Shown: in pieces, positions 1 through 64,000 of the stretch
Layout of the letters: each line of letters begins with the position of its first letter
Position numbering within the stretch: position 1 is the first letter of the stretch
Origin: Sediminibacterium sp.
GTDB lineage: Bacteria; Bacteroidota; Bacteroidia; Chitinophagales; Chitinophagaceae
Direction: 5' to 3'
Assembly (NCBI GenBank): GCA_028687975.1
Contig: JAQTZD010000003.1
Coordinates: forward strand, 1 to 64,000
Length of the DNA: 64,000 nucleotides
Notes under the pieces: model-generated
What the model saw: only the letters and a program-made list of their open reading frames with translations
Database searches by the model: none
Told to the model about the DNA's origin: nothing
Made by a program: the position numbers and the translations under genes

Positions 1-44
1 GCATGGCATGCAAGAGGTCGTCGGTTCGACCCCGATACTCTCCA
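1..44 (+). tRNA. tRNA-Ala(GGC), 5' end cut off by the window edge
   Basis: The first 44 bases fold as the 3' half of a tRNA. The anticodon loop ATGGCAT (anticodon GGC, positions 5-7) is followed by the 3' side of the anticodon stem GCAAG, a five-base variable loop AGGTC, a T arm with GGTTCGACC, and the 3' side of an acceptor stem ending CTCTCC plus discriminator A. No CCA is encoded directly after it. The D arm and 5' acceptor strand lie outside the window. Confidence 0.9.
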
Positions 45-52
45 CAGCTTTA

Positions 53-74
53 AAGCCCCGCAAGGGGCTTTTTT
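53..74 (+). terminator. Rho-independent terminator after tRNA-Ala
   Basis: A perfect 7-bp stem, AAGCCCC and GGGGCTT, closes a GCAA tetraloop and runs into a run of six T. It lies eight bases after the tRNA and before the LysR gene, so it ends the tRNA transcript. Confidence 0.9.
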
Positions 75-103
75 CGTAGCTTCGGTTGAAACTCCCCTAC
101 TGC

Positions 104-1012
104 ATGTTCGATTTTCGCTTACAGGTTTTTCACACCGTTGCCCTACGCCTCAGTTTTACAAAAGCAGCAGCCGAATTGTACATCACGCAGCCAGCTGTAA
201 CCAAACATATCCGTGAAATTGAAACCCATTTTAAACTGCAATTGTTCGAGCGGAAAGGAACCAGAATAAAACTCACCCCTGCCGGAGAAACGCTGCTGAC
301 ATATACAGAAGAGCTATTTTCCGTTTATCGGAACCTGGAGTTTGAGATGAACAGTTTTACGCAGCGGCACAGCGGTAAACTCAGGATCGGTGCCAGTACT
401 ACAGTAGCACAATATGTATTGCCTCCGGTACTGGCTGCATTTCACCAAAAGTTTACCGACATCAAAGTTTCGCTCATCACCAATAATACAGAACAGATAG
501 AACAGGCATTGCAGAACAAAAGCATCGACCTGGGTATTATTGAAGGACAATCCAAGAACACCTTATTCAGGTATACGGAATTCATCAAAGACGAAATTGT
601 ATTGGTCGCAAATGCCAATCATCCCCTGGCCAAAAAGCAACTGATCAAACCAGAAGAATTATTGAAGATTCCCCTCCTTTTAAGAGAACCGGGATCCGGA
701 ACACTGGAAGTACTGGCCCATGCCTTAAAGCCATTGGGCATCAAAATTTCTCAGTTGCAGAAAGAAATGCAATTGGGAAGTACAGAAAGCATGAAGTTGT
801 ACCTGTTAAACTCCAATGCCATGGCATTTCTTTCGGTGCATTCCATTTTGAAAGAACTGCAAAACAAAGCCTGTACGATTATTGATGTAAAAGGGTTGTC
901 GATTCAACGGAATTTCAATTTCATACAATTGCACGGCCAACCGGAAACCCTTCCGGATCTGTTCATGAAATTTGCGCGGCATCATAAATTGTCATTACAG
1001 CTTTCATTATAA
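104..1012 (+). CDS. LysR-family transcriptional regulator
   Basis: This 302-residue protein has the standard LysR layout: an N-terminal winged helix-turn-helix (LSFTKAAAELYITQPAVTKH, about residues 17-37) and a C-terminal effector-binding domain starting near residue 90. The ORF track begins at a TTG (86); the ATG at 104 gives the usual LysR start MFDFRLQVFHTVA and is preferred. The next gene on the same strand, 70 bp away, is a YeiH-type permease. Enterobacteria have a comparable LysR (YeiE) beside yeiH, so this protein probably controls that permease. The effector is not visible; sulfite or another sulfur compound is inferred from the neighbourhood only. Confidence 0.9.
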   Translation: MFDFRLQVFHTVALRLSFTKAAAELYITQPAVTKHIREIETHFKLQLFERKGTRIKLTPAGETLLTYTEELFSVYRNLEFEMNSFTQRHSGKLRIGASTTVAQYVLPPVLAAFHQKFTDIKVSLITNNTEQIEQALQNKSIDLGIIEGQSKNTLFRYTEFIKDEIVLVANANHPLAKKQLIKPEELLKIPLLLREPGSGTLEVLAHALKPLGIKISQLQKEMQLGSTESMKLYLLNSNAMAFLSVHSILKELQNKACTIIDVKGLSIQRNFNFIQLHGQPETLPDLFMKFARHHKLSLQLSL

Positions 1013-1082
1013 CTTCAGGTAATCAGGCATTACTTATAACCATTTCTTTTCCATACCGATCTGGCAGAGCTTTGCATCTTAT

Positions 1083-2006
1083 ATGCAAAAAGCTAGAACG
1101 ATTATTTTTTTCCTGGCAGCAGCTGTTTGCCTGTTGCCACAGATCTCAGCCCCGGTTGCACTGGTGATGGGACTGGCTGTTGCCCAATGGATCGGACATC
1201 CGTTTTTGGAACTGAATCAAAAAGCCACCCGATTGTTATTACAGTTTTCTGTTGCAGGGCTGGGCCTGGGGATGAATGTACACAGTGCCCTGAAAGCAGG
1301 TAAAGAAGGGATGGGACTAGCAGCAACTTCCATCATTGTTACACTTGCATTGGGATACTGGTTGGGCAAACTGTTTAAGACCGAACAAAAAACGGCCTAC
1401 CTGATTGCTGCGGGCACCGCAATCTGTGGAGGAAGCGCCATAGCGGCAATTGCCCCGGTCATTAAAGCCGAAGACAAATCCATATCTGTAGCATTAGGCA
1501 CTGTTTTCGTTTTAAACGCAGTTGCACTGTTTCTGTTTCCCTTTATCGGACACCTGCTGCATTTGTCGCAAACCGAATTTGGATTATGGTCGGCCATTGC
1601 AATTCACGATACCAGTTCTGTGGTGGGTGCCGCGAGCAGGTATGGATCGCTGGCGCTGGAAACAGCCACTACCGTGAAGCTGACCAGGGCCATCTGGATC
1701 ATACCAGTAGCCGTACTATCTGCTGGCATGTATAAAAGCAACAATCGAAAAATCAGGATTCCCGGTTTCATTGTCTGGTTTATTGCAGCCCTGTTATTGA
1801 ACAGTTATGTTCCTGCTGTTCGGCAATACAGCTCATTGCTAACCGGTATAGCCAAAGCCGGATTAACACTTACCCTGTTTTTGATTGGAGCGGGATTAAC
1901 AAGCAACCTGTTGCGGTCAGTTGGTTTTCGGCCATTTATACAGGGCCTGATATTATGGATCATCATATCAGCTGCAGCTTTATCTGCTGTAATCTGGCTT
2001 GTATAG
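1083..2006 (+). CDS. YeiH/UPF0324-family putative sulfate exporter family permease
   Basis: This 307-residue integral membrane protein has about nine to ten hydrophobic segments and the two hallmark motifs of the family: GTAICGGSAIAA near residue 107 and AIHDTSSVVGAA near residue 178. The family (Pfam Cons_hypoth698) is annotated as putative sulfate exporters, but the substrate is not well established. It follows the LysR gene on the same strand. A persulfide dioxygenase, which makes sulfite, is encoded 4 kb downstream, so export of an oxidised sulfur product is plausible but inferred. Confidence 0.88.
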   Translation: MQKARTIIFFLAAAVCLLPQISAPVALVMGLAVAQWIGHPFLELNQKATRLLLQFSVAGLGLGMNVHSALKAGKEGMGLAATSIIVTLALGYWLGKLFKTEQKTAYLIAAGTAICGGSAIAAIAPVIKAEDKSISVALGTVFVLNAVALFLFPFIGHLLHLSQTEFGLWSAIAIHDTSSVVGAASRYGSLALETATTVKLTRAIWIIPVAVLSAGMYKSNNRKIRIPGFIVWFIAALLLNSYVPAVRQYSSLLTGIAKAGLTLTLFLIGAGLTSNLLRSVGFRPFIQGLILWIIISAAALSAVIWLV

Positions 2007-2095
2007 CACCCCTTCATCAGAAGGATCAACCGCTGATCAAATGAAATCATTGCTATTAACAAATAAGGTAATTTCGACATCGAAATACCATACCA

Positions 2096-2722
2096 ATGAA
2101 CGTTCAGCAGGCATACGACCAATGGTCGGAACAGTACGACACCAACCTAAATAAAACCAGGGACCTGGAAGCCTTTTCGCTCAGGCAAACCTTATCTGAT
2201 TTTCGCTGTAAGCGGATACTCGAAATAGGCTGCGGTACAGGAAAAAATACCGAATGGCTTCAACACATTACAGATGAATTGATGGCAGTGGATCTTTCTG
2301 ATAAAATGCTGGCTGTAGCCAAAAGTAAAATCGGTTCCACCCATGTTCAGTTTCACCAGGCGGATATTACCCAACCGTGGGATTTTTCCAAAGGGTCATT
2401 CGATCTGGTAACGTTCAGCCTGGTACTGGAACACATCAGCGACCTCGGGGCCATTTTGCAAAAAGCCTTCCATGTACTTGCACCGGAAGGAAAGGTTTAT
2501 ATCGGAGAGTTACATCCCTTTAAACAGTATAGTGGATCAAAAGCGCGCTTCGACACAACAGCTGGCACACAGGTGGTCACCTGCTTCAATCACCATATCT
2601 CGGATTTTACAGATGCGGCTACGCAGGCGGGTTTCAAAATAGAGCTGATCAGGGAATACTTCGATAACAAAGACCGGCAGGATATTCCCAGAATCCTCAC
2701 ACTGGTTTTCAGTAAGGTTTAA
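2096..2722 (+). CDS. Class I SAM-dependent methyltransferase
   Basis: This 208-residue soluble protein has the SAM-binding motif I ILEIGCGTGKNTEWL near residue 41, the acidic motif II DLSDKM near residue 66, and a motif IV region FDLVTFSLVLEHI near residue 101. This is the Methyltransf_11/25 type seen in ubiquinone- and small-molecule methylases. The substrate cannot be told from sequence. It stands alone, 89 bp after the YeiH gene and 59 bp before the CYTH gene. Confidence 0.85.
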   Translation: MNVQQAYDQWSEQYDTNLNKTRDLEAFSLRQTLSDFRCKRILEIGCGTGKNTEWLQHITDELMAVDLSDKMLAVAKSKIGSTHVQFHQADITQPWDFSKGSFDLVTFSLVLEHISDLGAILQKAFHVLAPEGKVYIGELHPFKQYSGSKARFDTTAGTQVVTCFNHHISDFTDAATQAGFKIELIREYFDNKDRQDIPRILTLVFSKV

Positions 2723-2781
2723 CTGCTCGGATCAACCTTACCCGGGAACTATCTAAGTACCAATCATGCTAAAACAGCAAC

Positions 2782-3306
2782 ATGAATATAAAAAATTTTG
2801 AGTTCAAGGCTAAAGTCAGCAACCTGGAGTTGTATGAAAACAAATTGCTGACACTGAATCCGGTGTTTCATGGACTGGATCACCAGACAGATACATATTT
2901 TAATGTACCCAACGGGAGACTGAAACTACGGGAAGGGAATATTGAAAACGCGCTGATCAACTACAACAGGGCCGATATTGCAGGATCCAAACAATCCGAT
3001 GTAATCCTGTACAAACACATCCCCGACCCTGCATTAAAAAAGATTCTCGTACTGCAGTTAGGCATCAAAACTATTGTAGACAAAAAACGAAAAATCTATT
3101 TTATCGATCATGTAAAGTTTCATTTCGACATAGTGGAGAACCTGGGTACTTTTCTGGAAGTGGAAGTAATTGACCAGAACGGTTCATTTACCACAGCGGA
3201 ACTGCAGGAACAGTGCAATCACTATTTTGATTTTTTTGAACTCACACAGGAGCAGGTCATCGACAAGTCGTACAGCGATCTGATCCTGAATCTGAAAAAA
3301 TCATAA
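2782..3306 (+). CDS. CYTH-domain protein (class IV adenylate cyclase / thiamine triphosphatase superfamily)
   Basis: This 174-residue protein is a single CYTH domain. The N-terminal strand NFEFKAKV carries the E-x-K-x-K form of the family signature, followed by DTYFNVPNGRLKLR, the basic strand that binds triphosphate, and acidic positions LEVEVID late in the domain. The family hydrolyses or cyclises triphosphate compounds. Members with this short architecture are usually labelled class IV adenylate cyclase, but triphosphatase activity is at least as likely. It precedes the MBL gene by 21 bp and may be co-transcribed with it. Confidence 0.75.
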   Translation: MNIKNFEFKAKVSNLELYENKLLTLNPVFHGLDHQTDTYFNVPNGRLKLREGNIENALINYNRADIAGSKQSDVILYKHIPDPALKKILVLQLGIKTIVDKKRKIYFIDHVKFHFDIVENLGTFLEVEVIDQNGSFTTAELQEQCNHYFDFFELTQEQVIDKSYSDLILNLKKS

Positions 3307-3327
3307 ACCGCCTCAAAACAAGAGGAG

Positions 3328-4083
3328 ATGAACATTTCTGTACTCAACATAGCGTTCAACCAGTATGGCGCCATCAGTCATATCCATCCCACCCTGTTAG
3401 AAATCAACGGTCAATATTTCCTCACAGATACCGGTTACGAAAACACACTTTCACAACTTCGTACAGCACTTCATGAAAAGAGCATCGACATCATCAACCT
3501 GACAGGCGTCATTATTTCTCACGATGATATTGATCACCTGGGTGCTTTGTACGACATCAAAAAAATGAATCCTTTGCTGCAGGTTTATTGCAGCAAAATA
3601 GAAGAGCCCTCTGTAACCGGTAAGATTGAAGCAGAAAGACTGGTACAGGCCAAACAGTTGTTGCAGCAGTTACCGGAAGAACAACAGGCCTGGGGAAAAG
3701 ATTTTGTAGCGCTTCAAAAATCCATTCAACGGATTTCCGATGTGGATCATGTTGTTCAGGAAAACGATCTGATTCTCGGTGATATCCGCGTTATAGCAAC
3801 ACCTGGTCATACCAGGGGGCATATTTCCCTTTACATTGAAGCTTCAAAAACACTGATTGCCAATGATGCAGTGGTAGCAGAATCCAACGGCGAACTGAAT
3901 ATTGCCAACCCCGAATTCACCCTGGATCTTCCCGCTGCCATCCGATCCGTTCAGAAAATAAGGGAACTGGATATTCAAACGCTGATCTGTTTTCACGGCG
4001 GAATCGTTACAGACCATATACGGCAAAAGTTAGATCAATTAATTCAACGATACAACAATGAACAACATGACAGGACCAGATAA
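3328..4083 (+). CDS. MBL-fold metallo-hydrolase
   Basis: This 251-residue protein has the metallo-beta-lactamase fold. The metal motif is SHDDIDH (residues 64-70), so the usual HxHxDH reads H-D-D-I-D-H, with Asp in place of the second His. A later metal ligand sits in TPGHTRGHISLY, and IANDAV supplies the conserved Asp. A conserved-looking His occurs in CFHGGI near the C-terminus. A HxDxDH arrangement also occurs in ComEC-type MBL domains, so the enzyme need not be inactive. Its 3' end overlaps the Vat-like gene by 26 bases, suggesting translational coupling. Confidence 0.85.
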   Translation: MNISVLNIAFNQYGAISHIHPTLLEINGQYFLTDTGYENTLSQLRTALHEKSIDIINLTGVIISHDDIDHLGALYDIKKMNPLLQVYCSKIEEPSVTGKIEAERLVQAKQLLQQLPEEQQAWGKDFVALQKSIQRISDVDHVVQENDLILGDIRVIATPGHTRGHISLYIEASKTLIANDAVVAESNGELNIANPEFTLDLPAAIRSVQKIRELDIQTLICFHGGIVTDHIRQKLDQLIQRYNNEQHDRTR

Positions 4084-4687
4084 AGACATTGTATTTCCAC
4101 TGCCACATTATAATCGATTGTGTTTTCTGAAAAACATCATCAAGAATCCCAATATCATTGTAGGAGACTATACCTATTACGACGATTTCGAAGATGTGGG
4201 CAATTTTGAAAAAAATGTAAAATATCATTTTGATTTCATCGGCGACAAACTCATCATCGGCAAGTTCTGCATGATTGCTTCCAATCCTACGTTTATCATG
4301 AATGGTGCCAACCACCTTACGGATGCCCTCTCTACATACCCCTTTGCCATTTTTGGTAATGGATGGGAAGATGCGATGAAGGGAAAGGAATATCCGCAAA
4401 AGGGGGATATCCGAATAGGAAACGATGTATGGATCGGATACAATGTAACCATCATGGCAGGTGTAACCATTGGCGATGGAGCCATCATTGCAACCAACAG
4501 CACGGTAACCAGGGATGTAGCGCCATACTCCATTGTCGGAGGCAATCCGGCCATGGAAATCAAAAAAAGATTTTCGGAGGAAAAAATCCGTCAACTGCTC
4601 GAGCTGCAATGGTGGAACTGGAGTCTGGATAAAATCACGGCCAACCTCCCCTACCTTACAGGAAATGATATCAGCCTGCTGAAATAA
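4058..4687 (+). CDS. Vat-like (XAT class) hexapeptide O-acetyltransferase, putative streptogramin A acetyltransferase
   Basis: This 209-residue left-handed beta-helix enzyme closely resembles the virginiamycin acetyltransferases VatA/VatD along its whole length. Matching blocks include GDKLIIGKFC, FIMNGANH (with the catalytic His), STYPFAIFGNGWE, IGNDVWIG and IVGGNPAMEIKKRF, and a C-terminal QWWNW. Hexapeptide repeats run through residues 120-170. Vat enzymes acetylate group A streptogramins with acetyl-CoA. The start at 4058 overlaps the MBL gene by 26 bp; the second ATG at 4067 (MTGPDK) aligns better with the MGPNP start of VatD. Base composition looks like the neighbours, so it appears resident rather than recently mobilised. 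Actual substrate is untested. Confidence 0.85.
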   Translation: MNNMTGPDKDIVFPLPHYNRLCFLKNIIKNPNIIVGDYTYYDDFEDVGNFEKNVKYHFDFIGDKLIIGKFCMIASNPTFIMNGANHLTDALSTYPFAIFGNGWEDAMKGKEYPQKGDIRIGNDVWIGYNVTIMAGVTIGDGAIIATNSTVTRDVAPYSIVGGNPAMEIKKRFSEEKIRQLLELQWWNWSLDKITANLPYLTGNDISLLK

Positions 4688-4712
4688 AATTCAGGAAGAC
4701 CGCTTCTAATTG

Positions 4713-4728
4713 TGTAACTTTTGTAACC
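4713..4728. promoter_or_regulatory. Putative Crp/Fnr-family operator upstream of the TPMT-family gene
   Basis: The 16-mer TGTAACTTTTGTAACC has the form GTNAC-N4-GTNAC also seen at 8002-8017 and 16363-16378. Its centre (4720.5) is 29.5 bp upstream of a degenerate -7 box GAACTTTA (4750-4757) that lies just before the ATG at 4762. The offset is identical to that at the other two promoters. The assignment to the regulator at 16423 is inferred. Confidence 0.55.
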
Positions 4729-4761
4729 CGGAAAATCTCCCGGGCTACAGAACTTTACAAG

Positions 4762-5349
4762 ATGCAGGAAAAAGAACTCAACGAACAGTATTGGAACAGC
4801 CAATACCTGAATAGTACTACCGGATGGGATATGAAACAGGTGTCCCCTCCGCTGAAAGCCTATATAGACCAGCTGACCAACAAGGATCTGCAGATACTGA
4901 TTCCCGGTTGCGGCAACAGCTATGAAGCGGAGTATTTGCTGAACCAGGGATTTACCAATATTACCCTGATCGATATTGCTCCTGCCCTGGTTGAATTGCT
5001 GCAGAAAAAATTTGCAGGCCAGCCTTCCATCAGGATTTTATTGGGCAATTTTTTTGAACACGAGGGAAGCTATGACCTGATCCTCGAACAAACCTTTTTT
5101 TGTGCACTGGATCCAGCCATGCGTCCGGCTTATGCTGCCAAAATGCACGAACTGCTGAAACCCGGCGGAACTCTTGCAGGTCTGTTGTTCAACCGCGAAT
5201 TTGAAGGAGGACCTCCTTTTGGCGGAAGCGAGGCCGAATACCGGGAACTTTTTGCAGAACAGTTTCGGATAAAGACCCTCGTACCCTGTTACAACTCGTT
5301 TATCAGAAGAGCAGACAGTGAGGTTTTTATGATTTTTATCAGGAAATAA
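4762..5349 (+). CDS. TPMT-family (thiopurine/thiol S-methyltransferase-like) methyltransferase
   Basis: This 195-residue protein matches the TPMT family: a N-terminal YWNSQYLNSTTGWDM, where the family has the GWD motif, the SAM site ILIPGCGNSYEAEYL near residue 45, and the LLFNREFEGGPPFGGS loop near residue 147. Bacterial members methylate thiols, halides, or selenium and tellurium compounds; the acceptor here is unknown. A putative Crp-type operator lies 34 bp upstream. The persulfide dioxygenase fusion starts 47 bp downstream on the same strand, so the two are probably co-expressed. Confidence 0.82.
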   Translation: MQEKELNEQYWNSQYLNSTTGWDMKQVSPPLKAYIDQLTNKDLQILIPGCGNSYEAEYLLNQGFTNITLIDIAPALVELLQKKFAGQPSIRILLGNFFEHEGSYDLILEQTFFCALDPAMRPAYAAKMHELLKPGGTLAGLLFNREFEGGPPFGGSEAEYRELFAEQFRIKTLVPCYNSFIRRADSEVFMIFIRK

Positions 5350-5396
5350 AGACAAAAAATATTCAGAACTTTGGCCCACTGTTAAAAATTACGCAT

Positions 5397-6812
5397 ATGA
5401 AAATTGAGCAGATTTATACAGGTTGTCTGGCACAGGGTGCCTACTACATCACCAGCAATGGGGAAGCCGCGATTGTTGACCCGTTGAGAGAAGTGCAACC
5501 CTATCTTGACCGGCTGGAAAAAGACGGTGTACAACTGAAATATATTTTTGAAACTCATTTTCATGCCGACTTTGTGAGTGGTCATCTGGACCTGAGAAAG
5601 AAAACAGGCGCCACCATTGTATACGGCCCCAATGCCGTTGCCGCTTTTGAGTGTGTATCCGCAAATGACAATGAAATTTTTCCACTGGGAAATATTCAAA
5701 TCAAAGTATTGCATACCCCCGGTCATACCATGGAGAGCAGTACTTTTCTGCTGATCGATGAAAACGGAAAAGATCATTGCATCTTCAGCGGCGACACCTT
5801 GTTTCTGGGAGATGTGGGCAGGCCCGATCTTGCTCAAAAAGCAGCGAACATGACCAAAGAGGAGCTGGCAGGCCTGCTTTATGAAAGCCTGATGCATAAA
5901 ATCATGCCACTGGCAGATGATGTGATCGTGTATCCTGCCCATGGTGCAGGAAGTGCCTGTGGAAAGAATATGATGAAGGAAACGGTGGATACACTGGGCA
6001 ATCAGAAACGAATCAATTATGCACTGAACCAGCCCAACAAAGACGCTTTTATCAAAGCGGTTACCGATGGGTTACTCCCTCCTCCAGGATATTTTGGAAT
6101 GAATGTAGCCATGAACAAACAGGGCTATGAAAGCTTTGATACTGTACTGAACAACGGAATGAAATCGCTTACACCCGACGAATTTGAAGTGATTGCAGAA
6201 AATGCGGAAGCGCTGATTCTCGACACCCGCAGCAATGCAGAATTTTACAAAGGGTACATCCCCCAATCGGTGAATATTGGCCTGGCAGGGGATTTCGCTC
6301 CCTGGGTAGGCGCCATGATTGTAGACGTAAAGCAACCCATTCTGTTGGTTACAGACCCAGGTAAAGAAGCCGAAGCCGTTACCCGTTTAAGCAGAGTTGG
6401 TTTTGACCATGTGCTGGGTCATTTGAAGGGAGGATTTGATGCCTGGATGAGGGCCGGTAAAGAAGCAGATACCGTCAACAGGGTTTCAGCACAGGCTTTC
6501 GCGGAAAATGTTGATATAGAAAAAGATCATATTATTGATGTAAGAAAGGAATCGGAGTTCTCTGCAGAACATGTAAAAAATGCCATCAACAAGCCCCTGG
6601 CATACATCAATGAATGGATCAGCAACATCAACCCGGAAGAACATTTCTTTCTGCACTGCGCGGGAGGTTATCGCAGTATGACGGCTGCATCCATTCTTCA
6701 GGCAAGAGGCTACAGAAATTTCACCGAAGTGGCCGGAGGCTTTGGAGAAATCAGTAAAACAGGCGTTCCCAAAACAGATTTTGCCTGTACGGCTGGCAAT
6801 AAAAAAGCATAA
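5397..6812 (+). CDS. Persulfide dioxygenase-rhodanese fusion (MBL domain plus two rhodanese domains)
   Basis: This 471-residue protein starts with an ETHE1-like MBL domain: THFHADFVSGH (H54, H56, D58), HTPGHTMESSTF, and the family mark GDVGRPDLA. Two rhodanese domains follow, about residues 260-355 and 365-465. The second has the active-site loop HCAGGYRS with Cys421; the first has VTDPGKEAE at that place and lacks the cysteine, so it is probably catalytically dead. ETHE1-type enzymes oxidise glutathione persulfide to sulfite and the rhodanese moves sulfane sulfur between thiols. It faces, tail to tail, the thioredoxin-YHS operon. No operator lies directly in front; a GAACTTTG box is at 5366. 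Confidence 0.92.
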   Translation: MKIEQIYTGCLAQGAYYITSNGEAAIVDPLREVQPYLDRLEKDGVQLKYIFETHFHADFVSGHLDLRKKTGATIVYGPNAVAAFECVSANDNEIFPLGNIQIKVLHTPGHTMESSTFLLIDENGKDHCIFSGDTLFLGDVGRPDLAQKAANMTKEELAGLLYESLMHKIMPLADDVIVYPAHGAGSACGKNMMKETVDTLGNQKRINYALNQPNKDAFIKAVTDGLLPPPGYFGMNVAMNKQGYESFDTVLNNGMKSLTPDEFEVIAENAEALILDTRSNAEFYKGYIPQSVNIGLAGDFAPWVGAMIVDVKQPILLVTDPGKEAEAVTRLSRVGFDHVLGHLKGGFDAWMRAGKEADTVNRVSAQAFAENVDIEKDHIIDVRKESEFSAEHVKNAINKPLAYINEWISNINPEEHFFLHCAGGYRSMTAASILQARGYRNFTEVAGGFGEISKTGVPKTDFACTAGNKKA

Positions 6813-6858
6813 TGCCATTATAAAACAGCATTATACTATGTAACAAAAGGGGGGAGCG

Positions 6859-7179
6859 TTATTTTTTTGCTGCTACGTAGGAAGCAGGATTTTTCAAAAA
6901 CTCATCCTTGCACTCTTTGGAGCAGAAACCATATACTTTTTTCTGGTAGTGTGCAGTGTCGGATACTCCTGCACTGATCGGCATTCCGCAGATAAAATCT
7001 TTATCGGAATCGAACTTCACTTCTTTGTACAAATCATGTACGTCGGTAGCAGTACTATCGGCATTCATGATAACTGTTTCTTTACTTTCAACACTGGTAT
7101 CAGATGCTTTCTTTTCTCCTTGTGAACAGGATTCGAGCACAACCAGTGCAACTGCGGCAACCAACATTTTCTTTACCAT
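6859..7179 (-). CDS. YHS-domain lipoprotein
   Basis: The ORF track begins at a TTG (7206); the ATG at 7179 gives a clean lipoprotein signal, MVKKMLVAAVALVVLESC, with the lipidated Cys at residue 18, and is preferred (106 residues). After a Ser/Thr/Asp-rich linker comes a YHS domain with Cys in DFICGMP and in FCSKECKDEF near residue 77. YHS domains bind metals and occur in heavy-metal pumps and copper proteins. It is the last gene of a four-gene minus-strand operon, after thioredoxin, and probably sits in the periplasm or outer membrane. Confidence 0.82.
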   Translation of the reverse strand: MVKKMLVAAVALVVLESCSQGEKKASDTSVESKETVIMNADSTATDVHDLYKEVKFDSDKDFICGMPISAGVSDTAHYQKKVYGFCSKECKDEFLKNPASYVAAKK

Positions 7180-7206
7180 ATACAAAGCTTTAGTATGAGG
7201 GTACAA

Positions 7207-7503
7207 TTATACTGCAAACTTTTTTAATATACTCACTAAAGCAGATTTAGGCACCACTCCGCTCTGCCTCCAAAGGGGCTGACCATTTTTGAATAAAATA
7301 AGGGTGGGCACTCCCTGAATCTGGTATGCACCAGCTGCAGCGGGGTTTTTGTCCACATCAATCTTGATAATGGAAGCAGCATCACCCACTTCAGATTTCA
7401 CTTCCTTCAGAATAGGTGCCATAGTTTTACAAGGGCCGCACCATTCAGCAAAAAAATCTACCAGCACCGGCTTGTCGGATTGAATCATTTCTGTAAATGT
7501 CAT
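7207..7503 (-). CDS. trxA: Thioredoxin
   Basis: This 98-residue protein is a minimal thioredoxin with the active site EWCGPCK (Cys22 and Cys25) and the cis-Pro loop [11 protein letters not shown] near residue 63. There is no signal peptide, so it works in the cytoplasm as a dithiol reductant. It sits between DUF6132 and the YHS lipoprotein in an operon behind a putative Crp-type site. It is therefore likely a dedicated, stress-linked thioredoxin rather than the main housekeeping one; that last point is inference. Confidence 0.93.
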
Positions 7504-7513
7504 ATGCTACGCT

Positions 7514-7726
7514 TTATACGGATTTATGTGTTTTCTCTTCTTTTTTGAACATACTCAGCACCAACCCTCCCATCAATGCCCCGTAAAGGGTACTGTTCAG
7601 GGGTTTCGACGTTATGGCACAGGTACCGGAAGCACATCCTACCAGTTTCCAGTACAGGAATCCGGCCACAGCACCCAGTATTGCCCCAATTAAAAAAAGG
7701 CTGTTCGATTTAAACCACTTCTTCAT
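7514..7726 (-). CDS. DUF6132-family small membrane protein
   Basis: This 70-residue protein has two hydrophobic helices (about residues 9-27 and 46-61) and a central KLVGCASGTCAITSKP segment with two cysteines, the pattern of Bacteroidota DUF6132 proteins. The function is unknown. The paired cysteines beside a thioredoxin gene 10 bp downstream suggest a membrane redox or sulfur-binding role, which is inference. Its first 17 bases overlap the preceding DUF2892-like gene. Confidence 0.75.
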   Translation of the reverse strand: MKKWFKSNSLFLIGAILGAVAGFLYWKLVGCASGTCAITSKPLNSTLYGALMGGLVLSMFKKEEKTHKSV

Positions 7727-7955
7727 AACTAATATCTTTTGTTGTTTGCTGATCTGCCCTTCTTCTGACAGGTGGCGTATAGCAGGCCCCGGTTCCGCAA
7801 CATCCCGTATTCAATAAAGCCATACCGGAAAAAAGCAACCCTACGATCCCAAAAACCACGTCCTTGGCCATCACAGCTTCCACAACTATTATAATGCCCA
7901 ATACAAGCCTTAACGCCCGCATGAATGTCCAGTTACGCAATATCAGTTCTTTCAT
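7710..7955 (-). CDS. DUF2892-like small membrane protein with a cysteine cluster
   Basis: This 81-residue protein has a hydrophobic core (LVLGIIIVVEAVMAKDVVFG and VGLLFSGMALL) followed by a NTGCCGTGAC cysteine cluster and a charged tail. This layout is common in Bacteroidota proteins related to the DUF2892/YgaP membrane domain, which in other bacteria is fused to rhodanese. It is the first gene of the operon to thioredoxin and YHS. A TAACTTTG box is 18 bp upstream and an operator-like palindrome 47 bp upstream. Confidence 0.65.
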   Translation of the reverse strand: MKELILRNWTFMRALRLVLGIIIVVEAVMAKDVVFGIVGLLFSGMALLNTGCCGTGACYTPPVRRRADQQTTKDISYEEVV

Positions 7956-7972
7956 ATAAGTTGTTTAAACAC

Positions 7973-7980
7973 CAAAGTTA
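7973..7980 (-). promoter_or_regulatory. -7 promoter box of the DUF2892-DUF6132-trxA-YHS operon
   Basis: On the minus strand this reads TAACTTTG, a perfect match to the Bacteroidota -7 consensus TAnnTTTG. No TTG lies at the expected -33 position. The putative operator centre is 29.5 bp upstream of its first base, which suits an activator-dependent promoter. Confidence 0.6.
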
Positions 7981-8001
7981 ATACAGGACGGCTTGCTTCA
8001 A

Positions 8002-8017
8002 AGTAACAAAGGTTACA
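8002..8017. promoter_or_regulatory. Putative Crp/Fnr-family operator in front of the trxA-YHS operon
   Basis: AGTAACAAAGGTTACA contains the perfect inverted repeat GTAAC-aaag-GTTAC, the most symmetric of the three GTNAC-N4-GTNAC sites in this window. It is centred at 8009.5, 29.5 bp upstream of the minus-strand TAACTTTG box. No good -7 box lies at the same distance on the plus strand, so it likely serves the minus operon rather than the carbonic anhydrase gene. Confidence 0.6.
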
Positions 8018-8108
8018 CAGCATTTTATATTAAAAATAAATTACATGGCACATAGTGATCAAGATAACAGCAGAAAATCAGTAACTTACGGTTGCAAACT
8101 GCCTTTAT

Positions 8109-8795
8109 ATGTCCTATTTTCAGTTCCACCCATTGGCAGCAGCACTCCTGATGATATTCGTGTTCAACAGTATTGGCTGCAGCAGCATAAACAAAAAGAG
8201 CGAACAGGAATCCATTGCAATAGATCCGCTTCAAGTGTTATTGGAAGGTAATAAGCGTTTTGCCAAAATGAAGCCGGTACACCCCGATGAGGACGTCTAC
8301 AGGCTCAGATCGGTAACCAGGGAGCAACATCCATTTGCTGTAATTGTGTCCTGTTCAGATAGCAGGGTGTCGCCCGAACTGATTTTTGATCAGGGAATCG
8401 GAGACTTGTTTATCATCAGAACTGCAGGAAATATTCTTGGCAATATCGGGCTGGGCAGCATAGAATATGCAGTTGAACACCTGCATGTAAAACTGATCAT
8501 GGTACTGGGGCATGAAAGGTGCGGAGCAGTGAGTGCATTTGTACAGGGAGAAAAAGTTCCCGGACATATCAGGGATATTATCGATAGCCTAAAGCAGGAA
8601 ATCGAAATCAAAGCAATCCCCTATACCGACCCCAACAGGCTGAACGATTGCATAAATGCCAATGTAGAACACGGCATCCGGCAACTGACTACTCAGTCTG
8701 AGATTATACGCGAAAAAGTAGAGGAAAAAGAATTACGAATTGTGGGCGGAATATATAACCTCGACAACCTGAGAGTGAAACTCATCCACCAGTAA
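8109..8795 (+). CDS. Beta-class carbonic anhydrase, predicted lipoprotein
   Basis: This 228-residue enzyme interconverts CO2 and bicarbonate. The zinc ligands are visible: Cys82 in SCSDSRVSPE with the Asp84-Arg86 dyad, then His135 and Cys138 in GHERCGAV. The N-terminus is a hydrophobic signal ending FNSIGC, a lipobox with Cys24, which places the enzyme in the envelope rather than the cytoplasm. It stands alone, 313 bp... of leader-free separation does not apply here: the nearest upstream gene is divergent, starting at 7955. Its regulation is not evident. Confidence 0.9.
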   Translation: MSYFQFHPLAAALLMIFVFNSIGCSSINKKSEQESIAIDPLQVLLEGNKRFAKMKPVHPDEDVYRLRSVTREQHPFAVIVSCSDSRVSPELIFDQGIGDLFIIRTAGNILGNIGLGSIEYAVEHLHVKLIMVLGHERCGAVSAFVQGEKVPGHIRDIIDSLKQEIEIKAIPYTDPNRLNDCINANVEHGIRQLTTQSEIIREKVEEKELRIVGGIYNLDNLRVKLIHQ

Positions 8796-8870
8796 GCGGA
8801 GCAGCCGCTTGTTCTTTCAGAAGGTTTAATTTGATCAACTCCGTAATATTTCAGTAAATTGAAAAAAAAG

Positions 8871-10031
8871 ATGAAGCTGTTCCTGAAATACCTGGGTCTG
8901 TTCCTACTGATTGCCCTGATTGCATTTTTTGCATTTGCACCCCGCTTTTTTGATGAATCCATGAACAAAGTGACGCTCAAAGTGGACCATCCGGAAAAAC
9001 CTGTATGGTACGACTCCATTCCTTTCATCGCAGACCTGCACTGTGATGCGTTGCTTTGGGACAGGGATAATCTTAAAAAGCACAGTTACGGGCATGTGGA
9101 TATTCCCCGTATGCAGGAGGCCAACATGGCATTTCAGGCATTTACCATTGTAAGTAAAACCCCCAGGGGAATCAATATTGAACAGAACAGCGATGAAACC
9201 GACCAGATTGCATTGCTGAGTTTTGCGCAGCTCCGCAGTCCAGAAGACTGGTTCAGCGTTAAAAAAAGAGCCCTGCACCAAACAAAGGAACTGTATAAAA
9301 CAGCAGAACAATCCAAGGGAAATTTCAGGGTGATTACCAGCAGGGAAAACCTGGAGCACTACATACAAAACAGGGCAGGTAACAGGTCGTTAACTGCCGG
9401 AATGCTCGGAATTGAAGGTGCTCATTGCCTCAACAACGAACTCAGCAACCTGAAGGAATTTTATGCTGCAGGTGTACGGTACATTGGTCTTGCACATTTC
9501 TTCGACAATGCCTGGGCAGGATCTGCACATGGCATGGTTAAAGGAGGACTTACCGAAAAAGGCAGGCAACTGGTGCGTGCCATGGACAGCATGCATGTGA
9601 TCATTGATATTGCACATTCATCTGCCAAAACCATTGATGATGTTTTTGCACTCACCAACAGCCCGGTGATCATTTCTCATACCGGAATAAAAGGGGTATG
9701 CGATAACAACCGCAACCTCTCCGACAAGCACCTGCTGGAAATGGGCCGGCGCAACGGGTTGGTGGGCATCGGTCTTTGGGAAACTGCGGTATGCGGAACA
9801 GATGCAGCAGCTACAGCAAAGAGCATTCGCTATGTAGCAGATAAAATTGGCGTAGACAAAGTGGCCCTGGGCTCTGATTTTGATGGGGCAATCGGTACCC
9901 ACTTCGACGTTACTGGTTTGCCGCTGATCGTAAATGCCTTGCTGAAAGAAGGTTTCAGCAAAGAAGATATTTACCGGATCATGGGCGGCAATGTGCGCGA
10001 TTTCCTGTTGAGAAATCTTCCGGCAAAATAA
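8871..10031 (+). CDS. Membrane-anchored dipeptidase, peptidase family M19 (renal dipeptidase type)
   Basis: The ORF track starts at a TTG (8859); the ATG at 8871 gives 386 residues beginning with one N-terminal transmembrane helix (LFLKYLGLFLLIALIAFFAF). The catalytic domain shows the M19 zinc motifs: IADLHCDALLW, GIEGAHCL, IDIAHSS, ISHTGIKGVCDNNRNL and GSDFDGA. M19 enzymes cleave dipeptides, including ones with D-residues. The enzyme is probably tethered to the inner membrane facing the periplasm. It follows carbonic anhydrase by 75 bp and is convergent with the RND operon. Confidence 0.9.
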   Translation: MKLFLKYLGLFLLIALIAFFAFAPRFFDESMNKVTLKVDHPEKPVWYDSIPFIADLHCDALLWDRDNLKKHSYGHVDIPRMQEANMAFQAFTIVSKTPRGINIEQNSDETDQIALLSFAQLRSPEDWFSVKKRALHQTKELYKTAEQSKGNFRVITSRENLEHYIQNRAGNRSLTAGMLGIEGAHCLNNELSNLKEFYAAGVRYIGLAHFFDNAWAGSAHGMVKGGLTEKGRQLVRAMDSMHVIIDIAHSSAKTIDDVFALTNSPVIISHTGIKGVCDNNRNLSDKHLLEMGRRNGLVGIGLWETAVCGTDAAATAKSIRYVADKIGVDKVALGSDFDGAIGTHFDVTGLPLIVNALLKEGFSKEDIYRIMGGNVRDFLLRNLPAK

Positions 10032-10066
10032 AGCACTTTTTATCCGGCTGCTGCTTCGTATAAGGA

Positions 10067-10104
10067 TTGATGAATGAACCCGTACAAACAGGTTCATTCA
10101 TCAA
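10067..10104. terminator. Perfect 14-bp inverted repeat between convergent genes, probable bidirectional terminator
   Basis: TTGATGAATGAACC and GGTTCATTCATCAA flank a 10-base loop. It lies between the ends of the dipeptidase and the DUF2892 gene. There is no T run on either side, so classic Rho-independent termination is not assured. Confidence 0.5.
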
Positions 10105-10121
10105 TTCATCGGCTATACGGA

Positions 10122-10340
10122 TTAGCAGCAGTTTTTTTGACCGGATGCCTCGTTGCTCTTCACACCAGCCTTGTCCAGGATCAGTTCCAGCGGACAAAAA
10201 CGGGTAAACGAAGATTGCAACAGGTTCAGGCCTACAAACACGCCCAGCCACAAAAATTTAATACTTACAAAATAAGCCAGTGAAACACTGATCAGTACAA
10301 AACTGCCTGCAACGGCACGAACAATTCTTTCTTTTGTCAT
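10122..10340 (-). CDS. DUF2892 (YgaP-like) small membrane protein
   Basis: The reading frame opens at a TTG (10367), but the ATG at 10340 (MTKERIVRAVAGSFVLIS) matches the usual DUF2892 start, giving 72 residues. Two hydrophobic helices are followed by the typical SSFTRFCPLELILDKAGVK segment, and the tail ends in a Cys pair. DUF2892 domains occur in the membrane rhodanese YgaP and as free-standing proteins near sulfur and metal genes. It is the fifth and last gene of the RND operon, 7 bp after the PII-like gene. Confidence 0.85.
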   Translation of the reverse strand: MTKERIVRAVAGSFVLISVSLAYFVSIKFLWLGVFVGLNLLQSSFTRFCPLELILDKAGVKSNEASGQKNCC

Positions 10341-10347
10341 AATGAAT

Positions 10348-10656
10348 TTAATTAGAGGTTTTTTCAACAGGCATTACAAATGCCCTGATCGGAAAATCGC
10401 CAGGAAATTCCTGGTTATATTGATTAATTAATGTAAGTGCGTGATCCGCATTCTCTTCTCCCGTAAAGGAGAAGAGAAATATGGAGTCAAATTTTGCGTC
10501 ACCGGAGCTAAACCAGTTATCGAGCAGGTATTTATCCGATCCGTTTTTAAATCCAATCGTATCGGTAGCACTGTATACCCTGATATCGGCCTTTTTGAAA
10601 ATGGCTGCAACGATTTCGGCAGATTCCTTCAACGCTGTTACAAATAATAATTTCAT
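10348..10656 (-). CDS. Small PII-like protein of the RND operon, function unknown
   Basis: This 102-residue soluble protein starts MKLLFVTALKESAEIVAAIF and shows a strand-helix-strand pattern resembling PII-like ferredoxin folds such as DUF3240, a family found beside CusA/CzcA-type pumps. No signal peptide or metal-binding cluster is seen. It lies 10 bp after the RND permease and 7 bp before DUF2892, so it is part of the efflux operon. A regulatory or trimeric sensor role is a guess from fold resemblance. Confidence 0.6.
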   Translation of the reverse strand: MKLLFVTALKESAEIVAAIFKKADIRVYSATDTIGFKNGSDKYLLDNWFSSGDAKFDSIFLFSFTGEENADHALTLINQYNQEFPGDFPIRAFVMPVEKTSN

Positions 10657-10666
10657 AGTCGTTTGT

Positions 10667-13600
10667 TTATTTGGTTTTTCCCCGCATCATTTTGTAATAC
10701 AGCAGCGGAACAACCAATAAGGTTAAGAATGTAGAGGTAATGGTACCGCCCATCAGTGAGATGGCCAATCCCTGGAACACCGGATCAAATAAGATAATCA
10801 CTGCACCCAGTACCACCGCTCCCGCTGTTAATAAGATCGGAGTAGTTCTTACAGCTCCGGCCTCGATGATGGATTGCTTTAACGGAATACCTTCCTTCAA
10901 CCGGATATTGATGAAGTCGATCAACAACACCGAGTTCCTTACCATCACCCCCGCCAGTGCAATAAAACCAATCATAGACGTAGCAGTGAAATAGGCACCC
11001 ATTATCCAGTGACCGGCCAGAATACCGATCAGTGAAAGCGGTATGGCGGCAAGCATCACCAAAGGCACGGTGAAGTTCTGAAACCAACCCACAATCAACA
11101 TATAGATGATCAGAATTACAGCGGCAAAAGCAATACCCAGATCGCGGAACACTTCGTAAGTGATCTGCCATTCACCATCCCATTTCAACGAATACTCATC
11201 GGTGTTGGTGGGCTGGCTGGTATATTCTTCTTTCAGTACCAGGTATCCTTCGGGCAGTTTTATATTTTTCAAACTGTCCGACATAGCAGACATGGCATAG
11301 AAAGGACTCTCCAGCTTACCGGCCATATCGGCCAGCACGTACACCACTTCCTTCTGGTTCTTCCGGTAAATACTCTTGTCTTTGATCACTGTACTTACTT
11401 TTACCAGATTCCTGAGCGGCACCATATTACCCTGCATTCCTTTTACCTGCAGATCCAGCACCTGATTGATGCTGCCCTTCTCTGCATCTTTGAGTTGCAA
11501 CTGAATCGGTACCTGGCTGAAAGCAGCAGGCTGATTCAGTTTACCGGCTGTGGTACCAGACAATGCACCCTGTATGGTTGCAGTAATCTGAGCGGCGGCC
11601 ACACCATTCAGCATGGCTTTTTCCTTATCCACAGACAGTTTATACTCTTTCTGATCGTCTTCCATCTGCCAGTCTACATCCACTACATCCGTTGTTGTGT
11701 TCATCAGCTGCTTTACCTGTTCGGCAATGGCAATCTGCTGTTCATAGTCCGGGCCATAAATTTCTGCGACCATGGTAGACAGTACAGGAGGACCCGGAGG
11801 AACTTCCACCACTTTTACATTGGCGTTGTAGCGGGCACCGATTTTTTGCAGGGGCTCACGCATTTCTTTTGCAATATCATGACTCTGAATACTGCGTTCG
11901 GTTTTATCTACCAGATTTACCTGGATATCTGCTACATGTTCCCCCCTTCTTAAATCGTAATGGCGAACCAGTCCGTTAAAACTGATGGGAGCTGATGTTC
12001 CCACATAGCCCTGATAATTCCTCACCATCGGCTGTGCAGATACGTATTGCGCAATATCAGCGGCAACAGCCTGTGTTTTCTCGAGGGTAGATCCTTCGGG
12101 CATATCAATGACTACCTGAAATTCATTCTTATTATCGAAAGGAAGCATTTTTACCGCTACCTGCTTGCTGGTGATCAGTAAAGTGGACCCAAGCAACACT
12201 ACTACAGTACCCATAATAAAGGCCCAACGCTTCCACCTGGTTTCCAGCATCGGATGAATAAACCGGTAGTATATTTTATAGATGCCAGTTTCTTCCAGTA
12301 CGGTTCCTTTGGTTTCCTCATGTGCAACACCCTTCTTCTCTTTTTCGCGCAGGAAGATATAACCCAGGTATGGTGTCAGTGTTAATGCTACGATCAGAGA
12401 AAGCAGCATGGCAATGGCAGCTCCGATTGGCATCGGACTCATATAGGGCCCCATCATACCGGATACAAATGCCATCGGCAACACGGCTGCAACCACTGTG
12501 AACGTGGCCAGTATGGTAGGATTACCCACTTCGTTGATGGCATAGATAGCAGCCTGTAATGGCGGCAGTTTACGCATCTTGAAATGGCGGTGCATATTTT
12601 CTGCAATGATGATGGAATCATCCACTACAATACCCGTAATAAATACCAGTGCAAACAGGGTAATTCTGTTCAGTGTATAATCCATGAAATAGTAACTGAA
12701 CAATGTTAGTGCAAATGTCACCGGCACGGAAAGGAATACCACCAATCCGCCTCTCCATCCCATGGCCAGCATCACAAAGAGCGTAACCACTACAATGGAA
12801 ATAAACAGGTGGAACAACAATTCACTTACTTTATGAGAAGCAGAATCGCCATAGTTTCTTGTTTCTGAAACCTGCACATCTGAAGGAATCAAATCCTTTT
12901 TCAGGTGTTCTACTTTTTCTTTAATTGCGGTGGAGAGCCGCATAGCATCCGCTCCGGATTTTTTGGCCACGGCAAGTGTTACTGCCGGATAAGCAGACTT
13001 GAAGTGGTTTGCACCGGCTGTATCGGCCTTACCATATCCAAAGAACACATACTGAGCAGCCGTAGACGGTGCTTCCTCTACCTGAGCCACCTGGTTCAGG
13101 TAAACAGGCTGTCCGCCTTTTAAGCCCACTACTAGTTTGGCCACATCTTCTGCTGTATTCAGGAAATCACCGGTTTGAATGGTGAATGCAGAATCATTGT
13201 GAATCAGTTTGCCCGCTTCGGTCTGCACATTTCCGGCCTGGATTGCCTGGGTAATACCCAGCAGATCTACACCATTCAGCGCCATCAGCGATTTATCCAA
13301 TTCCACTTTTACTTCTCTGTTTCTGCCACCGGTAACAGATACTTCGGCCACATCGGAAACCTTCTTGATTTCATTGGCCAGTTCCTGTCCGATCAACTTC
13401 AACCGATAGTCGTCGTAGTTTTCTCCCCAAAGGGTAAGCCCCAGTACCGGTACATCATCAATGGCCCTGGGCTTCACCAATGGCATGGTTACCCCCTGCG
13501 GCATGGCATCCATATGCTTCATGATTTCACTGTACAGTTTCACCAGCGACTTCTCAACATCTTCTCCCACATAAAACTGTACAATCAGCATCACCTGACC

Positions 13601-13873
13601 CTGCATGGAAGTAGAGTAAACATATTCCACGCCCTTAATATTAGAAATGAATTTTTCCATCGGAGCCGCAATCTTGGTTTCCACTTCCTTAGGATTTGCA
13701 CCCGGATAACCGATAAAGATATCGGCCATAGGAACCTGGATCTGCGGTTCTTCTTCGCGGGGAATCAGCATCGTGCTGTATCCGCCAATCAGCAGGAAAG
13801 CTACCATCAGCAGGATGGTCAGTTTCGACTGCAAAAAACCTTTTGCTATATTACCTGATAAACCTTTTTCCAT
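10667..13873 (-). CDS. RND efflux permease (AcrB/MexB-like)
   Basis: This 1068-residue inner-membrane pump has the full AcrB layout: a first TM helix near residue 16-36, two large periplasmic loops, and TM blocks around residues 340-540 and 875-1060. TM4 carries GIVVDDSIIIAEN, with the paired Asp of the proton relay typical of drug-type (HAE) rather than metal-type (HME) pumps. It would work with the adaptor and TolC encoded just upstream in the same operon. The substrate is unknown. The operon is preceded by a putative Crp-type site. Confidence 0.95.
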   Translation of the reverse strand: MEKGLSGNIAKGFLQSKLTILLMVAFLLIGGYSTMLIPREEEPQIQVPMADIFIGYPGANPKEVETKIAAPMEKFISNIKGVEYVYSTSMQGQVMLIVQFYVGEDVEKSLVKLYSEIMKHMDAMPQGVTMPLVKPRAIDDVPVLGLTLWGENYDDYRLKLIGQELANEIKKVSDVAEVSVTGGRNREVKVELDKSLMALNGVDLLGITQAIQAGNVQTEAGKLIHNDSAFTIQTGDFLNTAEDVAKLVVGLKGGQPVYLNQVAQVEEAPSTAAQYVFFGYGKADTAGANHFKSAYPAVTLAVAKKSGADAMRLSTAIKEKVEHLKKDLIPSDVQVSETRNYGDSASHKVSELLFHLFISIVVVTLFVMLAMGWRGGLVVFLSVPVTFALTLFSYYFMDYTLNRITLFALVFITGIVVDDSIIIAENMHRHFKMRKLPPLQAAIYAINEVGNPTILATFTVVAAVLPMAFVSGMMGPYMSPMPIGAAIAMLLSLIVALTLTPYLGYIFLREKEKKGVAHEETKGTVLEETGIYKIYYRFIHPMLETRWKRWAFIMGTVVVLLGSTLLITSKQVAVKMLPFDNKNEFQVVIDMPEGSTLEKTQAVAADIAQYVSAQPMVRNYQGYVGTSAPISFNGLVRHYDLRRGEHVADIQVNLVDKTERSIQSHDIAKEMREPLQKIGARYNANVKVVEVPPGPPVLSTMVAEIYGPDYEQQIAIAEQVKQLMNTTTDVVDVDWQMEDDQKEYKLSVDKEKAMLNGVAAAQITATIQGALSGTTAGKLNQPAAFSQVPIQLQLKDAEKGSINQVLDLQVKGMQGNMVPLRNLVKVSTVIKDKSIYRKNQKEVVYVLADMAGKLESPFYAMSAMSDSLKNIKLPEGYLVLKEEYTSQPTNTDEYSLKWDGEWQITYEVFRDLGIAFAAVILIIYMLIVGWFQNFTVPLVMLAAIPLSLIGILAGHWIMGAYFTATSMIGFIALAGVMVRNSVLLIDFINIRLKEGIPLKQSIIEAGAVRTTPILLTAGAVVLGAVIILFDPVFQGLAISLMGGTITSTFLTLLVVPLLYYKMMRGKTK

Positions 13874-13879
13874 TACTGA

Positions 13880-14980
13880 TTATTTAATTTTTACCGGAGC
13901 ACCGTTATACAATCTGCCTTCTGCGGAAAGAATATATTGTTCATCCTTTGCCAGTCCGGAAAGCACTTCTGCCTGATCTCCTGTTGTTTTACCCAGTCTC
14001 ACCCAACGCAGCAATGCGGTGTTCTGAGAACTGATGGTATACACACCGGTCAGCTGGTCGCGGTGAACAAAGGCGCTCACCGGAATCATTACTGCTCCGG
14101 ATTCACTGGAAACAGCTGTGGATACCCCTTTTACAGGAAACTGCACATGCACAAACATGCCTGCATATACTTGTTTGGTATCGGCCGGAATAGAAATCTT
14201 CACGATATACTGACCACCCGAAAACTGGGAAGAAGGATTCAGCTGAATGATTTTTCCTTCAATGTTTTTTTCTGCAGAGGCAATTTTCAATATGGCAGGA
14301 TCACCGAGTTTCAGGGAACCAATCTGATTCTCTGCAACAGATGCGCTCACCTGCAGACTTCCTGCCTGCTCAATGGTCAGCACCGGCATACCCGGAGTAG
14401 CCATACTTCCTGCGTCCATCATTTTCTGCGTTACGATTCCTGCAAACGGAGCAGTAACCGTGGTATAGGAAAGATTGGCAGACACTTCGTTCTTCATTTG
14501 CCTGGCTGCTTCTGCGGCTGCTTTAGCAGACTGATACTGCAGGGTTACCTGGTCCAGTTCTTTTGCAGATGCGCTCTGTTGTTTGTACAAAGTAGTGAAC
14601 CGATCATAATCTTTTTTGGCATTGCTCAGGGCAGCTTCTGCCTGTGCAATCATCGCATCTGTTTGTGCACGCTTTGCATGAATATCGGCACTGTTCACTG
14701 CAAACAGCAGCTGACCGGCTCTTACCCGATCACCCACTTTCACCGGCATTTGGGTAATATATCCCATTGCGCGGGTACTGATGTTTGCAGAATGCGCAGC
14801 TTCCACCTGGCCACTGGCTTCAATCCAACCGCTCGCAGCAGCACCACCGGGGCTGGCAACAGTTACCATAACAGGCGCCTGTTCTTTTACAACTTTATTT
14901 TCTTCCTTACCCGAGCAACCAACCATCGCAACTGTGGCAGTGAGTGCTGTAAGGGCTATTGTGATTTTTCTAAATAACAT
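13880..14980 (-). CDS. RND efflux periplasmic adaptor subunit, lipoprotein
   Basis: This 366-residue membrane fusion protein begins with a lipoprotein signal ending AMVGC. It shows the adaptor order: barrel-sandwich halves (ISTRAMGYITQMPVKVGDRV near residue 70 and YTTVTAPFAGIVTQ near residue 172) around a coiled-coil hairpin (residues 105-165 rich in Ala, Lys and Gln), then beta-barrel and membrane-proximal domains. It links the RND permease to TolC. It starts 22 bp after tolC and ends 6 bp before the permease. Confidence 0.93.
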   Translation of the reverse strand: MLFRKITIALTALTATVAMVGCSGKEENKVVKEQAPVMVTVASPGGAAASGWIEASGQVEAAHSANISTRAMGYITQMPVKVGDRVRAGQLLFAVNSADIHAKRAQTDAMIAQAEAALSNAKKDYDRFTTLYKQQSASAKELDQVTLQYQSAKAAAEAARQMKNEVSANLSYTTVTAPFAGIVTQKMMDAGSMATPGMPVLTIEQAGSLQVSASVAENQIGSLKLGDPAILKIASAEKNIEGKIIQLNPSSQFSGGQYIVKISIPADTKQVYAGMFVHVQFPVKGVSTAVSSESGAVMIPVSAFVHRDQLTGVYTISSQNTALLRWVRLGKTTGDQAEVLSGLAKDEQYILSAEGRLYNGAPVKIK

Positions 14981-15002
14981 ATGATCCTTTTTTGAAGTGA
15001 TT

Positions 15003-16316
15003 TTATTGATTGGTTGTTAAGAATTGTAAATAGGTAGCTGTATTCTTTTGCATGAATATGGCCTGTGCCTTCAGCATCTTTTGCTGCGACAGCTGTGTCT
15101 GGGCCATCAGCAGATCGGTGGTATTCGCCAAACCCTGCTGGTACCTGTTCTGCATAATTCGCAGCGATTCTGCAGCCTGTTCAACTGCCTTGGTCTGCTG
15201 GCTGATCCGGTAACGGGTATCCGCAAGTTGTGTTTGCGTTTTCCTGATTTCCACATCGCTTTTTGCCAGCATATCCTGCAGCTGTTCCTGTAATTTATTT
15301 TTCTCCAGTTGCTGGGTAGCTTTTTTATTTTTCGCCTGGTTGCCTTTAAAAATATCCCATGACAACTGAATACCTGCCAGGTAAGAATTGGCGCCAAATC
15401 CGAACATGGATTTATCGTTGTACTGATAGTTGGCAAAACCATTCAGTTTGGGCGCCATCGACATAGATGTACTCTTAATGGCCATATCGTAGGCAGATAC
15501 TGCAGCAGACATGGCTTTAAAGTCGGCTCTGTCGGCAGATACGGATGCTGCGGTTGCGGCAGGTACATCAATCACTACCGGTTCTGTGGTATAAACAACT
15601 CCACCGGGTGTATTCATCAGCAGACTAAGCTGATCAGAAATGGTTTTTATCTGTGAACGGGCTTCTGCAAGATTGGTTTCCGCAGCTTTTACCTGAACTT
15701 CCACATTCAGGAGATCCGATTGCTGCATCAGGCCCTGCTGGTAGCGATCGTTCGTAAAGCGATGAATTTCCTGAACGGTTTTCAGGGCCTCCTCCAGCAC
15801 TTTCACTACTTCATAGGTAAACTCCAGCTGCAGATACGTGTTGGTCACCTGCATTTCCACCGCTTCACGGGTTCTTTTTGTTTGATAACCATATACCTCA
15901 GTCTGTTTGGAAGCAGCTTTACGCATATAGTTGAGATCGGGGTTGAACAGGGGTTGCTGCACACTCAACTGGGTCATGATATTGGGTGTTGCACCCGGGT
16001 TATTCAGCAATGCAGGATTAAAATCTGCCTGCTGCACATTGGCCTGTTGCAGTTTAAAACCAAAAGCATTCAGGGGCTGGTTGGTGGTAAATCCGGTATA
16101 AGACAGGTTTACCTGTGGCAGCCAGATTGCCTCCGTTTGTTTAAACTGAGACTGTGCAATTTTTTCGTCGTTCACTGCCAGGCTGATTTGCCTGTTCTTT
16201 TCCTGTGCCAGCCGGATGGCATCTCCCAAAACCAGTTTTTGAACCTGCTCCTGTGCGTTACCGCCCAATGCAGCGATCAGCAGCAGCGCTAACAGTAATT
16301 TCCTTTTATATACCAT
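15003..16316 (-). CDS. TolC-family outer membrane efflux protein
   Basis: This 437-residue protein has a signal peptide (LLLALLLIAALGGNAQ) and two OEP repeats rich in heptad-like helices. Repeats such as RYQQGLMQQSDLLNVEVQVKAAE near residue 190 and RYQQGLANTTDLLMAQTQLSQQ near residue 395 are characteristic. It forms the outer-membrane duct of the tripartite pump. It is the first gene of the five-gene operon, with a TAGTTTTG box 17 bp upstream and a GTNAC-type palindrome further out. Confidence 0.93.
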   Translation of the reverse strand: MVYKRKLLLALLLIAALGGNAQEQVQKLVLGDAIRLAQEKNRQISLAVNDEKIAQSQFKQTEAIWLPQVNLSYTGFTTNQPLNAFGFKLQQANVQQADFNPALLNNPGATPNIMTQLSVQQPLFNPDLNYMRKAASKQTEVYGYQTKRTREAVEMQVTNTYLQLEFTYEVVKVLEEALKTVQEIHRFTNDRYQQGLMQQSDLLNVEVQVKAAETNLAEARSQIKTISDQLSLLMNTPGGVVYTTEPVVIDVPAATAASVSADRADFKAMSAAVSAYDMAIKSTSMSMAPKLNGFANYQYNDKSMFGFGANSYLAGIQLSWDIFKGNQAKNKKATQQLEKNKLQEQLQDMLAKSDVEIRKTQTQLADTRYRISQQTKAVEQAAESLRIMQNRYQQGLANTTDLLMAQTQLSQQKMLKAQAIFMQKNTATYLQFLTTNQ

Positions 16317-16333
16317 ATGCTCATTTTATGATG

Positions 16334-16341
16334 CAAAACTA
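16334..16341 (-). promoter_or_regulatory. -7 promoter box of the tolC-RND operon
   Basis: The minus strand reads TAGTTTTG, a perfect TAnnTTTG match. The centre of the putative operator (16370.5) is 29.5 bp upstream of its first base, the same offset as at the trxA-YHS operon. No TTG is found at the -33 position. Confidence 0.6.
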
Positions 16342-16362
16342 TCCCGCCCCAACCCCCTGCAG

Positions 16363-16378
16363 TGTAACTTATGTAACA
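16363..16378. promoter_or_regulatory. Putative Crp/Fnr-family operator between the RND operon and its regulator
   Basis: TGTAACTTATGTAACA is an imperfect palindrome matching its own reverse complement at 12 of 16 positions and fits TGTNAC-N4-GTNACA. It has the geometry of a CRP site (TGTGA-N6-TCACA) with a changed half-site. It lies in the divergent intergenic region and could serve both tolC (minus) and the regulator gene (plus). Confidence 0.6.
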
Positions 16379-16396
16379 TTGGAAGCGACCATTCCC

Positions 16397-16404
16397 TAAC
16401 TTTG
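16397..16404 (+). promoter_or_regulatory. -7 promoter box of the Crp-family gene
   Basis: TAACTTTG fits TAnnTTTG exactly, 18 bp before the ATG at 16423. The operator centre is 26.5 bp upstream, closer than for the divergent tolC promoter, so binding here could overlap the -33 region and be autoregulatory. Confidence 0.5.
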
Positions 16405-16422
16405 ATTAAAAGCATTCAGCAC

Positions 16423-17067
16423 ATGACTCATCTGGAACAGTTAAAGGGCGTTTTTGAGCCGGAATTATTGCAGGAGATGGAACAATTTGGCATCTACCAG
16501 TCCTTTAAAGAAGGGGAATTGGTGATGGATTATGGCAAGTACATCCGCATGATGCCCATTGTATTGAAGGGTACTGTAAAAGTGCACCGGCTGGATGAAA
16601 ACAACAATGAAATTCTCCTCTATTATCTCTCCAGCAGCGAAAGTTGTTCTATGGCTTACAGTTGTTGTGTGGAAGCCAAAAAAAGCGAGGTGAAGGCGGT
16701 GGCAGAAGACGATGTGGAACTGATCGGCATTCCCCATGTAAAGCTGGATGAATGGCTCTGTAAATACCCCAGCTGGAAGAACTATGTGATGCGGAGTTTC
16801 AATGTAAGGTTTATTGAACTGCTGAAGTCGATCGAGAGCATTGCCTTTCATAAGCTGGACGAAAGGCTGATTTCTTACCTGAAAGAAAAACAACGCCTGA
16901 GCGGTTCCAGTGTAATCAAAGCTTCGCACAATACCATAGCAGACGAACTGGCTACCTCGCGGGTGGTCATTTCCCGTTTGCTGAAACAGCTGGAGAACAG
17001 TAAAAAAATCATTCTGTACCGGAATGAAATCAAGCTCCTCAGCGGATTCGAAACCCCGCTCAAGTAA
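16423..17067 (+). CDS. Crp/Fnr-family transcriptional regulator
   Basis: The track opens at a TTG inside the -7 box (16402); the ATG at 16423 is the real start, giving 214 residues. A cyclic-nucleotide-binding-like beta-barrel covers about residues 15-125, and a winged helix follows with the recognition helix in ASHNTIADELATSRVVISRL near residue 170-190. Position R-V-V-I-S-R replaces the R-E-T---R of CRP that reads TGTGA, which agrees with the different GTNAC half-site nearby. No FNR-type cysteine cluster is obvious at the N-terminus; C-S-M-A-Y-S-C-C near residue 73-80 could be a sensing site. It is divergent from the RND operon. Confidence 0.88.
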   Translation: MTHLEQLKGVFEPELLQEMEQFGIYQSFKEGELVMDYGKYIRMMPIVLKGTVKVHRLDENNNEILLYYLSSSESCSMAYSCCVEAKKSEVKAVAEDDVELIGIPHVKLDEWLCKYPSWKNYVMRSFNVRFIELLKSIESIAFHKLDERLISYLKEKQRLSGSSVIKASHNTIADELATSRVVISRLLKQLENSKKIILYRNEIKLLSGFETPLK

Positions 17068-17156
17068 TAAATATAAAAAAAAGGGCTTCGTAGTGCGAAA
17101 TCTACAATAAACAGACGCCATTTACGTTGTAGCTGTACATCCTATAAGGAATTCTC

Positions 17157-18401
17157 ATGAAAAGCAGCTACAATTGGTTACTCCCCTGCTTACTGGCAGG
17201 TTTTCTGCTGGTGGCTTGTAAAAAAAACACAGAGTTACCCGCAGATGCTACCGCCGGCACCAGCACGGAGCCTCCTACCATCGGGGGAACCACTTCTGCT
17301 TTTAAAGATACCACCGACATCACCGAAGGCAACGTCAACATCAAGTTTGCGAAAACCGATGCCTGCTTTCCCAGCAATGAAATATTTTCGTTTACCGCAG
17401 TGGCCACAGGAGTACCTGCCAACGTCAGGTATGTATGGGAATTCGGAGACGGCAAATCGCTGATGGGTGCCTCTGTAAAAAATATTTATAAAGATCCCGG
17501 AAACTATACGGTAATTCTGGAAGTGAAAAGCAGCGAAGGTCAGGTGTTGCACAAGGTATCCATTGCCGTAAAAGCATTGGGCCAGCAGGTTACCCCTACC
17601 GCCGTATTTTCCAGCGCATTGGCAGACATTAATATACTGAACAACATGACCTTCACCAGCAGGTCCAGCGTTCCCACAGGAACCATCACAGAGCATCTCT
17701 GGGATTGGGCAGATGGAACCACCAGTATCAGTTCCAACAGTTTTATGCCAAAAAACTTTACGCAGGTCCCCGAAGACAAACTTTATCCCGTAAAGCTGAT
17801 CGTAACAGCCAACTCCGGATGTAAAGACACAGCAGCGCTCAATGTATTTGTGCCTGCAGCGTACAATATCAGCGGAAGCTTCGACGCAGTTCAATACGAC
17901 GGATGCACCAATGAATATTTCATCTTTACACCCCAGTTAACCGGAGTGCCGGAAGGAGCTGTGTATACCTGGGATTTTGCAGATGCTACCGGTTTTGTTA
18001 GCGGCAACCCGGTGAAAAAATCATTCACGTACCAGAATGATTACGACGTAAAACTAACTGTAACACTCAAGGGAAAAATCATTTACCAGACCCACAAGGC
18101 AGTAAGGGCATTCGGACAGAATATCAAACCAAAAGCACTGATGCTGAAGAATGTGGTGAGCAGTACCGCAACCACCGAAAAATGGGCTTTCTATAGTCAG
18201 TCGAATATTCCGCATGGTTACCTGAGCGGATATCGCTGGGAAATGCCGTTTGGCGTGGTTGATGATAATTTCAACACTTTTGTGGAACAGGAATACACCA
18301 AGGCCGCCACTCCCACCAATTACAGTATCAGGTTGATTGTTACGGGCAATACCGGATGTAAAGACACTGCTGTTGCCAACATCACCATACCGGCCCGTTA
18401 A
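17157..18401 (+). CDS. PKD-domain lipoprotein (first of a tandem pair)
   Basis: This 414-residue protein starts with a lipoprotein signal, LLAGFLLVACKKN, then a Thr/Pro/Ala-rich linker and about four PKD-like repeats. The PKD marker is seen as YVWEFGDGKS, HLWDWADGTTS, YTWDFADATG and, degenerate, YRWEMPFG. PKD domains are Ig-like folds used in surface adhesion and protein-protein contacts. No enzyme domain is visible. The next gene is a paralog with the same layout, and the two reading frames touch (TAATG at 18399-18403). Function unknown. Confidence 0.8.
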   Translation: MKSSYNWLLPCLLAGFLLVACKKNTELPADATAGTSTEPPTIGGTTSAFKDTTDITEGNVNIKFAKTDACFPSNEIFSFTAVATGVPANVRYVWEFGDGKSLMGASVKNIYKDPGNYTVILEVKSSEGQVLHKVSIAVKALGQQVTPTAVFSSALADINILNNMTFTSRSSVPTGTITEHLWDWADGTTSISSNSFMPKNFTQVPEDKLYPVKLIVTANSGCKDTAALNVFVPAAYNISGSFDAVQYDGCTNEYFIFTPQLTGVPEGAVYTWDFADATGFVSGNPVKKSFTYQNDYDVKLTVTLKGKIIYQTHKAVRAFGQNIKPKALMLKNVVSSTATTEKWAFYSQSNIPHGYLSGYRWEMPFGVVDDNFNTFVEQEYTKAATPTNYSIRLIVTGNTGCKDTAVANITIPAR

Positions 18402-18415
18402 TGCAAATAAGAACC

Positions 18416-19654
18416 ATGAAAAGGTATTCGGGATTATATCTGTTGATGGGCATACTGGCCATTGTTGTTTCCTGTAAAAAGGAAGCCGTTTCTCCTATTA
18501 CCCAATACCTCCAAAACACCAAAATAAAAGCAGACACGGCTGCCATCACCACAACCGTGAAAGATACCACAACAGTAGATTTTGGCGGCATTGTGGTACG
18601 GTATGAACAAAGTTCCACCTGCTATCCGGGAACAGAAATATTTAGCTTTAAGGCCAGCGGCCCCACACTCCCCCCGGGCGCATTTTATTTCTGGACATTC
18701 GGCGACGGGAACACAGCAAACGGTGCAACCGCAAGTCATTCTTATCAGGCTGCTGGTTCGTTTGTGGTGAACCTCCTGGTGATGGCCGATGCAAACACGG
18801 TATTAACCAAACTCAGCTTTCCCATTAAGGCCAAAGGGATGCAAACCAAACCGGTAGCGGGGTTCACCTATAAATCAGATTTCCCCGAAAATGTGAACTA
18901 CATCACGTTCAATACCAGTTCATCGGTAAATCACGGAGACATCACGTATTACAAATGGGAATGGGGAGACGGCAGTTCCGTTTTAACTTCTGTGGGCCTG
19001 ATCAGGCATGAATTTCCGAGAAATATAGCAGACATCACTTATCCGGTAAAACTGACCATTACTACCAATACCGGATGTACAGCAGATACCACCATTGCGG
19101 TAACGATTCCTGCAGCATATCCTATTCAGGGGAGTTTCCGGGCTGATGCATTTGATGCGTGCACCAATGAAAATTTCCTGTTTACGGCAGAAGCAGAAAA
19201 TGTACCCGGAGGAGCTGTATACGAATGGAATTTTTCCGACGGCAAGGGCATTGTTACCGGCAATCCGGTGCGCTACAAATACAAGTACCCCAACGATTAT
19301 GATGTAATCATGTCTGTGCGCTTAAATGGAAGATTGATCTACAGTACCAATAAGATGGTGAATGCCAAAGGAGAAAAGCCAAAACCAACCGCTGCATTTG
19401 AACAGACCCTGGTTTGGCAGAACAGTACCACATCGCACTGGTTGTTCAACAGCAGGTCTACGATACCAACAGGTACCATCGACAGTTTTCAATGGAATTT
19501 TGGAAACGGTAATACCAGCAACGATTACTACAGTTCTGTAGAAAACAGCTATAGCAAAAAAGCAACAGCGCAATCGTATACCGTACAATTAATTGTAACC
19601 GGCAACGGTTGCGCTGATACTACCAGCAAGGTCATTGCAATTCCTGCACAATAA
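18416..19654 (+). CDS. PKD-domain lipoprotein (second of a tandem pair)
   Basis: The track starts at 18401, where ATG overlaps the upstream stop as TAATG. The ATG at 18416 gives a more typical lipoprotein signal (MKRYSGLYLLMGILAIVVSC) and is preferred, giving 412 residues. Four PKD-like repeats follow, with YFWTFGDGNTA, YKWEWGDGSS, YEWNFSDGKG and FQWNFGNGNTS. The pattern and spacing, including the shared CTNE segment before repeat three, mirror the upstream gene, so they arose by duplication. It ends two bases before the stop of the convergent citrate synthase gene. Confidence 0.8.
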   Translation: MKRYSGLYLLMGILAIVVSCKKEAVSPITQYLQNTKIKADTAAITTTVKDTTTVDFGGIVVRYEQSSTCYPGTEIFSFKASGPTLPPGAFYFWTFGDGNTANGATASHSYQAAGSFVVNLLVMADANTVLTKLSFPIKAKGMQTKPVAGFTYKSDFPENVNYITFNTSSSVNHGDITYYKWEWGDGSSVLTSVGLIRHEFPRNIADITYPVKLTITTNTGCTADTTIAVTIPAAYPIQGSFRADAFDACTNENFLFTAEAENVPGGAVYEWNFSDGKGIVTGNPVRYKYKYPNDYDVIMSVRLNGRLIYSTNKMVNAKGEKPKPTAAFEQTLVWQNSTTSHWLFNSRSTIPTGTIDSFQWNFGNGNTSNDYYSSVENSYSKKATAQSYTVQLIVTGNGCADTTSKVIAIPAQ

Positions 19655-19656
19655 CG

Positions 19657-20979
19657 TTATTCCCAGATTTCATCCTTACCCTCAATCCATTTTTTAACGG
19701 ATTCAGTGGTAACAGATTTAGGACGCTCCAGCGGGAAGCCCAGCGCTCTGTCCCAGCAAAGGCTGGACAGTACGCCCAATGCACGGCTAACTGCAAATAA
19801 TACGGTATAGAACTCATACTCTACAAATCCGTAGTGTACCAGCAGTGCTCCGCTGTGTGCATCTACGTTAGGCCATGGGTTCTTCACTTTACCCAAAGAC
19901 TGCAGAATTGGTGGAACAGTTTCATAAATTTTCCAAACGGTGTTCAGCAATTTGTCGTCGGCCATATGCTTTTTACCGAATTCCATTTGTGCGGTAAAAC
20001 GGGGATCTGTCTTACGCAATACAGCATGACCATAACCCGGAACCACTTTACCGGAAGCCAGTGTTTTCTGAACATAATCAGCAATCTGCTTGCTGGAAGG
20101 TTCATCCGTTCCCAGCTGCTCCTGCATTTCAAAAATCCACTTGATTACTTCCTGGTTGGCCAAACCATGCAACGGACCGGCCAAACCGTTCATACCGGCC
20201 GCATAACTCAGATAAGGGTCGCTTAATGCAGAACCCACCAGGTGGGTGGTATGTGCAGACACGTTTCCGCCTTCATGATCGGCATGAATGGTCATATACA
20301 AACGCATCAGTTCTTTGAAGCTTTCATCGTTGTATCCCATCATATGGGCAAAGTTGCCTGCCCAGTCTAACAAACCATTGGGATGAATATGCTCATTGTT
20401 CTTGTACTTTCTTCTGTAGATATACGCTGCAATTCTTGGCAAACGGGCAATCAGATCCATGGAGTCGTCATACACAATACTCCAGTAATCTTTCTTATTC
20501 AATCCTTTTGCATATTCCTTGGCAAAATGGCTTTCTGTTTGCATCGCCATTACACCAACCACAAACATGGTCATCGGGTGTGTACTCAGCGGGAGTGCAT
20601 CAATGGTAGCGAACACATGGTTGGGAACATGGCTCCTGCGTTGCCATACATTGGTAATATGCGCAGCATCCTCATCCGTTGGCAGCTCTCCTACCAGCAT
20701 CAGATGGAATAATCCTTCCGGTAAAGGTTCACCACCTTTACGGGCTGCAGGAAGTTTTTGCTGCAGTTCCGGAATGGAATATCCGCGAAAACGGATGCCT
20801 TCCTGTGCATCCAAAAGACTTGTTTCTGTAACCAGACCTGTAATACCGCGCATCCCCTGATAAACCTGAGCCAGCGTTACTTCTCCGATCTTTTTGTTAC
20901 CGTGTTCTTTAATGACCTCCTTGATTTCAGCGTTCGCGGCTTCTGATTTGGCTTTGAACTTGTCTTTGATAACTCCCAT
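19657..20979 (-). CDS. gltA: Citrate synthase of the eukaryotic (mitochondrial) type
   Basis: This 440-residue enzyme condenses acetyl-CoA with oxaloacetate at the entry of the TCA cycle. Catalytic positions are visible in GPLHGLANQE (His), VPGYGHAVLRKTDPR (His) and NVDAHSGALL (Asp). Long stretches match animal mitochondrial citrate synthase nearly word for word as I recall it, for example DEGIRFRGYSIPE-like, HADHEGGNVSAHT and RALGFPLERPKS. It lacks the NADH-site features of the hexameric E. coli enzyme. A good promoter lies upstream (21032-21063). It is monocistronic by context. Confidence 0.95.
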   Translation of the reverse strand: MGVIKDKFKAKSEAANAEIKEVIKEHGNKKIGEVTLAQVYQGMRGITGLVTETSLLDAQEGIRFRGYSIPELQQKLPAARKGGEPLPEGLFHLMLVGELPTDEDAAHITNVWQRRSHVPNHVFATIDALPLSTHPMTMFVVGVMAMQTESHFAKEYAKGLNKKDYWSIVYDDSMDLIARLPRIAAYIYRRKYKNNEHIHPNGLLDWAGNFAHMMGYNDESFKELMRLYMTIHADHEGGNVSAHTTHLVGSALSDPYLSYAAGMNGLAGPLHGLANQEVIKWIFEMQEQLGTDEPSSKQIADYVQKTLASGKVVPGYGHAVLRKTDPRFTAQMEFGKKHMADDKLLNTVWKIYETVPPILQSLGKVKNPWPNVDAHSGALLVHYGFVEYEFYTVLFAVSRALGVLSSLCWDRALGFPLERPKSVTTESVKKWIEGKDEIWE

Positions 20980-21031
20980 AGCAATGAATTTGTTAGATAC
21001 GGCTAATATGGCTTAAATTAACCTTAATGTT

Positions 21032-21063
21032 CAAAGGTAATTGAAGTTGCAACTATAACAAAA
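21032..21063 (-). promoter_or_regulatory. Promoter of the citrate synthase gene
   Basis: On the minus strand TTTTG (-33) is followed by exactly 19 bases and then TACCTTTG, a perfect TAnnTTTG -7 box. This is the best full match to the Bacteroidota housekeeping promoter in the window. It lies 52 bp upstream of the ATG. Confidence 0.75.
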
Positions 21064-21095
21064 CAATTCGGCCCGACTCACCGATTTTAAGCAAA

Positions 21096-22187
21096 TTATT
21101 TAGGGGCTTTCCGGTACAGGTAAATCACTACAAACACAAATATGAAATTGGGTATCCAGGCGGCAATCAGCGGGGGAAGGTCCCCTTTTGTAGAGAATAT
21201 GGTAGAAAAACGGTCTGTTACAATAAACAAGGCGGCAATGGAAAAGCCCACAGCCAGGTGAACCCCACTTCCTCCTCTTACTTTACGGCCGGCAACAATG
21301 GCGCCGATCAGGGTAAGCAACAGCACTGTAACACAGGTAGCATCCCTTCGGTATCGTTCTACTTTAAGGCTGTTCAAACCCTCAGATCCCCTGAGTTCTT
21401 CCAGCGCTATAAAACGATCCAGCTCGGGAGTGGTTAGTTTGTCCTTGGTATATTTATCCCGGCTCAGGTCCAGGGGTTTGAAACTGTAATTGATTTGCCG
21501 CATCACATCCGGTGCAACCTGCTCGCGCATGGGCAGCAGTTTCCGCTCTATGATGGTCTCAATTTTCCATTTGTTCACCGAAGTATCCCAGCTGATATAA
21601 TCTGCCCGGAGATTCTTGGTTACCCGGTTGTTTTTGATGGTGTACAAAAAGAAAGGACCACCTCTTTTTACAGAAGTGTCGTAGTTATAGATACCCGCAT
21701 AAGTGAAAGAGTCGATGCGCAAATAAATATTGTTTCCACTATTCAGCAGCGCAGCATAACTGGAATTGGCATCGATGTACCGGGCTTCGAAGCTGCCCCT
21801 GATCTGGTTGGCCCTGGGAACCACATACTGATTGGCAAACCAAAGAATGATGGCCAGCAAACCACCCCCGATCCAATAAGGTCGCATCCACCTGGAATAA
21901 CTGGTGCCGCTTGCGAGAATCGCAATAATCTCACTGTTCCCGGCCATTTTAGACGTAAAGAAGATCACTGCAATAAAAACGAAAAGCGGAAAGAGCAGGG
22001 CAATGATGTGTGGAATAAAACCGGCATAGTAATCGCTGATAATCCGTTCAAGACTCAGCTGCGACCTTACAAAATCATCGGTTTTTTCACTCACATCGAT
22101 CACCACAGCAATCACGGCAAACAAAAAGATTGCAAAGAAAAAGGTGGTGAGGAATTTCCGGAGTATGTACCAGTCCAGTTTTTTCAT
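21096..22187 (-). CDS. LptF/LptG-family (YjgP/YjgQ) permease
   Basis: This 363-residue inner-membrane protein has three TM helices near the N-terminus (residues 10-30, 54-80, 100-120), a periplasmic beta-rich domain (about 130-270), and three C-terminal helices, the layout of LptF/LptG. These permeases extract lipopolysaccharide from the inner membrane with LptB. The start MKKLDWYILRKFLTTFFF is typical of the family. It lies downstream of tgt on the same strand, a common pairing in Bacteroidota. Whether it is LptF or LptG cannot be decided here. Confidence 0.9.
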   Translation of the reverse strand: MKKLDWYILRKFLTTFFFAIFLFAVIAVVIDVSEKTDDFVRSQLSLERIISDYYAGFIPHIIALLFPLFVFIAVIFFTSKMAGNSEIIAILASGTSYSRWMRPYWIGGGLLAIILWFANQYVVPRANQIRGSFEARYIDANSSYAALLNSGNNIYLRIDSFTYAGIYNYDTSVKRGGPFFLYTIKNNRVTKNLRADYISWDTSVNKWKIETIIERKLLPMREQVAPDVMRQINYSFKPLDLSRDKYTKDKLTTPELDRFIALEELRGSEGLNSLKVERYRRDATCVTVLLLTLIGAIVAGRKVRGGSGVHLAVGFSIAALFIVTDRFSTIFSTKGDLPPLIAAWIPNFIFVFVVIYLYRKAPK

Positions 22188-22205
22188 GGTCTACACAAAG
22201 ATGCA

Positions 22206-22237
22206 CAAAAAAAATACATCCATGGAGATGGATGTAT
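22206..22237 (-). terminator. Terminator-like hairpin with T8 run between tgt and the lptF/G gene
   Basis: On the minus strand ATACATCCAT and ATGGATGTAT form a perfect 10-bp stem with a four-base loop, followed by eight T. It reads as an intrinsic terminator for tgt, yet it ends only about 18 bp before the permease ATG, so it could also act as an attenuator for that gene. Confidence 0.7.
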
Positions 22238-22391
22238 AATTTACGGGCTTCAAAAGATAACGGATTAATAAGCAGGGTGAAAATAGCACGAAGTCCCTTA
22301 TAAGTGAAGGGTTTCGTATAAAAGTTAATAAATATAAAATGTTGGAGAAATTATCCCCAAAACAACGTCGGATGATTTCGAAATGCTAAAA

Positions 22392-23531
22392 TTATAATCG
22401 CTGTCGGATTACCTGGAGCATCTCCTTCTTCCAGCTAACGAAATTCCCTTCCACAATATTGCGACGGGCTTCTTTCACCAGCCAAAGATAAAAGGCAAGA
22501 TTCTGTATACTGGCCAGCTGCAACCCGAGTATTTCACCTGCAATAAACAGGTGCCGGATATAGGCTTTGGAATAATACTGGCTGTGTTCGGAAGGCAGGC
22601 CCGGATCGATGGGACTGAAATCGTTGGCCCATTTTTTATTCCGGATATTGATCACACCCTGGGTGGTAAACAACATACCGTTCCTTCCGTTGCGGGTAGG
22701 CATTACACAATCGAACATGTCTATCCCCATATCGATGCATTCCAGGAGATTCCAGGGCGTACCCACCCCCATTAAGTAACGTGGTTTGTTTTGAGGAAGA
22801 TTTTCTGCACAGAGGGCAGTGAACTCGTACATCATTTCTTCCGGCTCTCCTACACTCAATCCGCCAATGGCATTTCCCACAGCATTTTTGGAAGAAATGT
22901 ATTCACAGGATTCCTTGCGCAAGTCTTTATAAGTACCTCCCTGTACGATCGGAAAAAGGTTCTGCGTATAACCGTATTTGTCGGGTGTTTCCGCCAGGCG
23001 ATTGATGCAACGATCCAACCAGCGATGGGTGAGTTGCATACTCTTTTTTGCGTACCCGTATTCGCTTGGATAAGGCGGGCATTCATCAAAAGCCATGATG
23101 ATATCTGCACCAATACTGCGCTGGATGTCCATCACAGATTCCGGAGAAAACAAGTGTTTGCTCCCATCAATATGCGATTGAAAAACCACACCTTCTTCCC
23201 GGATCTTTCTGTTGGCTGCCAGGGAAAATACCTGATACCCGCCGCTGTCTGTTAAGATGGGCCTGTCCCAGCCGTTGAACCGGTGGAGACCGCCTGCTGC
23301 TTCCAGCACTTCGGTGCCTGGTCGGAGATAGAGGTGATAGGTATTTCCAAGAATAATCTGGGCCTGCACATCTGTTTTCAGGTGCTGCTGCGTTACCGCT
23401 TTCACACTGCCAACAGTACCCACAGGCATAAATATGGGTGTTTGAATGATCCCGTGATCGGTTGTAACTACGCCGGCCCTGGCGGCAGAGCCGGGGGCGG
23501 TGGTTTCGAGCGAAAAACTAAGTGCAGCCAT
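22392..23531 (-). CDS. tgt: tRNA guanosine(34) transglycosylase (zinc ligands absent)
   Basis: This 379-residue enzyme swaps guanine for a queuine precursor at position 34 of GUN tRNAs. Family motifs are clear: LTDSGGYQVFSL near residue 94, MAFDECPPYPS near residue 142, and FDCVMPTRNGRNG near residue 275. The zinc site, normally CxCxxC plus a His in HNL, is missing: the segment reads PIDPGLPSEHSQYYSKAY and the later position reads SIQNLAFY. Loss of the cysteines is, as far as I know, common in Bacteroidota; the His to Gln change removes the fourth ligand too. It is divergent from the glycosyltransferase gene. Confidence 0.93.
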   Translation of the reverse strand: MAALSFSLETTAPGSAARAGVVTTDHGIIQTPIFMPVGTVGSVKAVTQQHLKTDVQAQIILGNTYHLYLRPGTEVLEAAGGLHRFNGWDRPILTDSGGYQVFSLAANRKIREEGVVFQSHIDGSKHLFSPESVMDIQRSIGADIIMAFDECPPYPSEYGYAKKSMQLTHRWLDRCINRLAETPDKYGYTQNLFPIVQGGTYKDLRKESCEYISSKNAVGNAIGGLSVGEPEEMMYEFTALCAENLPQNKPRYLMGVGTPWNLLECIDMGIDMFDCVMPTRNGRNGMLFTTQGVINIRNKKWANDFSPIDPGLPSEHSQYYSKAYIRHLFIAGEILGLQLASIQNLAFYLWLVKEARRNIVEGNFVSWKKEMLQVIRQRL

Positions 23532-23556
23532 CCGGCAAAAGTAGTGCTCTTTGCCT

Positions 23557-23564
23557 TATTTTTG
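23557..23564 (+). promoter_or_regulatory. -7 box just upstream of the glycosyltransferase start
   Basis: TATTTTTG fits TAnnTTTG and is separated from the ATG by only CCGG, which predicts a nearly leaderless transcript. No TTG is found at -33. The sequence TTTGCCGGATGATC is identical to that at rlmI (51455-51468). Confidence 0.45.
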
Positions 23565-23568
23565 CCGG

Positions 23569-24693
23569 ATGATCATACCTTCTATTGTCTGGACTATCTG
23601 CTTTGGAGTTTTTTGTGCAATCATAGCCATTCAAGTTTTCTATTATCTCTATTTCTTCTGCAGGCTGGCATTCTTTAAACCCCGAACCAAACAGGTAAAT
23701 GTGGAGCATCCGGTTTCTGTGGTGATCTGCGCCCGGGACGAAGCCCATAACCTGGTCAAAAATCTGCCCGGTGTATTGGTACAGGATTATAAAACCACCC
23801 ATGAACTGGTATTGGTCAACGACAATTCCAGTGATGAAACCAAATACATCATCGACGAATTCAAACGTTCCTTCAAGAACCTGAACCTGATCGATTTAAC
23901 ACAGGAAGCCAAAATGATCACCGGCAAAAAATTTCCTTTGTCGATGGGCATCAAAAGCGCCAAACACGAAATTGTATTGCTGACAGATGCCGATTGCGTA
24001 CCAGCTTCTGAATTCTGGATTCAGAAAATGCAGGACAGTTACGACGACGATATTGAAATTGTGCTGGGTTACGGCGCCTACCATAAAAAACCCGGACTGC
24101 TCAACAAGCTGATCCGTTTCGAAACATTCCATACCGCCATTCAGTACATGTCTTATGCGCTTGCGGGCACACCCTACATGGGAGTAGGCCGCAACCTGAG
24201 CTATAAGAAAAATGTATTTCTCCGCAACAAAGGATTTTCTTCCATCAACCAGATTCCCAGCGGAGACGACGATCTGTTCATCAACCAGGTAGCTACGGCC
24301 AAAAACACTGCGGTGGTGGTAGACCACGATACCCATACCCTGAGTGAATCTAAGAAGTCCTGGGGCGACTGGATGTCGCAGAAATACCGGCATTATACCA
24401 CCAGCAAATACTATAAACCGATCCATAAATTCCTGTTGGGGCTATACTCCCTTTCGTTGTTTCTGCTGTATCCCGCAATGGTAATCAGCATCCTTTTTTA
24501 CAACTGGTGGCTGACCCTTGCCGTATATGGCCTACGACTGATTATCCAGTCCGTTGTTTACTTTAAAGCAATGAAAAAACTCAACGAATCGGATCTGTTC
24601 CCCTGGTTTATTTTACTGGATATCTGGATGTTCTTTTACTTCATTTTTACCGCCCCTGCCATATGGAAAGCACCCCGCAAAAACTGGAATTAA
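23569..24693 (+). CDS. Family 2 glycosyltransferase, membrane-associated
   Basis: The track opens at a TTG (23551); the ATG at 23569 starts 374 residues with an N-terminal TM helix (IVWTICFGVFCAIIAIQVFYYLYF). A GT-A domain follows: VSVVICARDEAHNL, LVNDNSSDET, the DxD-like LLTDADC near residue 146, and a later GDDDLF and QKYRHYTT resembling the Q-x-x-R-W region. Two or three C-terminal TM helices close it. It resembles processive or polyprenyl-linked sugar transferases; the sugar is unknown. Its last 31 bases overlap rsmG, suggesting coupled expression. Confidence 0.88.
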   Translation: MIIPSIVWTICFGVFCAIIAIQVFYYLYFFCRLAFFKPRTKQVNVEHPVSVVICARDEAHNLVKNLPGVLVQDYKTTHELVLVNDNSSDETKYIIDEFKRSFKNLNLIDLTQEAKMITGKKFPLSMGIKSAKHEIVLLTDADCVPASEFWIQKMQDSYDDDIEIVLGYGAYHKKPGLLNKLIRFETFHTAIQYMSYALAGTPYMGVGRNLSYKKNVFLRNKGFSSINQIPSGDDDLFINQVATAKNTAVVVDHDTHTLSESKKSWGDWMSQKYRHYTTSKYYKPIHKFLLGLYSLSLFLLYPAMVISILFYNWWLTLAVYGLRLIIQSVVYFKAMKKLNESDLFPWFILLDIWMFFYFIFTAPAIWKAPRKNWN

Positions 24694-25322
24694 TCACCAG
24701 GTATTTTGATGATTTTACCGAAAGGCAGCTGGAGCAGCTGGCTTCACTGGAAGATCTGTATAAAGAATGGAATACCAAGATCAATGTGATCTCCAGAAAA
24801 GACATCGACAGCATTTACCTGCATCATGTATTGCATTCCCTCAGCATTGCGGCAATTGCAGATTTTACACCGGGAATGAACATCATCGATATCGGTTGCG
24901 GAGGCGGATTTCCGGGTGTGCCGCTGGCCATCTTTTTTCCCGAAGTAAAATTCCACCTGGTAGACAGCATTGCCAAGAAACTGAAAGTGGTGGAAGCCGT
25001 TTGTGAAGGCGCCGGCATCAAAAACATCACTATACAACATACACGTGCAGAGGATATCAAAAACAGGAAATTTGATTATGCTGTTTCCCGCGCAGTGGCT
25101 CCATTAAAAGATTTATTACAGTGGAGCATGCCCCTGCTGAAAAAACAGCCAGGAGCGCCAACAGGACCGGATCAGCTGCGCAATGGCCTTATTTGCCTGA
25201 AAGGCGGAGACCTGACGCAGGAAATTTTCGAAAGTGGTGTACGCCCCAGAATGATGCCCATCATCAAAATATTCCCTGAGGCGTATTTTGAAGAGAAGTA
25301 CATCCTGCACGTAGCCAAGTAA
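24663..25322 (+). CDS. rsmG: 16S rRNA (guanine(527)-N7)-methyltransferase
   Basis: This 219-residue enzyme methylates G527 of 16S rRNA. It shows the RsmG core: LYKEWNTKINVISRKD near residue 35, HHVLHSL, the SAM motif IDIGCGGGFPGVPLAI near residue 76, VDSIAKK, and VSRAVAPLKDLL near residue 140. The length is normal for the family. It begins inside the end of the glycosyltransferase gene. Confidence 0.95.
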   Translation: MESTPQKLELITRYFDDFTERQLEQLASLEDLYKEWNTKINVISRKDIDSIYLHHVLHSLSIAAIADFTPGMNIIDIGCGGGFPGVPLAIFFPEVKFHLVDSIAKKLKVVEAVCEGAGIKNITIQHTRAEDIKNRKFDYAVSRAVAPLKDLLQWSMPLLKKQPGAPTGPDQLRNGLICLKGGDLTQEIFESGVRPRMMPIIKIFPEAYFEEKYILHVAK

Positions 25323-25334
25323 GCATAAAAAAAA

Positions 25335-25366
25335 CACAGACGAATGGAAAATTGCTTACGTCTGTG
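25335..25366. terminator. Bidirectional terminator between rsmG and the M1 peptidase
   Basis: CACAGACG and CGTCTGTG form a perfect 8-bp stem with a 16-base loop. On the minus strand a run of eight T follows directly; on the plus strand the downstream sequence is T-rich but interrupted. Confidence 0.65.
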
Positions 25367-25393
25367 GCTGTATTATTTTCTTTCTGTAAAAGA

Positions 25394-27259
25394 CTAATCC
25401 GGTATTACCAGCTTGTTGTTGATTCGGTTGATATCTGCCAAACGCTGGCTGGGATCAATTTCAATGGAACGAATATCCTGAATGGGCCTTTCTGTAGTAA
25501 AGCTGTATTCCGGATGCGTCCATCTCCAGGCGGTATGAACCGTTCTTGGAATGGCATTCTCAGCGGGCTTCTCTCCATACATCAGGTTCAGCGGAATTAC
25601 ATGCATTTCCTGGGTTCCATCTTTAAAGGTGAGCAACACATCAACAGGCATCGGCATTTTACCGATCCGCTTAACCGTAATAGCAGTTTTACCATCGTTC
25701 ACGGCAATATTGCCCAGGGCATAGTCGATGGTCTTGGTACTGTTGATCCAGTATTCTTTGTACCAGTCCAGTTCCATACCGCTGACTTTTTCCGCAACCC
25801 GAATAAGATCGTTGGGATTGGGATGTTTGAATTTCCAGGTATCGAAGTAAGCAAGCAGAATTTTATCTCTTACGGCATCTCCCACGATGTATCCCAGTTG
25901 TTCCATGAAAATGGCACCCTTGCTGTAAGAAGCAACGCTGTACGCATAGTTGGTATTGAAATGATCGGCATGGGTACTGGCCGGTTCTTCGAACCCACTC
26001 TTTGCCAGCGCAAAATAACCTTTATACGTGCTCTCGTACCAGAAGCCTTTTTTGTCTCTGAGTGTAGCCATAACCCTTGTACTGGAATAGTCTGTAAATC
26101 CTTCATCCATCCATGGGTATAAGGCTTCATTGCTGCCGAGCATCATTTGATACCAGCTGTGCATCCATTCGTGAATGGCAGTTCCGATACTGGCATTTTT
26201 AATGAGGGTACCCATTGGATACTCCATTCCTCCATCACCGCCCTGCACAAAAGTGTAGGTTTTATAAGGATAGGCACCGAAGGTTTTAGCCATGGTGGGA
26301 TAAGCCAGTGCACAGGTGTCTGCCATGCGCTGCCAGCGGATTTCCAGCGAATCCACTGCCTTGTACACCACGCGGATCAACGGACCGTTGGCGGTTTTAC
26401 GCGTAATCATTTTATAAGAAGGATCAGCCGCCCACATGAAATCGTGCACATTATGGGCCTGCCATTTCCAGGTAAGTGTAGCACCAGCAGTAGGTTTTAC
26501 CTTCACGCCTTCGGCTTCATATCCGAAACCGGTTTCATTTCCATTCAGCAGGTCTCCACCGGCAGTTACCATATAATTTTTATCGATGGTAATGTTTACA
26601 TCAAAGTTGCCCCATACACCATAGAACTCACGGGCAATATAGGGATTGGCATTCCAGCCCTGGTAATCGTACTCCACTACTTTAGGATACCACTGGCTCA
26701 TACTGTAGCGAATACCTTCTTTATTGTCTCTTCCGCTTCTTCTCACTTGCAACGGAACCTGAGCCTCGAACACTACTTCCATAGCAAGTTTAGACTTCGG
26801 AAGCATGGGTTTGCTCAGCACCACTTCCAGGATGGTTTCATGCTCTTTCAGTTTTTGTGCAACCCCATTGATGGTCACAGAATGAACTTTCTGGTATCCG
26901 ATTTCTTCGGGTGTTAATCTGCTGATGCGGTCTTTCACCCTTGAATCCCAGTCCAGGCCATCTGTTTCACGCTTGGGGTTGGGATCAGACAAGCGGGTTT
27001 TACCCAGCTCACGACTTCTCACATCCATACTGCTGTTTGGTTGAAACGCATTCCAGTAGAGATGGAAAAAAATCCTGTTCAACGTATCCGTTGAATTATT
27101 GGTGTATTCAATTTTTTCAGTACCGGTAAAACGGTTGGTGGTCACATCCATCTTAACATCAATCCTGTATTTGATTTTCTGCTGCCATCTGTCCGGCTGC
27201 GCAAATACCAATACGCCGATGATCAAGAAACCCATCGTTAGAGCAATCCTGTTATTCAT
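25394..27259 (-). CDS. M1-family metallopeptidase, secreted
   Basis: This 621-residue protein has a signal peptide (MGFLIIGVLVFAQ), the N-terminal saddle domain of aminopeptidase N-like enzymes, and a thermolysin-like domain. The zinc motif is HEWMHSW near residue 363, with the second Glu in MDEGFTDYSS 18 residues later, and the exopeptidase loop appears as GGDGGMEYPM. It probably trims peptides in the periplasm or outside. It is convergent with rsmG and lies upstream of rsmI on its own strand with a gap of 38 bp on the far side. Confidence 0.92.
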   Translation of the reverse strand: MNNRIALTMGFLIIGVLVFAQPDRWQQKIKYRIDVKMDVTTNRFTGTEKIEYTNNSTDTLNRIFFHLYWNAFQPNSSMDVRSRELGKTRLSDPNPKRETDGLDWDSRVKDRISRLTPEEIGYQKVHSVTINGVAQKLKEHETILEVVLSKPMLPKSKLAMEVVFEAQVPLQVRRSGRDNKEGIRYSMSQWYPKVVEYDYQGWNANPYIAREFYGVWGNFDVNITIDKNYMVTAGGDLLNGNETGFGYEAEGVKVKPTAGATLTWKWQAHNVHDFMWAADPSYKMITRKTANGPLIRVVYKAVDSLEIRWQRMADTCALAYPTMAKTFGAYPYKTYTFVQGGDGGMEYPMGTLIKNASIGTAIHEWMHSWYQMMLGSNEALYPWMDEGFTDYSSTRVMATLRDKKGFWYESTYKGYFALAKSGFEEPASTHADHFNTNYAYSVASYSKGAIFMEQLGYIVGDAVRDKILLAYFDTWKFKHPNPNDLIRVAEKVSGMELDWYKEYWINSTKTIDYALGNIAVNDGKTAITVKRIGKMPMPVDVLLTFKDGTQEMHVIPLNLMYGEKPAENAIPRTVHTAWRWTHPEYSFTTERPIQDIRSIEIDPSQRLADINRINNKLVIPD

Positions 27260-27297
27260 ATGTCAAATTTGTAAATCGGAAGATAATTATAAAAACA

Positions 27298-27960
27298 CTA
27301 ACAACCTGCCACCACCACTACAATTTCACCTTTCACCGTTTTGGATTTAAAATAATCGGCTACTTCCTGTAAACTGCCGCGCTTGTTTTCTTCGTACAGT
27401 TTGGTGAGCTCTCTGCTTACAGAACAGGCGCGGTCGGAACCCAGATAGGTAACGAGTTCTTCCAGTGTTTTAACCAGTCGCATCGGACTTTCATAAAACA
27501 CAATGGTACGCTCCTCTTCCGCCAGTTTTTTCATCAGGGTCTGGCGGCCTTTCTTCAGCGGAAGAAATCCTTCAAAAACAAATCGGTTGGTCGGTATTCC
27601 GCTGTTTACCAAAGCAGGAACAAAAGCAGCGGCTCCGGGCAAACATTCTACCCGGATGTTTTGCTTAATACATTCCCTTACCAGCAGAAAAGCCGGATCA
27701 GAAATACCTGGCGTTCCCGCATCTGTAATCAAAGCCATGGTTTTTCCGGCCTGCAACTGGTCGGCCAGGTGCGCAACAACTTTATGTTCGTTGTGTTGGT
27801 GATACGGCGTAAGCGGCTTTTCAATTATGTAATGCTGCAATAACTTGGAAGAGGTTCGCGTATCCTCACAGAGAATCAAGTCCACTTGCTGGAGCACTTC
27901 CAGTGCACGCAAAGTGATGTCTTTTAAATTACCGAGCGGTGTAGGAACCAGGTACAGCAA
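27298..27960 (-). CDS. rsmI: 16S rRNA (cytidine(1402)-2'-O)-methyltransferase
   Basis: This 220-residue tetrapyrrole-methylase-fold enzyme shows LYLVPTPLGNLKDITLRAL at the N-terminus, CEDTRTSSKLL, and ALITDAGTPGISDPAF near residue 76, all RsmI hallmarks. The start codon is TTG at 27960; the only upstream in-frame codons before a stop are CCT, AAT and TTT, so no ATG is possible. The protein lacks the extra C-terminal domain of longer RsmI. It begins 4 bp after purS ends, in the pssA-purS-rsmI run. Confidence 0.95.
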   Translation of the reverse strand: MLYLVPTPLGNLKDITLRALEVLQQVDLILCEDTRTSSKLLQHYIIEKPLTPYHQHNEHKVVAHLADQLQAGKTMALITDAGTPGISDPAFLLVRECIKQNIRVECLPGAAAFVPALVNSGIPTNRFVFEGFLPLKKGRQTLMKKLAEEERTIVFYESPMRLVKTLEELVTYLGSDRACSVSRELTKLYEENKRGSLQEVADYFKSKTVKGEIVVVVAGC

Positions 27961-27964
27961 AGGA

Positions 27965-28210
27965 TTAAATTATAGCAATCTCAAAAAACTCCATCACCGG
28001 ATTGGCGAGCAATTGTTTGCTGGCAGACTCGGCAATAGCTTTGGCAGCTTCAGGACTATCTGCTTCCACTTCCAGAGTAATGTGTTTTCCAACACGAACA
28101 TCCTGCACAGAATGAATACCGAGATTGTTCAGGCCTCCCAATACGGCTTTACCCTGTGGGTCCAATAAATCTTTCAGAGGCATTACTGTTATCTGTACAT
28201 TGTATATCAT
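27965..28210 (-). CDS. purS: Phosphoribosylformylglycinamidine synthase subunit PurS
   Basis: This 81-residue protein matches PurS: MPLKDLLDPQGKAVLGGL, then VRVGKHITLEVEADS. PurS is the small structural subunit that bridges PurL and PurQ in the fourth step of purine synthesis. purL and purQ are not in the window. Its ATG overlaps the pssA stop as ATGA, so the two are translationally coupled. Confidence 0.93.
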   Translation of the reverse strand: MIYNVQITVMPLKDLLDPQGKAVLGGLNNLGIHSVQDVRVGKHITLEVEADSPEAAKAIAESASKQLLANPVMEFFEIAII

Positions 28211-28974
28211 GATTCAACTTGTTTGAAGGTCAAAGATAGAATTACATAGGCAAAAAAACCGATCAAAACTGCCAGCCAGCCAAAAACGACGGCGGAACCC
28301 AGCGCAATCAACAGCAGAATCAGGAAGGGCAGCCCTTTTTTAAAGGTAAAACCCTTGAATTTCATTGCCAGCATAGGCAATCTGGATACCATTAAGTAAG
28401 AAACGATGCCAATCAGTGCATACCAAACCCATTTGTTCAGCATCAGGTTCAGCAGCCATTCTTCCTGGTTGTACCAATACAGCATCGGGAAAGAGGCAAA
28501 CAGCAGTCCTGCCGCCGGAATGGGTACTCCTTTAAAACCAAACTGCTGGTTTTTATCTATATTAAAACGTGCCAGCCGGTAAGCACCTGCGCAGGGCAGT
28601 AAAAATGCGGGGAGTAACCAAAATATAGATATATCGAGCCCTCCCGGATCCTGCGAAAAACAAAAGCGCAGAAACTGAAATGCAATCAATCCGGGAGCAA
28701 CGCCAAAACTAACCACATCTGCAAGGGAGTCGAGCTGTTTGCCCATTTCTGAAGAAACGTTCAACAGACGGGCCACAAAGCCATCCAAAAAATCAATGAG
28801 GGCAGCGCCAATAATGAGCCATCCGGCCCACATCATTTTCTCCGGTAATACCAACAGGTTTTCACCATCCGCAGTTACCGTAAGGGTAAGCCCCGGCAGG
28901 AGGATGTACACAATGGCGGTAACACCCAGAAAAAGGTTGATTAGGGTAAAAATATTTGCTATTTGCTTGAACAT
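28207..28974 (-). CDS. pssA: CDP-diacylglycerol--serine O-phosphatidyltransferase
   Basis: This 255-residue membrane enzyme carries the CDP-alcohol phosphotransferase signature DFLDGFVARLLNVSSEMG followed by KQLDSLADVVSFG (near residues 60-90), fitting D-G-x2-A-R-x8-G-x3-D-x3-D. It has six to eight TM helices. It makes phosphatidylserine, the precursor of phosphatidylethanolamine. Bacillus-type PssA has this membrane layout. It starts the pssA-purS-rsmI run. Confidence 0.93.
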   Translation of the reverse strand: MFKQIANIFTLINLFLGVTAIVYILLPGLTLTVTADGENLLVLPEKMMWAGWLIIGAALIDFLDGFVARLLNVSSEMGKQLDSLADVVSFGVAPGLIAFQFLRFCFSQDPGGLDISIFWLLPAFLLPCAGAYRLARFNIDKNQQFGFKGVPIPAAGLLFASFPMLYWYNQEEWLLNLMLNKWVWYALIGIVSYLMVSRLPMLAMKFKGFTFKKGLPFLILLLIALGSAVVFGWLAVLIGFFAYVILSLTFKQVES

Positions 28975-28995
28975 CGTTGTTGAATTGTACCGCAG

Positions 28996-30288
28996 TTATT
29001 TCCGTTTCATCAGGGATTCAATTTCATCTGCAGTAATCGGAATATTTTTCATCAGGTCTGTACTGCCGTTTTTGGTGATCCACACATTGTTTTCGATGCG
29101 GATACCCATTTTTTCTTCTTCAATATAAATACCCGGTTCTATGGTAAACAACATACCGGCTTTAACAGGCGCAGTTTTTGTGCCCAGATCGTGTACATCC
29201 AGCCCAAGGTGATGGGAAATGCCATGATACAAATATTTCCGGTAGGCCCTGTTTTCCTTGTCTTCGTTTTTAACATCCGACTTGGTCAGCAAACCAATTT
29301 TCTGAAACTGCTTGGTAGCTTCATCCCCCACTTTCTCTGTATAATCAACAACCGAAATACCGGGTTTTAAAATGGATTTTGCATAGTTGTGCAGATGCAG
29401 GCAGGCATCGTATACCACACGCTGTCTTTTGGAAAATCGACCATTCACCGGAACAGTTCGGGTAAGGTCTGCATTGTACCCGCCATACTGCGCGCCAAAA
29501 TCCATCAGGATCAGTTCTCCATCGTTGCAAATACCGTTGTTGCTTACATAGTGCAGGGTACGTGCATTGTCGCCGCTGGCAATGATGCTGCCATATGCAG
29601 GACCGGTTGCCCGCTGGCACAAAAAGCTGTGCATAATTTCCGCTTCAATTTCATATTCTGTAACACCCGGCTGAATAAATTGCAACAATCTTCTGAAAGT
29701 AACTTCGGTAATATCAATAGCCTGTTGAACTACCACAATCTCCTCTTTGGTTTTGATGGCCCTCAATTCCTTCAAGATCTTTGCAGCGCGCTGGTACTGG
29801 TGCAGCGGATACCGTTGTTTCATCTCATCAATAAAACGGTATTCCCGGCTGCGGATAGAAGTAGCTTTGCGGTCATTTTCATTGCTGTTCAGGTAAATGG
29901 TATCTGCAAGATGAATCCAACCCTGCAGCAGGGCATCCAGGCTATCTGTCCATACAATGGTTTTAATACCGGAGATGCCACTGGCTTCTGCCGCCTTTAA
30001 TCTTTTGCCATCCCATTTTTCCTTGAGTGCATTGGGTCTTACCAAAACCAGTACTTCCCTGTATTTTGGATCAGGACAATCCGGAAATAAGATCACCATG
30101 GAATCTTCCTGTTCAATCCCGCTGAGCCAGAACAGATCGCTGTTCTGTTTAAAAGGATGCAGGGCATCTCCGTTGGAAGGAAATTCATCATTGCTCACAA
30201 AAATGGCAATACTGCCTGGCAACATTTGGGCCACAAATCTTTTCCTGTTATTAATAAATATACGGGAGTCCAGTGGAAGGTATTTCAT
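28996..30288 (-). CDS. pepP: Aminopeptidase P family protein (Xaa-Pro aminopeptidase)
   Basis: This 430-residue M24B peptidase has an N-terminal creatinase-like domain (residues 1-165) and a pita-bread domain. The metal ligands are visible: LILMDFGAQYGGYNADLTRTVP (two Asp), HGISHHLGLDVHD (His), FTIEPGIYIEEE (Glu) and MGIRIENNVWITKNG (Glu). It removes N-terminal residues that precede proline. There is no signal peptide, so it is cytoplasmic. Confidence 0.93.
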   Translation of the reverse strand: MKYLPLDSRIFINNRKRFVAQMLPGSIAIFVSNDEFPSNGDALHPFKQNSDLFWLSGIEQEDSMVILFPDCPDPKYREVLVLVRPNALKEKWDGKRLKAAEASGISGIKTIVWTDSLDALLQGWIHLADTIYLNSNENDRKATSIRSREYRFIDEMKQRYPLHQYQRAAKILKELRAIKTKEEIVVVQQAIDITEVTFRRLLQFIQPGVTEYEIEAEIMHSFLCQRATGPAYGSIIASGDNARTLHYVSNNGICNDGELILMDFGAQYGGYNADLTRTVPVNGRFSKRQRVVYDACLHLHNYAKSILKPGISVVDYTEKVGDEATKQFQKIGLLTKSDVKNEDKENRAYRKYLYHGISHHLGLDVHDLGTKTAPVKAGMLFTIEPGIYIEEEKMGIRIENNVWITKNGSTDLMKNIPITADEIESLMKRK

Positions 30289-30316
30289 GCAAAATCAATT
30301 AGACCTGCAAGATAAA

Positions 30317-31363
30317 CTAAAATCTAACAGTAGGACATTTCACGGACTTGCCCGAAGAAGAAGGGAAAATTCCGTGCTTTACAATGGAAAGCTCATAGGC
30401 GCCACGGGTTCCATTCAGGTTTTTCAGCGAAGAAACGGTGGCATCATAGTTCACGGTTATTTTCAGGTCTTTAATCTGGTACCCAACCACCGGAATTGCT
30501 GCATCTCTGTTTCGGTAATACAATCCCAGGATCAGTTGCTGCATGCCGTCTCCGCTCAAATCGCGGTTGGCATTGAAGCCCAGCACCAGTTCACTGGCAT
30601 TGCCCATGCGACTGTAATACAGATTGGGATTCACAATCCAGATATCCTGCACTTTAATATTCGCATTGGCAAAAAAAGTGTAACGCATATCCACGGTATT
30701 GTCCGATACAGATGGAGCAAAGAAGCTTTCCTTGGGACGGTTCAGGTGCATCACACTAATGCCGGCGTTGAAATAAGCGTTCTCTGAGGCAAACAAGGCG
30801 TAGTTCAATCCCATTTGCAGGTCGAGGTAACTGCTCTGGCTGTAAGCAAAGGGTTCATTAGACGGAATGGTGATATCAAAAAACTGTCCGTTCCACTGGT
30901 TATCAAAATTCAGTTTACTCAGATCGATTCTTTTGGTAACAAAGCCTGCAGAAAATCCGGCACTCAGCAAACTCTTGTAGCCCAGCATCTGATGATAGGC
31001 CAGCGACAGGTGCCCGCTGGTAGCAGTAAGGCTTCCATTACCTGCAACATCTTTCATAATGGAAGCGCCAAGCCCCATCCAACCATTTTCGAACCGGTTG
31101 GCAAAGAGTTTGGTATCTCCCCAAAGCCCCATGGTTTTATAAGGGGTACCCACGGAAGCCCATTGATTTCTGTAATTGCCTCCCACCCGAAAATCATAAT
31201 CCGGATTGAAACCGGTATTCGCAGGATTCACCACCAGTGGGGCATTGAAGTATTGAGAAAAATTCAGGTCCTGCGCGGCAACACCCGAAAACAATACCAG
31301 CTGTATTACCAGCAGAACCGGTAGCCGAAGGATGAATGATGGATATGATTGCAGCAGTTTCAT
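30317..31363 (-). CDS. PorP/SprF-family type IX secretion membrane protein
   Basis: This 348-residue outer-membrane beta-barrel protein starts with a signal peptide (LVIQLVLFSGVAAQ) and the family opening DLNFSQYFNAPLVVNPANTG. Later blocks such as NYRNQWASVGTPYKTMGL, and LGASIMKDVAGNGSL, are characteristic. PorP/SprF proteins help specific type-B T9SS cargo reach or attach to the surface. Its start lies one base after the end of the big cargo gene, so the two form a cargo-partner pair. Confidence 0.92.
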   Translation of the reverse strand: MKLLQSYPSFILRLPVLLVIQLVLFSGVAAQDLNFSQYFNAPLVVNPANTGFNPDYDFRVGGNYRNQWASVGTPYKTMGLWGDTKLFANRFENGWMGLGASIMKDVAGNGSLTATSGHLSLAYHQMLGYKSLLSAGFSAGFVTKRIDLSKLNFDNQWNGQFFDITIPSNEPFAYSQSSYLDLQMGLNYALFASENAYFNAGISVMHLNRPKESFFAPSVSDNTVDMRYTFFANANIKVQDIWIVNPNLYYSRMGNASELVLGFNANRDLSGDGMQQLILGLYYRNRDAAIPVVGYQIKDLKITVNYDATVSSLKNLNGTRGAYELSIVKHGIFPSSSGKSVKCPTVRF

Positions 31364-31364
31364 A

Positions 31365-34300
31365 TTATTTCAGTAAGGTAATATCTCCTTTCTTGGTAGT
31401 TTTCTTTTTATCGGAAAATTCTATTTCAACCGTGTAGTGATACACACTCTGAGGTTGTATTTTGCCATTGTACTTTCCATCCCAACCTTCCAAAGGATCG
31501 GCACTGGTGTACACCACCGCACCCCACCTGTTGTAAATGCGCCAGGTCATTTTAGCAATACCAAATCCTCTTACATAAATCCGGTCGTTCACCCCATCGC
31601 CATTGGGCGTAAATGCATTGGGCACATCAAACAGCGGACTCACTTCTGCAGTGATGGGCTCACAGTATGGTACCGCACAGCCTGCTGCATTGATGGTATA
31701 TAAACACACATTGTAGGTGCCTGTGGCATTAAACGTATGCCGGATGGCGGTATCCCGTTGGTTAGTGGATATCACTATACCATCTCCAAAATCCCACTGG
31801 TAACGAACCCCGCCCGAAGACTGGTTGGTGAACCGGAATATTTCATTAGGTCTGGATACACGCGGCGTATAGTCGTACAACGAAGTTGGGTTGGGGCTTA
31901 CCAGGATATCCTTAGTGAATGTTTTTGTTTTATCTACTTCGCAGGTATTCAGATCGGTTACCCGAAGCGTAACGGTATATACTCTTGCAGCAGCATAGGT
32001 ATACGATACATCACCGTTGGTCGTAACAAGAGGTGAACCATCCCCGAAGTCCCATTCAAAAACCTGACCGCCACTGCCCGTATAGTTGAATTGGGTTGCA
32101 GAACCCAAACAGGCCGTATCTGCGGAAAAATCGGGTTGAAAAGAACTGGACACTCGCACAATGGCTTCGTAATAGTCGTTCTCATTACAGAACAAAGGAT
32201 CTTTCAAGGTAAGCCTCACGATATAGGTTCCGTCGGCCGGAAATTGATGGTTCACCGGAGACTGGCCACTGATTACTTTCGAAGATCCATCTCCAAAATC
32301 CCATTCAAAAGAGGTGTTGGTAAAGGACCTGCCCGCAGGAGGAACCGCCAGATTGGTGAATTGAAAAATCCGGTTACCACAGGGTGGCACACTGATATAG
32401 CTGTAACTAAGTGAAGACACAGCATCGCTTCTTACCCGGATGGTTACATAAGAGGTATCCTGTTCGTTACAGGTATTGATGTCTTGGGAAATCAGCCTGA
32501 CCCTGTAATCCCCTACCATATTAAATGTATGGCTGATATTGGGGGTAGTGGTCGTATCATCGTTGATATCGTCTCCGTCAAAATCCCAGAAATACCTGAC
32601 TGCATTGGCAATGGTATCGGTGAACTGAACCGTAAGTGGTACGCATCCGGTGGAATCGCCCAACACACCACTGATGGCAGATCGAATACCCGATGATACA
32701 CCGGCTGCATCGAATGAATATTTTACGGAAAGCATATTGCATTCCTGATTGCCCCTTCTCTCGGACCAGACGCCCGGATTGCCCACCAAAGAAATCCGGA
32801 TCGGGCTGCTTTGACTTTCTCTGGCACAGGAACAAATGGTCTGATAAACGTCTCCTTGCGGGCTGTATCGGCTGGTACCGCCATCCACATGATCGGGAAA
32901 CCCACCCGCCTGACCAAAATAAGACGCATAAATCAGGGAATCTGCATTTTTACCAAGGACAAAGAAATAGAAGTCTGCCCCATCAGTCGCTTTTTGGTTG
33001 GCATCTGAGGTAAGAAGCAATCCATTGAAAGAACCCATTAAATAATTGTGAAAAGAGGCACCTCCCCAACCGGAAACATACATATTTTCACATCGGTCTA
33101 CCAGGAAAGCCGTTAAAGACAGGCTGGGTATGTTGGAAGAAGGATTCCCAAAATTGGTAAAGAATACAAAGCCGGAAAGATCCGGTTTCAGTTTGGCTAT
33201 GAACTGACGACCATTAGACTGTCCGGGATTGGATGTATTGAAGCGGGAATTGATCACCGGAAACAATCCGGTAGTGGTACCGGTGATATAAGGGAATCCT
33301 TTTTTATCGAACTGTATCCCGAAAATAAAATCATCCCTTTCTGTTCCGATATAGGTCAGTTTCTGGATGGCAGAACCATCGCTTTTAATATTGGCAATAA
33401 AGCCGTCCACTCCATTGGGTATTCCCTGTTTGCTGGCCCACAGCACACCGGTTTTATCACCGGGTAAATCCGAACTGGCGGTGGCCCCCGATACATAAAT
33501 ATCTCCGTTGAGCGGGTTGATGCTTAACACAAAGAGTGCATCATCGTTGTTCCCGCCCAGGAGTGAACTAAATAGTACCCCACCGAGTGCGGGGGTGAAT
33601 TTCATCACCACCCCATCCTGGTAACGGCCATCCGATCTTTTGGCACCTGGCGTTCTTTGAAAAGCGCCTGCAGTGGTTACAAAATCGGTGGACTGCGTTA
33701 CAGAAACCAGTAAAATATTGTTGTCGGCATCCAGAATCACTTCACTTCTGGCATCATCACCATAGTTTCTTCTGGTGGATTGTGAACCCTCAAGCCTGCC
33801 GCCATAATTGGGATCAACATTAACCCCGTCATCTCCGCTACCCCCAATTTTAAGGGAGCCAATGAGTGCTGTACCGGTCGCATTCAGCTTGGTCAATACA
33901 ATATCATAACCGCCTCCGGTCCCAAGCGTTCTGAGTGGTCCGAAAGTTGGATAATCAGAAGAATTGGTTCTTCCCGCAATCACCAGATTACCTGCATTGT
34001 CTACCACCATGCTGTGTGGCTGCTCGTTGCCCGTGCCCCCTATATAAGTTGCATAGACCCGTTCACCTTTCAGATTGTATTTCATGATTCCGATATCGGA
34101 ACCAAAAGCAGCAGAAGCCCCTCCTGCAAATTCTTGTTGAAAAGCACCGGGTGTTGTGGGAAAACCGCCTCTACCCATTACGATGCCACCAGCATAAAAA
34201 TTACCGGAACCATCATACGTGGCCGTGAATCCCCAGTTGTCTTCCCTGCTGCCCGAATAAGTAAGCATGGTTTGGCGCGGATCAATCACCAGGGTCAGGG

Positions 34301-35054
34301 AAGGATCGTAGCGGCTGATCATCCGGAAATAAACAAATCGTCCTTTTACTTCGTACCTGCAATCGAGGCTTTGCTTACTGCCATTTTGCAGCACATAGGT
34401 TTCCGGAATAGTTTCTTCTACCGTACCCAACGATGTTTTGATCTGCAGCGCATTGTCTTTCAGCTTCAGCCCGTCTACTCCGTCGAAGTACATGATCACC
34501 TGAGAAGGATCACCTCCCGGATGAACAATGATATCGTATTTCAAAGCGCCGTCTGCCGTATAAAAACGAACGTCGATCTGCTTGTACAAAGATTTATAAG
34601 TTACCCCCTGAAAAGTTTTACAATCACTGGCCCATTTGGCAGGATCGTTTCCGATAAAATAACTATTACTGGTTGGCAGGGGTTTATCCGGAACAATTTC
34701 CGGGTTCGGATTGGCATTGATGAACTTCACTGCATAAGCATGTCCGCGCAATGTAACCGAACCACCCTTGCTCTCCGGAACGGGCAACCGGTCTTTGGAG
34801 CCGGTTTGATCATCAGGGCGTTCTTTTACCGAATGCGAATGCAGGCGGCTGCTCAACCTTTCCAGATCACCGGCATGGTACTGCAACATGCGGAAACCAT
34901 CCTGCTGCAGCAAAATTGCACCAGTGGGTGTTTCTGTTTTATACAGGATAGCCCGGTCCCACTGACCTTTGTTCTCCACAAAATCCAGGTATTGCTGGGC
35001 CTGCAAACCCACAGCCAGCACCAACAACCACAACAAAAGGCCAATCTTTTTCAA
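31365..35054 (-). CDS. Giant T9SS cargo: SBBP/PKD protein with gliding motility-associated C-terminal domain
   Basis: This 1229-residue secreted protein starts at a TTG (MKKIGLLLWLLVLAVGLQAQ signal); no ATG is in frame nearby. An N-terminal DUF7948-like region (FVENKGQWD) precedes SBBP-type propeller repeats (TYIGGTGNEQPHSMVVDNAG near residue 340). Four PKD domains follow (YFWDFDGDD, FEWDFGDGSS, FEWDFGDGSP, YQWDFGDGI). The end carries the type-B sorting domain: PNAFTPNGDGVNDRIYV, WRIYNRWGAVVY and a Lys-rich tail. It is exported by T9SS and probably acts on the cell surface in adhesion. Confidence 0.92.
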   Translation of the reverse strand: MKKIGLLLWLLVLAVGLQAQQYLDFVENKGQWDRAILYKTETPTGAILLQQDGFRMLQYHAGDLERLSSRLHSHSVKERPDDQTGSKDRLPVPESKGGSVTLRGHAYAVKFINANPNPEIVPDKPLPTSNSYFIGNDPAKWASDCKTFQGVTYKSLYKQIDVRFYTADGALKYDIIVHPGGDPSQVIMYFDGVDGLKLKDNALQIKTSLGTVEETIPETYVLQNGSKQSLDCRYEVKGRFVYFRMISRYDPSLTLVIDPRQTMLTYSGSREDNWGFTATYDGSGNFYAGGIVMGRGGFPTTPGAFQQEFAGGASAAFGSDIGIMKYNLKGERVYATYIGGTGNEQPHSMVVDNAGNLVIAGRTNSSDYPTFGPLRTLGTGGGYDIVLTKLNATGTALIGSLKIGGSGDDGVNVDPNYGGRLEGSQSTRRNYGDDARSEVILDADNNILLVSVTQSTDFVTTAGAFQRTPGAKRSDGRYQDGVVMKFTPALGGVLFSSLLGGNNDDALFVLSINPLNGDIYVSGATASSDLPGDKTGVLWASKQGIPNGVDGFIANIKSDGSAIQKLTYIGTERDDFIFGIQFDKKGFPYITGTTTGLFPVINSRFNTSNPGQSNGRQFIAKLKPDLSGFVFFTNFGNPSSNIPSLSLTAFLVDRCENMYVSGWGGASFHNYLMGSFNGLLLTSDANQKATDGADFYFFVLGKNADSLIYASYFGQAGGFPDHVDGGTSRYSPQGDVYQTICSCARESQSSPIRISLVGNPGVWSERRGNQECNMLSVKYSFDAAGVSSGIRSAISGVLGDSTGCVPLTVQFTDTIANAVRYFWDFDGDDINDDTTTTPNISHTFNMVGDYRVRLISQDINTCNEQDTSYVTIRVRSDAVSSLSYSYISVPPCGNRIFQFTNLAVPPAGRSFTNTSFEWDFGDGSSKVISGQSPVNHQFPADGTYIVRLTLKDPLFCNENDYYEAIVRVSSSFQPDFSADTACLGSATQFNYTGSGGQVFEWDFGDGSPLVTTNGDVSYTYAAARVYTVTLRVTDLNTCEVDKTKTFTKDILVSPNPTSLYDYTPRVSRPNEIFRFTNQSSGGVRYQWDFGDGIVISTNQRDTAIRHTFNATGTYNVCLYTINAAGCAVPYCEPITAEVSPLFDVPNAFTPNGDGVNDRIYVRGFGIAKMTWRIYNRWGAVVYTSADPLEGWDGKYNGKIQPQSVYHYTVEIEFSDKKKTTKKGDITLLK

Positions 35055-35079
35055 TACAGACGTATTAATAATTTTTAAT

Positions 35080-37140
35080 TTACGAAATTTTACTCCAACC
35101 TTGCTTCAATTTTTGGGATTGCATAAAATTTTTCAAAGACTGATGTGCTTCCTGTTCCAGATAAAGATCCTTTTCCACCAGCGATTCAGCCTTTTCTTTG
35201 GCCAGTTCCAGCAACCCCTTATCGTTCACAATACTGGCAAGTTTAAAATTCAGCGCTCCGCTCTGTCTGGTACCTTCAATATCTCCGGGCCCACGCATTT
35301 CAAGGTCTTTTTCAGCTATTTTAAAACCATCATTGGTGGCGCACATAATATTGATACGTTCTTTGGCCTCTTTGCTGGCCCGGCTACCCGTTAATAATAT
35401 GCAAAAACTTTTTTCCGTTCCTCTTCCCACCCTTCCCCGGAGCTGGTGCAACTGGGAAAGCCCGAATTTTTCGGCGCTTTCGATCACCATCACCGAGGCG
35501 TTGGGCACGTTCACCCCTACTTCAATAACCGTTGTACTCACCATGATCTGGGTATCTCCCTTCACAAAGCGTTCCATATTGGTTTCCTTCTGATCGGCGG
35601 GCTGTCTTCCATGCACCATGCTGATCTTGTATTGTGACTCCGGAAAGAAACTTTTTACCTGCTCATAGCCCTGCATCAGGTCTTCGTAGCTCAGCTTTTC
35701 ACTTTCCTCAATCAGCGGGTAAATAAAATAAGCCTGCCTGCCCTTCTGAATTTCTTCCTTTACAAAACCCATCACATTGGCACGGGCCATTTCATTTCGC
35801 TGAACCGTGGTAATCGGAATCCTTCCCGGCGGCAATTCATCCATCACACTGTATTCCAGGTCTCCGTATGCCGTCATGGCCAGGGTTCTCGGAATGGGCG
35901 TAGCCGTCATCACCAGCACATGTGGTGGAACAGTTGCTTTTTCCCACAAACGTGCCCGCTGCGCAACCCCAAACCGGTGTTGTTCATCAACAATTACCAG
36001 GCCAAGATGTTTAAACTGAACCGCCTCTTCAATAACTGCATGTGTGCCTACCACAAAATGGATGGTATCTTCTATCAGTCCTTTTAAAATTCTTTTTCTT
36101 TCCGCAGTTTTGGTACTTCCGGTTAACAGGGCAATTTCCAGGGGCATTTCTTTCAGCAGTTCTTTAAGACCCGTGTAATGCTGTTGTGCAAGAATTTCGG
36201 TAGGTGCCATCAGGCAACTCTGAAAACCATTATCGGCAGCAAGCAACATACTCAGCAATGCCACCATGGTTTTACCACTGCCTACATCTCCCTGCAGCAG
36301 GCGATTCATCTGTCTTCCCCTGGCCGTATCTGTTCTGATTTCTTTCAACACTCTTTTTTGCGCACCGGTTAATTCAAAAGGGAGGTATTTGTTGTAGAAG
36401 TCGTTGAAATAATGGCCCACTTTTCCGAACACCACTCCCTGGCTGGCATTGCTGCGTTGCAGGCGCACCAGCTGCAGTCTTACCTGTGCAACAAAAAACT
36501 CTTCGAACTTCAGCCGCTCCAGCGCTTTATTGTACAGCAGGTCCGTTGCAGGAAAATGAATGGCTGCATAAGACTCAAACCGGGGAAGTAATTTAAGTTC
36601 CCGGATGATGTATTCGGGTAAATTTTCCGGAAGATCTTTGGGTTGCAGCATTTGCATCAGTGCATAGGTCAGCTTCGCAATTTGTCTGCCGTTCAGCCCC
36701 CTTGCCTTGAGTTTTTCCGTGGAAGGATACACCGGTTCCAGAAAAGCTTTGGCACCTGCTTTGGCAGGAACAAACACTTCAATTTCGGGGTGCACCATTT
36801 GCGGTTTGCTGTTAAAAAAACCGGCCTTGCCAAATATGAGGTAATCCGATCCGATATGGAGGTTTTTCTCTACCCAGCTGATTCCCTGAAACCAGGTCAG
36901 CTCCAGTTGCCCGCTGGCATCTTTTACCTGTGCAATCAACCTGCGCGATCTTCCGGCCCCGACAATTTCATACTGCACCAGCCTGCCCGCCACCTGAATG
37001 TAATCGGTAAAAGCATTGATATCTTTAATAGGACTGACCCTGGTTTTGTCGATATGCCGGATCGGAAAATGTTCCAGCAGGTCTTTAAAGGTAAATATAT
37101 TGAGCTCCTTTTTGAGCATATCGGCCCGAAGAGGTCCCAC
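35080..37140 (-). CDS. recG: ATP-dependent DNA helicase RecG
   Basis: This RecG has the wedge/OB domain (VAGRLVQYEIVGAGRSRRLIAQV near residue 50), Walker A RLLQGDVGSGKTMVAL, DEQH box VIVDEQHRFG, MTATPIPRTLAMT, and QLHQLRGRVGRG. It remodels stalled forks and recombination intermediates. The listed start is GTG at 37140, but the conserved SPIEYLKGVGPLRADML begins upstream of it, and no ATG, GTG or TTG lies between that GTG and the stop at 37204-37206. Translation may start at ATT 37182 (700 residues) or another rare codon. It is divergent from trpS. Confidence 0.93.
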   Translation of the reverse strand: MGPLRADMLKKELNIFTFKDLLEHFPIRHIDKTRVSPIKDINAFTDYIQVAGRLVQYEIVGAGRSRRLIAQVKDASGQLELTWFQGISWVEKNLHIGSDYLIFGKAGFFNSKPQMVHPEIEVFVPAKAGAKAFLEPVYPSTEKLKARGLNGRQIAKLTYALMQMLQPKDLPENLPEYIIRELKLLPRFESYAAIHFPATDLLYNKALERLKFEEFFVAQVRLQLVRLQRSNASQGVVFGKVGHYFNDFYNKYLPFELTGAQKRVLKEIRTDTARGRQMNRLLQGDVGSGKTMVALLSMLLAADNGFQSCLMAPTEILAQQHYTGLKELLKEMPLEIALLTGSTKTAERKRILKGLIEDTIHFVVGTHAVIEEAVQFKHLGLVIVDEQHRFGVAQRARLWEKATVPPHVLVMTATPIPRTLAMTAYGDLEYSVMDELPPGRIPITTVQRNEMARANVMGFVKEEIQKGRQAYFIYPLIEESEKLSYEDLMQGYEQVKSFFPESQYKISMVHGRQPADQKETNMERFVKGDTQIMVSTTVIEVGVNVPNASVMVIESAEKFGLSQLHQLRGRVGRGTEKSFCILLTGSRASKEAKERINIMCATNDGFKIAEKDLEMRGPGDIEGTRQSGALNFKLASIVNDKGLLELAKEKAESLVEKDLYLEQEAHQSLKNFMQSQKLKQGWSKIS

Positions 37141-37284
37141 CCCTTTGAGGTATTCGATGGGCGATGCGAGTATATTGGCAATGGTACTGATGGTAGATTC
37201 AGATCAATTGAACAGCAAATCTAACTATAAAAAAACCACCAACCATGAACCATGAACCCGTCTGTATTCGTACCTTCGCAGACT

Positions 37285-38295
37285 ATGCAAAAAGAGGTTG
37301 TTGTAAGCGGAATCCGTCCTACCGGGTTTTTACATTTAGGAAATTATTTTGGCGCCATGCGAAACTATGTTCGCATGCAGAACGACTACGACTGTTATTT
37401 TTTCGTAGCCAACTGGCACAGCCTTACTACACATCCGGATACCAGCGAATTGAAAAATGCAGTACACAGAGTGATTGCAGAAAACATTGCCTGCGGACTG
37501 GATCCGGAGAAAGTATCCCTGTATGTGCAGAGTGATGTTCCGGAAATTGCCGAACTCTATCTCTACCTGAATATGCTGGCCTACAAAGGTGAACTGGAAA
37601 AAACAGCCACCTTCAAAGACAAAGTAAGGTTGCAGCCGGAAAACGTAAATGCCGGACTGCTCACCTATCCGGTATTGATGGCAGCAGATGTTATTATTCA
37701 GCGGGCGGTAAAAGTTCCCGTGGGCAAAGACCAGGAGCAACACCTCGAAATGGCCAGGAATTTTGTAGACCGGTTCAATCACCGTTACGGAGATGTATTG
37801 CCACTCCCCTATGCATTCAACTATGGATCAGAACTGATCCGGATCATGAGTCTGGATGGAAATGGTAAGATGAGTAAGAGCGAAAACCAGATGGCAACCA
37901 TCTATCTGGCAGATGATGATGAAAACATCCGCAAAAAAATCATGAAAGCAAAAACCGACCAGGGACCTGCAGAACCCAATTCTGTAAAGCCCGATTATAT
38001 TCAAAACCTGTTTACCCTGATGGAACAGGTGAGCAGTGCAGATACTTATGCAAAATTCAATGCAGATTTTAATGCAAGCAGTGCGGGAAACTGTGTAATC
38101 CGTTACGGCGATATGAAAAAGCAACTTGCGGAAGACATGGCACAATTTATCCGTCCGATCCGGGAAAGAGCAGCCAACATACAGGCAGACAAGGACCAAC
38201 TGCACCGGCTGATCGCACAGGGTGCGGAAAAAGCCAGGGCAAGGGCATCGGAGACCCTTAAAATGGTGAGAGACGCCGTGGGCTTGAATTATTAG
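37285..38295 (+). CDS. trpS: Tryptophan--tRNA ligase
   Basis: This class I synthetase charges tRNA-Trp. The HIGH-type motif is GFLHLGNYFG near the N-terminus and the KMSKS motif is GNGKMSKSEN near residue 190-200. PVLMAADVIIQRAVKVPVGKDQEQHLE is also typical. The track starts at 37252, but the ATG at 37285 (MQKEVVVSGIRPTG) fits the family best and lies six bases after a TACCTTCG box, giving 336 residues. It is divergent from recG. Confidence 0.95.
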   Translation: MQKEVVVSGIRPTGFLHLGNYFGAMRNYVRMQNDYDCYFFVANWHSLTTHPDTSELKNAVHRVIAENIACGLDPEKVSLYVQSDVPEIAELYLYLNMLAYKGELEKTATFKDKVRLQPENVNAGLLTYPVLMAADVIIQRAVKVPVGKDQEQHLEMARNFVDRFNHRYGDVLPLPYAFNYGSELIRIMSLDGNGKMSKSENQMATIYLADDDENIRKKIMKAKTDQGPAEPNSVKPDYIQNLFTLMEQVSSADTYAKFNADFNASSAGNCVIRYGDMKKQLAEDMAQFIRPIRERAANIQADKDQLHRLIAQGAEKARARASETLKMVRDAVGLNY

Positions 38296-38361
38296 ACATA
38301 TTTAACCAAAATCAGATTAGTTTCCTTAAGTTGCAAGCTTTAAAATCAGCATAACAAAGAG

Positions 38362-38997
38362 ATGGCAAAACCTAAAAAACCTAAACACGTAGCGATCGCC
38401 GGCAATATCGGTGCAGGAAAAACAACCCTCACGGAAATGTTGAGCAAGCATTATCGCTGGATTCCCCAGTTCGAGAATGTAGACACCAATCCCTACCTGA
38501 TGGATTTTTACGAAGACATGCCACGCTGGAGTTTTAATCTTCAGATCTATTTTCTGAACAGCAGGCTGAATCAGTTGCTCGATATCCAGCATGGAACGGA
38601 AACCGTTATTCAGGACCGGACCATTTATGAAGATGCCAACATCTTTGCACCCAATCTGCACGAGATGGGACTGATGAGCAAGCGCGATTTCGACAACTAT
38701 TACCAGTTTTTTCAAACCCTGAAAACAATGGTACAGCCGCCGGACCTGCTGATTTACCTGAAAGCATCCGTACCTACTCTGGTTTCACAGATCCAGAAAA
38801 GAGGAAGAGAGTACGAAGAAAATATCCGGCTCGACTACCTGAAGAAACTCAATGATTATTACAACAAATGGATCGATGGATACAAAGAAGGTCCGTTGTT
38901 GGTGATCGACTGCGATAAAAACAAATTTGCCGAAAGCGAAGAGCATTTCGGAGACATCATCAACAAGGTAGACGGAATGTTGTTTGGCTTGTTTTAA
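38362..38997 (+). CDS. Deoxynucleoside kinase
   Basis: This 211-residue kinase phosphorylates deoxynucleosides in salvage. It has the P-loop AIAGNIGAGKTTL near residue 11, the VIQDRTIYEDANIF segment in place of the usual DRS motif, and a lid region SQIQKRGREYEENIRLDYL near residue 150. Bacteroidota and Firmicute enzymes of this size are usually deoxyadenosine/deoxyguanosine kinases, but specificity cannot be read directly. It lies 66 bp after trpS and 22 bp before a small unknown gene. Confidence 0.9.
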   Translation: MAKPKKPKHVAIAGNIGAGKTTLTEMLSKHYRWIPQFENVDTNPYLMDFYEDMPRWSFNLQIYFLNSRLNQLLDIQHGTETVIQDRTIYEDANIFAPNLHEMGLMSKRDFDNYYQFFQTLKTMVQPPDLLIYLKASVPTLVSQIQKRGREYEENIRLDYLKKLNDYYNKWIDGYKEGPLLVIDCDKNKFAESEEHFGDIINKVDGMLFGLF

Positions 38998-39019
38998 TAT
39001 CCTCTAATTCACTACAATC

Positions 39020-39379
39020 ATGGATTACAAAGAACTGGTACAGCATCACTCGGGAGAATTGATCGAGAAGCTGCTTACCTATATCGTGAGCAAGGACCCC
39101 GTTGAAGTATTGTTCAATTTTGAAGACGACGATCAGTGGGCAATCATATCCATGCACCAGTACGAAGAAGACCTGGAAATTTCCCTGCGCCTCCATTCCA
39201 ACAGCATATACGATCTCTACCTGGGCTATTACGACGACGAAGATGAGTTCTTCGAAATCGTACATGCACTTACCCCTGCAGAAACAGAACAACTGCCCGA
39301 GGGTCTGAAAAAAATCATGAAGAAAGTAGTGGAAGACGAAAAGGGAATGCGCTTATCCGGCAATTTCCTGGCAAAATAA
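39020..39379 (+). CDS. Small acidic protein of unknown function
   Basis: I do not recognise this 119-residue protein. It is strongly acidic, with FNFEDDDQWAI, QYEEDLEI and YYDDEDEFFEIV, then a more basic C-terminal helix (PEGLKKIMKKVVEDEKG). There is no signal peptide, TM helix or cysteine. The start MDYKELVQHHSGELIEKLL looks like a helix. It lies 22 bp downstream of the deoxynucleoside kinase and is probably co-transcribed with it. A hairpin follows the gene. Confidence 0.7.
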   Translation: MDYKELVQHHSGELIEKLLTYIVSKDPVEVLFNFEDDDQWAIISMHQYEEDLEISLRLHSNSIYDLYLGYYDDEDEFFEIVHALTPAETEQLPEGLKKIMKKVVEDEKGMRLSGNFLAK

Positions 39380-39408
39380 ATACAGCTTTTTGTTAAGCAT
39401 TCCAAAGT

Positions 39409-39438
39409 TGAATGCCCCCGGTTTCCCGGAGGCATTCA
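39409..39438. terminator. Hairpin between convergent genes, probable terminator
   Basis: TGAATGCCCCCGG pairs with CCGGAGGCATTCA with one mismatch and a short T-rich loop. It sits between the small acidic gene and pckA. No T run follows on either strand. Confidence 0.5.
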
Positions 39439-39468
39439 TGTCAGGCAATCGAACGTTTTCTCTTGTTC

Positions 39469-41073
39469 TTAAATAATCGGAGCAGCATCCAGAATTTCGA
39501 GGGTAACCCCGGCTGCGTATTTTTCAAAATTTTTGATAAACTCTTTGGCCAGCTTCACAGTAGTAGCATCATAAGCAGCCTTATCACTCCAGGTATTGCG
39601 AGGATTTAAAATTTCCGCAGGAACACCGGGACAGGACATAGGCATCATCATGCCGAATATGGAATGTGGTTCAAATTCAACATCGTTCAGGGAGCCTTCC
39701 AGCGCTGCCGTAATCATGGCACGGGTATAACCCAGTTTCATCCGGCTTCCTGTACCGTATGAACCACCGCTCCAGCCGGTATTGATCATCCAAACATTTA
39801 CATTGAACTGTTTCATTTTGTCTCCGAGCATCTCGGCATATTTACCCGGATGCAGCGGAAGGAAAGGCGCACCAAAACAAGCGCTGAAAGTAGACTTGGG
39901 TTCGGTAACACCGGCTTCTGTTCCTGCAACCTTGGCTGTGTAGCCGCTGATGAACTGGTACATAGCCTGTCCGGGAGTCAGTTTGCTGATCGGAGGCAAT
40001 ACGCCATATGCATCACAGGTGAGGAAGAATAAATTCTTAGGCAACCCGCCAATACTGGGTTCCATAGCATTGGAAATAAAATGCAGCGGATAACTCACCC
40101 GGGTATTTTCGGTGATGCCTTTGTAGCTGAAATCGATCTGGTTGGTGCCTTCGTAAAAACCAATATTTTCTACCAGGGCGCCCGGACGAATGGCGCGAAA
40201 AATTTCCGGCTCCTTTTCTTCACTGAGGTCGATGGTTTTTGCATAACATCCGCCTTCGAAGTTGAAAACAGAATCATCGGTCCATCCATGTTCATCGTCG
40301 CCGATCAGTTTGCGATTGGGGTCGGCGCTCAAAGTGGTTTTACCGGTACCACTCAAACCAAAGAATACAGCTACATCACCTTCCTTTCCGATGTTGGCGC
40401 TGCAATGCATGCTCAACACATTTTTTTCCTGTGGAAGAATATAATTGAGTATGGTGAAAATGCCTTTTTTGATTTCGCCGGTATAACCGGAACCGCCAAT
40501 CAGAATGGTCTTGTGTTTAAAGGAAATGATCGAAAAATTATGTTGCCTGGTTCCGTCAACAGAAGGGTCTGCTTTAAAACCGGGAGCCTGTATAATCTGC
40601 CAATCCTGTACAAACTCGTCCAGTTCCGATTCATCGGGCCGGAGGAACATATTGTAAGCAAATAAATTGCTCCATGGATTTTCGTTCACCACACGGATAT
40701 TGAGGCGGTAAGAAGGATCGGCACAGGCATAGGCATCTCTTACCCAAACCTCCGGCTGGTTACCGAGGTAGTTCAATACTTTTTCTTTCAGTTGCAGAAA
40801 ATAAGCTTCCGCAATCGGAATGTTGAAATTGTTCCAATGAACAGTATTTTCTGTAATGGCGTCTTTCACAGTAAACTTATCCAGCGGACTTCTTCCGGTA
40901 AACTCACCGGTTTGAATACAAAGCGCCCCCGTATCGTTCAATACCCCCTGTCCTTTCAGGACAGCCTGCTCAACAAGGTCTTCGGGTAAAAGCTGGTAAT
41001 GTACTTTGGTGGACTCCGGAAAATTAAATGCCAACAGATTCTTTGATTTGGTCTGAGAACTAATAGAAGACAT
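39469..41073 (-). CDS. pckA: Phosphoenolpyruvate carboxykinase (ATP)
   Basis: This 534-residue enzyme converts oxaloacetate and ATP to phosphoenolpyruvate in gluconeogenesis. The ATP-binding P-loop is FFGLSGTGKTTLSAD near residue 240, followed by LIGDDEHGW with the metal-binding Asp, and NTGWSGGSYGTGSRMKL near residue 430. The length is normal for the ATP-dependent family. A full promoter lies just upstream. It is divergent from glcD across 257 bp. Confidence 0.96.
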   Translation of the reverse strand: MSSISSQTKSKNLLAFNFPESTKVHYQLLPEDLVEQAVLKGQGVLNDTGALCIQTGEFTGRSPLDKFTVKDAITENTVHWNNFNIPIAEAYFLQLKEKVLNYLGNQPEVWVRDAYACADPSYRLNIRVVNENPWSNLFAYNMFLRPDESELDEFVQDWQIIQAPGFKADPSVDGTRQHNFSIISFKHKTILIGGSGYTGEIKKGIFTILNYILPQEKNVLSMHCSANIGKEGDVAVFFGLSGTGKTTLSADPNRKLIGDDEHGWTDDSVFNFEGGCYAKTIDLSEEKEPEIFRAIRPGALVENIGFYEGTNQIDFSYKGITENTRVSYPLHFISNAMEPSIGGLPKNLFFLTCDAYGVLPPISKLTPGQAMYQFISGYTAKVAGTEAGVTEPKSTFSACFGAPFLPLHPGKYAEMLGDKMKQFNVNVWMINTGWSGGSYGTGSRMKLGYTRAMITAALEGSLNDVEFEPHSIFGMMMPMSCPGVPAEILNPRNTWSDKAAYDATTVKLAKEFIKNFEKYAAGVTLEILDAAPII

Positions 41074-41099
41074 ATACGAACATTCGTTAGTTAATGACG

Positions 41100-41131
41100 C
41101 AAAAGTAAGGGGATTGAAATTCCGTACCCAA
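41100..41131 (-). promoter_or_regulatory. Promoter of pckA
   Basis: On the minus strand TTG is followed by 21 bases and TACTTTTG, a perfect TAnnTTTG box, 26 bp before the ATG. The remaining 180 bp up to the glcD region is AT-rich and shows no gene. Confidence 0.65.
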
Positions 41132-41308
41132 CAGTTGTGTACCGCTTACACACTTTGTGCAACGAATTGCTTCGTGTTATACTGCAAAATTTCGAACAAT
41201 TAACAGCAATGATATTTTTCTCTATTAAAATCAATTCGAAAGCTTGAATATTTTATAAAAAAAATGCCCGATTCATGATTTTTCTGCAGTTTCTGCAGGC
41301 AAGCAAGT

Positions 41309-41316
41309 ATTTTTGC
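41309..41316 (+). promoter_or_regulatory. -7 box upstream of the glcD-like gene
   Basis: TATTTTTG matches TAnnTTTG and ends 14 bp before the ATG at 41331. No clear TTG is seen at -33. Confidence 0.4.
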
Positions 41317-41330
41317 TAAAATTTACAGAC

Positions 41331-42755
41331 ATGTCCGGTGCTACAGAAAGAGGGGTTATATCCATTACGCATCTTGAAAAATTCAAAGAGATAGTGGGCG
41401 AGTCATATGTACTTGCCGATGAAGAAAATCTGCAGCACTACGGACACGATGAAACAGAACGCCTGCAATATTATCCCGAAGTTGTTTTAAAACCCGCAGG
41501 TACACAGGAGATATCCGCCATCATGCAATATTGCAATACGCATCGCATACCGGTAACTCCCAGGGGAGCAGGCACCGGACTGAGCGGAGGTGCATTGCCA
41601 ACACAGGGCGGGGTGCTTTTATCTACGGAGCGACTCAATAAAATAATTGAAATAGACGAACGAAACCTGCAGGTAACCACCGAACCGGGTGTAATTACCG
41701 AAGTACTGCAAAATGCAGTGAAGGAAAAGGGCTTGTTTTATCCACCCGATCCAAGCAGTAAGGGAAGCTGTTTTATTGGCGGCAATATTGCCGAAAACAG
41801 CGGCGGGCCAAAAGCAGTTAAATACGGCGTGGTGAAAGACTATGTACTGAACCTGGAACTGGTATTGCCATCGGGCGAAGTCATCTGGACCGGGGCCAAT
41901 GTGCTGAAGAATTCCACCGGATACAACCTTACGCAATTACTCGTAGGCAGCGAAGGCACACTGGGCATTGTAACCAAAATTGTGCTGCGGCTGATCCCCC
42001 ATCCCAGATACGATTTACTGATGCTGGTACCATTTGCCTCGCTCGAGAATGCCAGTGCGGCAGTGAGTGCCATCTTCAGGGCAGGTTTTGTACCAAGTGC
42101 ATTGGAACTGGTGGAAATAGACGCACTGAAGATTGTAAGTGCCATGGTAGACAGTTCCGCAGTGCCGGTGAATGATTCCATTGAAGCGCACCTGATCATA
42201 GAAGTGGACGGCAACAATATGGATGTGCTGATGGGCGAAATGGAAGCTATTGCAGAACTGCTCACACAGTTCGAAGCGGGAGAAGTATTTTTTGCGGATG
42301 ATGCGCAACAGAAGGCAGAGCTCTGGAAACTGCGCAGGCGTGCAGCGGAAGCGGTAAAAGCCAGCGGCTATACCATTGAGGAAGATACCGTAGTGCCAAG
42401 GGCAGAGCTGCCCGTACTGATTCGCGGTGTAAAGGAACTGGGCAGGCAATACGGATTCAAGGCCGTGTGCTACGGACATGCCGGAGATGGCAACCTGCAC
42501 ATCCGCATCAACCACCCTACCATCAAAAACAGTTATGGCAACCCGGAAATGACAGCTGCATTAAAAGCTTTGTTCGAACTGGTGCAGAGCCTGGGCGGAA
42601 CCATCAGCGGAGAACACGGTATCGGGCTGATTCAAAAACCTTATATGCAAACCATGTTTGGAGAAGCAGCCATAGAACTGATGCGCGGCATCAAACAGGC
42701 ATTTGATCCCAACAACATACTCAATCCGGGTAAAATTTTTGATCTGAAAAATTAG
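41331..42755 (+). CDS. FAD-linked oxidase, GlcD/D-lactate dehydrogenase type
   Basis: The track opens at a TTG (41313); the ATG at 41331 gives 474 residues. It has a PCMH FAD-binding domain (VTPRGAGTGLSGGALP near residue 75, then GGNIAENSGGPKAVKYG) and a C-terminal FAD-oxidase domain with CYGHAGDGNLHIRI and SGEHGIGL. The family oxidises 2-hydroxy acids such as glycolate or D-lactate. The usual partners glcE and glcF are not adjacent, so D-lactate dehydrogenase is as likely as glycolate oxidase. Confidence 0.9.
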   Translation: MSGATERGVISITHLEKFKEIVGESYVLADEENLQHYGHDETERLQYYPEVVLKPAGTQEISAIMQYCNTHRIPVTPRGAGTGLSGGALPTQGGVLLSTERLNKIIEIDERNLQVTTEPGVITEVLQNAVKEKGLFYPPDPSSKGSCFIGGNIAENSGGPKAVKYGVVKDYVLNLELVLPSGEVIWTGANVLKNSTGYNLTQLLVGSEGTLGIVTKIVLRLIPHPRYDLLMLVPFASLENASAAVSAIFRAGFVPSALELVEIDALKIVSAMVDSSAVPVNDSIEAHLIIEVDGNNMDVLMGEMEAIAELLTQFEAGEVFFADDAQQKAELWKLRRRAAEAVKASGYTIEEDTVVPRAELPVLIRGVKELGRQYGFKAVCYGHAGDGNLHIRINHPTIKNSYGNPEMTAALKALFELVQSLGGTISGEHGIGLIQKPYMQTMFGEAAIELMRGIKQAFDPNNILNPGKIFDLKN

Positions 42756-42772
42756 TTCCTATCTTAACAGTT

Positions 42773-43381
42773 ATGAAGATGAAAATGAAAAAATTATGCT
42801 TTGTTCTGGCAGGAATCATTTGTTTCAGTACTGCTGCGCTGGCACAGGAACAGGAAGAAGATACAGCTCCCCAAAAAGGATTTGATCCCAACCGGGTATT
42901 TATCGGAAGCAGCCTGAACATAGGATTGTCTAACCGTTTTTTTAACCTGGGTCTCAACCCGGAAGTGGGATACAGCTTCAATAACTGGCTCGACGCCGGG
43001 GTATTGGTGAACATCAATTATTTTTCGCAGAACGGAACCGTATACAAAGACAAGAATTTCAACTACGGCGGAGGAGGCTTTCTGCGGATATGGCCGGTAA
43101 ATTTCCTGCACCTGCAAATTCAGCCCGAATACAACCGGATCAGTTCTACCAGAACCTACAGCGACAACTCCGGTACATTCAAATACAAAACAGGCGCTGC
43201 CAGCCTGCTGGCAGGAATCGGTTATGGATCAAGGGAAATCGGAAGCCGGTTTTCTCATTTTACCATCATGATAGACCTGTTGCAGGAAATGAACTCACCT
43301 TACAGAGACAATTATACCGGCGACCCTCAACCGGTATTCCGTGGCGGATTTGGCATTTACCTTAATTCAAGAAGGAGATGA
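42773..43381 (+). CDS. Outer membrane beta-barrel protein
   Basis: This 202-residue protein has a signal peptide (LCFVLAGIICFSTAALAQ) and alternating aromatic strands ending with YLNSRRR, the layout of small porin-like or OmpW-like barrels common in Bacteroidota. Several in-frame ATGs lie at the start (42773, 42779, 42785). Its last 20 bases overlap the end of the convergent LOG-like gene. The specific role is unknown. Confidence 0.75.
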   Translation: MKMKMKKLCFVLAGIICFSTAALAQEQEEDTAPQKGFDPNRVFIGSSLNIGLSNRFFNLGLNPEVGYSFNNWLDAGVLVNINYFSQNGTVYKDKNFNYGGGGFLRIWPVNFLHLQIQPEYNRISSTRTYSDNSGTFKYKTGAASLLAGIGYGSREIGSRFSHFTIMIDLLQEMNSPYRDNYTGDPQPVFRGGFGIYLNSRRR

Positions 43382-43901
43382 TTTCGGCAGCAGAGCTGCA
43401 AACAATCAACCTTTCTTTCCATTCTTCATAGAGGAAGCCTTCGGCAAACATGTTTTCCATATGTGCCACCAGGTGATCGTAATAATGATTGCAGTTCAGT
43501 AAAAAGATTTTCTTGCTGTGAATCTTCAGGGTATTCCAGGTAAGCATTTCGAACAGTTCATCCAGCGTTCCGTTGCCACCCGGTAATACCACGGCAACAT
43601 CACAGAGTTCGTAGAGCAGTTTTTTACGGGAATGCATATCCGCAACAACCCGCAAGTCTGTAATACCCTGATGTGCATGTTCCCATTCCAGTAATACTTC
43701 GGGAATCACCCCAATAACTTTCCCCCCATTATTCATTACAGCGTCTGCAATACAGCCCATCAGGCCCTTGTTGCCGCCGCCGTATACCAGCGTTATATCA
43801 TGTGCAGCCAGGTAGTTTCCCAGGGCCATCGTTTCGGTGGAAAACAAAGGATCATTGCCCCACTTGGAGCCACAAAAAACAGTCAGATTTTTTACTTGCA
43901 T
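43362..43901 (-). CDS. LOG-family (TIGR00730) Rossmann-fold protein
   Basis: This 179-residue protein has the two hallmarks of the family: LVYGGGNKGLMGCIADAV near residue 38 and PGGNGTLDELFEMLTW near residue 107, the PGGxGTxxE nucleotide site. Characterised members are cytokinin riboside 5'-monophosphate phosphoribohydrolases, which release a base from a nucleotide. In bacteria the true substrate is often an ordinary nucleoside monophosphate. It is divergent from the symporter and overlaps the barrel gene at its 3' end. Confidence 0.9.
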   Translation of the reverse strand: MQVKNLTVFCGSKWGNDPLFSTETMALGNYLAAHDITLVYGGGNKGLMGCIADAVMNNGGKVIGVIPEVLLEWEHAHQGITDLRVVADMHSRKKLLYELCDVAVVLPGGNGTLDELFEMLTWNTLKIHSKKIFLLNCNHYYDHLVAHMENMFAEGFLYEEWKERLIVCSSAAEIISFLN

Positions 43902-43981
43902 AAAACCGCATTGAGGAGCAAATTACCTGAATTATTTTTACTACTTTGCAAAAATTGTTTTTAACACTGTAAAAAGGCCAT

Positions 43982-45448
43982 ATGTCTCCTGTTCTACTAT
44001 TTTCAGTTGTAATCGTATACTTTCTTATTCTGCTGGCTGTGGCCTGGTATACCGGAAAGAACAGTGACAATCATTCCTTTTTTATCGGCAATAAAAACAG
44101 CAACTGGATGCTCGTGGCATTTGGTATGGTGGGTACCTCGCTGAGTGGCGTAACATTTGTAAGTGTGCCGGGAGCCGTTGCCAAAGAATCCTTTGCTTAC
44201 CTGCAAATCGCCATCGGTTACCTGATCGGATACCTGATGATCGCCTATGTATTGCTGCCGCTGTATTACCGGCTGAACCTCACTTCTATTTACAATTACC
44301 TGAGTAAAAGACTGGGATATCGGTCGTATAAAACAGGCTCATCGTTTTTTATATTGTCGAGGGTGCTGGGTGCAACAGCCCGGTTGTACCTGGTGGTGAA
44401 TATCCTGCAGGAAGCCATCCTGAACAGTTTTAATATTCCTTTCTGGGCTACCACCCTCATCATCCTGGTGATGATCCTGCTGTACACTTTTGAAGGAGGT
44501 GTAAAAACCATTGTTTACACCGATACCCTGCAAACCAGCTGTATGCTGGCCGGCCTGGTGATCTGCGTATTTTATATCCTGAACCAAATGAATATGGGCT
44601 TTGGAGAAAGCCTGCAGGTAATGAGTGAAAAAGGTTATTCAACCATCTTTTTTACCGATCCCAACAGCCGGTATTTTTTCCTGAAACAAATCGTAGCAGG
44701 TGCATTCATCACGGTTACCATGACCGGTATGGACCAGGAAATGATGCAGAAAAATATTTCTGTTAAAACCCTGAAAGACTCACAGAAAAACGTGGTATCC
44801 ATGGCCCTGGTATTGTCTGTGGTGCTCGTGATATTCCTGTTCCTGGGAGGTCTGTTGTACCTGTATGCAGACTCTCTGAACATCACTGTAACCGGAGATA
44901 AAATATTCCCGACACTGGCGCTGGAACACATGCCTCCCTATGTGTCGGTGATCTTTATTATTGCACTGATTTCGGCGCTCTTCCCCTCTGCCGACGGAGC
45001 CATTACGGCATTAACCTCTACTTTCTGCATAGATATACTGGGCATACAACGCAGGGCCGACCTCAGCCAGGCAGCACAGAAAAAAATCAGACAAAGAGTA
45101 CACCTGTCTTTTGCTGCTATTTTCCTTGTGTTTGTATTGGTATTTAAATGGGTAGATGATCCAAGCATGATTGGCCTGATCCTTAAAATAGCCGCTTATA
45201 CATACGGGCCGCTTCTGGGCTTATTTACGTTTGGCATCCTTACCAAAAAAGCGGTAAAAGACCGCTGGGTACCCTATGTATGTATTGCAGCACCCGCTAT
45301 TTGTTTCCTTTTAGACAAGTACCAGAAAATGATATTCGGCTCATTCGAAATCGGGCTGGAACTGCTGATCATCAATGGAACTTTAACATTTATCGGTTTA
45401 CTCCTGATTGCGGAGAAAAAAAACGCCACAGCAGAGGCGCTAGCCTAA
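43982..45448 (+). CDS. Sodium:solute symporter (SSS family)
   Basis: This 488-residue protein has about 13 TM helices and SSS-family features, including FGMVGTSLSGVTFVSVPG in TM2 and GMDQEMMQKN near residue 250. LeuT-fold SSS carriers import sugars, amino acids, vitamins or anions with sodium. The substrate cannot be assigned. It heads a same-strand run of five genes; the next gene starts 10 bp after it. Confidence 0.9.
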   Translation: MSPVLLFSVVIVYFLILLAVAWYTGKNSDNHSFFIGNKNSNWMLVAFGMVGTSLSGVTFVSVPGAVAKESFAYLQIAIGYLIGYLMIAYVLLPLYYRLNLTSIYNYLSKRLGYRSYKTGSSFFILSRVLGATARLYLVVNILQEAILNSFNIPFWATTLIILVMILLYTFEGGVKTIVYTDTLQTSCMLAGLVICVFYILNQMNMGFGESLQVMSEKGYSTIFFTDPNSRYFFLKQIVAGAFITVTMTGMDQEMMQKNISVKTLKDSQKNVVSMALVLSVVLVIFLFLGGLLYLYADSLNITVTGDKIFPTLALEHMPPYVSVIFIIALISALFPSADGAITALTSTFCIDILGIQRRADLSQAAQKKIRQRVHLSFAAIFLVFVLVFKWVDDPSMIGLILKIAAYTYGPLLGLFTFGILTKKAVKDRWVPYVCIAAPAICFLLDKYQKMIFGSFEIGLELLIINGTLTFIGLLLIAEKKNATAEALA

Positions 45449-45458
45449 ACCAGCATCC

Positions 45459-46100
45459 ATGACCAACACCATACACCAGCGGGCAGAGACCTATGCAGAT
45501 CAGTATACTTCGCCGGAGTCTGATCTGTTGGCCGAAATTCATGAGCAAACCAGGCTCCAACACCCTAAAGCTCATATGTTAAGCGGAAAAGTACAGGGCC
45601 AGTTCCTGCGCATGATCAGCTGCATGCAACGCCCGAAATACATCCTCGAAATAGGCACATTTACGGGTTATAGCGCCATTTGCCTGGCAGAAGGGCTTAC
45701 CCCCGATGGTATGCTCCACACCATCGAAATCCGGGAAGAAGACGCCCGGACAGCCGAGGCAAATTTTAGCAAATTCAATCGAAATAAGCAGGTAACTTTG
45801 CATCGCGGAAATGCGCTGGAAATCATTGATTCCCTACCCTTTGAGTGGGACCTGGTTTTCATAGATGCCGATAAAACCGGCTACATCAACTACTATGAAA
45901 AACTGGTACCCCGTTTATCGGAAAGGGGCATGATACTGGCAGACAATGTGCTCTTTCACGGACAGGTACTGGAGGACCCGATCAGTGGCAAAAATGCCCT
46001 GGCTATACAGGCATTCAACGAACATGTACAAAACGATCCGAGAACAGAGCAGGTGATATTAACCATCAGAGATGGTATTTCATTGATTAAAAGAAAGTAG
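45459..46100 (+). CDS. Class I SAM-dependent O-methyltransferase
   Basis: This 213-residue protein matches the caffeoyl-CoA/catechol O-methyltransferase family (Methyltransf_3). Visible motifs are ILEIGTFTGYSAICLAEGL near residue 66, IEIREEDARTAEANF, and the metal-binding VFIDADKTGYINYYE near residue 135. It is cytoplasmic. The acceptor is unknown; bacterial members methylate catechols or tRNA hydroxyuridine (TrmR). It lies 10 bp after the symporter and one base before the glucosaminidase. Confidence 0.9.
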   Translation: MTNTIHQRAETYADQYTSPESDLLAEIHEQTRLQHPKAHMLSGKVQGQFLRMISCMQRPKYILEIGTFTGYSAICLAEGLTPDGMLHTIEIREEDARTAEANFSKFNRNKQVTLHRGNALEIIDSLPFEWDLVFIDADKTGYINYYEKLVPRLSERGMILADNVLFHGQVLEDPISGKNALAIQAFNEHVQNDPRTEQVILTIRDGISLIKRK

Positions 46101-46101
46101 T

Positions 46102-47250
46102 ATGATGAAATTTCTTTCCCTGCTTCCCCTGGTATTTGCGTTGAACGTGAATGCACAGAAAGAAAAAACAGAACAATACATTCAGCAATACAGCGAACTG
46201 GCTATTCAGGAAATGATTCGCACAGGCGTTCCTGCAGCCATCAAACTGGCACAGGGTATCCTGGAGTCGCAATCTGGAGAAAGCGATCTGGTAAAGCGCT
46301 CCAACAACCATTTTGGCATTAAATGCAAAACAGAATGGACCGGCGATAAAACCTATCACGACGACGATGAAAAAGGAGAATGCTTTCGGGTGTACCCCGA
46401 TGCAACGGCTTCTTACAAAGACCATTCAGATTTTTTAAAAACCCGGTCGCATTATAACTTTCTGTTTAAACTGGATCCCACCAATTACGAAGCATGGGCC
46501 AACGGCTTAAAAAAAGCCGGGTATGCCACGTCCCCTGCTTATCCCAAAAGTTTAATCAAGGTAATTAAAGATTTTCAGCTGGATCGTTTTAACCAGATAG
46601 CATTGGAGCGCAGCGCAGTCCTCGCCAAAAATTATACACCAGCCTCCGCTCCAGGCATTGCGCCCAAACAGGAACCAACCAAACCGGTTCAACGCAACGA
46701 GGCTAAAAAACAGCGGGAAACCATCACCACGGTAGTAGTAGAAGAAACCATTACCGATGACCCTGAGGAAGAAGAGGAAGCCGTTACAACAACAAAAGCC
46801 GAAACAACAACTACAGTCTCAGATCCTGTTTCTGTAGCAGCACCCAAACAGGAAACTACTGTAAAAAAACTCAGTGCCTATCCCGAAGGCATCTTCCGCA
46901 TCAACCAGTGCAAAGTAATCTATGCCAATGCAGGAATCTCTCTGCTGGCGTTGGCACAAGAATACAACATCACTTTAAGCAAGTTGCTGGAGTATAACGA
47001 AATGAGCAATGTGGATATTCTGGAGCAGGATCAGCTGATCTTTCTGGAGAAAAAACAAAAAAGAGGAAGCAGTGATTACCATGTGGTAAGGCAGGGCGAA
47101 AACCTCTACAGCATTGTGCAAACAGAAGGCGTAAGGCTCGAAAATATTTTGCAGTACAACAACATCAGCAAAGAAAGCACACCGGCTCCCGGTAACAAAA
47201 TTTACCTGAAAGCCATACTGACCGCAAAAGCATCACCCAATAAAAAATAA
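46102..47250 (+). CDS. Secreted glucosaminidase with LysM domains
   Basis: This 382-residue protein has a signal peptide (FLSLLPLVFALNVNAQ), a glucosaminidase (LYZ2-type) domain with AIKLAQGILESQSGESDL holding the catalytic Glu near residue 56, a long Thr/Glu-rich linker (residues 200-250), and two C-terminal LysM repeats (IFRINQCKVIYANAG, less typical, and YHVVRQGENLYSIVQ). It cuts the glycan strands of peptidoglycan in the periplasm. It is one base downstream of the O-methyltransferase and one base upstream of hpt. Confidence 0.9.
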   Translation: MMKFLSLLPLVFALNVNAQKEKTEQYIQQYSELAIQEMIRTGVPAAIKLAQGILESQSGESDLVKRSNNHFGIKCKTEWTGDKTYHDDDEKGECFRVYPDATASYKDHSDFLKTRSHYNFLFKLDPTNYEAWANGLKKAGYATSPAYPKSLIKVIKDFQLDRFNQIALERSAVLAKNYTPASAPGIAPKQEPTKPVQRNEAKKQRETITTVVVEETITDDPEEEEEAVTTTKAETTTTVSDPVSVAAPKQETTVKKLSAYPEGIFRINQCKVIYANAGISLLALAQEYNITLSKLLEYNEMSNVDILEQDQLIFLEKKQKRGSSDYHVVRQGENLYSIVQTEGVRLENILQYNNISKESTPAPGNKIYLKAILTAKASPNKK

Positions 47251-47251
47251 C

Positions 47252-47794
47252 ATGGCACTTGTAACCCTTTTCGATAAAACATTTGAACCTTATTTACCCG
47301 AAGACCTGATCCGGGAAAAAGTTCAGGAAATGGCTGCCGTAATCAACCAGGATTATGCGGGAAAAAAGCCATTATTCCTTGCAATCCTGAATGGTTCATT
47401 CATGTTTGCAGCCGATCTTTTTAAACTGATTGAACTGGAAGCAGAAATCAGCTTCATCAAACTGGCTTCCTATAAAGGAGCCAAATCTACCGGCAATGTG
47501 GTTACTGCCATCGGACTGGATGCCGATATCAAGGGCCGGGATGTGATTATTATCGAAGATATCATCGACACGGGTAAAACCCTGCATGAATTTATTCCCC
47601 AGTTGCTCAACCAGCAGCCTGCTTCGCTCAAAACCGCCATTTTACTGCACAAGCCGGATGCCACCAAATATCCCGTAAGGATAGACTATTGCTGTTTTTC
47701 CATTCCCGACAGATTTGTACTTGGATATGGCCTGGACTACGACGGATACGGAAGAAACCTGAAAGAAATCTATCAGCTGAAAGGCGGAGAATAA
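47252..47794 (+). CDS. hpt: Hypoxanthine phosphoribosyltransferase
   Basis: This 180-residue enzyme salvages hypoxanthine (and often guanine) to IMP/GMP. The PRPP-binding motif is VIIIEDIIDTGKTL near residue 92, with FIKLASYKGAKSTG before it and DRFVLGYGLDYDGYGRNL at the end binding the purine. The length is typical. It sits within the tightly packed run from the symporter to the VWA protein. Confidence 0.95.
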   Translation: MALVTLFDKTFEPYLPEDLIREKVQEMAAVINQDYAGKKPLFLAILNGSFMFAADLFKLIELEAEISFIKLASYKGAKSTGNVVTAIGLDADIKGRDVIIIEDIIDTGKTLHEFIPQLLNQQPASLKTAILLHKPDATKYPVRIDYCCFSIPDRFVLGYGLDYDGYGRNLKEIYQLKGGE

Positions 47795-47863
47795 CCAGTT
47801 TCGTACCGCTGGTACAACAAACCTGCCGCTTTCAGCGTTCGAAGCAAAACTGTTGCCAACCAA

Positions 47864-49615
47864 ATGAAAGGGCTTGTCTGGATATGCTTCCTGCTGTTCA
47901 CAGCTTCTGCCGCAAGCAGTCAGTACTACCTCAGGGGGGAGATCAGGGATCCGTCGGGCCGCACACTGAGCTCCGTAAAAATCAACCTGAAATCGAAGGG
48001 CAGTATTCCTTATTCCAGCGGTCACGATGGGAGCTTTGGCATTCTCGTAGCCAATCCCACAGACAGCATCACCCTTTTTTTGCCAGGGTACGAAGATCTT
48101 AGACTTGCCATCGACACCAGAAGATACCAGGTATTAACGCTCAAAATGCGTCCCTCCACCGCGCAGAAATACAACAGAAAACCAGCTTCATTAACCCTGC
48201 AAAACAAACGGGAGAAGGAATTCCAGCGATCTGTGCTGGGCGAACGGTACAGTGCCCTCCGGGAAAATGATTTCATTGCCGCAGCAGCTTTCCCGGAAAC
48301 AGGTTATGCGCTGAATGTAGATAAAGCTGCCTATAGCAACACCCGAAGATTTCTTCAAAACGAAATGTATGTTCCTGCCGATGCAATCCGCATAGAGGAA
48401 ATGCTCAACTACTTCGATTTTAAAGAGGCCGAAGATTCAACCCAGCCCAACCTGTTCCAATGCAAAACAGCCCTGACCAGTTGTCCATGGAACAGCCGGA
48501 ACCAATTGCTGTTCATCAACCTGACCGCACCCAAACTGAACCTGAACAACATACCCGCATCCAACCTGGTATTCCTGATTGATGTTTCGGGATCCATGGA
48601 TCAGCCCAACCGCCTTCCACTGCTGCAATTGGCATTTAAACTACTGGCAGAAAACCTGAGAGAAAGAGATACCATCACCATCGTTACCTACGGCGGCAAC
48701 GTGGCACTGGCATTGGAGCCTACTTCCGGTGCCGAAAAACAACGGATTAAAAACGCCATCGATTCCTTAACGGCCAACGGAGATACGCCAGGCGAAAATG
48801 CCATACGCGTAGCATACAGCATAGCAAAAAAACAATTCATCCCCAACGGGAATAACCGGGTAATACTTGCCACCGACGGAGATTTCAATGTAGGACAGTC
48901 GTCGGAAAAAGAACTCGAAGAACTCATTGCAACCTACCGGCAAACAGGTATTTATTTAACCTGCCTGGGTGTAGGAATGGGCAACTATAAAGACAGCAAA
49001 CTGGAATCCCTCTCTAAAAAAGGAAACGGCAATTTTGCCTACATCGATCAGTTGCGGGAAGCAGAAAAACTGCTGGTGCAGGAATATACAGAAACCCTGT
49101 TTGCAGTAGCCAATGATGCGTCTGTGCAGGTGCACTTCAACAGCGAACTGATACATGCTTACCGACTGATTGGGTTCGACAACAAAAAAGATGCAATTGC
49201 AGACAGCATCTGCCAGCTGGAGGGTGGAGAAGTAGGCAGTGGTCATGGAACCATGGCTGTATTTGAGCTGGAACCCGTTGCATCCGGCAACACTATATCC
49301 GGTCAGGAACTGGCCACCATCCGGTTACAATACAAAAAGCCCGAAGATCCGAACAACTGGCAGCAAAATTTTACCGTTGCTTACACACCGCAGGAACTGG
49401 ATAGTGCAGCAGGCTGCTATCGTTTTGCTGCAACTGTTGTGGCATTTGGTCAGTTGCTGAAACAATCGCCCCATATTGGCAAATATGATTATGATCAGTT
49501 ACTCCAACTCGCAGAACAGACTGTAAATAAAACGGATCAGCTACAACATGAATTGCTGTTGCTGATCCGTAAAGCCATAAAAATATACAGGCCCGAAAAG
49601 GAAAAAAGAAATTAA
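47864..49615 (+). CDS. YfbK-type von Willebrand factor A domain protein
   Basis: This 583-residue secreted protein has a signal peptide, a carboxypeptidase-regulatory-like domain ([18 protein letters not shown]), a vWF_A_N segment ([20 protein letters not shown] near residue 146), the VWA domain with MIDAS motif [10 protein letters not shown] near residue 240, and a C-terminal DUF3520 region ([18 protein letters not shown]). The order matches YfbK-like proteins, of unclear role. Its last four bases overlap the stop of the convergent dnaJ. Confidence 0.88.
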
Positions 49616-50778
49616 CTGAACGCTTCTTTCACGCGATCAAAAAAGCTCTTATCTCCTTTTGTTGGATGTGGTTTAAAATTGTCGCTCTCTCCCATTTTTT
49701 CCAGGGCAGCTTTTTCCTCCGAACTAACCGACTGAGGTGTCCATACATTCACATGAATCAACTGATCTCCCCTGCTGTACCCCTGCACTTCCGGAAAACC
49801 CTTTCCTTTTAAGCGGAAGATTTTCCCACTTTGGGTACCTGCCGGAATTTTAATCTTGGCCCGGCCATCGATGGTAGGCACTTCTACATGTGTACCAAAA
49901 ACAGCATCCGGAATGGAGATGTATAAATCGTAGGCAACGTTCAGTCCGTCGCGGTGCAATTCGCTGTGTTGCTCTTCTTCGATCTGAATAATCAGGTCGC
50001 CGGGAGCGCCGCCTCTTGCACCTGCATTACCCTTACCACTCATGCTCAGCTGCATTCCTTCCTGAACACCTGCCGGTATGTCGATGCTGATGGTTTCTTC
50101 TCCATATACCCTTCCATCCCCTTTACATGCAGTACATTTGGAGGTGATGGTGGTGCCTTCCCCATTACAGGAAGGACATGCAGAAACAGTTTGCATTTGT
50201 CCGAGAAAAGTGCTGGTTACTTTACGTACCTGGCCGCTTCCTCCGCAGGTTGCACAATTCTGCACACTGTTTTTATCTTTTGCTCCGCTTCCTCCACAGG
50301 TAGTACAGGAAACGTGTTTCTTCACTTTTACATTCTTGGTAACCCCTTTGGCAATTTCCTCGAAGGTCAGCTTCAGTTTGATGCGAAGATTGCTTCCGCG
50401 CTGTCCATGGCTTCTTGTGCCGCCACGGCTTCTTCCTCCACCTCCGCCAAAGAAACTTCCGAATACATCGTCACCAAAAATATCCCCGAACTGGCTGAAG
50501 ATATCATCCATATTCATGTTGGCGCCATGGTGGGCGCCACCTCCGGTACCAGGACCAAAAGCGGCATGACCGTAGCGGTCGTATTTGGCCCGCTTATCCG
50601 CATCGCTGAGGATCTCGTAAGCTTCCGCAGCTTCCTTAAACTTTTCTTCCGCTTCCTTATCACCGGGGTTACGGTCCGGGTGAAACTGCATGGCTGTTTT
50701 GCGATATGCTTTTTTAATTTCATCCGCTGTAGCAGACTTGCTTACACCCAGTACTTCGTAAAAATCTTTTTTAGCCAT
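49612..50778 (-). CDS. dnaJ: Chaperone protein DnaJ
   Basis: This 388-residue co-chaperone stimulates DnaK. It has the J domain with [10 protein letters not shown] near residue 32, a Gly/Phe/Ser/Arg-rich linker (residues 75-125), four CxxCxGxG zinc repeats ([32 protein letters not shown]) and a C-terminal substrate domain. It is 18 bp downstream of grpE in one operon. dnaK is not adjacent. Confidence 0.96.
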
Positions 50779-50796
50779 AATAATGTTGATTGAGGG

Positions 50797-51369
50797 TTAC
50801 TTACCTACCACCACTTTTGCAAAGCGAATGAGTTTATCGTTCAGGTAATATCCCTTGATAACTTCGTCGATTACTTTCCCTTTCAGATCTTCTGAAGGAG
50901 CCTGAATTTCGGAGATGGCTTCATGCTTCTCCACATCAAAATCAGTTTGCACACTACTTTCCAGCGGTTTCAGCCCTTTTTGCTGTAACACCGACCTCAA
51001 TTTATTGAATACCAGCTGAACCCCTTCTTTCTGTGCAGGAATATTGTCTGAGCTGTTCAGCTGTTTTTCGGCCCGGTCACAGTCGTCCAGCACATCCAGC
51101 AAAGACTGAATGACATCTTTCCCGGCAGTTTGGATCAATTCCAGGCGTTCTTTGGCAGTTCTTCTCCTGAAATTGTCGAATTCGGCCATCAAACGCAAGT
51201 ATTTGTCCTTTTGTTCCTGCAATTCGGCTTCCAGTTTTTCCACTACTGACTCATCGGCCACCGGCTCGTTCAAATGAGTGGTTCCGGCTGCATTTTCGTC
51301 AGCATTCACACTCATTCCTTCCATTTTTTCAGCAGATGCTGCGTTATTCGTCATTTCTTGTTCTTCCAT
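50797..51369 (-). CDS. grpE: Nucleotide exchange factor GrpE
   Basis: The track ORF runs to 51828, but its first half is an antisense shadow of rlmI. The ATG at 51369 (MEEQEMTNNAASAEK) gives 190 residues, right for GrpE; 51354 is an alternative. After an acidic leader comes the coiled coil (VEKLEAELQEQKDKYLRLMAEFDNFRRRT) and the beta domain ending VIDEVIKGYYLNDKLIRFAKVVVGK. GrpE releases ADP from DnaK. It is followed by dnaJ. A perfect palindrome, GGCAAAA-A-TTTTGCC (51397-51411), lies 28 bp upstream. Confidence 0.94.
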   Translation of the reverse strand: MEEQEMTNNAASAEKMEGMSVNADENAAGTTHLNEPVADESVVEKLEAELQEQKDKYLRLMAEFDNFRRRTAKERLELIQTAGKDVIQSLLDVLDDCDRAEKQLNSSDNIPAQKEGVQLVFNKLRSVLQQKGLKPLESSVQTDFDVEKHEAISEIQAPSEDLKGKVIDEVIKGYYLNDKLIRFAKVVVGK

Positions 51370-51450
51370 GGCGTTAAATAATTGATTCTCTATTGGGGCA
51401 AAAATTTTGCCACGCAAAGAAAAGGGAAAAATTGACAGTTGGCGTCTTCT

Positions 51451-51458
51451 TATCTTTG
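51451..51458 (+). promoter_or_regulatory. -7 box just upstream of rlmI
   Basis: TATCTTTG matches TAnnTTTG; a TTG lies 16 bases upstream (51432-51434). Only CCGG separates the box from the ATG at 51463, predicting a nearly leaderless mRNA. Confidence 0.5.
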
Positions 51459-51462
51459 CCGG

Positions 51463-52638
51463 ATGATCAAGGTTTACCTCAAAAAGAAGATTGCCCCCAG
51501 AATCGCCAACGGGCATCCCTGGATTTACGGAAATGAAATAGACCGGGTGGCCGGGGAACCCGCAGCAGGAGACCTGGTAGAGGTTCGGTATGCCGACGGT
51601 AAATTTGCCGGAATCGGTTACATCAACCCCAAATCGCAGATACAGATCCGCCTGCTCACCCGCAGGCCCGAAACCGTGGATGAAAATTTCTTCCACAGGA
51701 GAATCCAGGCTGCCTGGAACTACCGGAAAAAGATCGGTTATACCGAAAACTGCCGCCTGGTTTTTGGGGAGGCAGACGAAATGCCCGCCCTGATCATCGA
51801 TAAGTTCAACGACTATTTTGTTCTGCAAACCCTGTCGTTGGGTATGGACAAGTGGAAGCAGGCCATTGTGAACGCCCTGAACGAGATATTTAGCCCAAAG
51901 GGAATCTATGAGCGGAACGATGTACCCGTTAGAACACTGGAAGGACTGGAACAGCAGAAAGGCTTTTTATCGGCGCCTTTCGATACCAATATCATCATCC
52001 GGGAAAATGACTTACAGTTTCATGTGGACCTGGAGAACGGACAAAAAACCGGGTATTTTTTAGACCAGCAAGACAACCGCAGGGCCATACAGCATATTGT
52101 GAAAGATGCGGAAGTACTGGGTGCATTTACGTATACAGGCACTTTCGAAATACATGCAGCCCACTATGGCGCCAAATCGGTGCTGGGCATTGATATCTCG
52201 GAGCAGGCCGTGGCGCAGGCCAATAAAAACGCCTTGCTGAACAGACTGGAAAACATTGTGCACTTCGAAGCCATGAATGCATTTGATGTATTGAAAGACT
52301 GGGGAAGAGAAGGCCGGCAGTACGATGTGGTGATGCTGGACCCGCCTGCATTTACCAAAAGCCGGGAGAGTATTGGAAAAGCAGTAACCGGTTACAAGGA
52401 AATCAATCTGCGGGGAATGAAGCTGCTGCGAAACGGAGGGTTCCTGGTTAGTTCCAGTTGTACCAATTTGGTATCGCCCGATTTATTCCTGGAAACCATT
52501 TATATGGCGGCAAAAGATGCCCGCAAAAAAATCAGGCAGGTCACGTTCAATGCGCAGGCAGCAGATCATCCGGTGATCTGGGGAATGGACAATACCAATT
52601 ACCTGAAATTCCTGATAGTAGAAGTTACCGATAAATAA
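51463..52638 (+). CDS. rlmI: RlmI-type 23S rRNA (cytosine-C5) methyltransferase
   Basis: The track starts at 51439, but the ATG at 51463 directly after a TAnnTTTG box is preferred (391 residues, MIKVYLKKKIAPRIANGHPW). An N-terminal PUA domain is followed by an EEHEE linker region and a SAM domain with LGAFTYTGTFEIHAAHYGA near residue 220, VVMLDPPAFTKS near residue 287, and VSSSCTNLVSPDLF. RlmI methylates C1962 in E. coli; the exact target here is inferred. It is divergent from grpE. Confidence 0.9.
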   Translation: MIKVYLKKKIAPRIANGHPWIYGNEIDRVAGEPAAGDLVEVRYADGKFAGIGYINPKSQIQIRLLTRRPETVDENFFHRRIQAAWNYRKKIGYTENCRLVFGEADEMPALIIDKFNDYFVLQTLSLGMDKWKQAIVNALNEIFSPKGIYERNDVPVRTLEGLEQQKGFLSAPFDTNIIIRENDLQFHVDLENGQKTGYFLDQQDNRRAIQHIVKDAEVLGAFTYTGTFEIHAAHYGAKSVLGIDISEQAVAQANKNALLNRLENIVHFEAMNAFDVLKDWGREGRQYDVVMLDPPAFTKSRESIGKAVTGYKEINLRGMKLLRNGGFLVSSSCTNLVSPDLFLETIYMAAKDARKKIRQVTFNAQAADHPVIWGMDNTNYLKFLIVEVTDK

Positions 52639-52652
52639 ACAGCGCAGTTCTA

Positions 52653-53015
52653 TCAGCGGACTACCTGAAATTTACCGGATTCAATAATTCTACCGGTGCG
52701 GTCGCGCAGTTGAAAAATATACAATCCGCGATAATAGGCATCGTTGAAGTAAATGGTGGTGCGTTGTGCATTCACAGCAGTAACGGCCATTTTACGTCCA
52801 ATGAAGCTATAGATTTCCAAAGTATAGGATTTATCTACGGATGCATCAAATTCAAAGTGGATGAACTGGGTGGCCGGGTTGGGATAAAAGCGCTGAACTT
52901 TGTTGTTAGAATGTTCAGAAAACAGCATACTGTCCAAAGGGGGTGTTGTTGCGGCAGAAAAGCTGCCGGCGTACAACAAAGAGGTCGATAACAGGATTGT
53001 GTAGATTTTGGACAT
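52653..53015 (-). CDS. Short secreted protein made almost only of a T9SS type A sorting domain
   Basis: This 120-residue protein has a signal peptide ([16 protein letters not shown]), a 15-residue spacer, and then a complete type A T9SS C-terminal domain: [28 protein letters not shown] and [24 protein letters not shown]. There is no room for a cargo domain. It could be a remnant of a larger cargo, or a small surface protein. It is convergent with rlmI. Confidence 0.8.
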
Positions 53016-53059
53016 GCACTCAATTCTACCATGAAAGTAGAAAAATAGGGCCTATCCGC

Positions 53060-53105
53060 CAAAAAATACAGGCGCCAGCCCTTGATAATCCGGGACCGGC
53101 GCCTG
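53060..53105 (-). terminator. Terminator of the peroxiredoxin gene
   Basis: CAGGCGCC (53069-53076) and GGCGCCTG (53098-53105) form a perfect 8-bp stem with a 21-base loop; on the minus strand TATTTTTT follows directly. Confidence 0.75.
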
Positions 53106-53125
53106 TTTGAATAGTATAAAAACGA

Positions 53126-53599
53126 TTAGCCCAGTTGAGCCAGGGTAGCCTGGATGGCGGCAAAATCTGGAAGATCACCCGGAGTAGGACAGATTTCAGC
53201 ATACTGAATCACCCCTTCCTTATCCACTACAAATGCAGCTCTTTTGCTTACACCCTGCATTTCAAAAGCAGGAAAAGTGTCGTATAATACACCATAAGCA
53301 GCAGCAGCTTCCTTGTTAAAATCGCTCAGCAAAGCAAAGTTCAGGTTCTGCTCTGTTCTGAATTTATCCAATACAAAAAGAGAGTCTACAGAAACACCAA
53401 ATACGGTTGCATTTGAATTGTTGTAAACGGCAATATTGTCGCGCACATTACACAGCTCTGCAGTACAAACGCCGGTGAATGCCAGCGGGAAAAACAGGAT
53501 GACTACGTTCTTACCTTTCTGCTCGGAAAGGGTTACTTTTTGTTTTTCTGTATTGAACAAAGAAAAATCAGGTGCTTGTTGTCCTTTTTGAATGCTCAT
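53126..53599 (-). CDS. Peroxiredoxin (AhpC/TSA family, AhpE-like)
   Basis: This 157-residue protein reduces peroxides with a cysteine. The active site is PLAFTGVCTAELC, with the peroxidatic Cys45 and Cys50 close behind. VFGVSVDS and the C-terminal CPTPGDLPDF also fit. There is no signal peptide. It is a single-gene unit between the scoAB operon and a terminator on its own strand. Whether Cys50 or another residue acts as the resolving cysteine is unclear. Confidence 0.9.
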   Translation of the reverse strand: MSIQKGQQAPDFSLFNTEKQKVTLSEQKGKNVVILFFPLAFTGVCTAELCNVRDNIAVYNNSNATVFGVSVDSLFVLDKFRTEQNLNFALLSDFNKEAAAAYGVLYDTFPAFEMQGVSKRAAFVVDKEGVIQYAEICPTPGDLPDFAAIQATLAQLG

Positions 53600-53668
53600 T
53601 GTTTCGTTTATTTTAAAAGATTTGAATACGGGGTAAAATTAAAACAGAATCCCCCATAAAAAGTTTTG

Positions 53669-54322
53669 TTAGATTACCATTTCCGGAACAAATTCAGGAA
53701 CAACCAGTTTCCCGGCTGTTTTGGCCACGATTTCTTCCACCGAAACGCCGGGTGCTCTTTCCCTCAGCAAAAAGCCCTGAGGGGTAATGTCCAGTACCGC
53801 CAACTCGGTAACCACTTTCTTCACACAACCAATTCCCGTTAAAGGCAGGGTGCAGGAAGGCAGCAATTTGCTCTCCCCTTTGGGGTTGGTATGCATCATG
53901 GCTACAATAATATTTCTTGCGCTGGCCACCAGATCCATCGCGCCACCCATCCCTTTCACCATTTTACCGGGGATTTTCCAGTTGGCAATATCACCGGTTT
54001 CACTTACTTCCATAGCGCCCAGCACAGTCAGGTCAATTTTACCTGCGCGAATCATACCAAAGCTTTCTGCGCTGTCGAAAAAAGCGCCGCCCGGAATTAC
54101 CGTAACCGTTTCCTTGCCGGCATTGATCAGGTCCGGATCAATGGCCACTTCTTCGGGATAAGGTCCCATACCCAGTATACCGTTTTCACTCTGGAAAACA
54201 ACCGTCATTCCCTGGGGAATATAATTGGATACCAGCGTGGGGATTCCGATACCGAGGTTCACATACATTCCATCCTTCAGTTCCTGCGCAATGCGTTGGG
54301 CAATTCCGTATTTATCGAGCAT
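53669..54322 (-). CDS. scoB: 3-oxoacid CoA-transferase subunit B
   Basis: This 217-residue subunit carries the catalytic Glu in [11 protein letters not shown] near residue 45, and [12 protein letters not shown] near residue 126. Together with subunit A it moves CoA from succinyl-CoA to acetoacetate or a related acid. The two genes are separated by 3 bp. The gene order A then B and the sizes are typical of succinyl-CoA:3-ketoacid transferase. Exact acid specificity is not certain. Confidence 0.92.
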
Positions 54323-54325
54323 GGT

Positions 54326-55018
54326 TTACAGTTTAACGGTTTTACGTTCAATTCTTTTTTCATAAGGTCCGCCCTGAAAAATCCGGTGAACATATACTCC
54401 GGGAACATGTACTTCGTCCGGATCAATTTGTCCGGGTTCCAGCAGTTGCTCTACTTCGGCAATAGTAATATTGCCGGCTCTTGCCATGGAAGTAGAAAAA
54501 TTACGGGTGGTTTTCCGGAATACCAGGTTTCCGGCTGTATCGCCTTTCCATGCTTTTACAATGGCAAAATCGGCATGGAGGGCTTTCTCCATCAAATACA
54601 TTTTACCATTGAATTCGCGCACTTCCTTGCCGGCAGCAATTTCAGTACCGAATCCGGCCGGGGTAAAATACGCGGGAATACCCATACCGGCCATCTGTAT
54701 GCTGGTAGCCAGGGTTCCCTGCGGAACCAGGTCTACTTCCAGTTCTCCGCTCAACAGCTGCCGCTCAAACTCGGCGTTCTCTCCCACATAACTACTGATC
54801 ATTTTTTTGATTTGTCGGGTCTTTAATAAAAGACCCAGTCCAAAATCGTCCACACCAGCATTGTTGGAAATACAGGTCAGGCCACTGATGCCGCTTTGGA
54901 CCAGGGCATTAATGGAACTTTCCGGAATTCCGTTCAGGCCAAAACCACCCAGCATAATGGTGGCGCCATTGGGAATATCTGCAATGGCAGCTGCTGCCGA
55001 TTCAAAAACTTTATTCAT
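54326..55018 (-). CDS. scoA: 3-oxoacid CoA-transferase subunit A
   Basis: This 230-residue subunit shows the CoA-transferase N-terminal half: IPNGATIMLGGFGLNGIPE near residue 16, ISNNAGVDDFGLGLLL, and IQMAGMGIPAYFTPAGFGTE near residue 107. It pairs with subunit B encoded 3 bp downstream. It starts 6 bp after DUF4296, at the end of the porD-DUF4296-scoA-scoB run, which may be one transcript. Confidence 0.93.
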   Translation of the reverse strand: MNKVFESAAAAIADIPNGATIMLGGFGLNGIPESSINALVQSGISGLTCISNNAGVDDFGLGLLLKTRQIKKMISSYVGENAEFERQLLSGELEVDLVPQGTLATSIQMAGMGIPAYFTPAGFGTEIAAGKEVREFNGKMYLMEKALHADFAIVKAWKGDTAGNLVFRKTTRNFSTSMARAGNITIAEVEQLLEPGQIDPDEVHVPGVYVHRIFQGGPYEKRIERKTVKL

Positions 55019-55024
55019 ACACTA

Positions 55025-55402
55025 CTATTGAGGTCGTGGCGTTTCAGGGCTTTTATTCAGGAGGTCCCGCTCTCTTCTCGACACAGCATCTACAGAATCA
55101 ATCAACACTTTAAATGCTGCCGGATGAGATGCATAATACTTATAGCTCTGATAAAATTTTTCTTTGGTGATCTGATGCGACCGGAACAACTGGTCGTATA
55201 GCCGAAGGTTTTCATTGTGGTACCTGTTGGCAGTATCATTGGCAGAAAGCCTGCTATAATACTCGTCTGCCTTCATGATATCCCAGATAATCAGCTTCAT
55301 TTCACCAATGGGAATTACGTCTTTGCCCACTTTCATTTCACTGCCGTCACCACAGGCAGCAACCAGCGCCGTAAGGCATAATATAACTAGGTATTTACTC
55401 AC
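55025..55402 (-). CDS. DUF4296 lipoprotein
   Basis: This 125-residue protein starts with GTG and has a lipoprotein signal, LCLTALVAACGDG. The rest, with LIIWDIMKADEYYSRL and HQITKEKFYQSYKYYASHP, is the helical DUF4296 domain typical of Bacteroidota. Function is unknown. The GTG overlaps the stop of porD (GTGA), so the two are coupled. The position beside porD and T9SS genes is recurrent in the phylum as far as I recall. Confidence 0.85.
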   Translation of the reverse strand: MSKYLVILCLTALVAACGDGSEMKVGKDVIPIGEMKLIIWDIMKADEYYSRLSANDTANRYHNENLRLYDQLFRSHQITKEKFYQSYKYYASHPAAFKVLIDSVDAVSRRERDLLNKSPETPRPQ

Positions 55403-56322
55403 TGCAATTCCTGTTTGTAACGATTAGCATTTACCACATCCAGTCCGCTCAGGAGCGCAACTGCTTTATCTTTTTCCATGGGGCTTCCCTTTTTAAAGAT
55501 ACCAATCAGCTCCTGCACTTTGCCCTGCATGAAAAACTGAAGGATCATGGTATTGGGATTTTCTTTATTGAACGATTGCAACTTTTCCAGCGATTGCAAC
55601 AAATTAACCCTGGCCTCAGTTTCGTTTTCAACCAGTTTATCCAGGCCGGAACGGTAATAAGTATAAATCACATCGTGTATAGGATTGTACCTGCTGTTGA
55701 TGAGGTTTTCGTTGAGCCAGTAGCGGTTCCTGAGGCCATCGAACACTTTCCATCCGCTGATATTTCTTCCTTCGGGTGCATTGTTCACAATATGCTGGGC
55801 TTTCCGGAAAAAAGGGTCACCGCTTTTGGGAGAAAAGGAATCGTAATCCAGTCCGATCAGCATATAGGCGTAATAAGCAAAAACAGCGGTTAAATTAGCA
55901 GCTCCGGCATCTGTACCCTGCACCCTGTTTTCATTGAATTCAACCGGTTGAAATTCGATATAACGGAAGGAAACATCCGGATCAATAAAGTTCACCAGGG
56001 CCGCCTGGTAAGATGCATTGTAAACAGGACGGGCAGCCTGAATGGTAAGGGAAGCCTTGTATAAATTGGGTTCAACAATACTCTCTATGTTCAGGATAAA
56101 ACTGCATTCAATTTTTTCCTGTTGACCAAACGCATCGGGAGTCCATTTGCGGTTGTTCATCAGGTTGTTCAGCTGAGACTGAAGTGTGGTGAAAATTTTT
56201 TTATCTACTGTGGAGTTAACCCGCGTGGCCAGTACGGTTACCTTGGCTTTTAATTCCTGTGCATGAACGGAAAGGCCCATGGCGGAGAACAGAAGAAAAA
56301 ATATAAACTGTTTGTTGCGCAT
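55399..56322 (-). CDS. porD: DUF4835 / PorD-like type IX secretion protein
   Basis: This 307-residue protein has a signal peptide (FIFFLLFSAMGLSVHAQ) followed directly by ELKAKVTVLATRVNS and later blocks such as NRKWTPDAFGQQEKIECSF and AYYAYMLIGLDYDSFS that define DUF4835. The Porphyromonas member PorD is needed for type IX secretion. It is downstream of rpoZ but separated from it by a strong terminator, so it likely has its own promoter. Confidence 0.88.
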   Translation of the reverse strand: MRNKQFIFFLLFSAMGLSVHAQELKAKVTVLATRVNSTVDKKIFTTLQSQLNNLMNNRKWTPDAFGQQEKIECSFILNIESIVEPNLYKASLTIQAARPVYNASYQAALVNFIDPDVSFRYIEFQPVEFNENRVQGTDAGAANLTAVFAYYAYMLIGLDYDSFSPKSGDPFFRKAQHIVNNAPEGRNISGWKVFDGLRNRYWLNENLINSRYNPIHDVIYTYYRSGLDKLVENETEARVNLLQSLEKLQSFNKENPNTMILQFFMQGKVQELIGIFKKGSPMEKDKAVALLSGLDVVNANRYKQELQ

Positions 56323-56363
56323 CGTTAATTGGCCTTAAATCCGTTGGTAGTTCAAAGTAACAA

Positions 56364-56390
56364 AAAACGACAGTAAAATACTGTCGTTTT
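56364..56390 (-). terminator. Terminator of the bamD-rpoZ operon
   Basis: AAAACGACAGTA and TACTGTCGTTTT form a perfect 12-bp stem with a three-base loop, extended by further T on the minus strand. It separates rpoZ from porD. Confidence 0.88.
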
Positions 56391-56413
56391 CAATGATTTC
56401 AGAAAGATTTAGC

Positions 56414-56758
56414 TTATCTGAACAGGTCGTTATCGTTGTTTCTTCTGTGGTATACCTTACCTTCCATGAACTCCTGGGTAGCCAGGATAGCAGGGTTAGG
56501 CATTTTTTCGTATGCTCTGGAAATTTCGATCTGCTCTTTGTTCTCGTGAATTTCTTCCAGACTGTCTGTATGGCTTGCAAATTCTTCCAGCTTATTGTGC
56601 AATTCTTCGCGGATAGAGATATTAATTTGATTGGCCCTTCTTGCGATAATCGCAATAGACTCATACAAATTCCCTGTTTTTCCTTTTATAGAAATCAGGC
56701 TTTTGGTTTCTACCACACTGGCTGTGTTGGCGCTCATTTGCCTTCTTAATTTGCTCAT
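56414..56758 (-). CDS. rpoZ: RNA polymerase omega subunit (Bacteroidota RpoZ/Rpb6-like)
   Basis: This 114-residue protein matches the Bacteroidota omega/Rpb6 family: KTGNLYESIAIIARRANQIN near residue 27, REELHNKLEEFA, and EQIEISRAYEKMPNP near residue 75. Omega stabilises the beta' subunit. Its ATG overlaps the bamD stop by four bases. Together with bamD this is a common pair in the phylum. Confidence 0.88.
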   Translation of the reverse strand: MSKLRRQMSANTASVVETKSLISIKGKTGNLYESIAIIARRANQINISIREELHNKLEEFASHTDSLEEIHENKEQIEISRAYEKMPNPAILATQEFMEGKVYHRRNNDNDLFR

Positions 56759-57555
56759 TTTTTGCCGGTTTTAAGTATGTTAAGGGTTTGTGTTTTGTAT
56801 TTGTTTACCTCTTCGAGGTATTTACTGTCGTTGAAACGATCACTGAACTCACCGCATTCGGCCAGCACTTTTTCGTAGCGTTCTCTCTGTTTCTCTTCGT
56901 AGCTCATTTCGGCGTATTTGAAATACGATTTAATCATGAGCAGTTTGTATTCGTCCGATTTTTTTGAATCGGGGAAATTATCAGATACATTACTGAAAGC
57001 GATGGCAGCTGCTTTATAAAATCCAAGATTGTAATACAGCTGGGCACTTTTTAAATCTTTGAGCTCCAGTTTCTCTCTGCACAGGTCAATCAGTTCTGAA
57101 GCATCTTTTACCCTGGGAGAATTGGGGTGCGTGCTGATGAAAGCCTGCATCAATCCCATGGTTTTGTTGGTATTGGTCTGATCCAGTTCCACTTTGGGCG
57201 ACTGCTTAAAGAAACAGTAAGCGCGCATGTATTCGCACTCCTCACTTTTGGTGCTCGCCGGGAAATTCTCCACAAAGGTTTTGAACATGTTCTCCGCATT
57301 CAGGTAATCCCTGTTGTAGTAATAAGAATAGGCATACTTGAAATACATATCCTCATAACGGGTGGTACCTTTCAGGTACGGGAAAACGTCTTCAAAGAGC
57401 TTTTGAGATTCCTGGTATTTTTTATTGGCGTAGTACTGTTCGGCCATTTTGTATTTGTACTCATAATCCCTGCTCTTCATGATCTTCGACAGCTTACTTG
57501 AACAGGAAGACAGCATCAGGGAAAACAGCAAAGAAAATATTAGAATCCTACCCAT
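56755..57555 (-). CDS. bamD: Outer membrane protein assembly factor BamD
   Basis: This 266-residue lipoprotein has the signal LLFSLMLSSCSSK and then TPR-type repeats, for example AEQYYANKKYQESQKLFED near residue 38 and YFKYAYSYYYNRDYLNAENMF. BamD is part of the BAM complex that folds beta-barrels into the outer membrane. rpoZ overlaps its 3' end by 4 bp. Confidence 0.92.
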   Translation of the reverse strand: MGRILIFSLLFSLMLSSCSSKLSKIMKSRDYEYKYKMAEQYYANKKYQESQKLFEDVFPYLKGTTRYEDMYFKYAYSYYYNRDYLNAENMFKTFVENFPASTKSEECEYMRAYCFFKQSPKVELDQTNTNKTMGLMQAFISTHPNSPRVKDASELIDLCREKLELKDLKSAQLYYNLGFYKAAAIAFSNVSDNFPDSKKSDEYKLLMIKSYFKYAEMSYEEKQRERYEKVLAECGEFSDRFNDSKYLEEVNKYKTQTLNILKTGKK

Positions 57556-57639
57556 AAAGTTGGCGAAATTACGTATAAAAAGGCAATTTATAAAGGAGAT
57601 TCCTCAAAAATACTCCCTCCCTAGTTAATTAATAGCTAA

Positions 57640-57672
57640 AAAGGCCGTCCCGCGGTGAGCAGGACAGCCTTT
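57640..57672 (-). terminator. Terminator of rpsA
   Basis: AAAGGC-C-GTCC pairs with GGAC-A-GCCTTT (one internal mismatch), with a T-rich tail on the minus strand. It is 23 bp past the rpsA stop. Confidence 0.75.
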
Positions 57673-57694
57673 ATATTACAACTTCAGGTGACAA

Positions 57695-59596
57695 TTACTT
57701 ATTATCACCCTCTCCTTCCTGCAATTTAGCTTTAATCTCCGCCAAAGCGCCTAAATCGCCCAGAGTGGCTTTTTCAACCTTGCTCTGGATGTTTTTCACG
57801 GCTTTCTTGGTATTGTCGGACTCAGCTTTTGCTTCTTTCTTCGCAGCTTCTTTCTCTTCTGCAATATGCTGTTCCCAAATACGGGCGTGACTTAAAACGA
57901 TGCGTTTTTCATTGCGGTCGAATTCGATCACAACAAACTGAGCAGTTTCGTCGGCTTTAACCTGAGTACCATCTTCCTTGTTCAGGTGACGGTTAGGTGC
58001 AAAGCCTTCTAAACCATACTGCAGTTGTACCAGGGCACCTTTGTCGTCCTTGCGGGTAACGGTACCTTCGTGGATAGAACCGATAGCGAATGTTTCTTCC
58101 AGTGCATTCCAGGGATCTTCTTCCAGTTGTTTGTGTCCCAACTGCAATTTGCGATTTTCCTTGTCGATGCTCAGGATGATGATGTCGATCTGATCACCTA
58201 CTTTGGTATAGTCTGTAGGGTGATTGAAACGCTTCAACCAGCTTAAGTCGCTGATGTGGATCATACCGCCGATACCTGGTTCCAGTTCAACAAATACGCC
58301 ATAAGGAGTGATGTTTTTCACCAGACCTTTGTGCTTGCTGCCTTCAGGGAATTTGGTTTCGATGGTATTCCAAGGATCCTGGCTCATTTGTTTGATGCTC
58401 AGGCTCATTTTGCGTGCATCTTTATCGAGGGTAACCACTTTCGCTTCATGCTCATCTCCTAATTTGAAGAATTCTTTTGCATTGATCGGTGTGTTAGCCC
58501 AGGTAATTTCAGATACGTGCACCAGACCTTCAACACCAGGCTGAATTTCGAGAAATGCACCGTAATCTTCAATATTAACTACTTTACCTTTTACTACAGA
58601 ACCTTCTGCAAGTCCTTCAGGCAATACATCCCAAGGATGCGGAGTCAGTTGCTTCAGACCGAGGCTGATACGTTTCTTATCATCATCGAAGTCCAGAACA
58701 ACCACCTGCAGTTTCTGATCCATCTTCACCACTTCACTTGGGTGAGAGATACGACCCCATGAAATATCGGTGATGTAGAGTAATCCGTCTAATCCGCCGA
58801 GGTCCATGAATGCACCGAAGTCGGTGATGTTCTTCACAACACCTTCCAGTACCTGACCTTTTTCCAGCTTGCTCATGATCTCAGCACGTTGTGCTTCGAT
58901 ATCACTTTCAATCAGGGCTTTGTGAGATACTACAGCGTTCTTGATGGTTTCGTTGATTTTAACCACTTTAAATTCCATGGTCTTACCTACAAACTGATCG
59001 TAATCAGTTACAGGCTTCACGTCTATCTGAGAACCGGGCAGGAAGGTTTCCATTCCAAATACGTCAACAATCAAACCACCTTTGGTTTTGCTGGTAACAG
59101 TACCTGTAACTACTTCTCCTGTTTTGTGAACTTCCACAATACGCTCCCATGCACGGAAGATTCTTGCAGACTTGCGGCTTAAGTGAAGATTACCGGAACG
59201 GTCTTCTTTTTCTACCACCATTACTTCTACTTCATCTCCGATTTTCAGACCGGCGATATCGCGGAATTCGTTGAGGGAAACCAGACCATCACTTTTAAAA
59301 CCAATGTTTACTACAACATCTGTTTTAGTTAAAGCAACTACCAGTCCTTTTACAATCTCACCGTCTTCGATCTGAATGAACGTATTGTCGTACACTTTGT
59401 CGTACTTAACACGCTCAGCTTCTGCATAATGACTTACGTTGCGCTTGTCTATGCTCCAGTCAAAATCGTCGTGCGCTGTTTCTACAACAGGCGCTGCTTC
59501 AGGTGCATTTGTTGTCGCAGTAGGAACTTCAGCAGCGGTTGGGGCTGCAGCGTTCTCCTGAGCATCTGCGTTTAGTTGTTTGTTAATCAATTTCAT
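57695..59596 (-). CDS. rpsA: 30S ribosomal protein S1
   Basis: This 633-residue protein has six S1 RNA-binding domains, seen in repeated blocks such as EIVKGLVVALTKTDVVVNIG, GAFMDLGGLDGLLYITDISW, GAFLEIQPGVEGLVHVSE and GVFVELEPGIGGMIHISDLSW. A low-complexity Ala/Pro/Thr/Glu N-terminal extension (residues 10-45) and a Lys/Glu-rich tail flank them. S1 helps mRNAs bind the small subunit, although Bacteroidota rarely use Shine-Dalgarno pairing. A hairpin sits in its leader. Confidence 0.96.
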   Translation of the reverse strand: MKLINKQLNADAQENAAAPTAAEVPTATTNAPEAAPVVETAHDDFDWSIDKRNVSHYAEAERVKYDKVYDNTFIQIEDGEIVKGLVVALTKTDVVVNIGFKSDGLVSLNEFRDIAGLKIGDEVEVMVVEKEDRSGNLHLSRKSARIFRAWERIVEVHKTGEVVTGTVTSKTKGGLIVDVFGMETFLPGSQIDVKPVTDYDQFVGKTMEFKVVKINETIKNAVVSHKALIESDIEAQRAEIMSKLEKGQVLEGVVKNITDFGAFMDLGGLDGLLYITDISWGRISHPSEVVKMDQKLQVVVLDFDDDKKRISLGLKQLTPHPWDVLPEGLAEGSVVKGKVVNIEDYGAFLEIQPGVEGLVHVSEITWANTPINAKEFFKLGDEHEAKVVTLDKDARKMSLSIKQMSQDPWNTIETKFPEGSKHKGLVKNITPYGVFVELEPGIGGMIHISDLSWLKRFNHPTDYTKVGDQIDIIILSIDKENRKLQLGHKQLEEDPWNALEETFAIGSIHEGTVTRKDDKGALVQLQYGLEGFAPNRHLNKEDGTQVKADETAQFVVIEFDRNEKRIVLSHARIWEQHIAEEKEAAKKEAKAESDNTKKAVKNIQSKVEKATLGDLGALAEIKAKLQEGEGDNK

Positions 59597-59603
59597 ACAA
59601 TAA

Positions 59604-59622
59604 CCCGATGGTTTTAATCGGG
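59604..59622 (-). promoter_or_regulatory. Leader hairpin of rpsA, possible autoregulatory site
   Basis: CCCGAT and ATCGGG form a 6-bp stem with a seven-base loop in the mRNA leader, about 7 bases before the ATG at 59596 and just after the -7 box. There is no T run, so it is not a terminator. Confidence 0.45.
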
Positions 59623-59625
59623 CGG

Positions 59626-59633
59626 CAAAGGTA
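59626..59633 (-). promoter_or_regulatory. -7 box of the rpsA promoter
   Basis: The minus strand reads TACCTTTG, a perfect TAnnTTTG match 29 bp before the rpsA ATG. The 210 bp further upstream (to 59843) hold no gene on either strand that I can support. Confidence 0.55.
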
Positions 59634-59843
59634 CAAAAAATAGGAAATAATCCATAATCCGGGGCAACAAAATATGGGACGGAAGCCTATTGGGGCGACG
59701 GCCCAGCTCCAAATAGCCGGAAAAAAGGCCCGAATAAGGCCAAAAAGGAGGATTTACGGCAAAAAAGGGCTTCAATAACCCGAATTATGCACAAAACAGC
59801 CATTAAACCGGACCATCAAAGCTGCCGGAACCAGGTGGAAAGG

Positions 59844-60272
59844 TTATGACTGGATGTAGATCTGCAACTGCGAAATGGTTTCCTCCTGGTTCAGGATGGT
59901 TTCGGTGACCACATCGTTCATGGAAACAATTCCCACCAGTTCATCTCCCACAATCACTGGCAGATAACGGATATGATGAACCGACATGAGCTGCATGCAT
60001 TGCTCTACTGTATCGCTGGGCGTAACCGGAGGAAAATCGGTGGTCATAATCTCTGCAACGCTGGTATCGCTGGAGTTGCGGCCCTTCAACACCACTTTAC
60101 GCGAATAATCCCTTTCGGTAAGTATACCCGCAAACTGGTTGTTGCTCACCACCACCAGTGAACCAATATTCTGTTCTGCCATCATTTGCAGGGCTTCGAT
60201 CACATTGGTGTCGGGCGACACCACGGAAACACGGGTTCCCTTTCTGGCAAGGATATCGCTTACTTTTCTCAT
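59844..60272 (-). CDS. CBS-domain pair protein
   Basis: The track starts at 60359 inside the terminator of the next gene; the ATG at 60272 (MRKVSDILARKGTRV) is the natural start, giving 142 residues. Two CBS motifs form a Bateman module: VVSPDTNVIEALQMMAEQNIGSL with GILTERDYSRKV, then VTPSDTVEQCMQLMSVHHIRYLPV with GIVSMNDVV. Such modules bind adenine nucleotides. No output domain is present, so the partner is unknown. Confidence 0.88.
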   Translation of the reverse strand: MRKVSDILARKGTRVSVVSPDTNVIEALQMMAEQNIGSLVVVSNNQFAGILTERDYSRKVVLKGRNSSDTSVAEIMTTDFPPVTPSDTVEQCMQLMSVHHIRYLPVIVGDELVGIVSMNDVVTETILNQEETISQLQIYIQS

Positions 60273-60323
60273 AACGGCACGAATTTTCCTTAAGTTACTA
60301 CAATTCGGAAAAAATACCAATAA

Positions 60324-60356
60324 AAAATCCTCCCGGGGCGGCCCCGGGAGGATTTT
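60324..60356 (-). terminator. Strong terminator after the large metalloprotease gene
   Basis: AAAATCCTCCCGGGG and CCCCGGGAGGATTTT form a perfect 15-bp stem with a CGG loop, followed on the minus strand by T-rich sequence. It begins 20 bp past the stop at 60376. Confidence 0.92.
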
Positions 60357-60375
60357 CAATCATCTTCAGTTGCAA

Positions 60376-62949
60376 TTAATCTGTTTTTAACGCTTTATCG
60401 ATCAGGAACAGCAGATTGGCCCTGTGTGCCCGGGTGCTTTCGTTAAACGAAACTGCAGCGGCAACCTTGGTCCGCAGCTTTTTAAGTGTATACAATGCAG
60501 CAGCCTTCGAAACCTCATCGGCAGGAGACTGCGGTGCGGTTAATGCGGCAGCACCTTTCACAAAAATAGCTTGCAGGTACTGGCGGTTCACATTCACATT
60601 ACCGTTGATGTCTGCATCAAAAATACCTTTTACCAGGTCGGCCATTACGTCAGCAACGCTGTAGCTGTTGCCATAGAGTCCGGTATTGGTAATCCGTTGC
60701 AGGGTGGTCGGGTGCAGTATATGTGCGAGGGCGCCGGAAGCCTGCAGTCCCAAAATGGTACCCGTGATTTTGTAATCTTCTCCATTGCCCGGCTGATTGA
60801 ATCCTCGGCGCTGCATTTGCAGATAAGGATAAACAGCTGCATCTGCATCAAATGCATTAGGAGCAAAAACATATTTATTCAATACATCCAGGGCTCTTTT
60901 TTGTGTAGCTACCGGTGCAGGGGTATAGGGTTTGGCAGAAGAACGCTGCTCAGGGAAACTTCTGTCTATGTACACACCGCCAATGTACCGGCTTACGGCA
61001 TTGATCATGCTGTTACGCTGACCGTTCAGTGAACCATATCTGGCGCGGAGCTCTGCATAAGACTGACCGGGCTTGCTGTATTTCTGCACCAGTTTACCCA
61101 TCACTGCATTCACCAGTTTAAAACGCTCTTCGGCGTAGGCAATGGCATCATTGGTCAGGTCGTTTACGTTTACACGAGGATCAATGGCTTTACCAGGCGC
61201 GCGCATATCGTCGCCATCATTCCCAAAAGCAAGTTTAGGATCGGTGCTCCTCATCAGAATCTTGTTCAGCAACAACTCCTCTCCTGCTTCGGTAGAAGGC
61301 GTGTAACCGTATTCAATTGCCCAGAGATCATAAGGGCCTGCCTTGGTGGTATAATAATCGCCCTGCTTGCTTCTGTCTAAAGAAACATTGATGGCAGGAT
61401 AATCCATTACGGAACCAATCAGACCAATGGAACGGGTAATGGAGGTATTGTTGATTTCAGCAGGAGACAACATCTGGCTGCTCTTCATGTTGTGGTTGAG
61501 TCCCAGTGTATGACCCATCTCGTGCATGATCAGGTAGGTTAAAAACTGCCTGTGCATTTCTTTGATGGAAATTTCATCTGCATCCATTGCCTCCAGAGCA
61601 GTAAGTCCTGTAGTGTATTGGGCTTTCAATGAACTGCCAATGGTACAGGCGGTATGCTGATTCAAATCCATACCCGGCAGGTTGAGCTGCGGAACAGGGC
61701 TGCCATTGAAGAGTTCATCACTGATTGGGGTAGCGCTTCCGGAGAACCATTCTACGGTGATGTCTGCACCCAGGATTTGTCCGGTTCGGGGATTAACAAA
61801 ACTTGGTCCGATGGCGCCATACTGTGGCTGTGCAGAAGAAACCCAGCGAATCACATTGTACCGGATATCTGCAGGGTTCCAGTCTGCATTGTCGGGCATG
61901 ATTTTCATTTGCACGGCATTTTTGAAACCGGCTTTTTCAAAAGCTTCATTCCATTTCAGTCCGGCTTCCAGAATCACCTGGCGGTATTCGTGCGGAGTAG
62001 TGTTTTCGATCCAGAACACAATGGGCTCTTCGGGTTCACTGAGTGCAGCAGAAGGATCTTTCTTCTTGAGATTCCAGCGATTGATCATGTCTTTGTAAGG
62101 AGTAGCACTGATGCTGGTCTGGTTGTTTCTTTGCTGCATGAAATAACCAACCCGGGGATCATCTCTTCTTGGTCTGAAATCGTTGTTGGGCATTTCGATG
62201 AAGCTGTGCTGCATCCGTACCCGTACATACCGTACATCCGTAATATCAGGACCACCGAATGCAAGGGTAGAAGGATTGTCGTAAGCGAGGTCTACCACTA
62301 CATCGGTATTGTTGGGGAAAGACCGGATATCGGAATACTTGGATTTGGCTGCATTCAGACCACCCAGGTTAAAGATAAATGCAGTGAGCGGGCTGGGCGC
62401 CAGGATGGGTTTCACCGGGTCCAGTTTTTCACTGAGGAACATACCATCGGCATTCACCAGGTATCCGTCTGCATCTTCCACACTAAATTTATCATTATAA
62501 AAAACTGCTTCAGGTTTATCTACCTCAGCAGTTTTGCTAACCGGATTGTTCCGGTCGTAAAAGAAACCGGTATTCACTTCTGCAAACTCAATTTTATCGA
62601 AGGCCCGGGTAATTTTGAATACAGAAGTAGCCCGATGCATACTCTGATTTAAAAACAGCGACGTAGGTCCGTTAATAGAAAAACTCTGATAAATAAATTC
62701 TTTACCCAGTTGCGATTTACGGATATACATCTGGATACTGCCGGTAGTGGTATCCTGGTACAGTGTAAACAGTCCGTCTATCTTTCTGCTGCCTTTTGTT
62801 TTTTCGGCAACCGTCGGCTTTTTGGCCGCAGCAGTTTTTACGCTATCAGAACCGGGCTTGGCGTTGGCGCCAGTTGCCGGTGGTTGTGCATGTACAGTGG
62901 TGGCCATCAACATCAAAGCAATGCCTGACCCCAGGAAATATTTATTCAT
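60376..62949 (-). CDS. Zinc-dependent metalloprotease with DUF5117 and DUF4953
   Basis: This 857-residue secreted protein has a signal peptide (GIALMLMATTVHAQ), a DUF5117-like N-terminal half (GLFTLYQDTTTGSIQMYI near residue 58), and a metzincin-type domain with HEMGHTLGLNHN near residue 478, where HExxHxxGxxH supplies three zinc ligands. DUF4953-like sequence continues to the end. Such proteins are common in Bacteroidota; substrates are unknown. It is a single-gene unit with its own strong terminator. Confidence 0.9.
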   Translation of the reverse strand: MNKYFLGSGIALMLMATTVHAQPPATGANAKPGSDSVKTAAAKKPTVAEKTKGSRKIDGLFTLYQDTTTGSIQMYIRKSQLGKEFIYQSFSINGPTSLFLNQSMHRATSVFKITRAFDKIEFAEVNTGFFYDRNNPVSKTAEVDKPEAVFYNDKFSVEDADGYLVNADGMFLSEKLDPVKPILAPSPLTAFIFNLGGLNAAKSKYSDIRSFPNNTDVVVDLAYDNPSTLAFGGPDITDVRYVRVRMQHSFIEMPNNDFRPRRDDPRVGYFMQQRNNQTSISATPYKDMINRWNLKKKDPSAALSEPEEPIVFWIENTTPHEYRQVILEAGLKWNEAFEKAGFKNAVQMKIMPDNADWNPADIRYNVIRWVSSAQPQYGAIGPSFVNPRTGQILGADITVEWFSGSATPISDELFNGSPVPQLNLPGMDLNQHTACTIGSSLKAQYTTGLTALEAMDADEISIKEMHRQFLTYLIMHEMGHTLGLNHNMKSSQMLSPAEINNTSITRSIGLIGSVMDYPAINVSLDRSKQGDYYTTKAGPYDLWAIEYGYTPSTEAGEELLLNKILMRSTDPKLAFGNDGDDMRAPGKAIDPRVNVNDLTNDAIAYAEERFKLVNAVMGKLVQKYSKPGQSYAELRARYGSLNGQRNSMINAVSRYIGGVYIDRSFPEQRSSAKPYTPAPVATQKRALDVLNKYVFAPNAFDADAAVYPYLQMQRRGFNQPGNGEDYKITGTILGLQASGALAHILHPTTLQRITNTGLYGNSYSVADVMADLVKGIFDADINGNVNVNRQYLQAIFVKGAAALTAPQSPADEVSKAAALYTLKKLRTKVAAAVSFNESTRAHRANLLFLIDKALKTD

Positions 62950-63012
62950 AGTAATGATTTAAGAAGATCAAATTAATTGATTTCCTTCTAGATTACCCTG
63001 AAATACTTCAAT

Positions 63013-64000
63013 CTATGATAAACGGTCATTAGACTTGGTGGCAATGGCTTTTGCAGCGATGAAAGCACTGGTCCAGGCGTTCTGAAAATTAAAACCACCG
63101 GTGATGCCATCCACATCCATGACCTCACCGGCAAAAAACAGGTGGGGAACTTTTTTGCTTTCCATGGTCTGCGGATTGATCTCTGAGAGTTGTATACCGC
63201 CAGCTGTAACAAATTCTTCCTTAAAAGTTGTTTTACCGGCAACGCTGAAAGGGAAAGCGGTGAGCAACTGAATCAGTTGGTTTTGTTCCTTTGCTTTCAA
63301 CTCCGCCCAGCGGGTAGCTTCGGGAATATGGGCCTGCTCCAGCATGAACTGCCAAAGGCGGCCGGGTAAGCCAAATGGATTTCTGCTGTGCATTTTTTGT
63401 GCAGCGAATTGATCGCGGTAACCCACCCAGTCAGAACGCAGTTCGGCTTCATTGTAATCACCCAGCCAATTTACCAGGATGTTGAACTGATAACCTGCAC
63501 GATGCAGGTCTCTGGCGCCCCAGGCAGACAGGCGCAAAACAACCGGGCCGCTCAATCCCCAGTGCGTGATCAGCAAAGGACCCTGCTCTTTAAATTTGGT
63601 TCCTGCAATTTTAACAACAGCATTGGGAACAGATAGTCCCATCAATGCAGTAATGGGATGCTTGGGAATATTGAATGTAAACAACGACGGTACAGGTTCC
63701 TGAATCTGGTGGCCGGTATCCTTTAACCATTGGAACATGGCCAGCTTGGGAAAACCGCCGCAGGTCACTGCAACAAAATCGGCTTCCAGTATTTTTTTAC
63801 CAGTGATGTGAATGCGAAAAATACCATCAGCGTTTTCAATCCGGTTCACTTCGGAGTTGGTCTGAACAGCTACTTTGTGGTGGTCCGCTTCCTGCAACAA
63901 ACAGTTGATGATGGTTTGCGAATCGTTGGTCACCGGAAACATACGGCCATCTGCTTCGGTATGCAGCTGCACGCCTCTTTCCGAAAACCATTCAATGGTA
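63013..64000 (-). CDS. HI0933-family (BaiN-like) NAD(P)/FAD-dependent oxidoreductase, N-terminus beyond the window
   Basis: The frame stays open to the window edge: upstream of the listed GTG (63972) it reads TIEWFSERGVQLHTEADGR, a typical internal segment of the family, so the N-terminal FAD-binding GxGxxG part lies outside. Visible marks are VTCGGFPKLAMFQWL, ITHWGLSGPVVLRLSAW and the C-terminal FAD segment FFAGEVMDVDGITGGFNFQNAW. Family members reduce or oxidise diverse small molecules; the substrate here is unknown. Confidence 0.88.
   Translation of the reverse strand, partial: TIEWFSERGVQLHTEADGRMFPVTNDSQTIINCLLQEADHHKVAVQTNSEVNRIENADGIFRIHITGKKILEADFVAVTCGGFPKLAMFQWLKDTGHQIQEPVPSLFTFNIPKHPITALMGLSVPNAVVKIAGTKFKEQGPLLITHWGLSGPVVLRLSAWGARDLHRAGYQFNILVNWLGDYNEAELRSDWVGYRDQFAAQKMHSRNPFGLPGRLWQFMLEQAHIPEATRWAELKAKEQNQLIQLLTAFPFSVAGKTTFKEEFVTAGGIQLSEINPQTMESKKVPHLFFAGEVMDVDGITGGFNFQNAWTSAFIAAKAIATKSNDRLS

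Follow-up and report, generated by a model that had tools for sequence, protein, structure and literature searches.

A probable Crp/Fnr-family regulon for sulfide and sulfane-sulfur detoxification in Bacteroidota

Introduction

SqrR/BigR (ArsR family), CstR (CsoR family) and similar regulators sense sulfane sulfur via cysteines. Their targets are genes for detoxifying sulfide and persulfide, in the case of BigR that of the MBL-rhodanese enzyme Blh (PMC5823870). These regulators belong to unrelated families and are mostly repressors, unlike the Crp/Fnr protein at a class II activator position described here. Within the Crp family, NtcA of cyanobacteria recognizes the box GTA-N8-TAC, which contains GTAAC-N4-GTTAC, and acts by class II activation from a centre at -41.5 (PMC3898017), and the Crp/Fnr-family regulator HcpR2 of Clostridium, Bacteroides and Thermotogales has the consensus GTAACnnnnGTTAC (PMC1274295). 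The half-site (HcpR2 and NtcA), the promoter geometry (NtcA) and persulfide sensing by cysteines (ArsR and CsoR families) are already known. When NaHS is added to sediment, sqr and pdo transcripts increase in phyla that include Bacteroidota (PMC12345210). For this phylum, the searched literature, outside which most subscription journals lie, yielded no Crp/Fnr-type regulator that responds to sulfide or persulfide.

Operators and genes of the window

The window, that is, the whole stretch of 64,000 nucleotides from Sediminibacterium sp. that was analysed, contains three bare GTNAC-N4-GTNAC sites against 0.41 expected; 2 of 100 shuffles also reach three. The features are as follows.

4714-4727, forward: operator GTAACTTTTGTAAC of the TPMT-PDO operon, with the 14-bp core GTNAC-N4-GTNAC
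4750-4757, forward: degenerate -7 box GAACTTTA of the TPMT promoter, 29.5 bp from the operator centre
4762-5349, forward: TPMT-family S-methyltransferase, 195 aa (Pfam PF05724, 1.4e-28)
5397-6812, forward: persulfide-dioxygenase-like MBL fold fused to two rhodanese domains, 471 aa (Pfam Lactamase_B, Rhodanese x2)
6859-7206, reverse: lipoprotein-like protein with a YHS domain, closing the trx operon (Pfam PF04945)
7207-7503, reverse: thioredoxin TrxA (TIGR01068, 116.3 bits against a cut-off of 96.8)
7514-7726, reverse: small two-helix membrane ORF, by sequence resembling an ORF of relative L080 that carries DUF6132
7710-7955, reverse: YgaP-like small membrane ORF (by sequence), 81 aa, which opens the trx operon behind the operator
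7980-7973, reverse: -7 box TAACTTTG of the trx promoter, first base 29.5 bp from the operator centre
8003-8016, reverse: operator GTAACCTTTGTTAC of the trx-YHS operon, with the GTNAC-N4-GTNAC core
10348-10656, reverse: 102-aa protein closing the RND operon, matching neither a Pfam nor an NCBIfam model
10667-13873, reverse: RND efflux permease (profile match)
13880-14980, reverse: RND periplasmic adaptor (TIGR01730, 201.8 bits)
15003-16316, reverse: TolC-family outer-membrane channel (profile match)
16341-16334, reverse: -7 box TAGTTTTG of the tolC promoter, 29.5 bp from the centre of the shared operator
16364-16377, no strand assigned: operator GTAACTTATGTAAC shared by tolC and crp, between the two genes
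16397-16404, forward: crp's own box TAACTTTG, 26.5 bp from the shared operator, opposite the tolC box
16423-17067, forward: Crp/Fnr-family regulator, 214 aa (Pfam cNMP_binding and HTH_Crp_2; alignments; AlphaFold model)

The initial annotation had described one form common to the three sites, and this form, GTNAC-N4-GTNAC, is found at each of them, the 14-bp cores lying one base inside the spans first reported. The distance of 29.5 bp from operator centre to box start that had been claimed for trxA and tolC is exact, the degenerate box at TPMT does occupy the identical offset, and none of the three promoters has a TTG at -33, where related promoters carry one in 3 of 165 cases. TPMT has the weakest of the three promoters, with two box mismatches, and since its predicted +1 coincides with the annotated ATG, either the start or the box may be misassigned; in relative L187, TPMT stands behind the operator GTAACCTTTGTTAC with the box CACTTTTG at 29.5 bp. 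The MBL-rhodanese gene follows TPMT after 47 bp on the same strand, and its product matches PDB 3tp9 (1.6e-59) and human ETHE1 (4chl, 4e-13). In the trx operon the two small membrane ORFs come before thioredoxin and then the YHS protein. Relatives L080-L083 conserve the 102-aa protein as the closing gene of the RND operon within their RND-crp cluster.

The regulator gene is divergent from the RND operon and has one operator in common with it, as had been proposed, and L180, with a 93% identical regulator, keeps both the tolC and the crp box. The crp box, at 26.5 bp, puts the centre of the shared operator at -38.5. This spacing, likewise kept in L180, suggests autoregulation of another kind.

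Promoter geometry across Bacteroidota

We surveyed loci around regulator homologues (100 from Chitinophagaceae, 80 in a named Bacteroidota-wide set and 40 in a class-wide set) and scored the box in the spacing counts with at most one mismatch to TAnnTTTG. In the Chitinophagaceae loci the box lies at 29.5 bp for 53 of 83 sites, at 30.5 bp for 6 and at other offsets for 0-5 each, while Markov-1 controls of this set gave 4-17 sites and 0-1 boxes at 29.5 bp, without a peak. The same spacing holds for 109 of 120 sites in the named set and for 25 of 35 in the class-wide set; a minor peak at 30.5 bp is seen in the Chitinophagaceae and class-wide sets, and the remaining offsets are near background. 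Site and box are kept at orthologous operons across Bacteroidota, which was the conservation anticipated for a true regulon. A regulator of the Bacteroidota type was also met in L203 and L243, titled Bifidobacterium breve and Fibrobacteres, bins that are probably misnamed or contaminated.

The sigma-A box TAnnTTTG of Flavobacterium psychrophilum spans -12 to -5 (PMC9723704). Because the box starts at -12, 29.5 bp downstream, the operator centre would be at -41.5, where class II activators bind, with the site apparently replacing the -35/-33 element as in activator-dependent promoters. The comparative site-box data support the earlier proposal of a Crp-family regulon with such promoters, and the DNA-level parts of this predicted regulon are strongly supported.

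The regulator and its probable DNA specificity

The regulator scores over the cut-offs for PF00027 and PF13545, which places it in the Crp/Fnr family, and its best Foldseek matches are CAP, NtcA, FNR and CRP. Among its PDB sequence matches is NtcA, which likewise has Val where CRP has Glu181 (RVTVTR) but differs in its 2-oxoglutarate ligand, its nitrogen genes, the lack of the Cys motif and a TAN3T -10 box; membership in NtcA was rejected at 44.2 bits against the NCBIfam cut-off of 244.95. The cAMP-responsive CRP (Glu72, Arg82-Ser83, TGTGA site) was likewise discarded, the cassette reading SESCSMAYSCCVEAKKSE and the score being 31.9 bits against a cut-off of 266, as was an FNR-type Fe-S sensor with its N-terminal cysteine cluster, the window protein having no cysteine before residue 75. 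The best PDB sequence match is 3dv8 (8e-18), a Crp/Fnr protein of Eubacterium rectale with an aligned C-x5-C, which is from Firmicutes and, despite this motif, is without known (sulfur) function. The cysteine-bearing Crp/Fnr branch may extend to Firmicutes.

Alignment bears out the earlier reading that V-V at 181-182 stands in place of the CRP Glu-Thr, with R180 and R185 retained. In CRP, Glu181 contacts the base pair equivalent to N of GTNAC. Residues 180 and 181 have been treated as specificity positions (PMC1274295). Among 181 regulators, residue 181 is Val in 113, Glu in 63, Ala in 4 and Thr in 1, a variety limited in one homologue set by a search pattern that permitted only V or E. The N of the half-site is G in 43/70 cases with Glu181 vs 17/314 with Val181 (Fisher p 9e-25), Val181 regulators being paired with GTAAC and Glu181 regulators with GTGAC; at 7 of 121 loci a Val181 regulator goes with G-rich sites. 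After correction for the tree there are 3 supported independent pairs, of which 2.4 on average go in the same direction, too few for a significant sign test. The association in these sequences is strong, but the independent switches are few, all or nearly all as expected. That V-V would suit a changed half-site, as first suggested, is upheld by residue 181 co-varying with the base it is expected to contact.

Sites in the genome and their co-occurrence with the regulator

Bare sites number 23 in the 2.97 Mb of the genome against about 19 by chance (extrapolated from window shuffles), and two of the three on contig 19 lie inside a gyrase-type coding gene. Since this count is near chance, the bare site alone is weak evidence and only the site with its box was used. 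A reversed-pattern control gave 157 matches and was set aside because the reversed pattern is of different composition. The comparison with chance on which the sites had been staked divides accordingly: the bare sites show no excess, and site plus box is far above chance.

We scanned the genome for the site with a box at 29.5 bp, allowing up to two mismatches. The matches with no more than one mismatch whose site is perfect or nearly so are the trx operon, tolC-RND and one gene each on contigs 19, 23 and 63. The contig-19 gene encodes a 554-aa flavoprotein-rhodanese fusion closest to CoA-disulfide/CoA-persulfide reductases (PDB 3icr, 5e-169; the CoA-persulfide reductase 8a56, 2e-142), the contig-23 product is a type III SQR (NF049943, 644.7 bits against a cut-off of 525; human SQR 8dhk, 8e-44), and that of contig 63 is a small rhodanese. 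A further match on C133, at a CoA-transferase-like gene with one site mismatch, is probably due to chance. The theme of these predicted targets is the handling of sulfide and sulfane sulfur, which, together with the unlinked members and an invariant cysteine, goes beyond the initial annotation.

For 150 Chitinophagaceae genomes, we called a regulator close when at least 44% identical and absent when there was no match at 1e-20. Strict site-box matches occur in 21 of the 28 genomes with a close regulator vs 2 of the 38 without (Fisher p 2e-9), that is, 47 matches (1.7 per genome) against 2 (0.05 per genome), and genomes with 33-44% identical homologues have an intermediate frequency. Of the seven cNMP-domain proteins in the Sediminibacterium genome, only one is in this regulator's subfamily.

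Gene content of the predicted regulon in relatives

The first genes behind site-box promoters encode persulfide dioxygenase, rhodanese, TauE/SafE, TolC, YgaP-like protein, YeeE, SQR, SulP, peroxiredoxin, OsmC, TPMT, thioredoxin, a SorA-like molybdenum sulfite dehydrogenase, cytochrome bd, a cytochrome-c-like protein, DUF983, DUF6132 and the regulator itself. Because regulator-linked loci are sulfur-rich by ascertainment, the unlinked sites weigh most, and strict unlinked matches in eight relatives include SQR, two TolC genes, thioredoxin and two DUF983 genes. Genes of sulfide and persulfide oxidation, the mark of a persulfide regulator, are present in the regulon (SQR, persulfide dioxygenase, rhodanese and the CoA-persulfide-reductase-like protein); RND, YHS, DUF983 and SulP would also suit a response to metals or oxidants. 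In Flavobacteria, cytochrome bd subunit I (L259:9713-11041), a SorA-like sulfite dehydrogenase (L250:14942-16159) and a SulP permease (L244:8705-10438) stand behind a site-box promoter. DUF983 recurs as first gene (L346:1029-1472, L350:1560-1970, L237:7570-7965).

Candidate sensor cysteines

The regulator carries Cys75, Cys81 and Cys82, which are found in 181/181, 144/181 and 105 of the 181 regulators, respectively. In the AlphaFold model (mean pLDDT 88.7) a helix of residues 76-84 follows the fifth strand, with Cys75 at the helix start, and this region, where the regulator reads SESCSMAYSCCVEAKKSE, aligns with the cAMP-binding cassette of CRP. Persulfide or polysulfide may modify Cys75. A Cys75-Cys81 disulfide or polysulfide bridge cannot be universal, because 37 of 181 regulators lack Cys81; the product at Cys75 therefore need not be a Cys-Cys bridge.

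Interpretation and alternatives

We consider it likely that the regulator is a class II activator of a sulfide and sulfane-sulfur detoxification regulon that is switched by persulfide or polysulfide. From the sites, their geometry, conservation and co-variation, the gene content and the invariance of the cysteine, all read from sequence, we infer that the regulator binds and activates, what signal it answers to, the chemistry at the cysteine and the substrates of TPMT and the RND pump. A regulator dimer would bind GTNAC-N4-GTNAC at -41.5, substituting for the missing -33 element, and would activate the Bacteroidota sigma-A promoters (TAnnTTTG) in class II mode. SQR would convert sulfide to persulfide, the MBL-rhodanese dioxygenase and the rhodaneses would oxidise or transfer sulfane sulfur, and persulfides would be reduced by the CoA-persulfide-reductase-like enzyme and thioredoxin. 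TPMT probably methylates a thiol or sulfide, and the TauE, YeeE, YgaP and RND proteins may transport sulfur species or thiols. A persulfide or polysulfide on Cys75 (and on Cys81/82 where present), in the cAMP pocket of CRP, would switch the regulator on.

The same class II regulon could answer to a small ligand or to another stress that is oxidative or attacks thiols (hypochlorite, electrophiles, redox state), the sulfur genes then serving thiol repair in general. Ligand binding is what the Crp fold is made for, Cys81 is not universal, and the targets include thioredoxin, peroxiredoxin, OsmC and RND, but SQR, persulfide dioxygenase, TauE, YeeE, SulP, the SorA-like protein and cytochrome bd are specific to sulfide and sulfite handling, and we judge this reading to be rather unlikely. 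A regulon for metal efflux (copper, zinc, cobalt), in which RND, YHS and TPMT would form a metal/metalloid resistance island, is considerably less probable: the adaptor matches CzcB-type and the permease CusA-type models, and YHS domains can bind metals, yet the permease has a higher multidrug than CusA/CzcA score, both below cut-off, and the unlinked members are SQR, persulfide reductase and rhodanese.

That the regulator is HcpR2, which controls hcp and nitrosative stress, is least probable of all, even with its identical consensus GTAACnnnnGTTAC (PMC1274295) and with P. gingivalis HcpR (9day) among the fold matches. At position 181, where HcpR2 carries Pro, the regulators here have Val or Glu, and Pro occurs in none of the 181; no P. 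gingivalis HcpR chain is among the four PDB sequence matches at E 0.001, and hcp is absent from the first genes of about 170 promoters, so we rejected membership. The sites might also be repressor operators, and at the 26.5-bp crp box, kept in L180, the site would indeed cover the -33 region. We regard this as improbable for the regulon, since an offset of 29.5 bp is the one expected of class II activators and -33 is empty, as in NtcA-activated promoters (PMC3898017), and repression is plausible only for crp itself.

Significance

A Crp/Fnr-family regulon for sulfide and sulfane-sulfur detoxification across Bacteroidota is probably new relative to the searched literature, in which the sqr and pdo response of this phylum has so far been without a described regulator. 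A regulon controlled by the proposed activator would be predictable from sequence in any Bacteroidota genome by the regulator-site-promoter rule, would place DUF983, DUF6132, the YgaP-like protein and the RND pump in a sulfur context, and would illustrate cleanly how class II activation works at this phylum's unusual -33/-7 promoters. More tentatively, and with slightly more doubt than confidence on our part, Crp/Fnr activators throughout the phylum may sense persulfide directly via the invariant cysteine at the place of cAMP in CRP, so that a cyclic-nucleotide pocket would have been turned into a sulfane-sulfur switch and these proteins would be the main regulators of sulfide detoxification in Bacteroidota.
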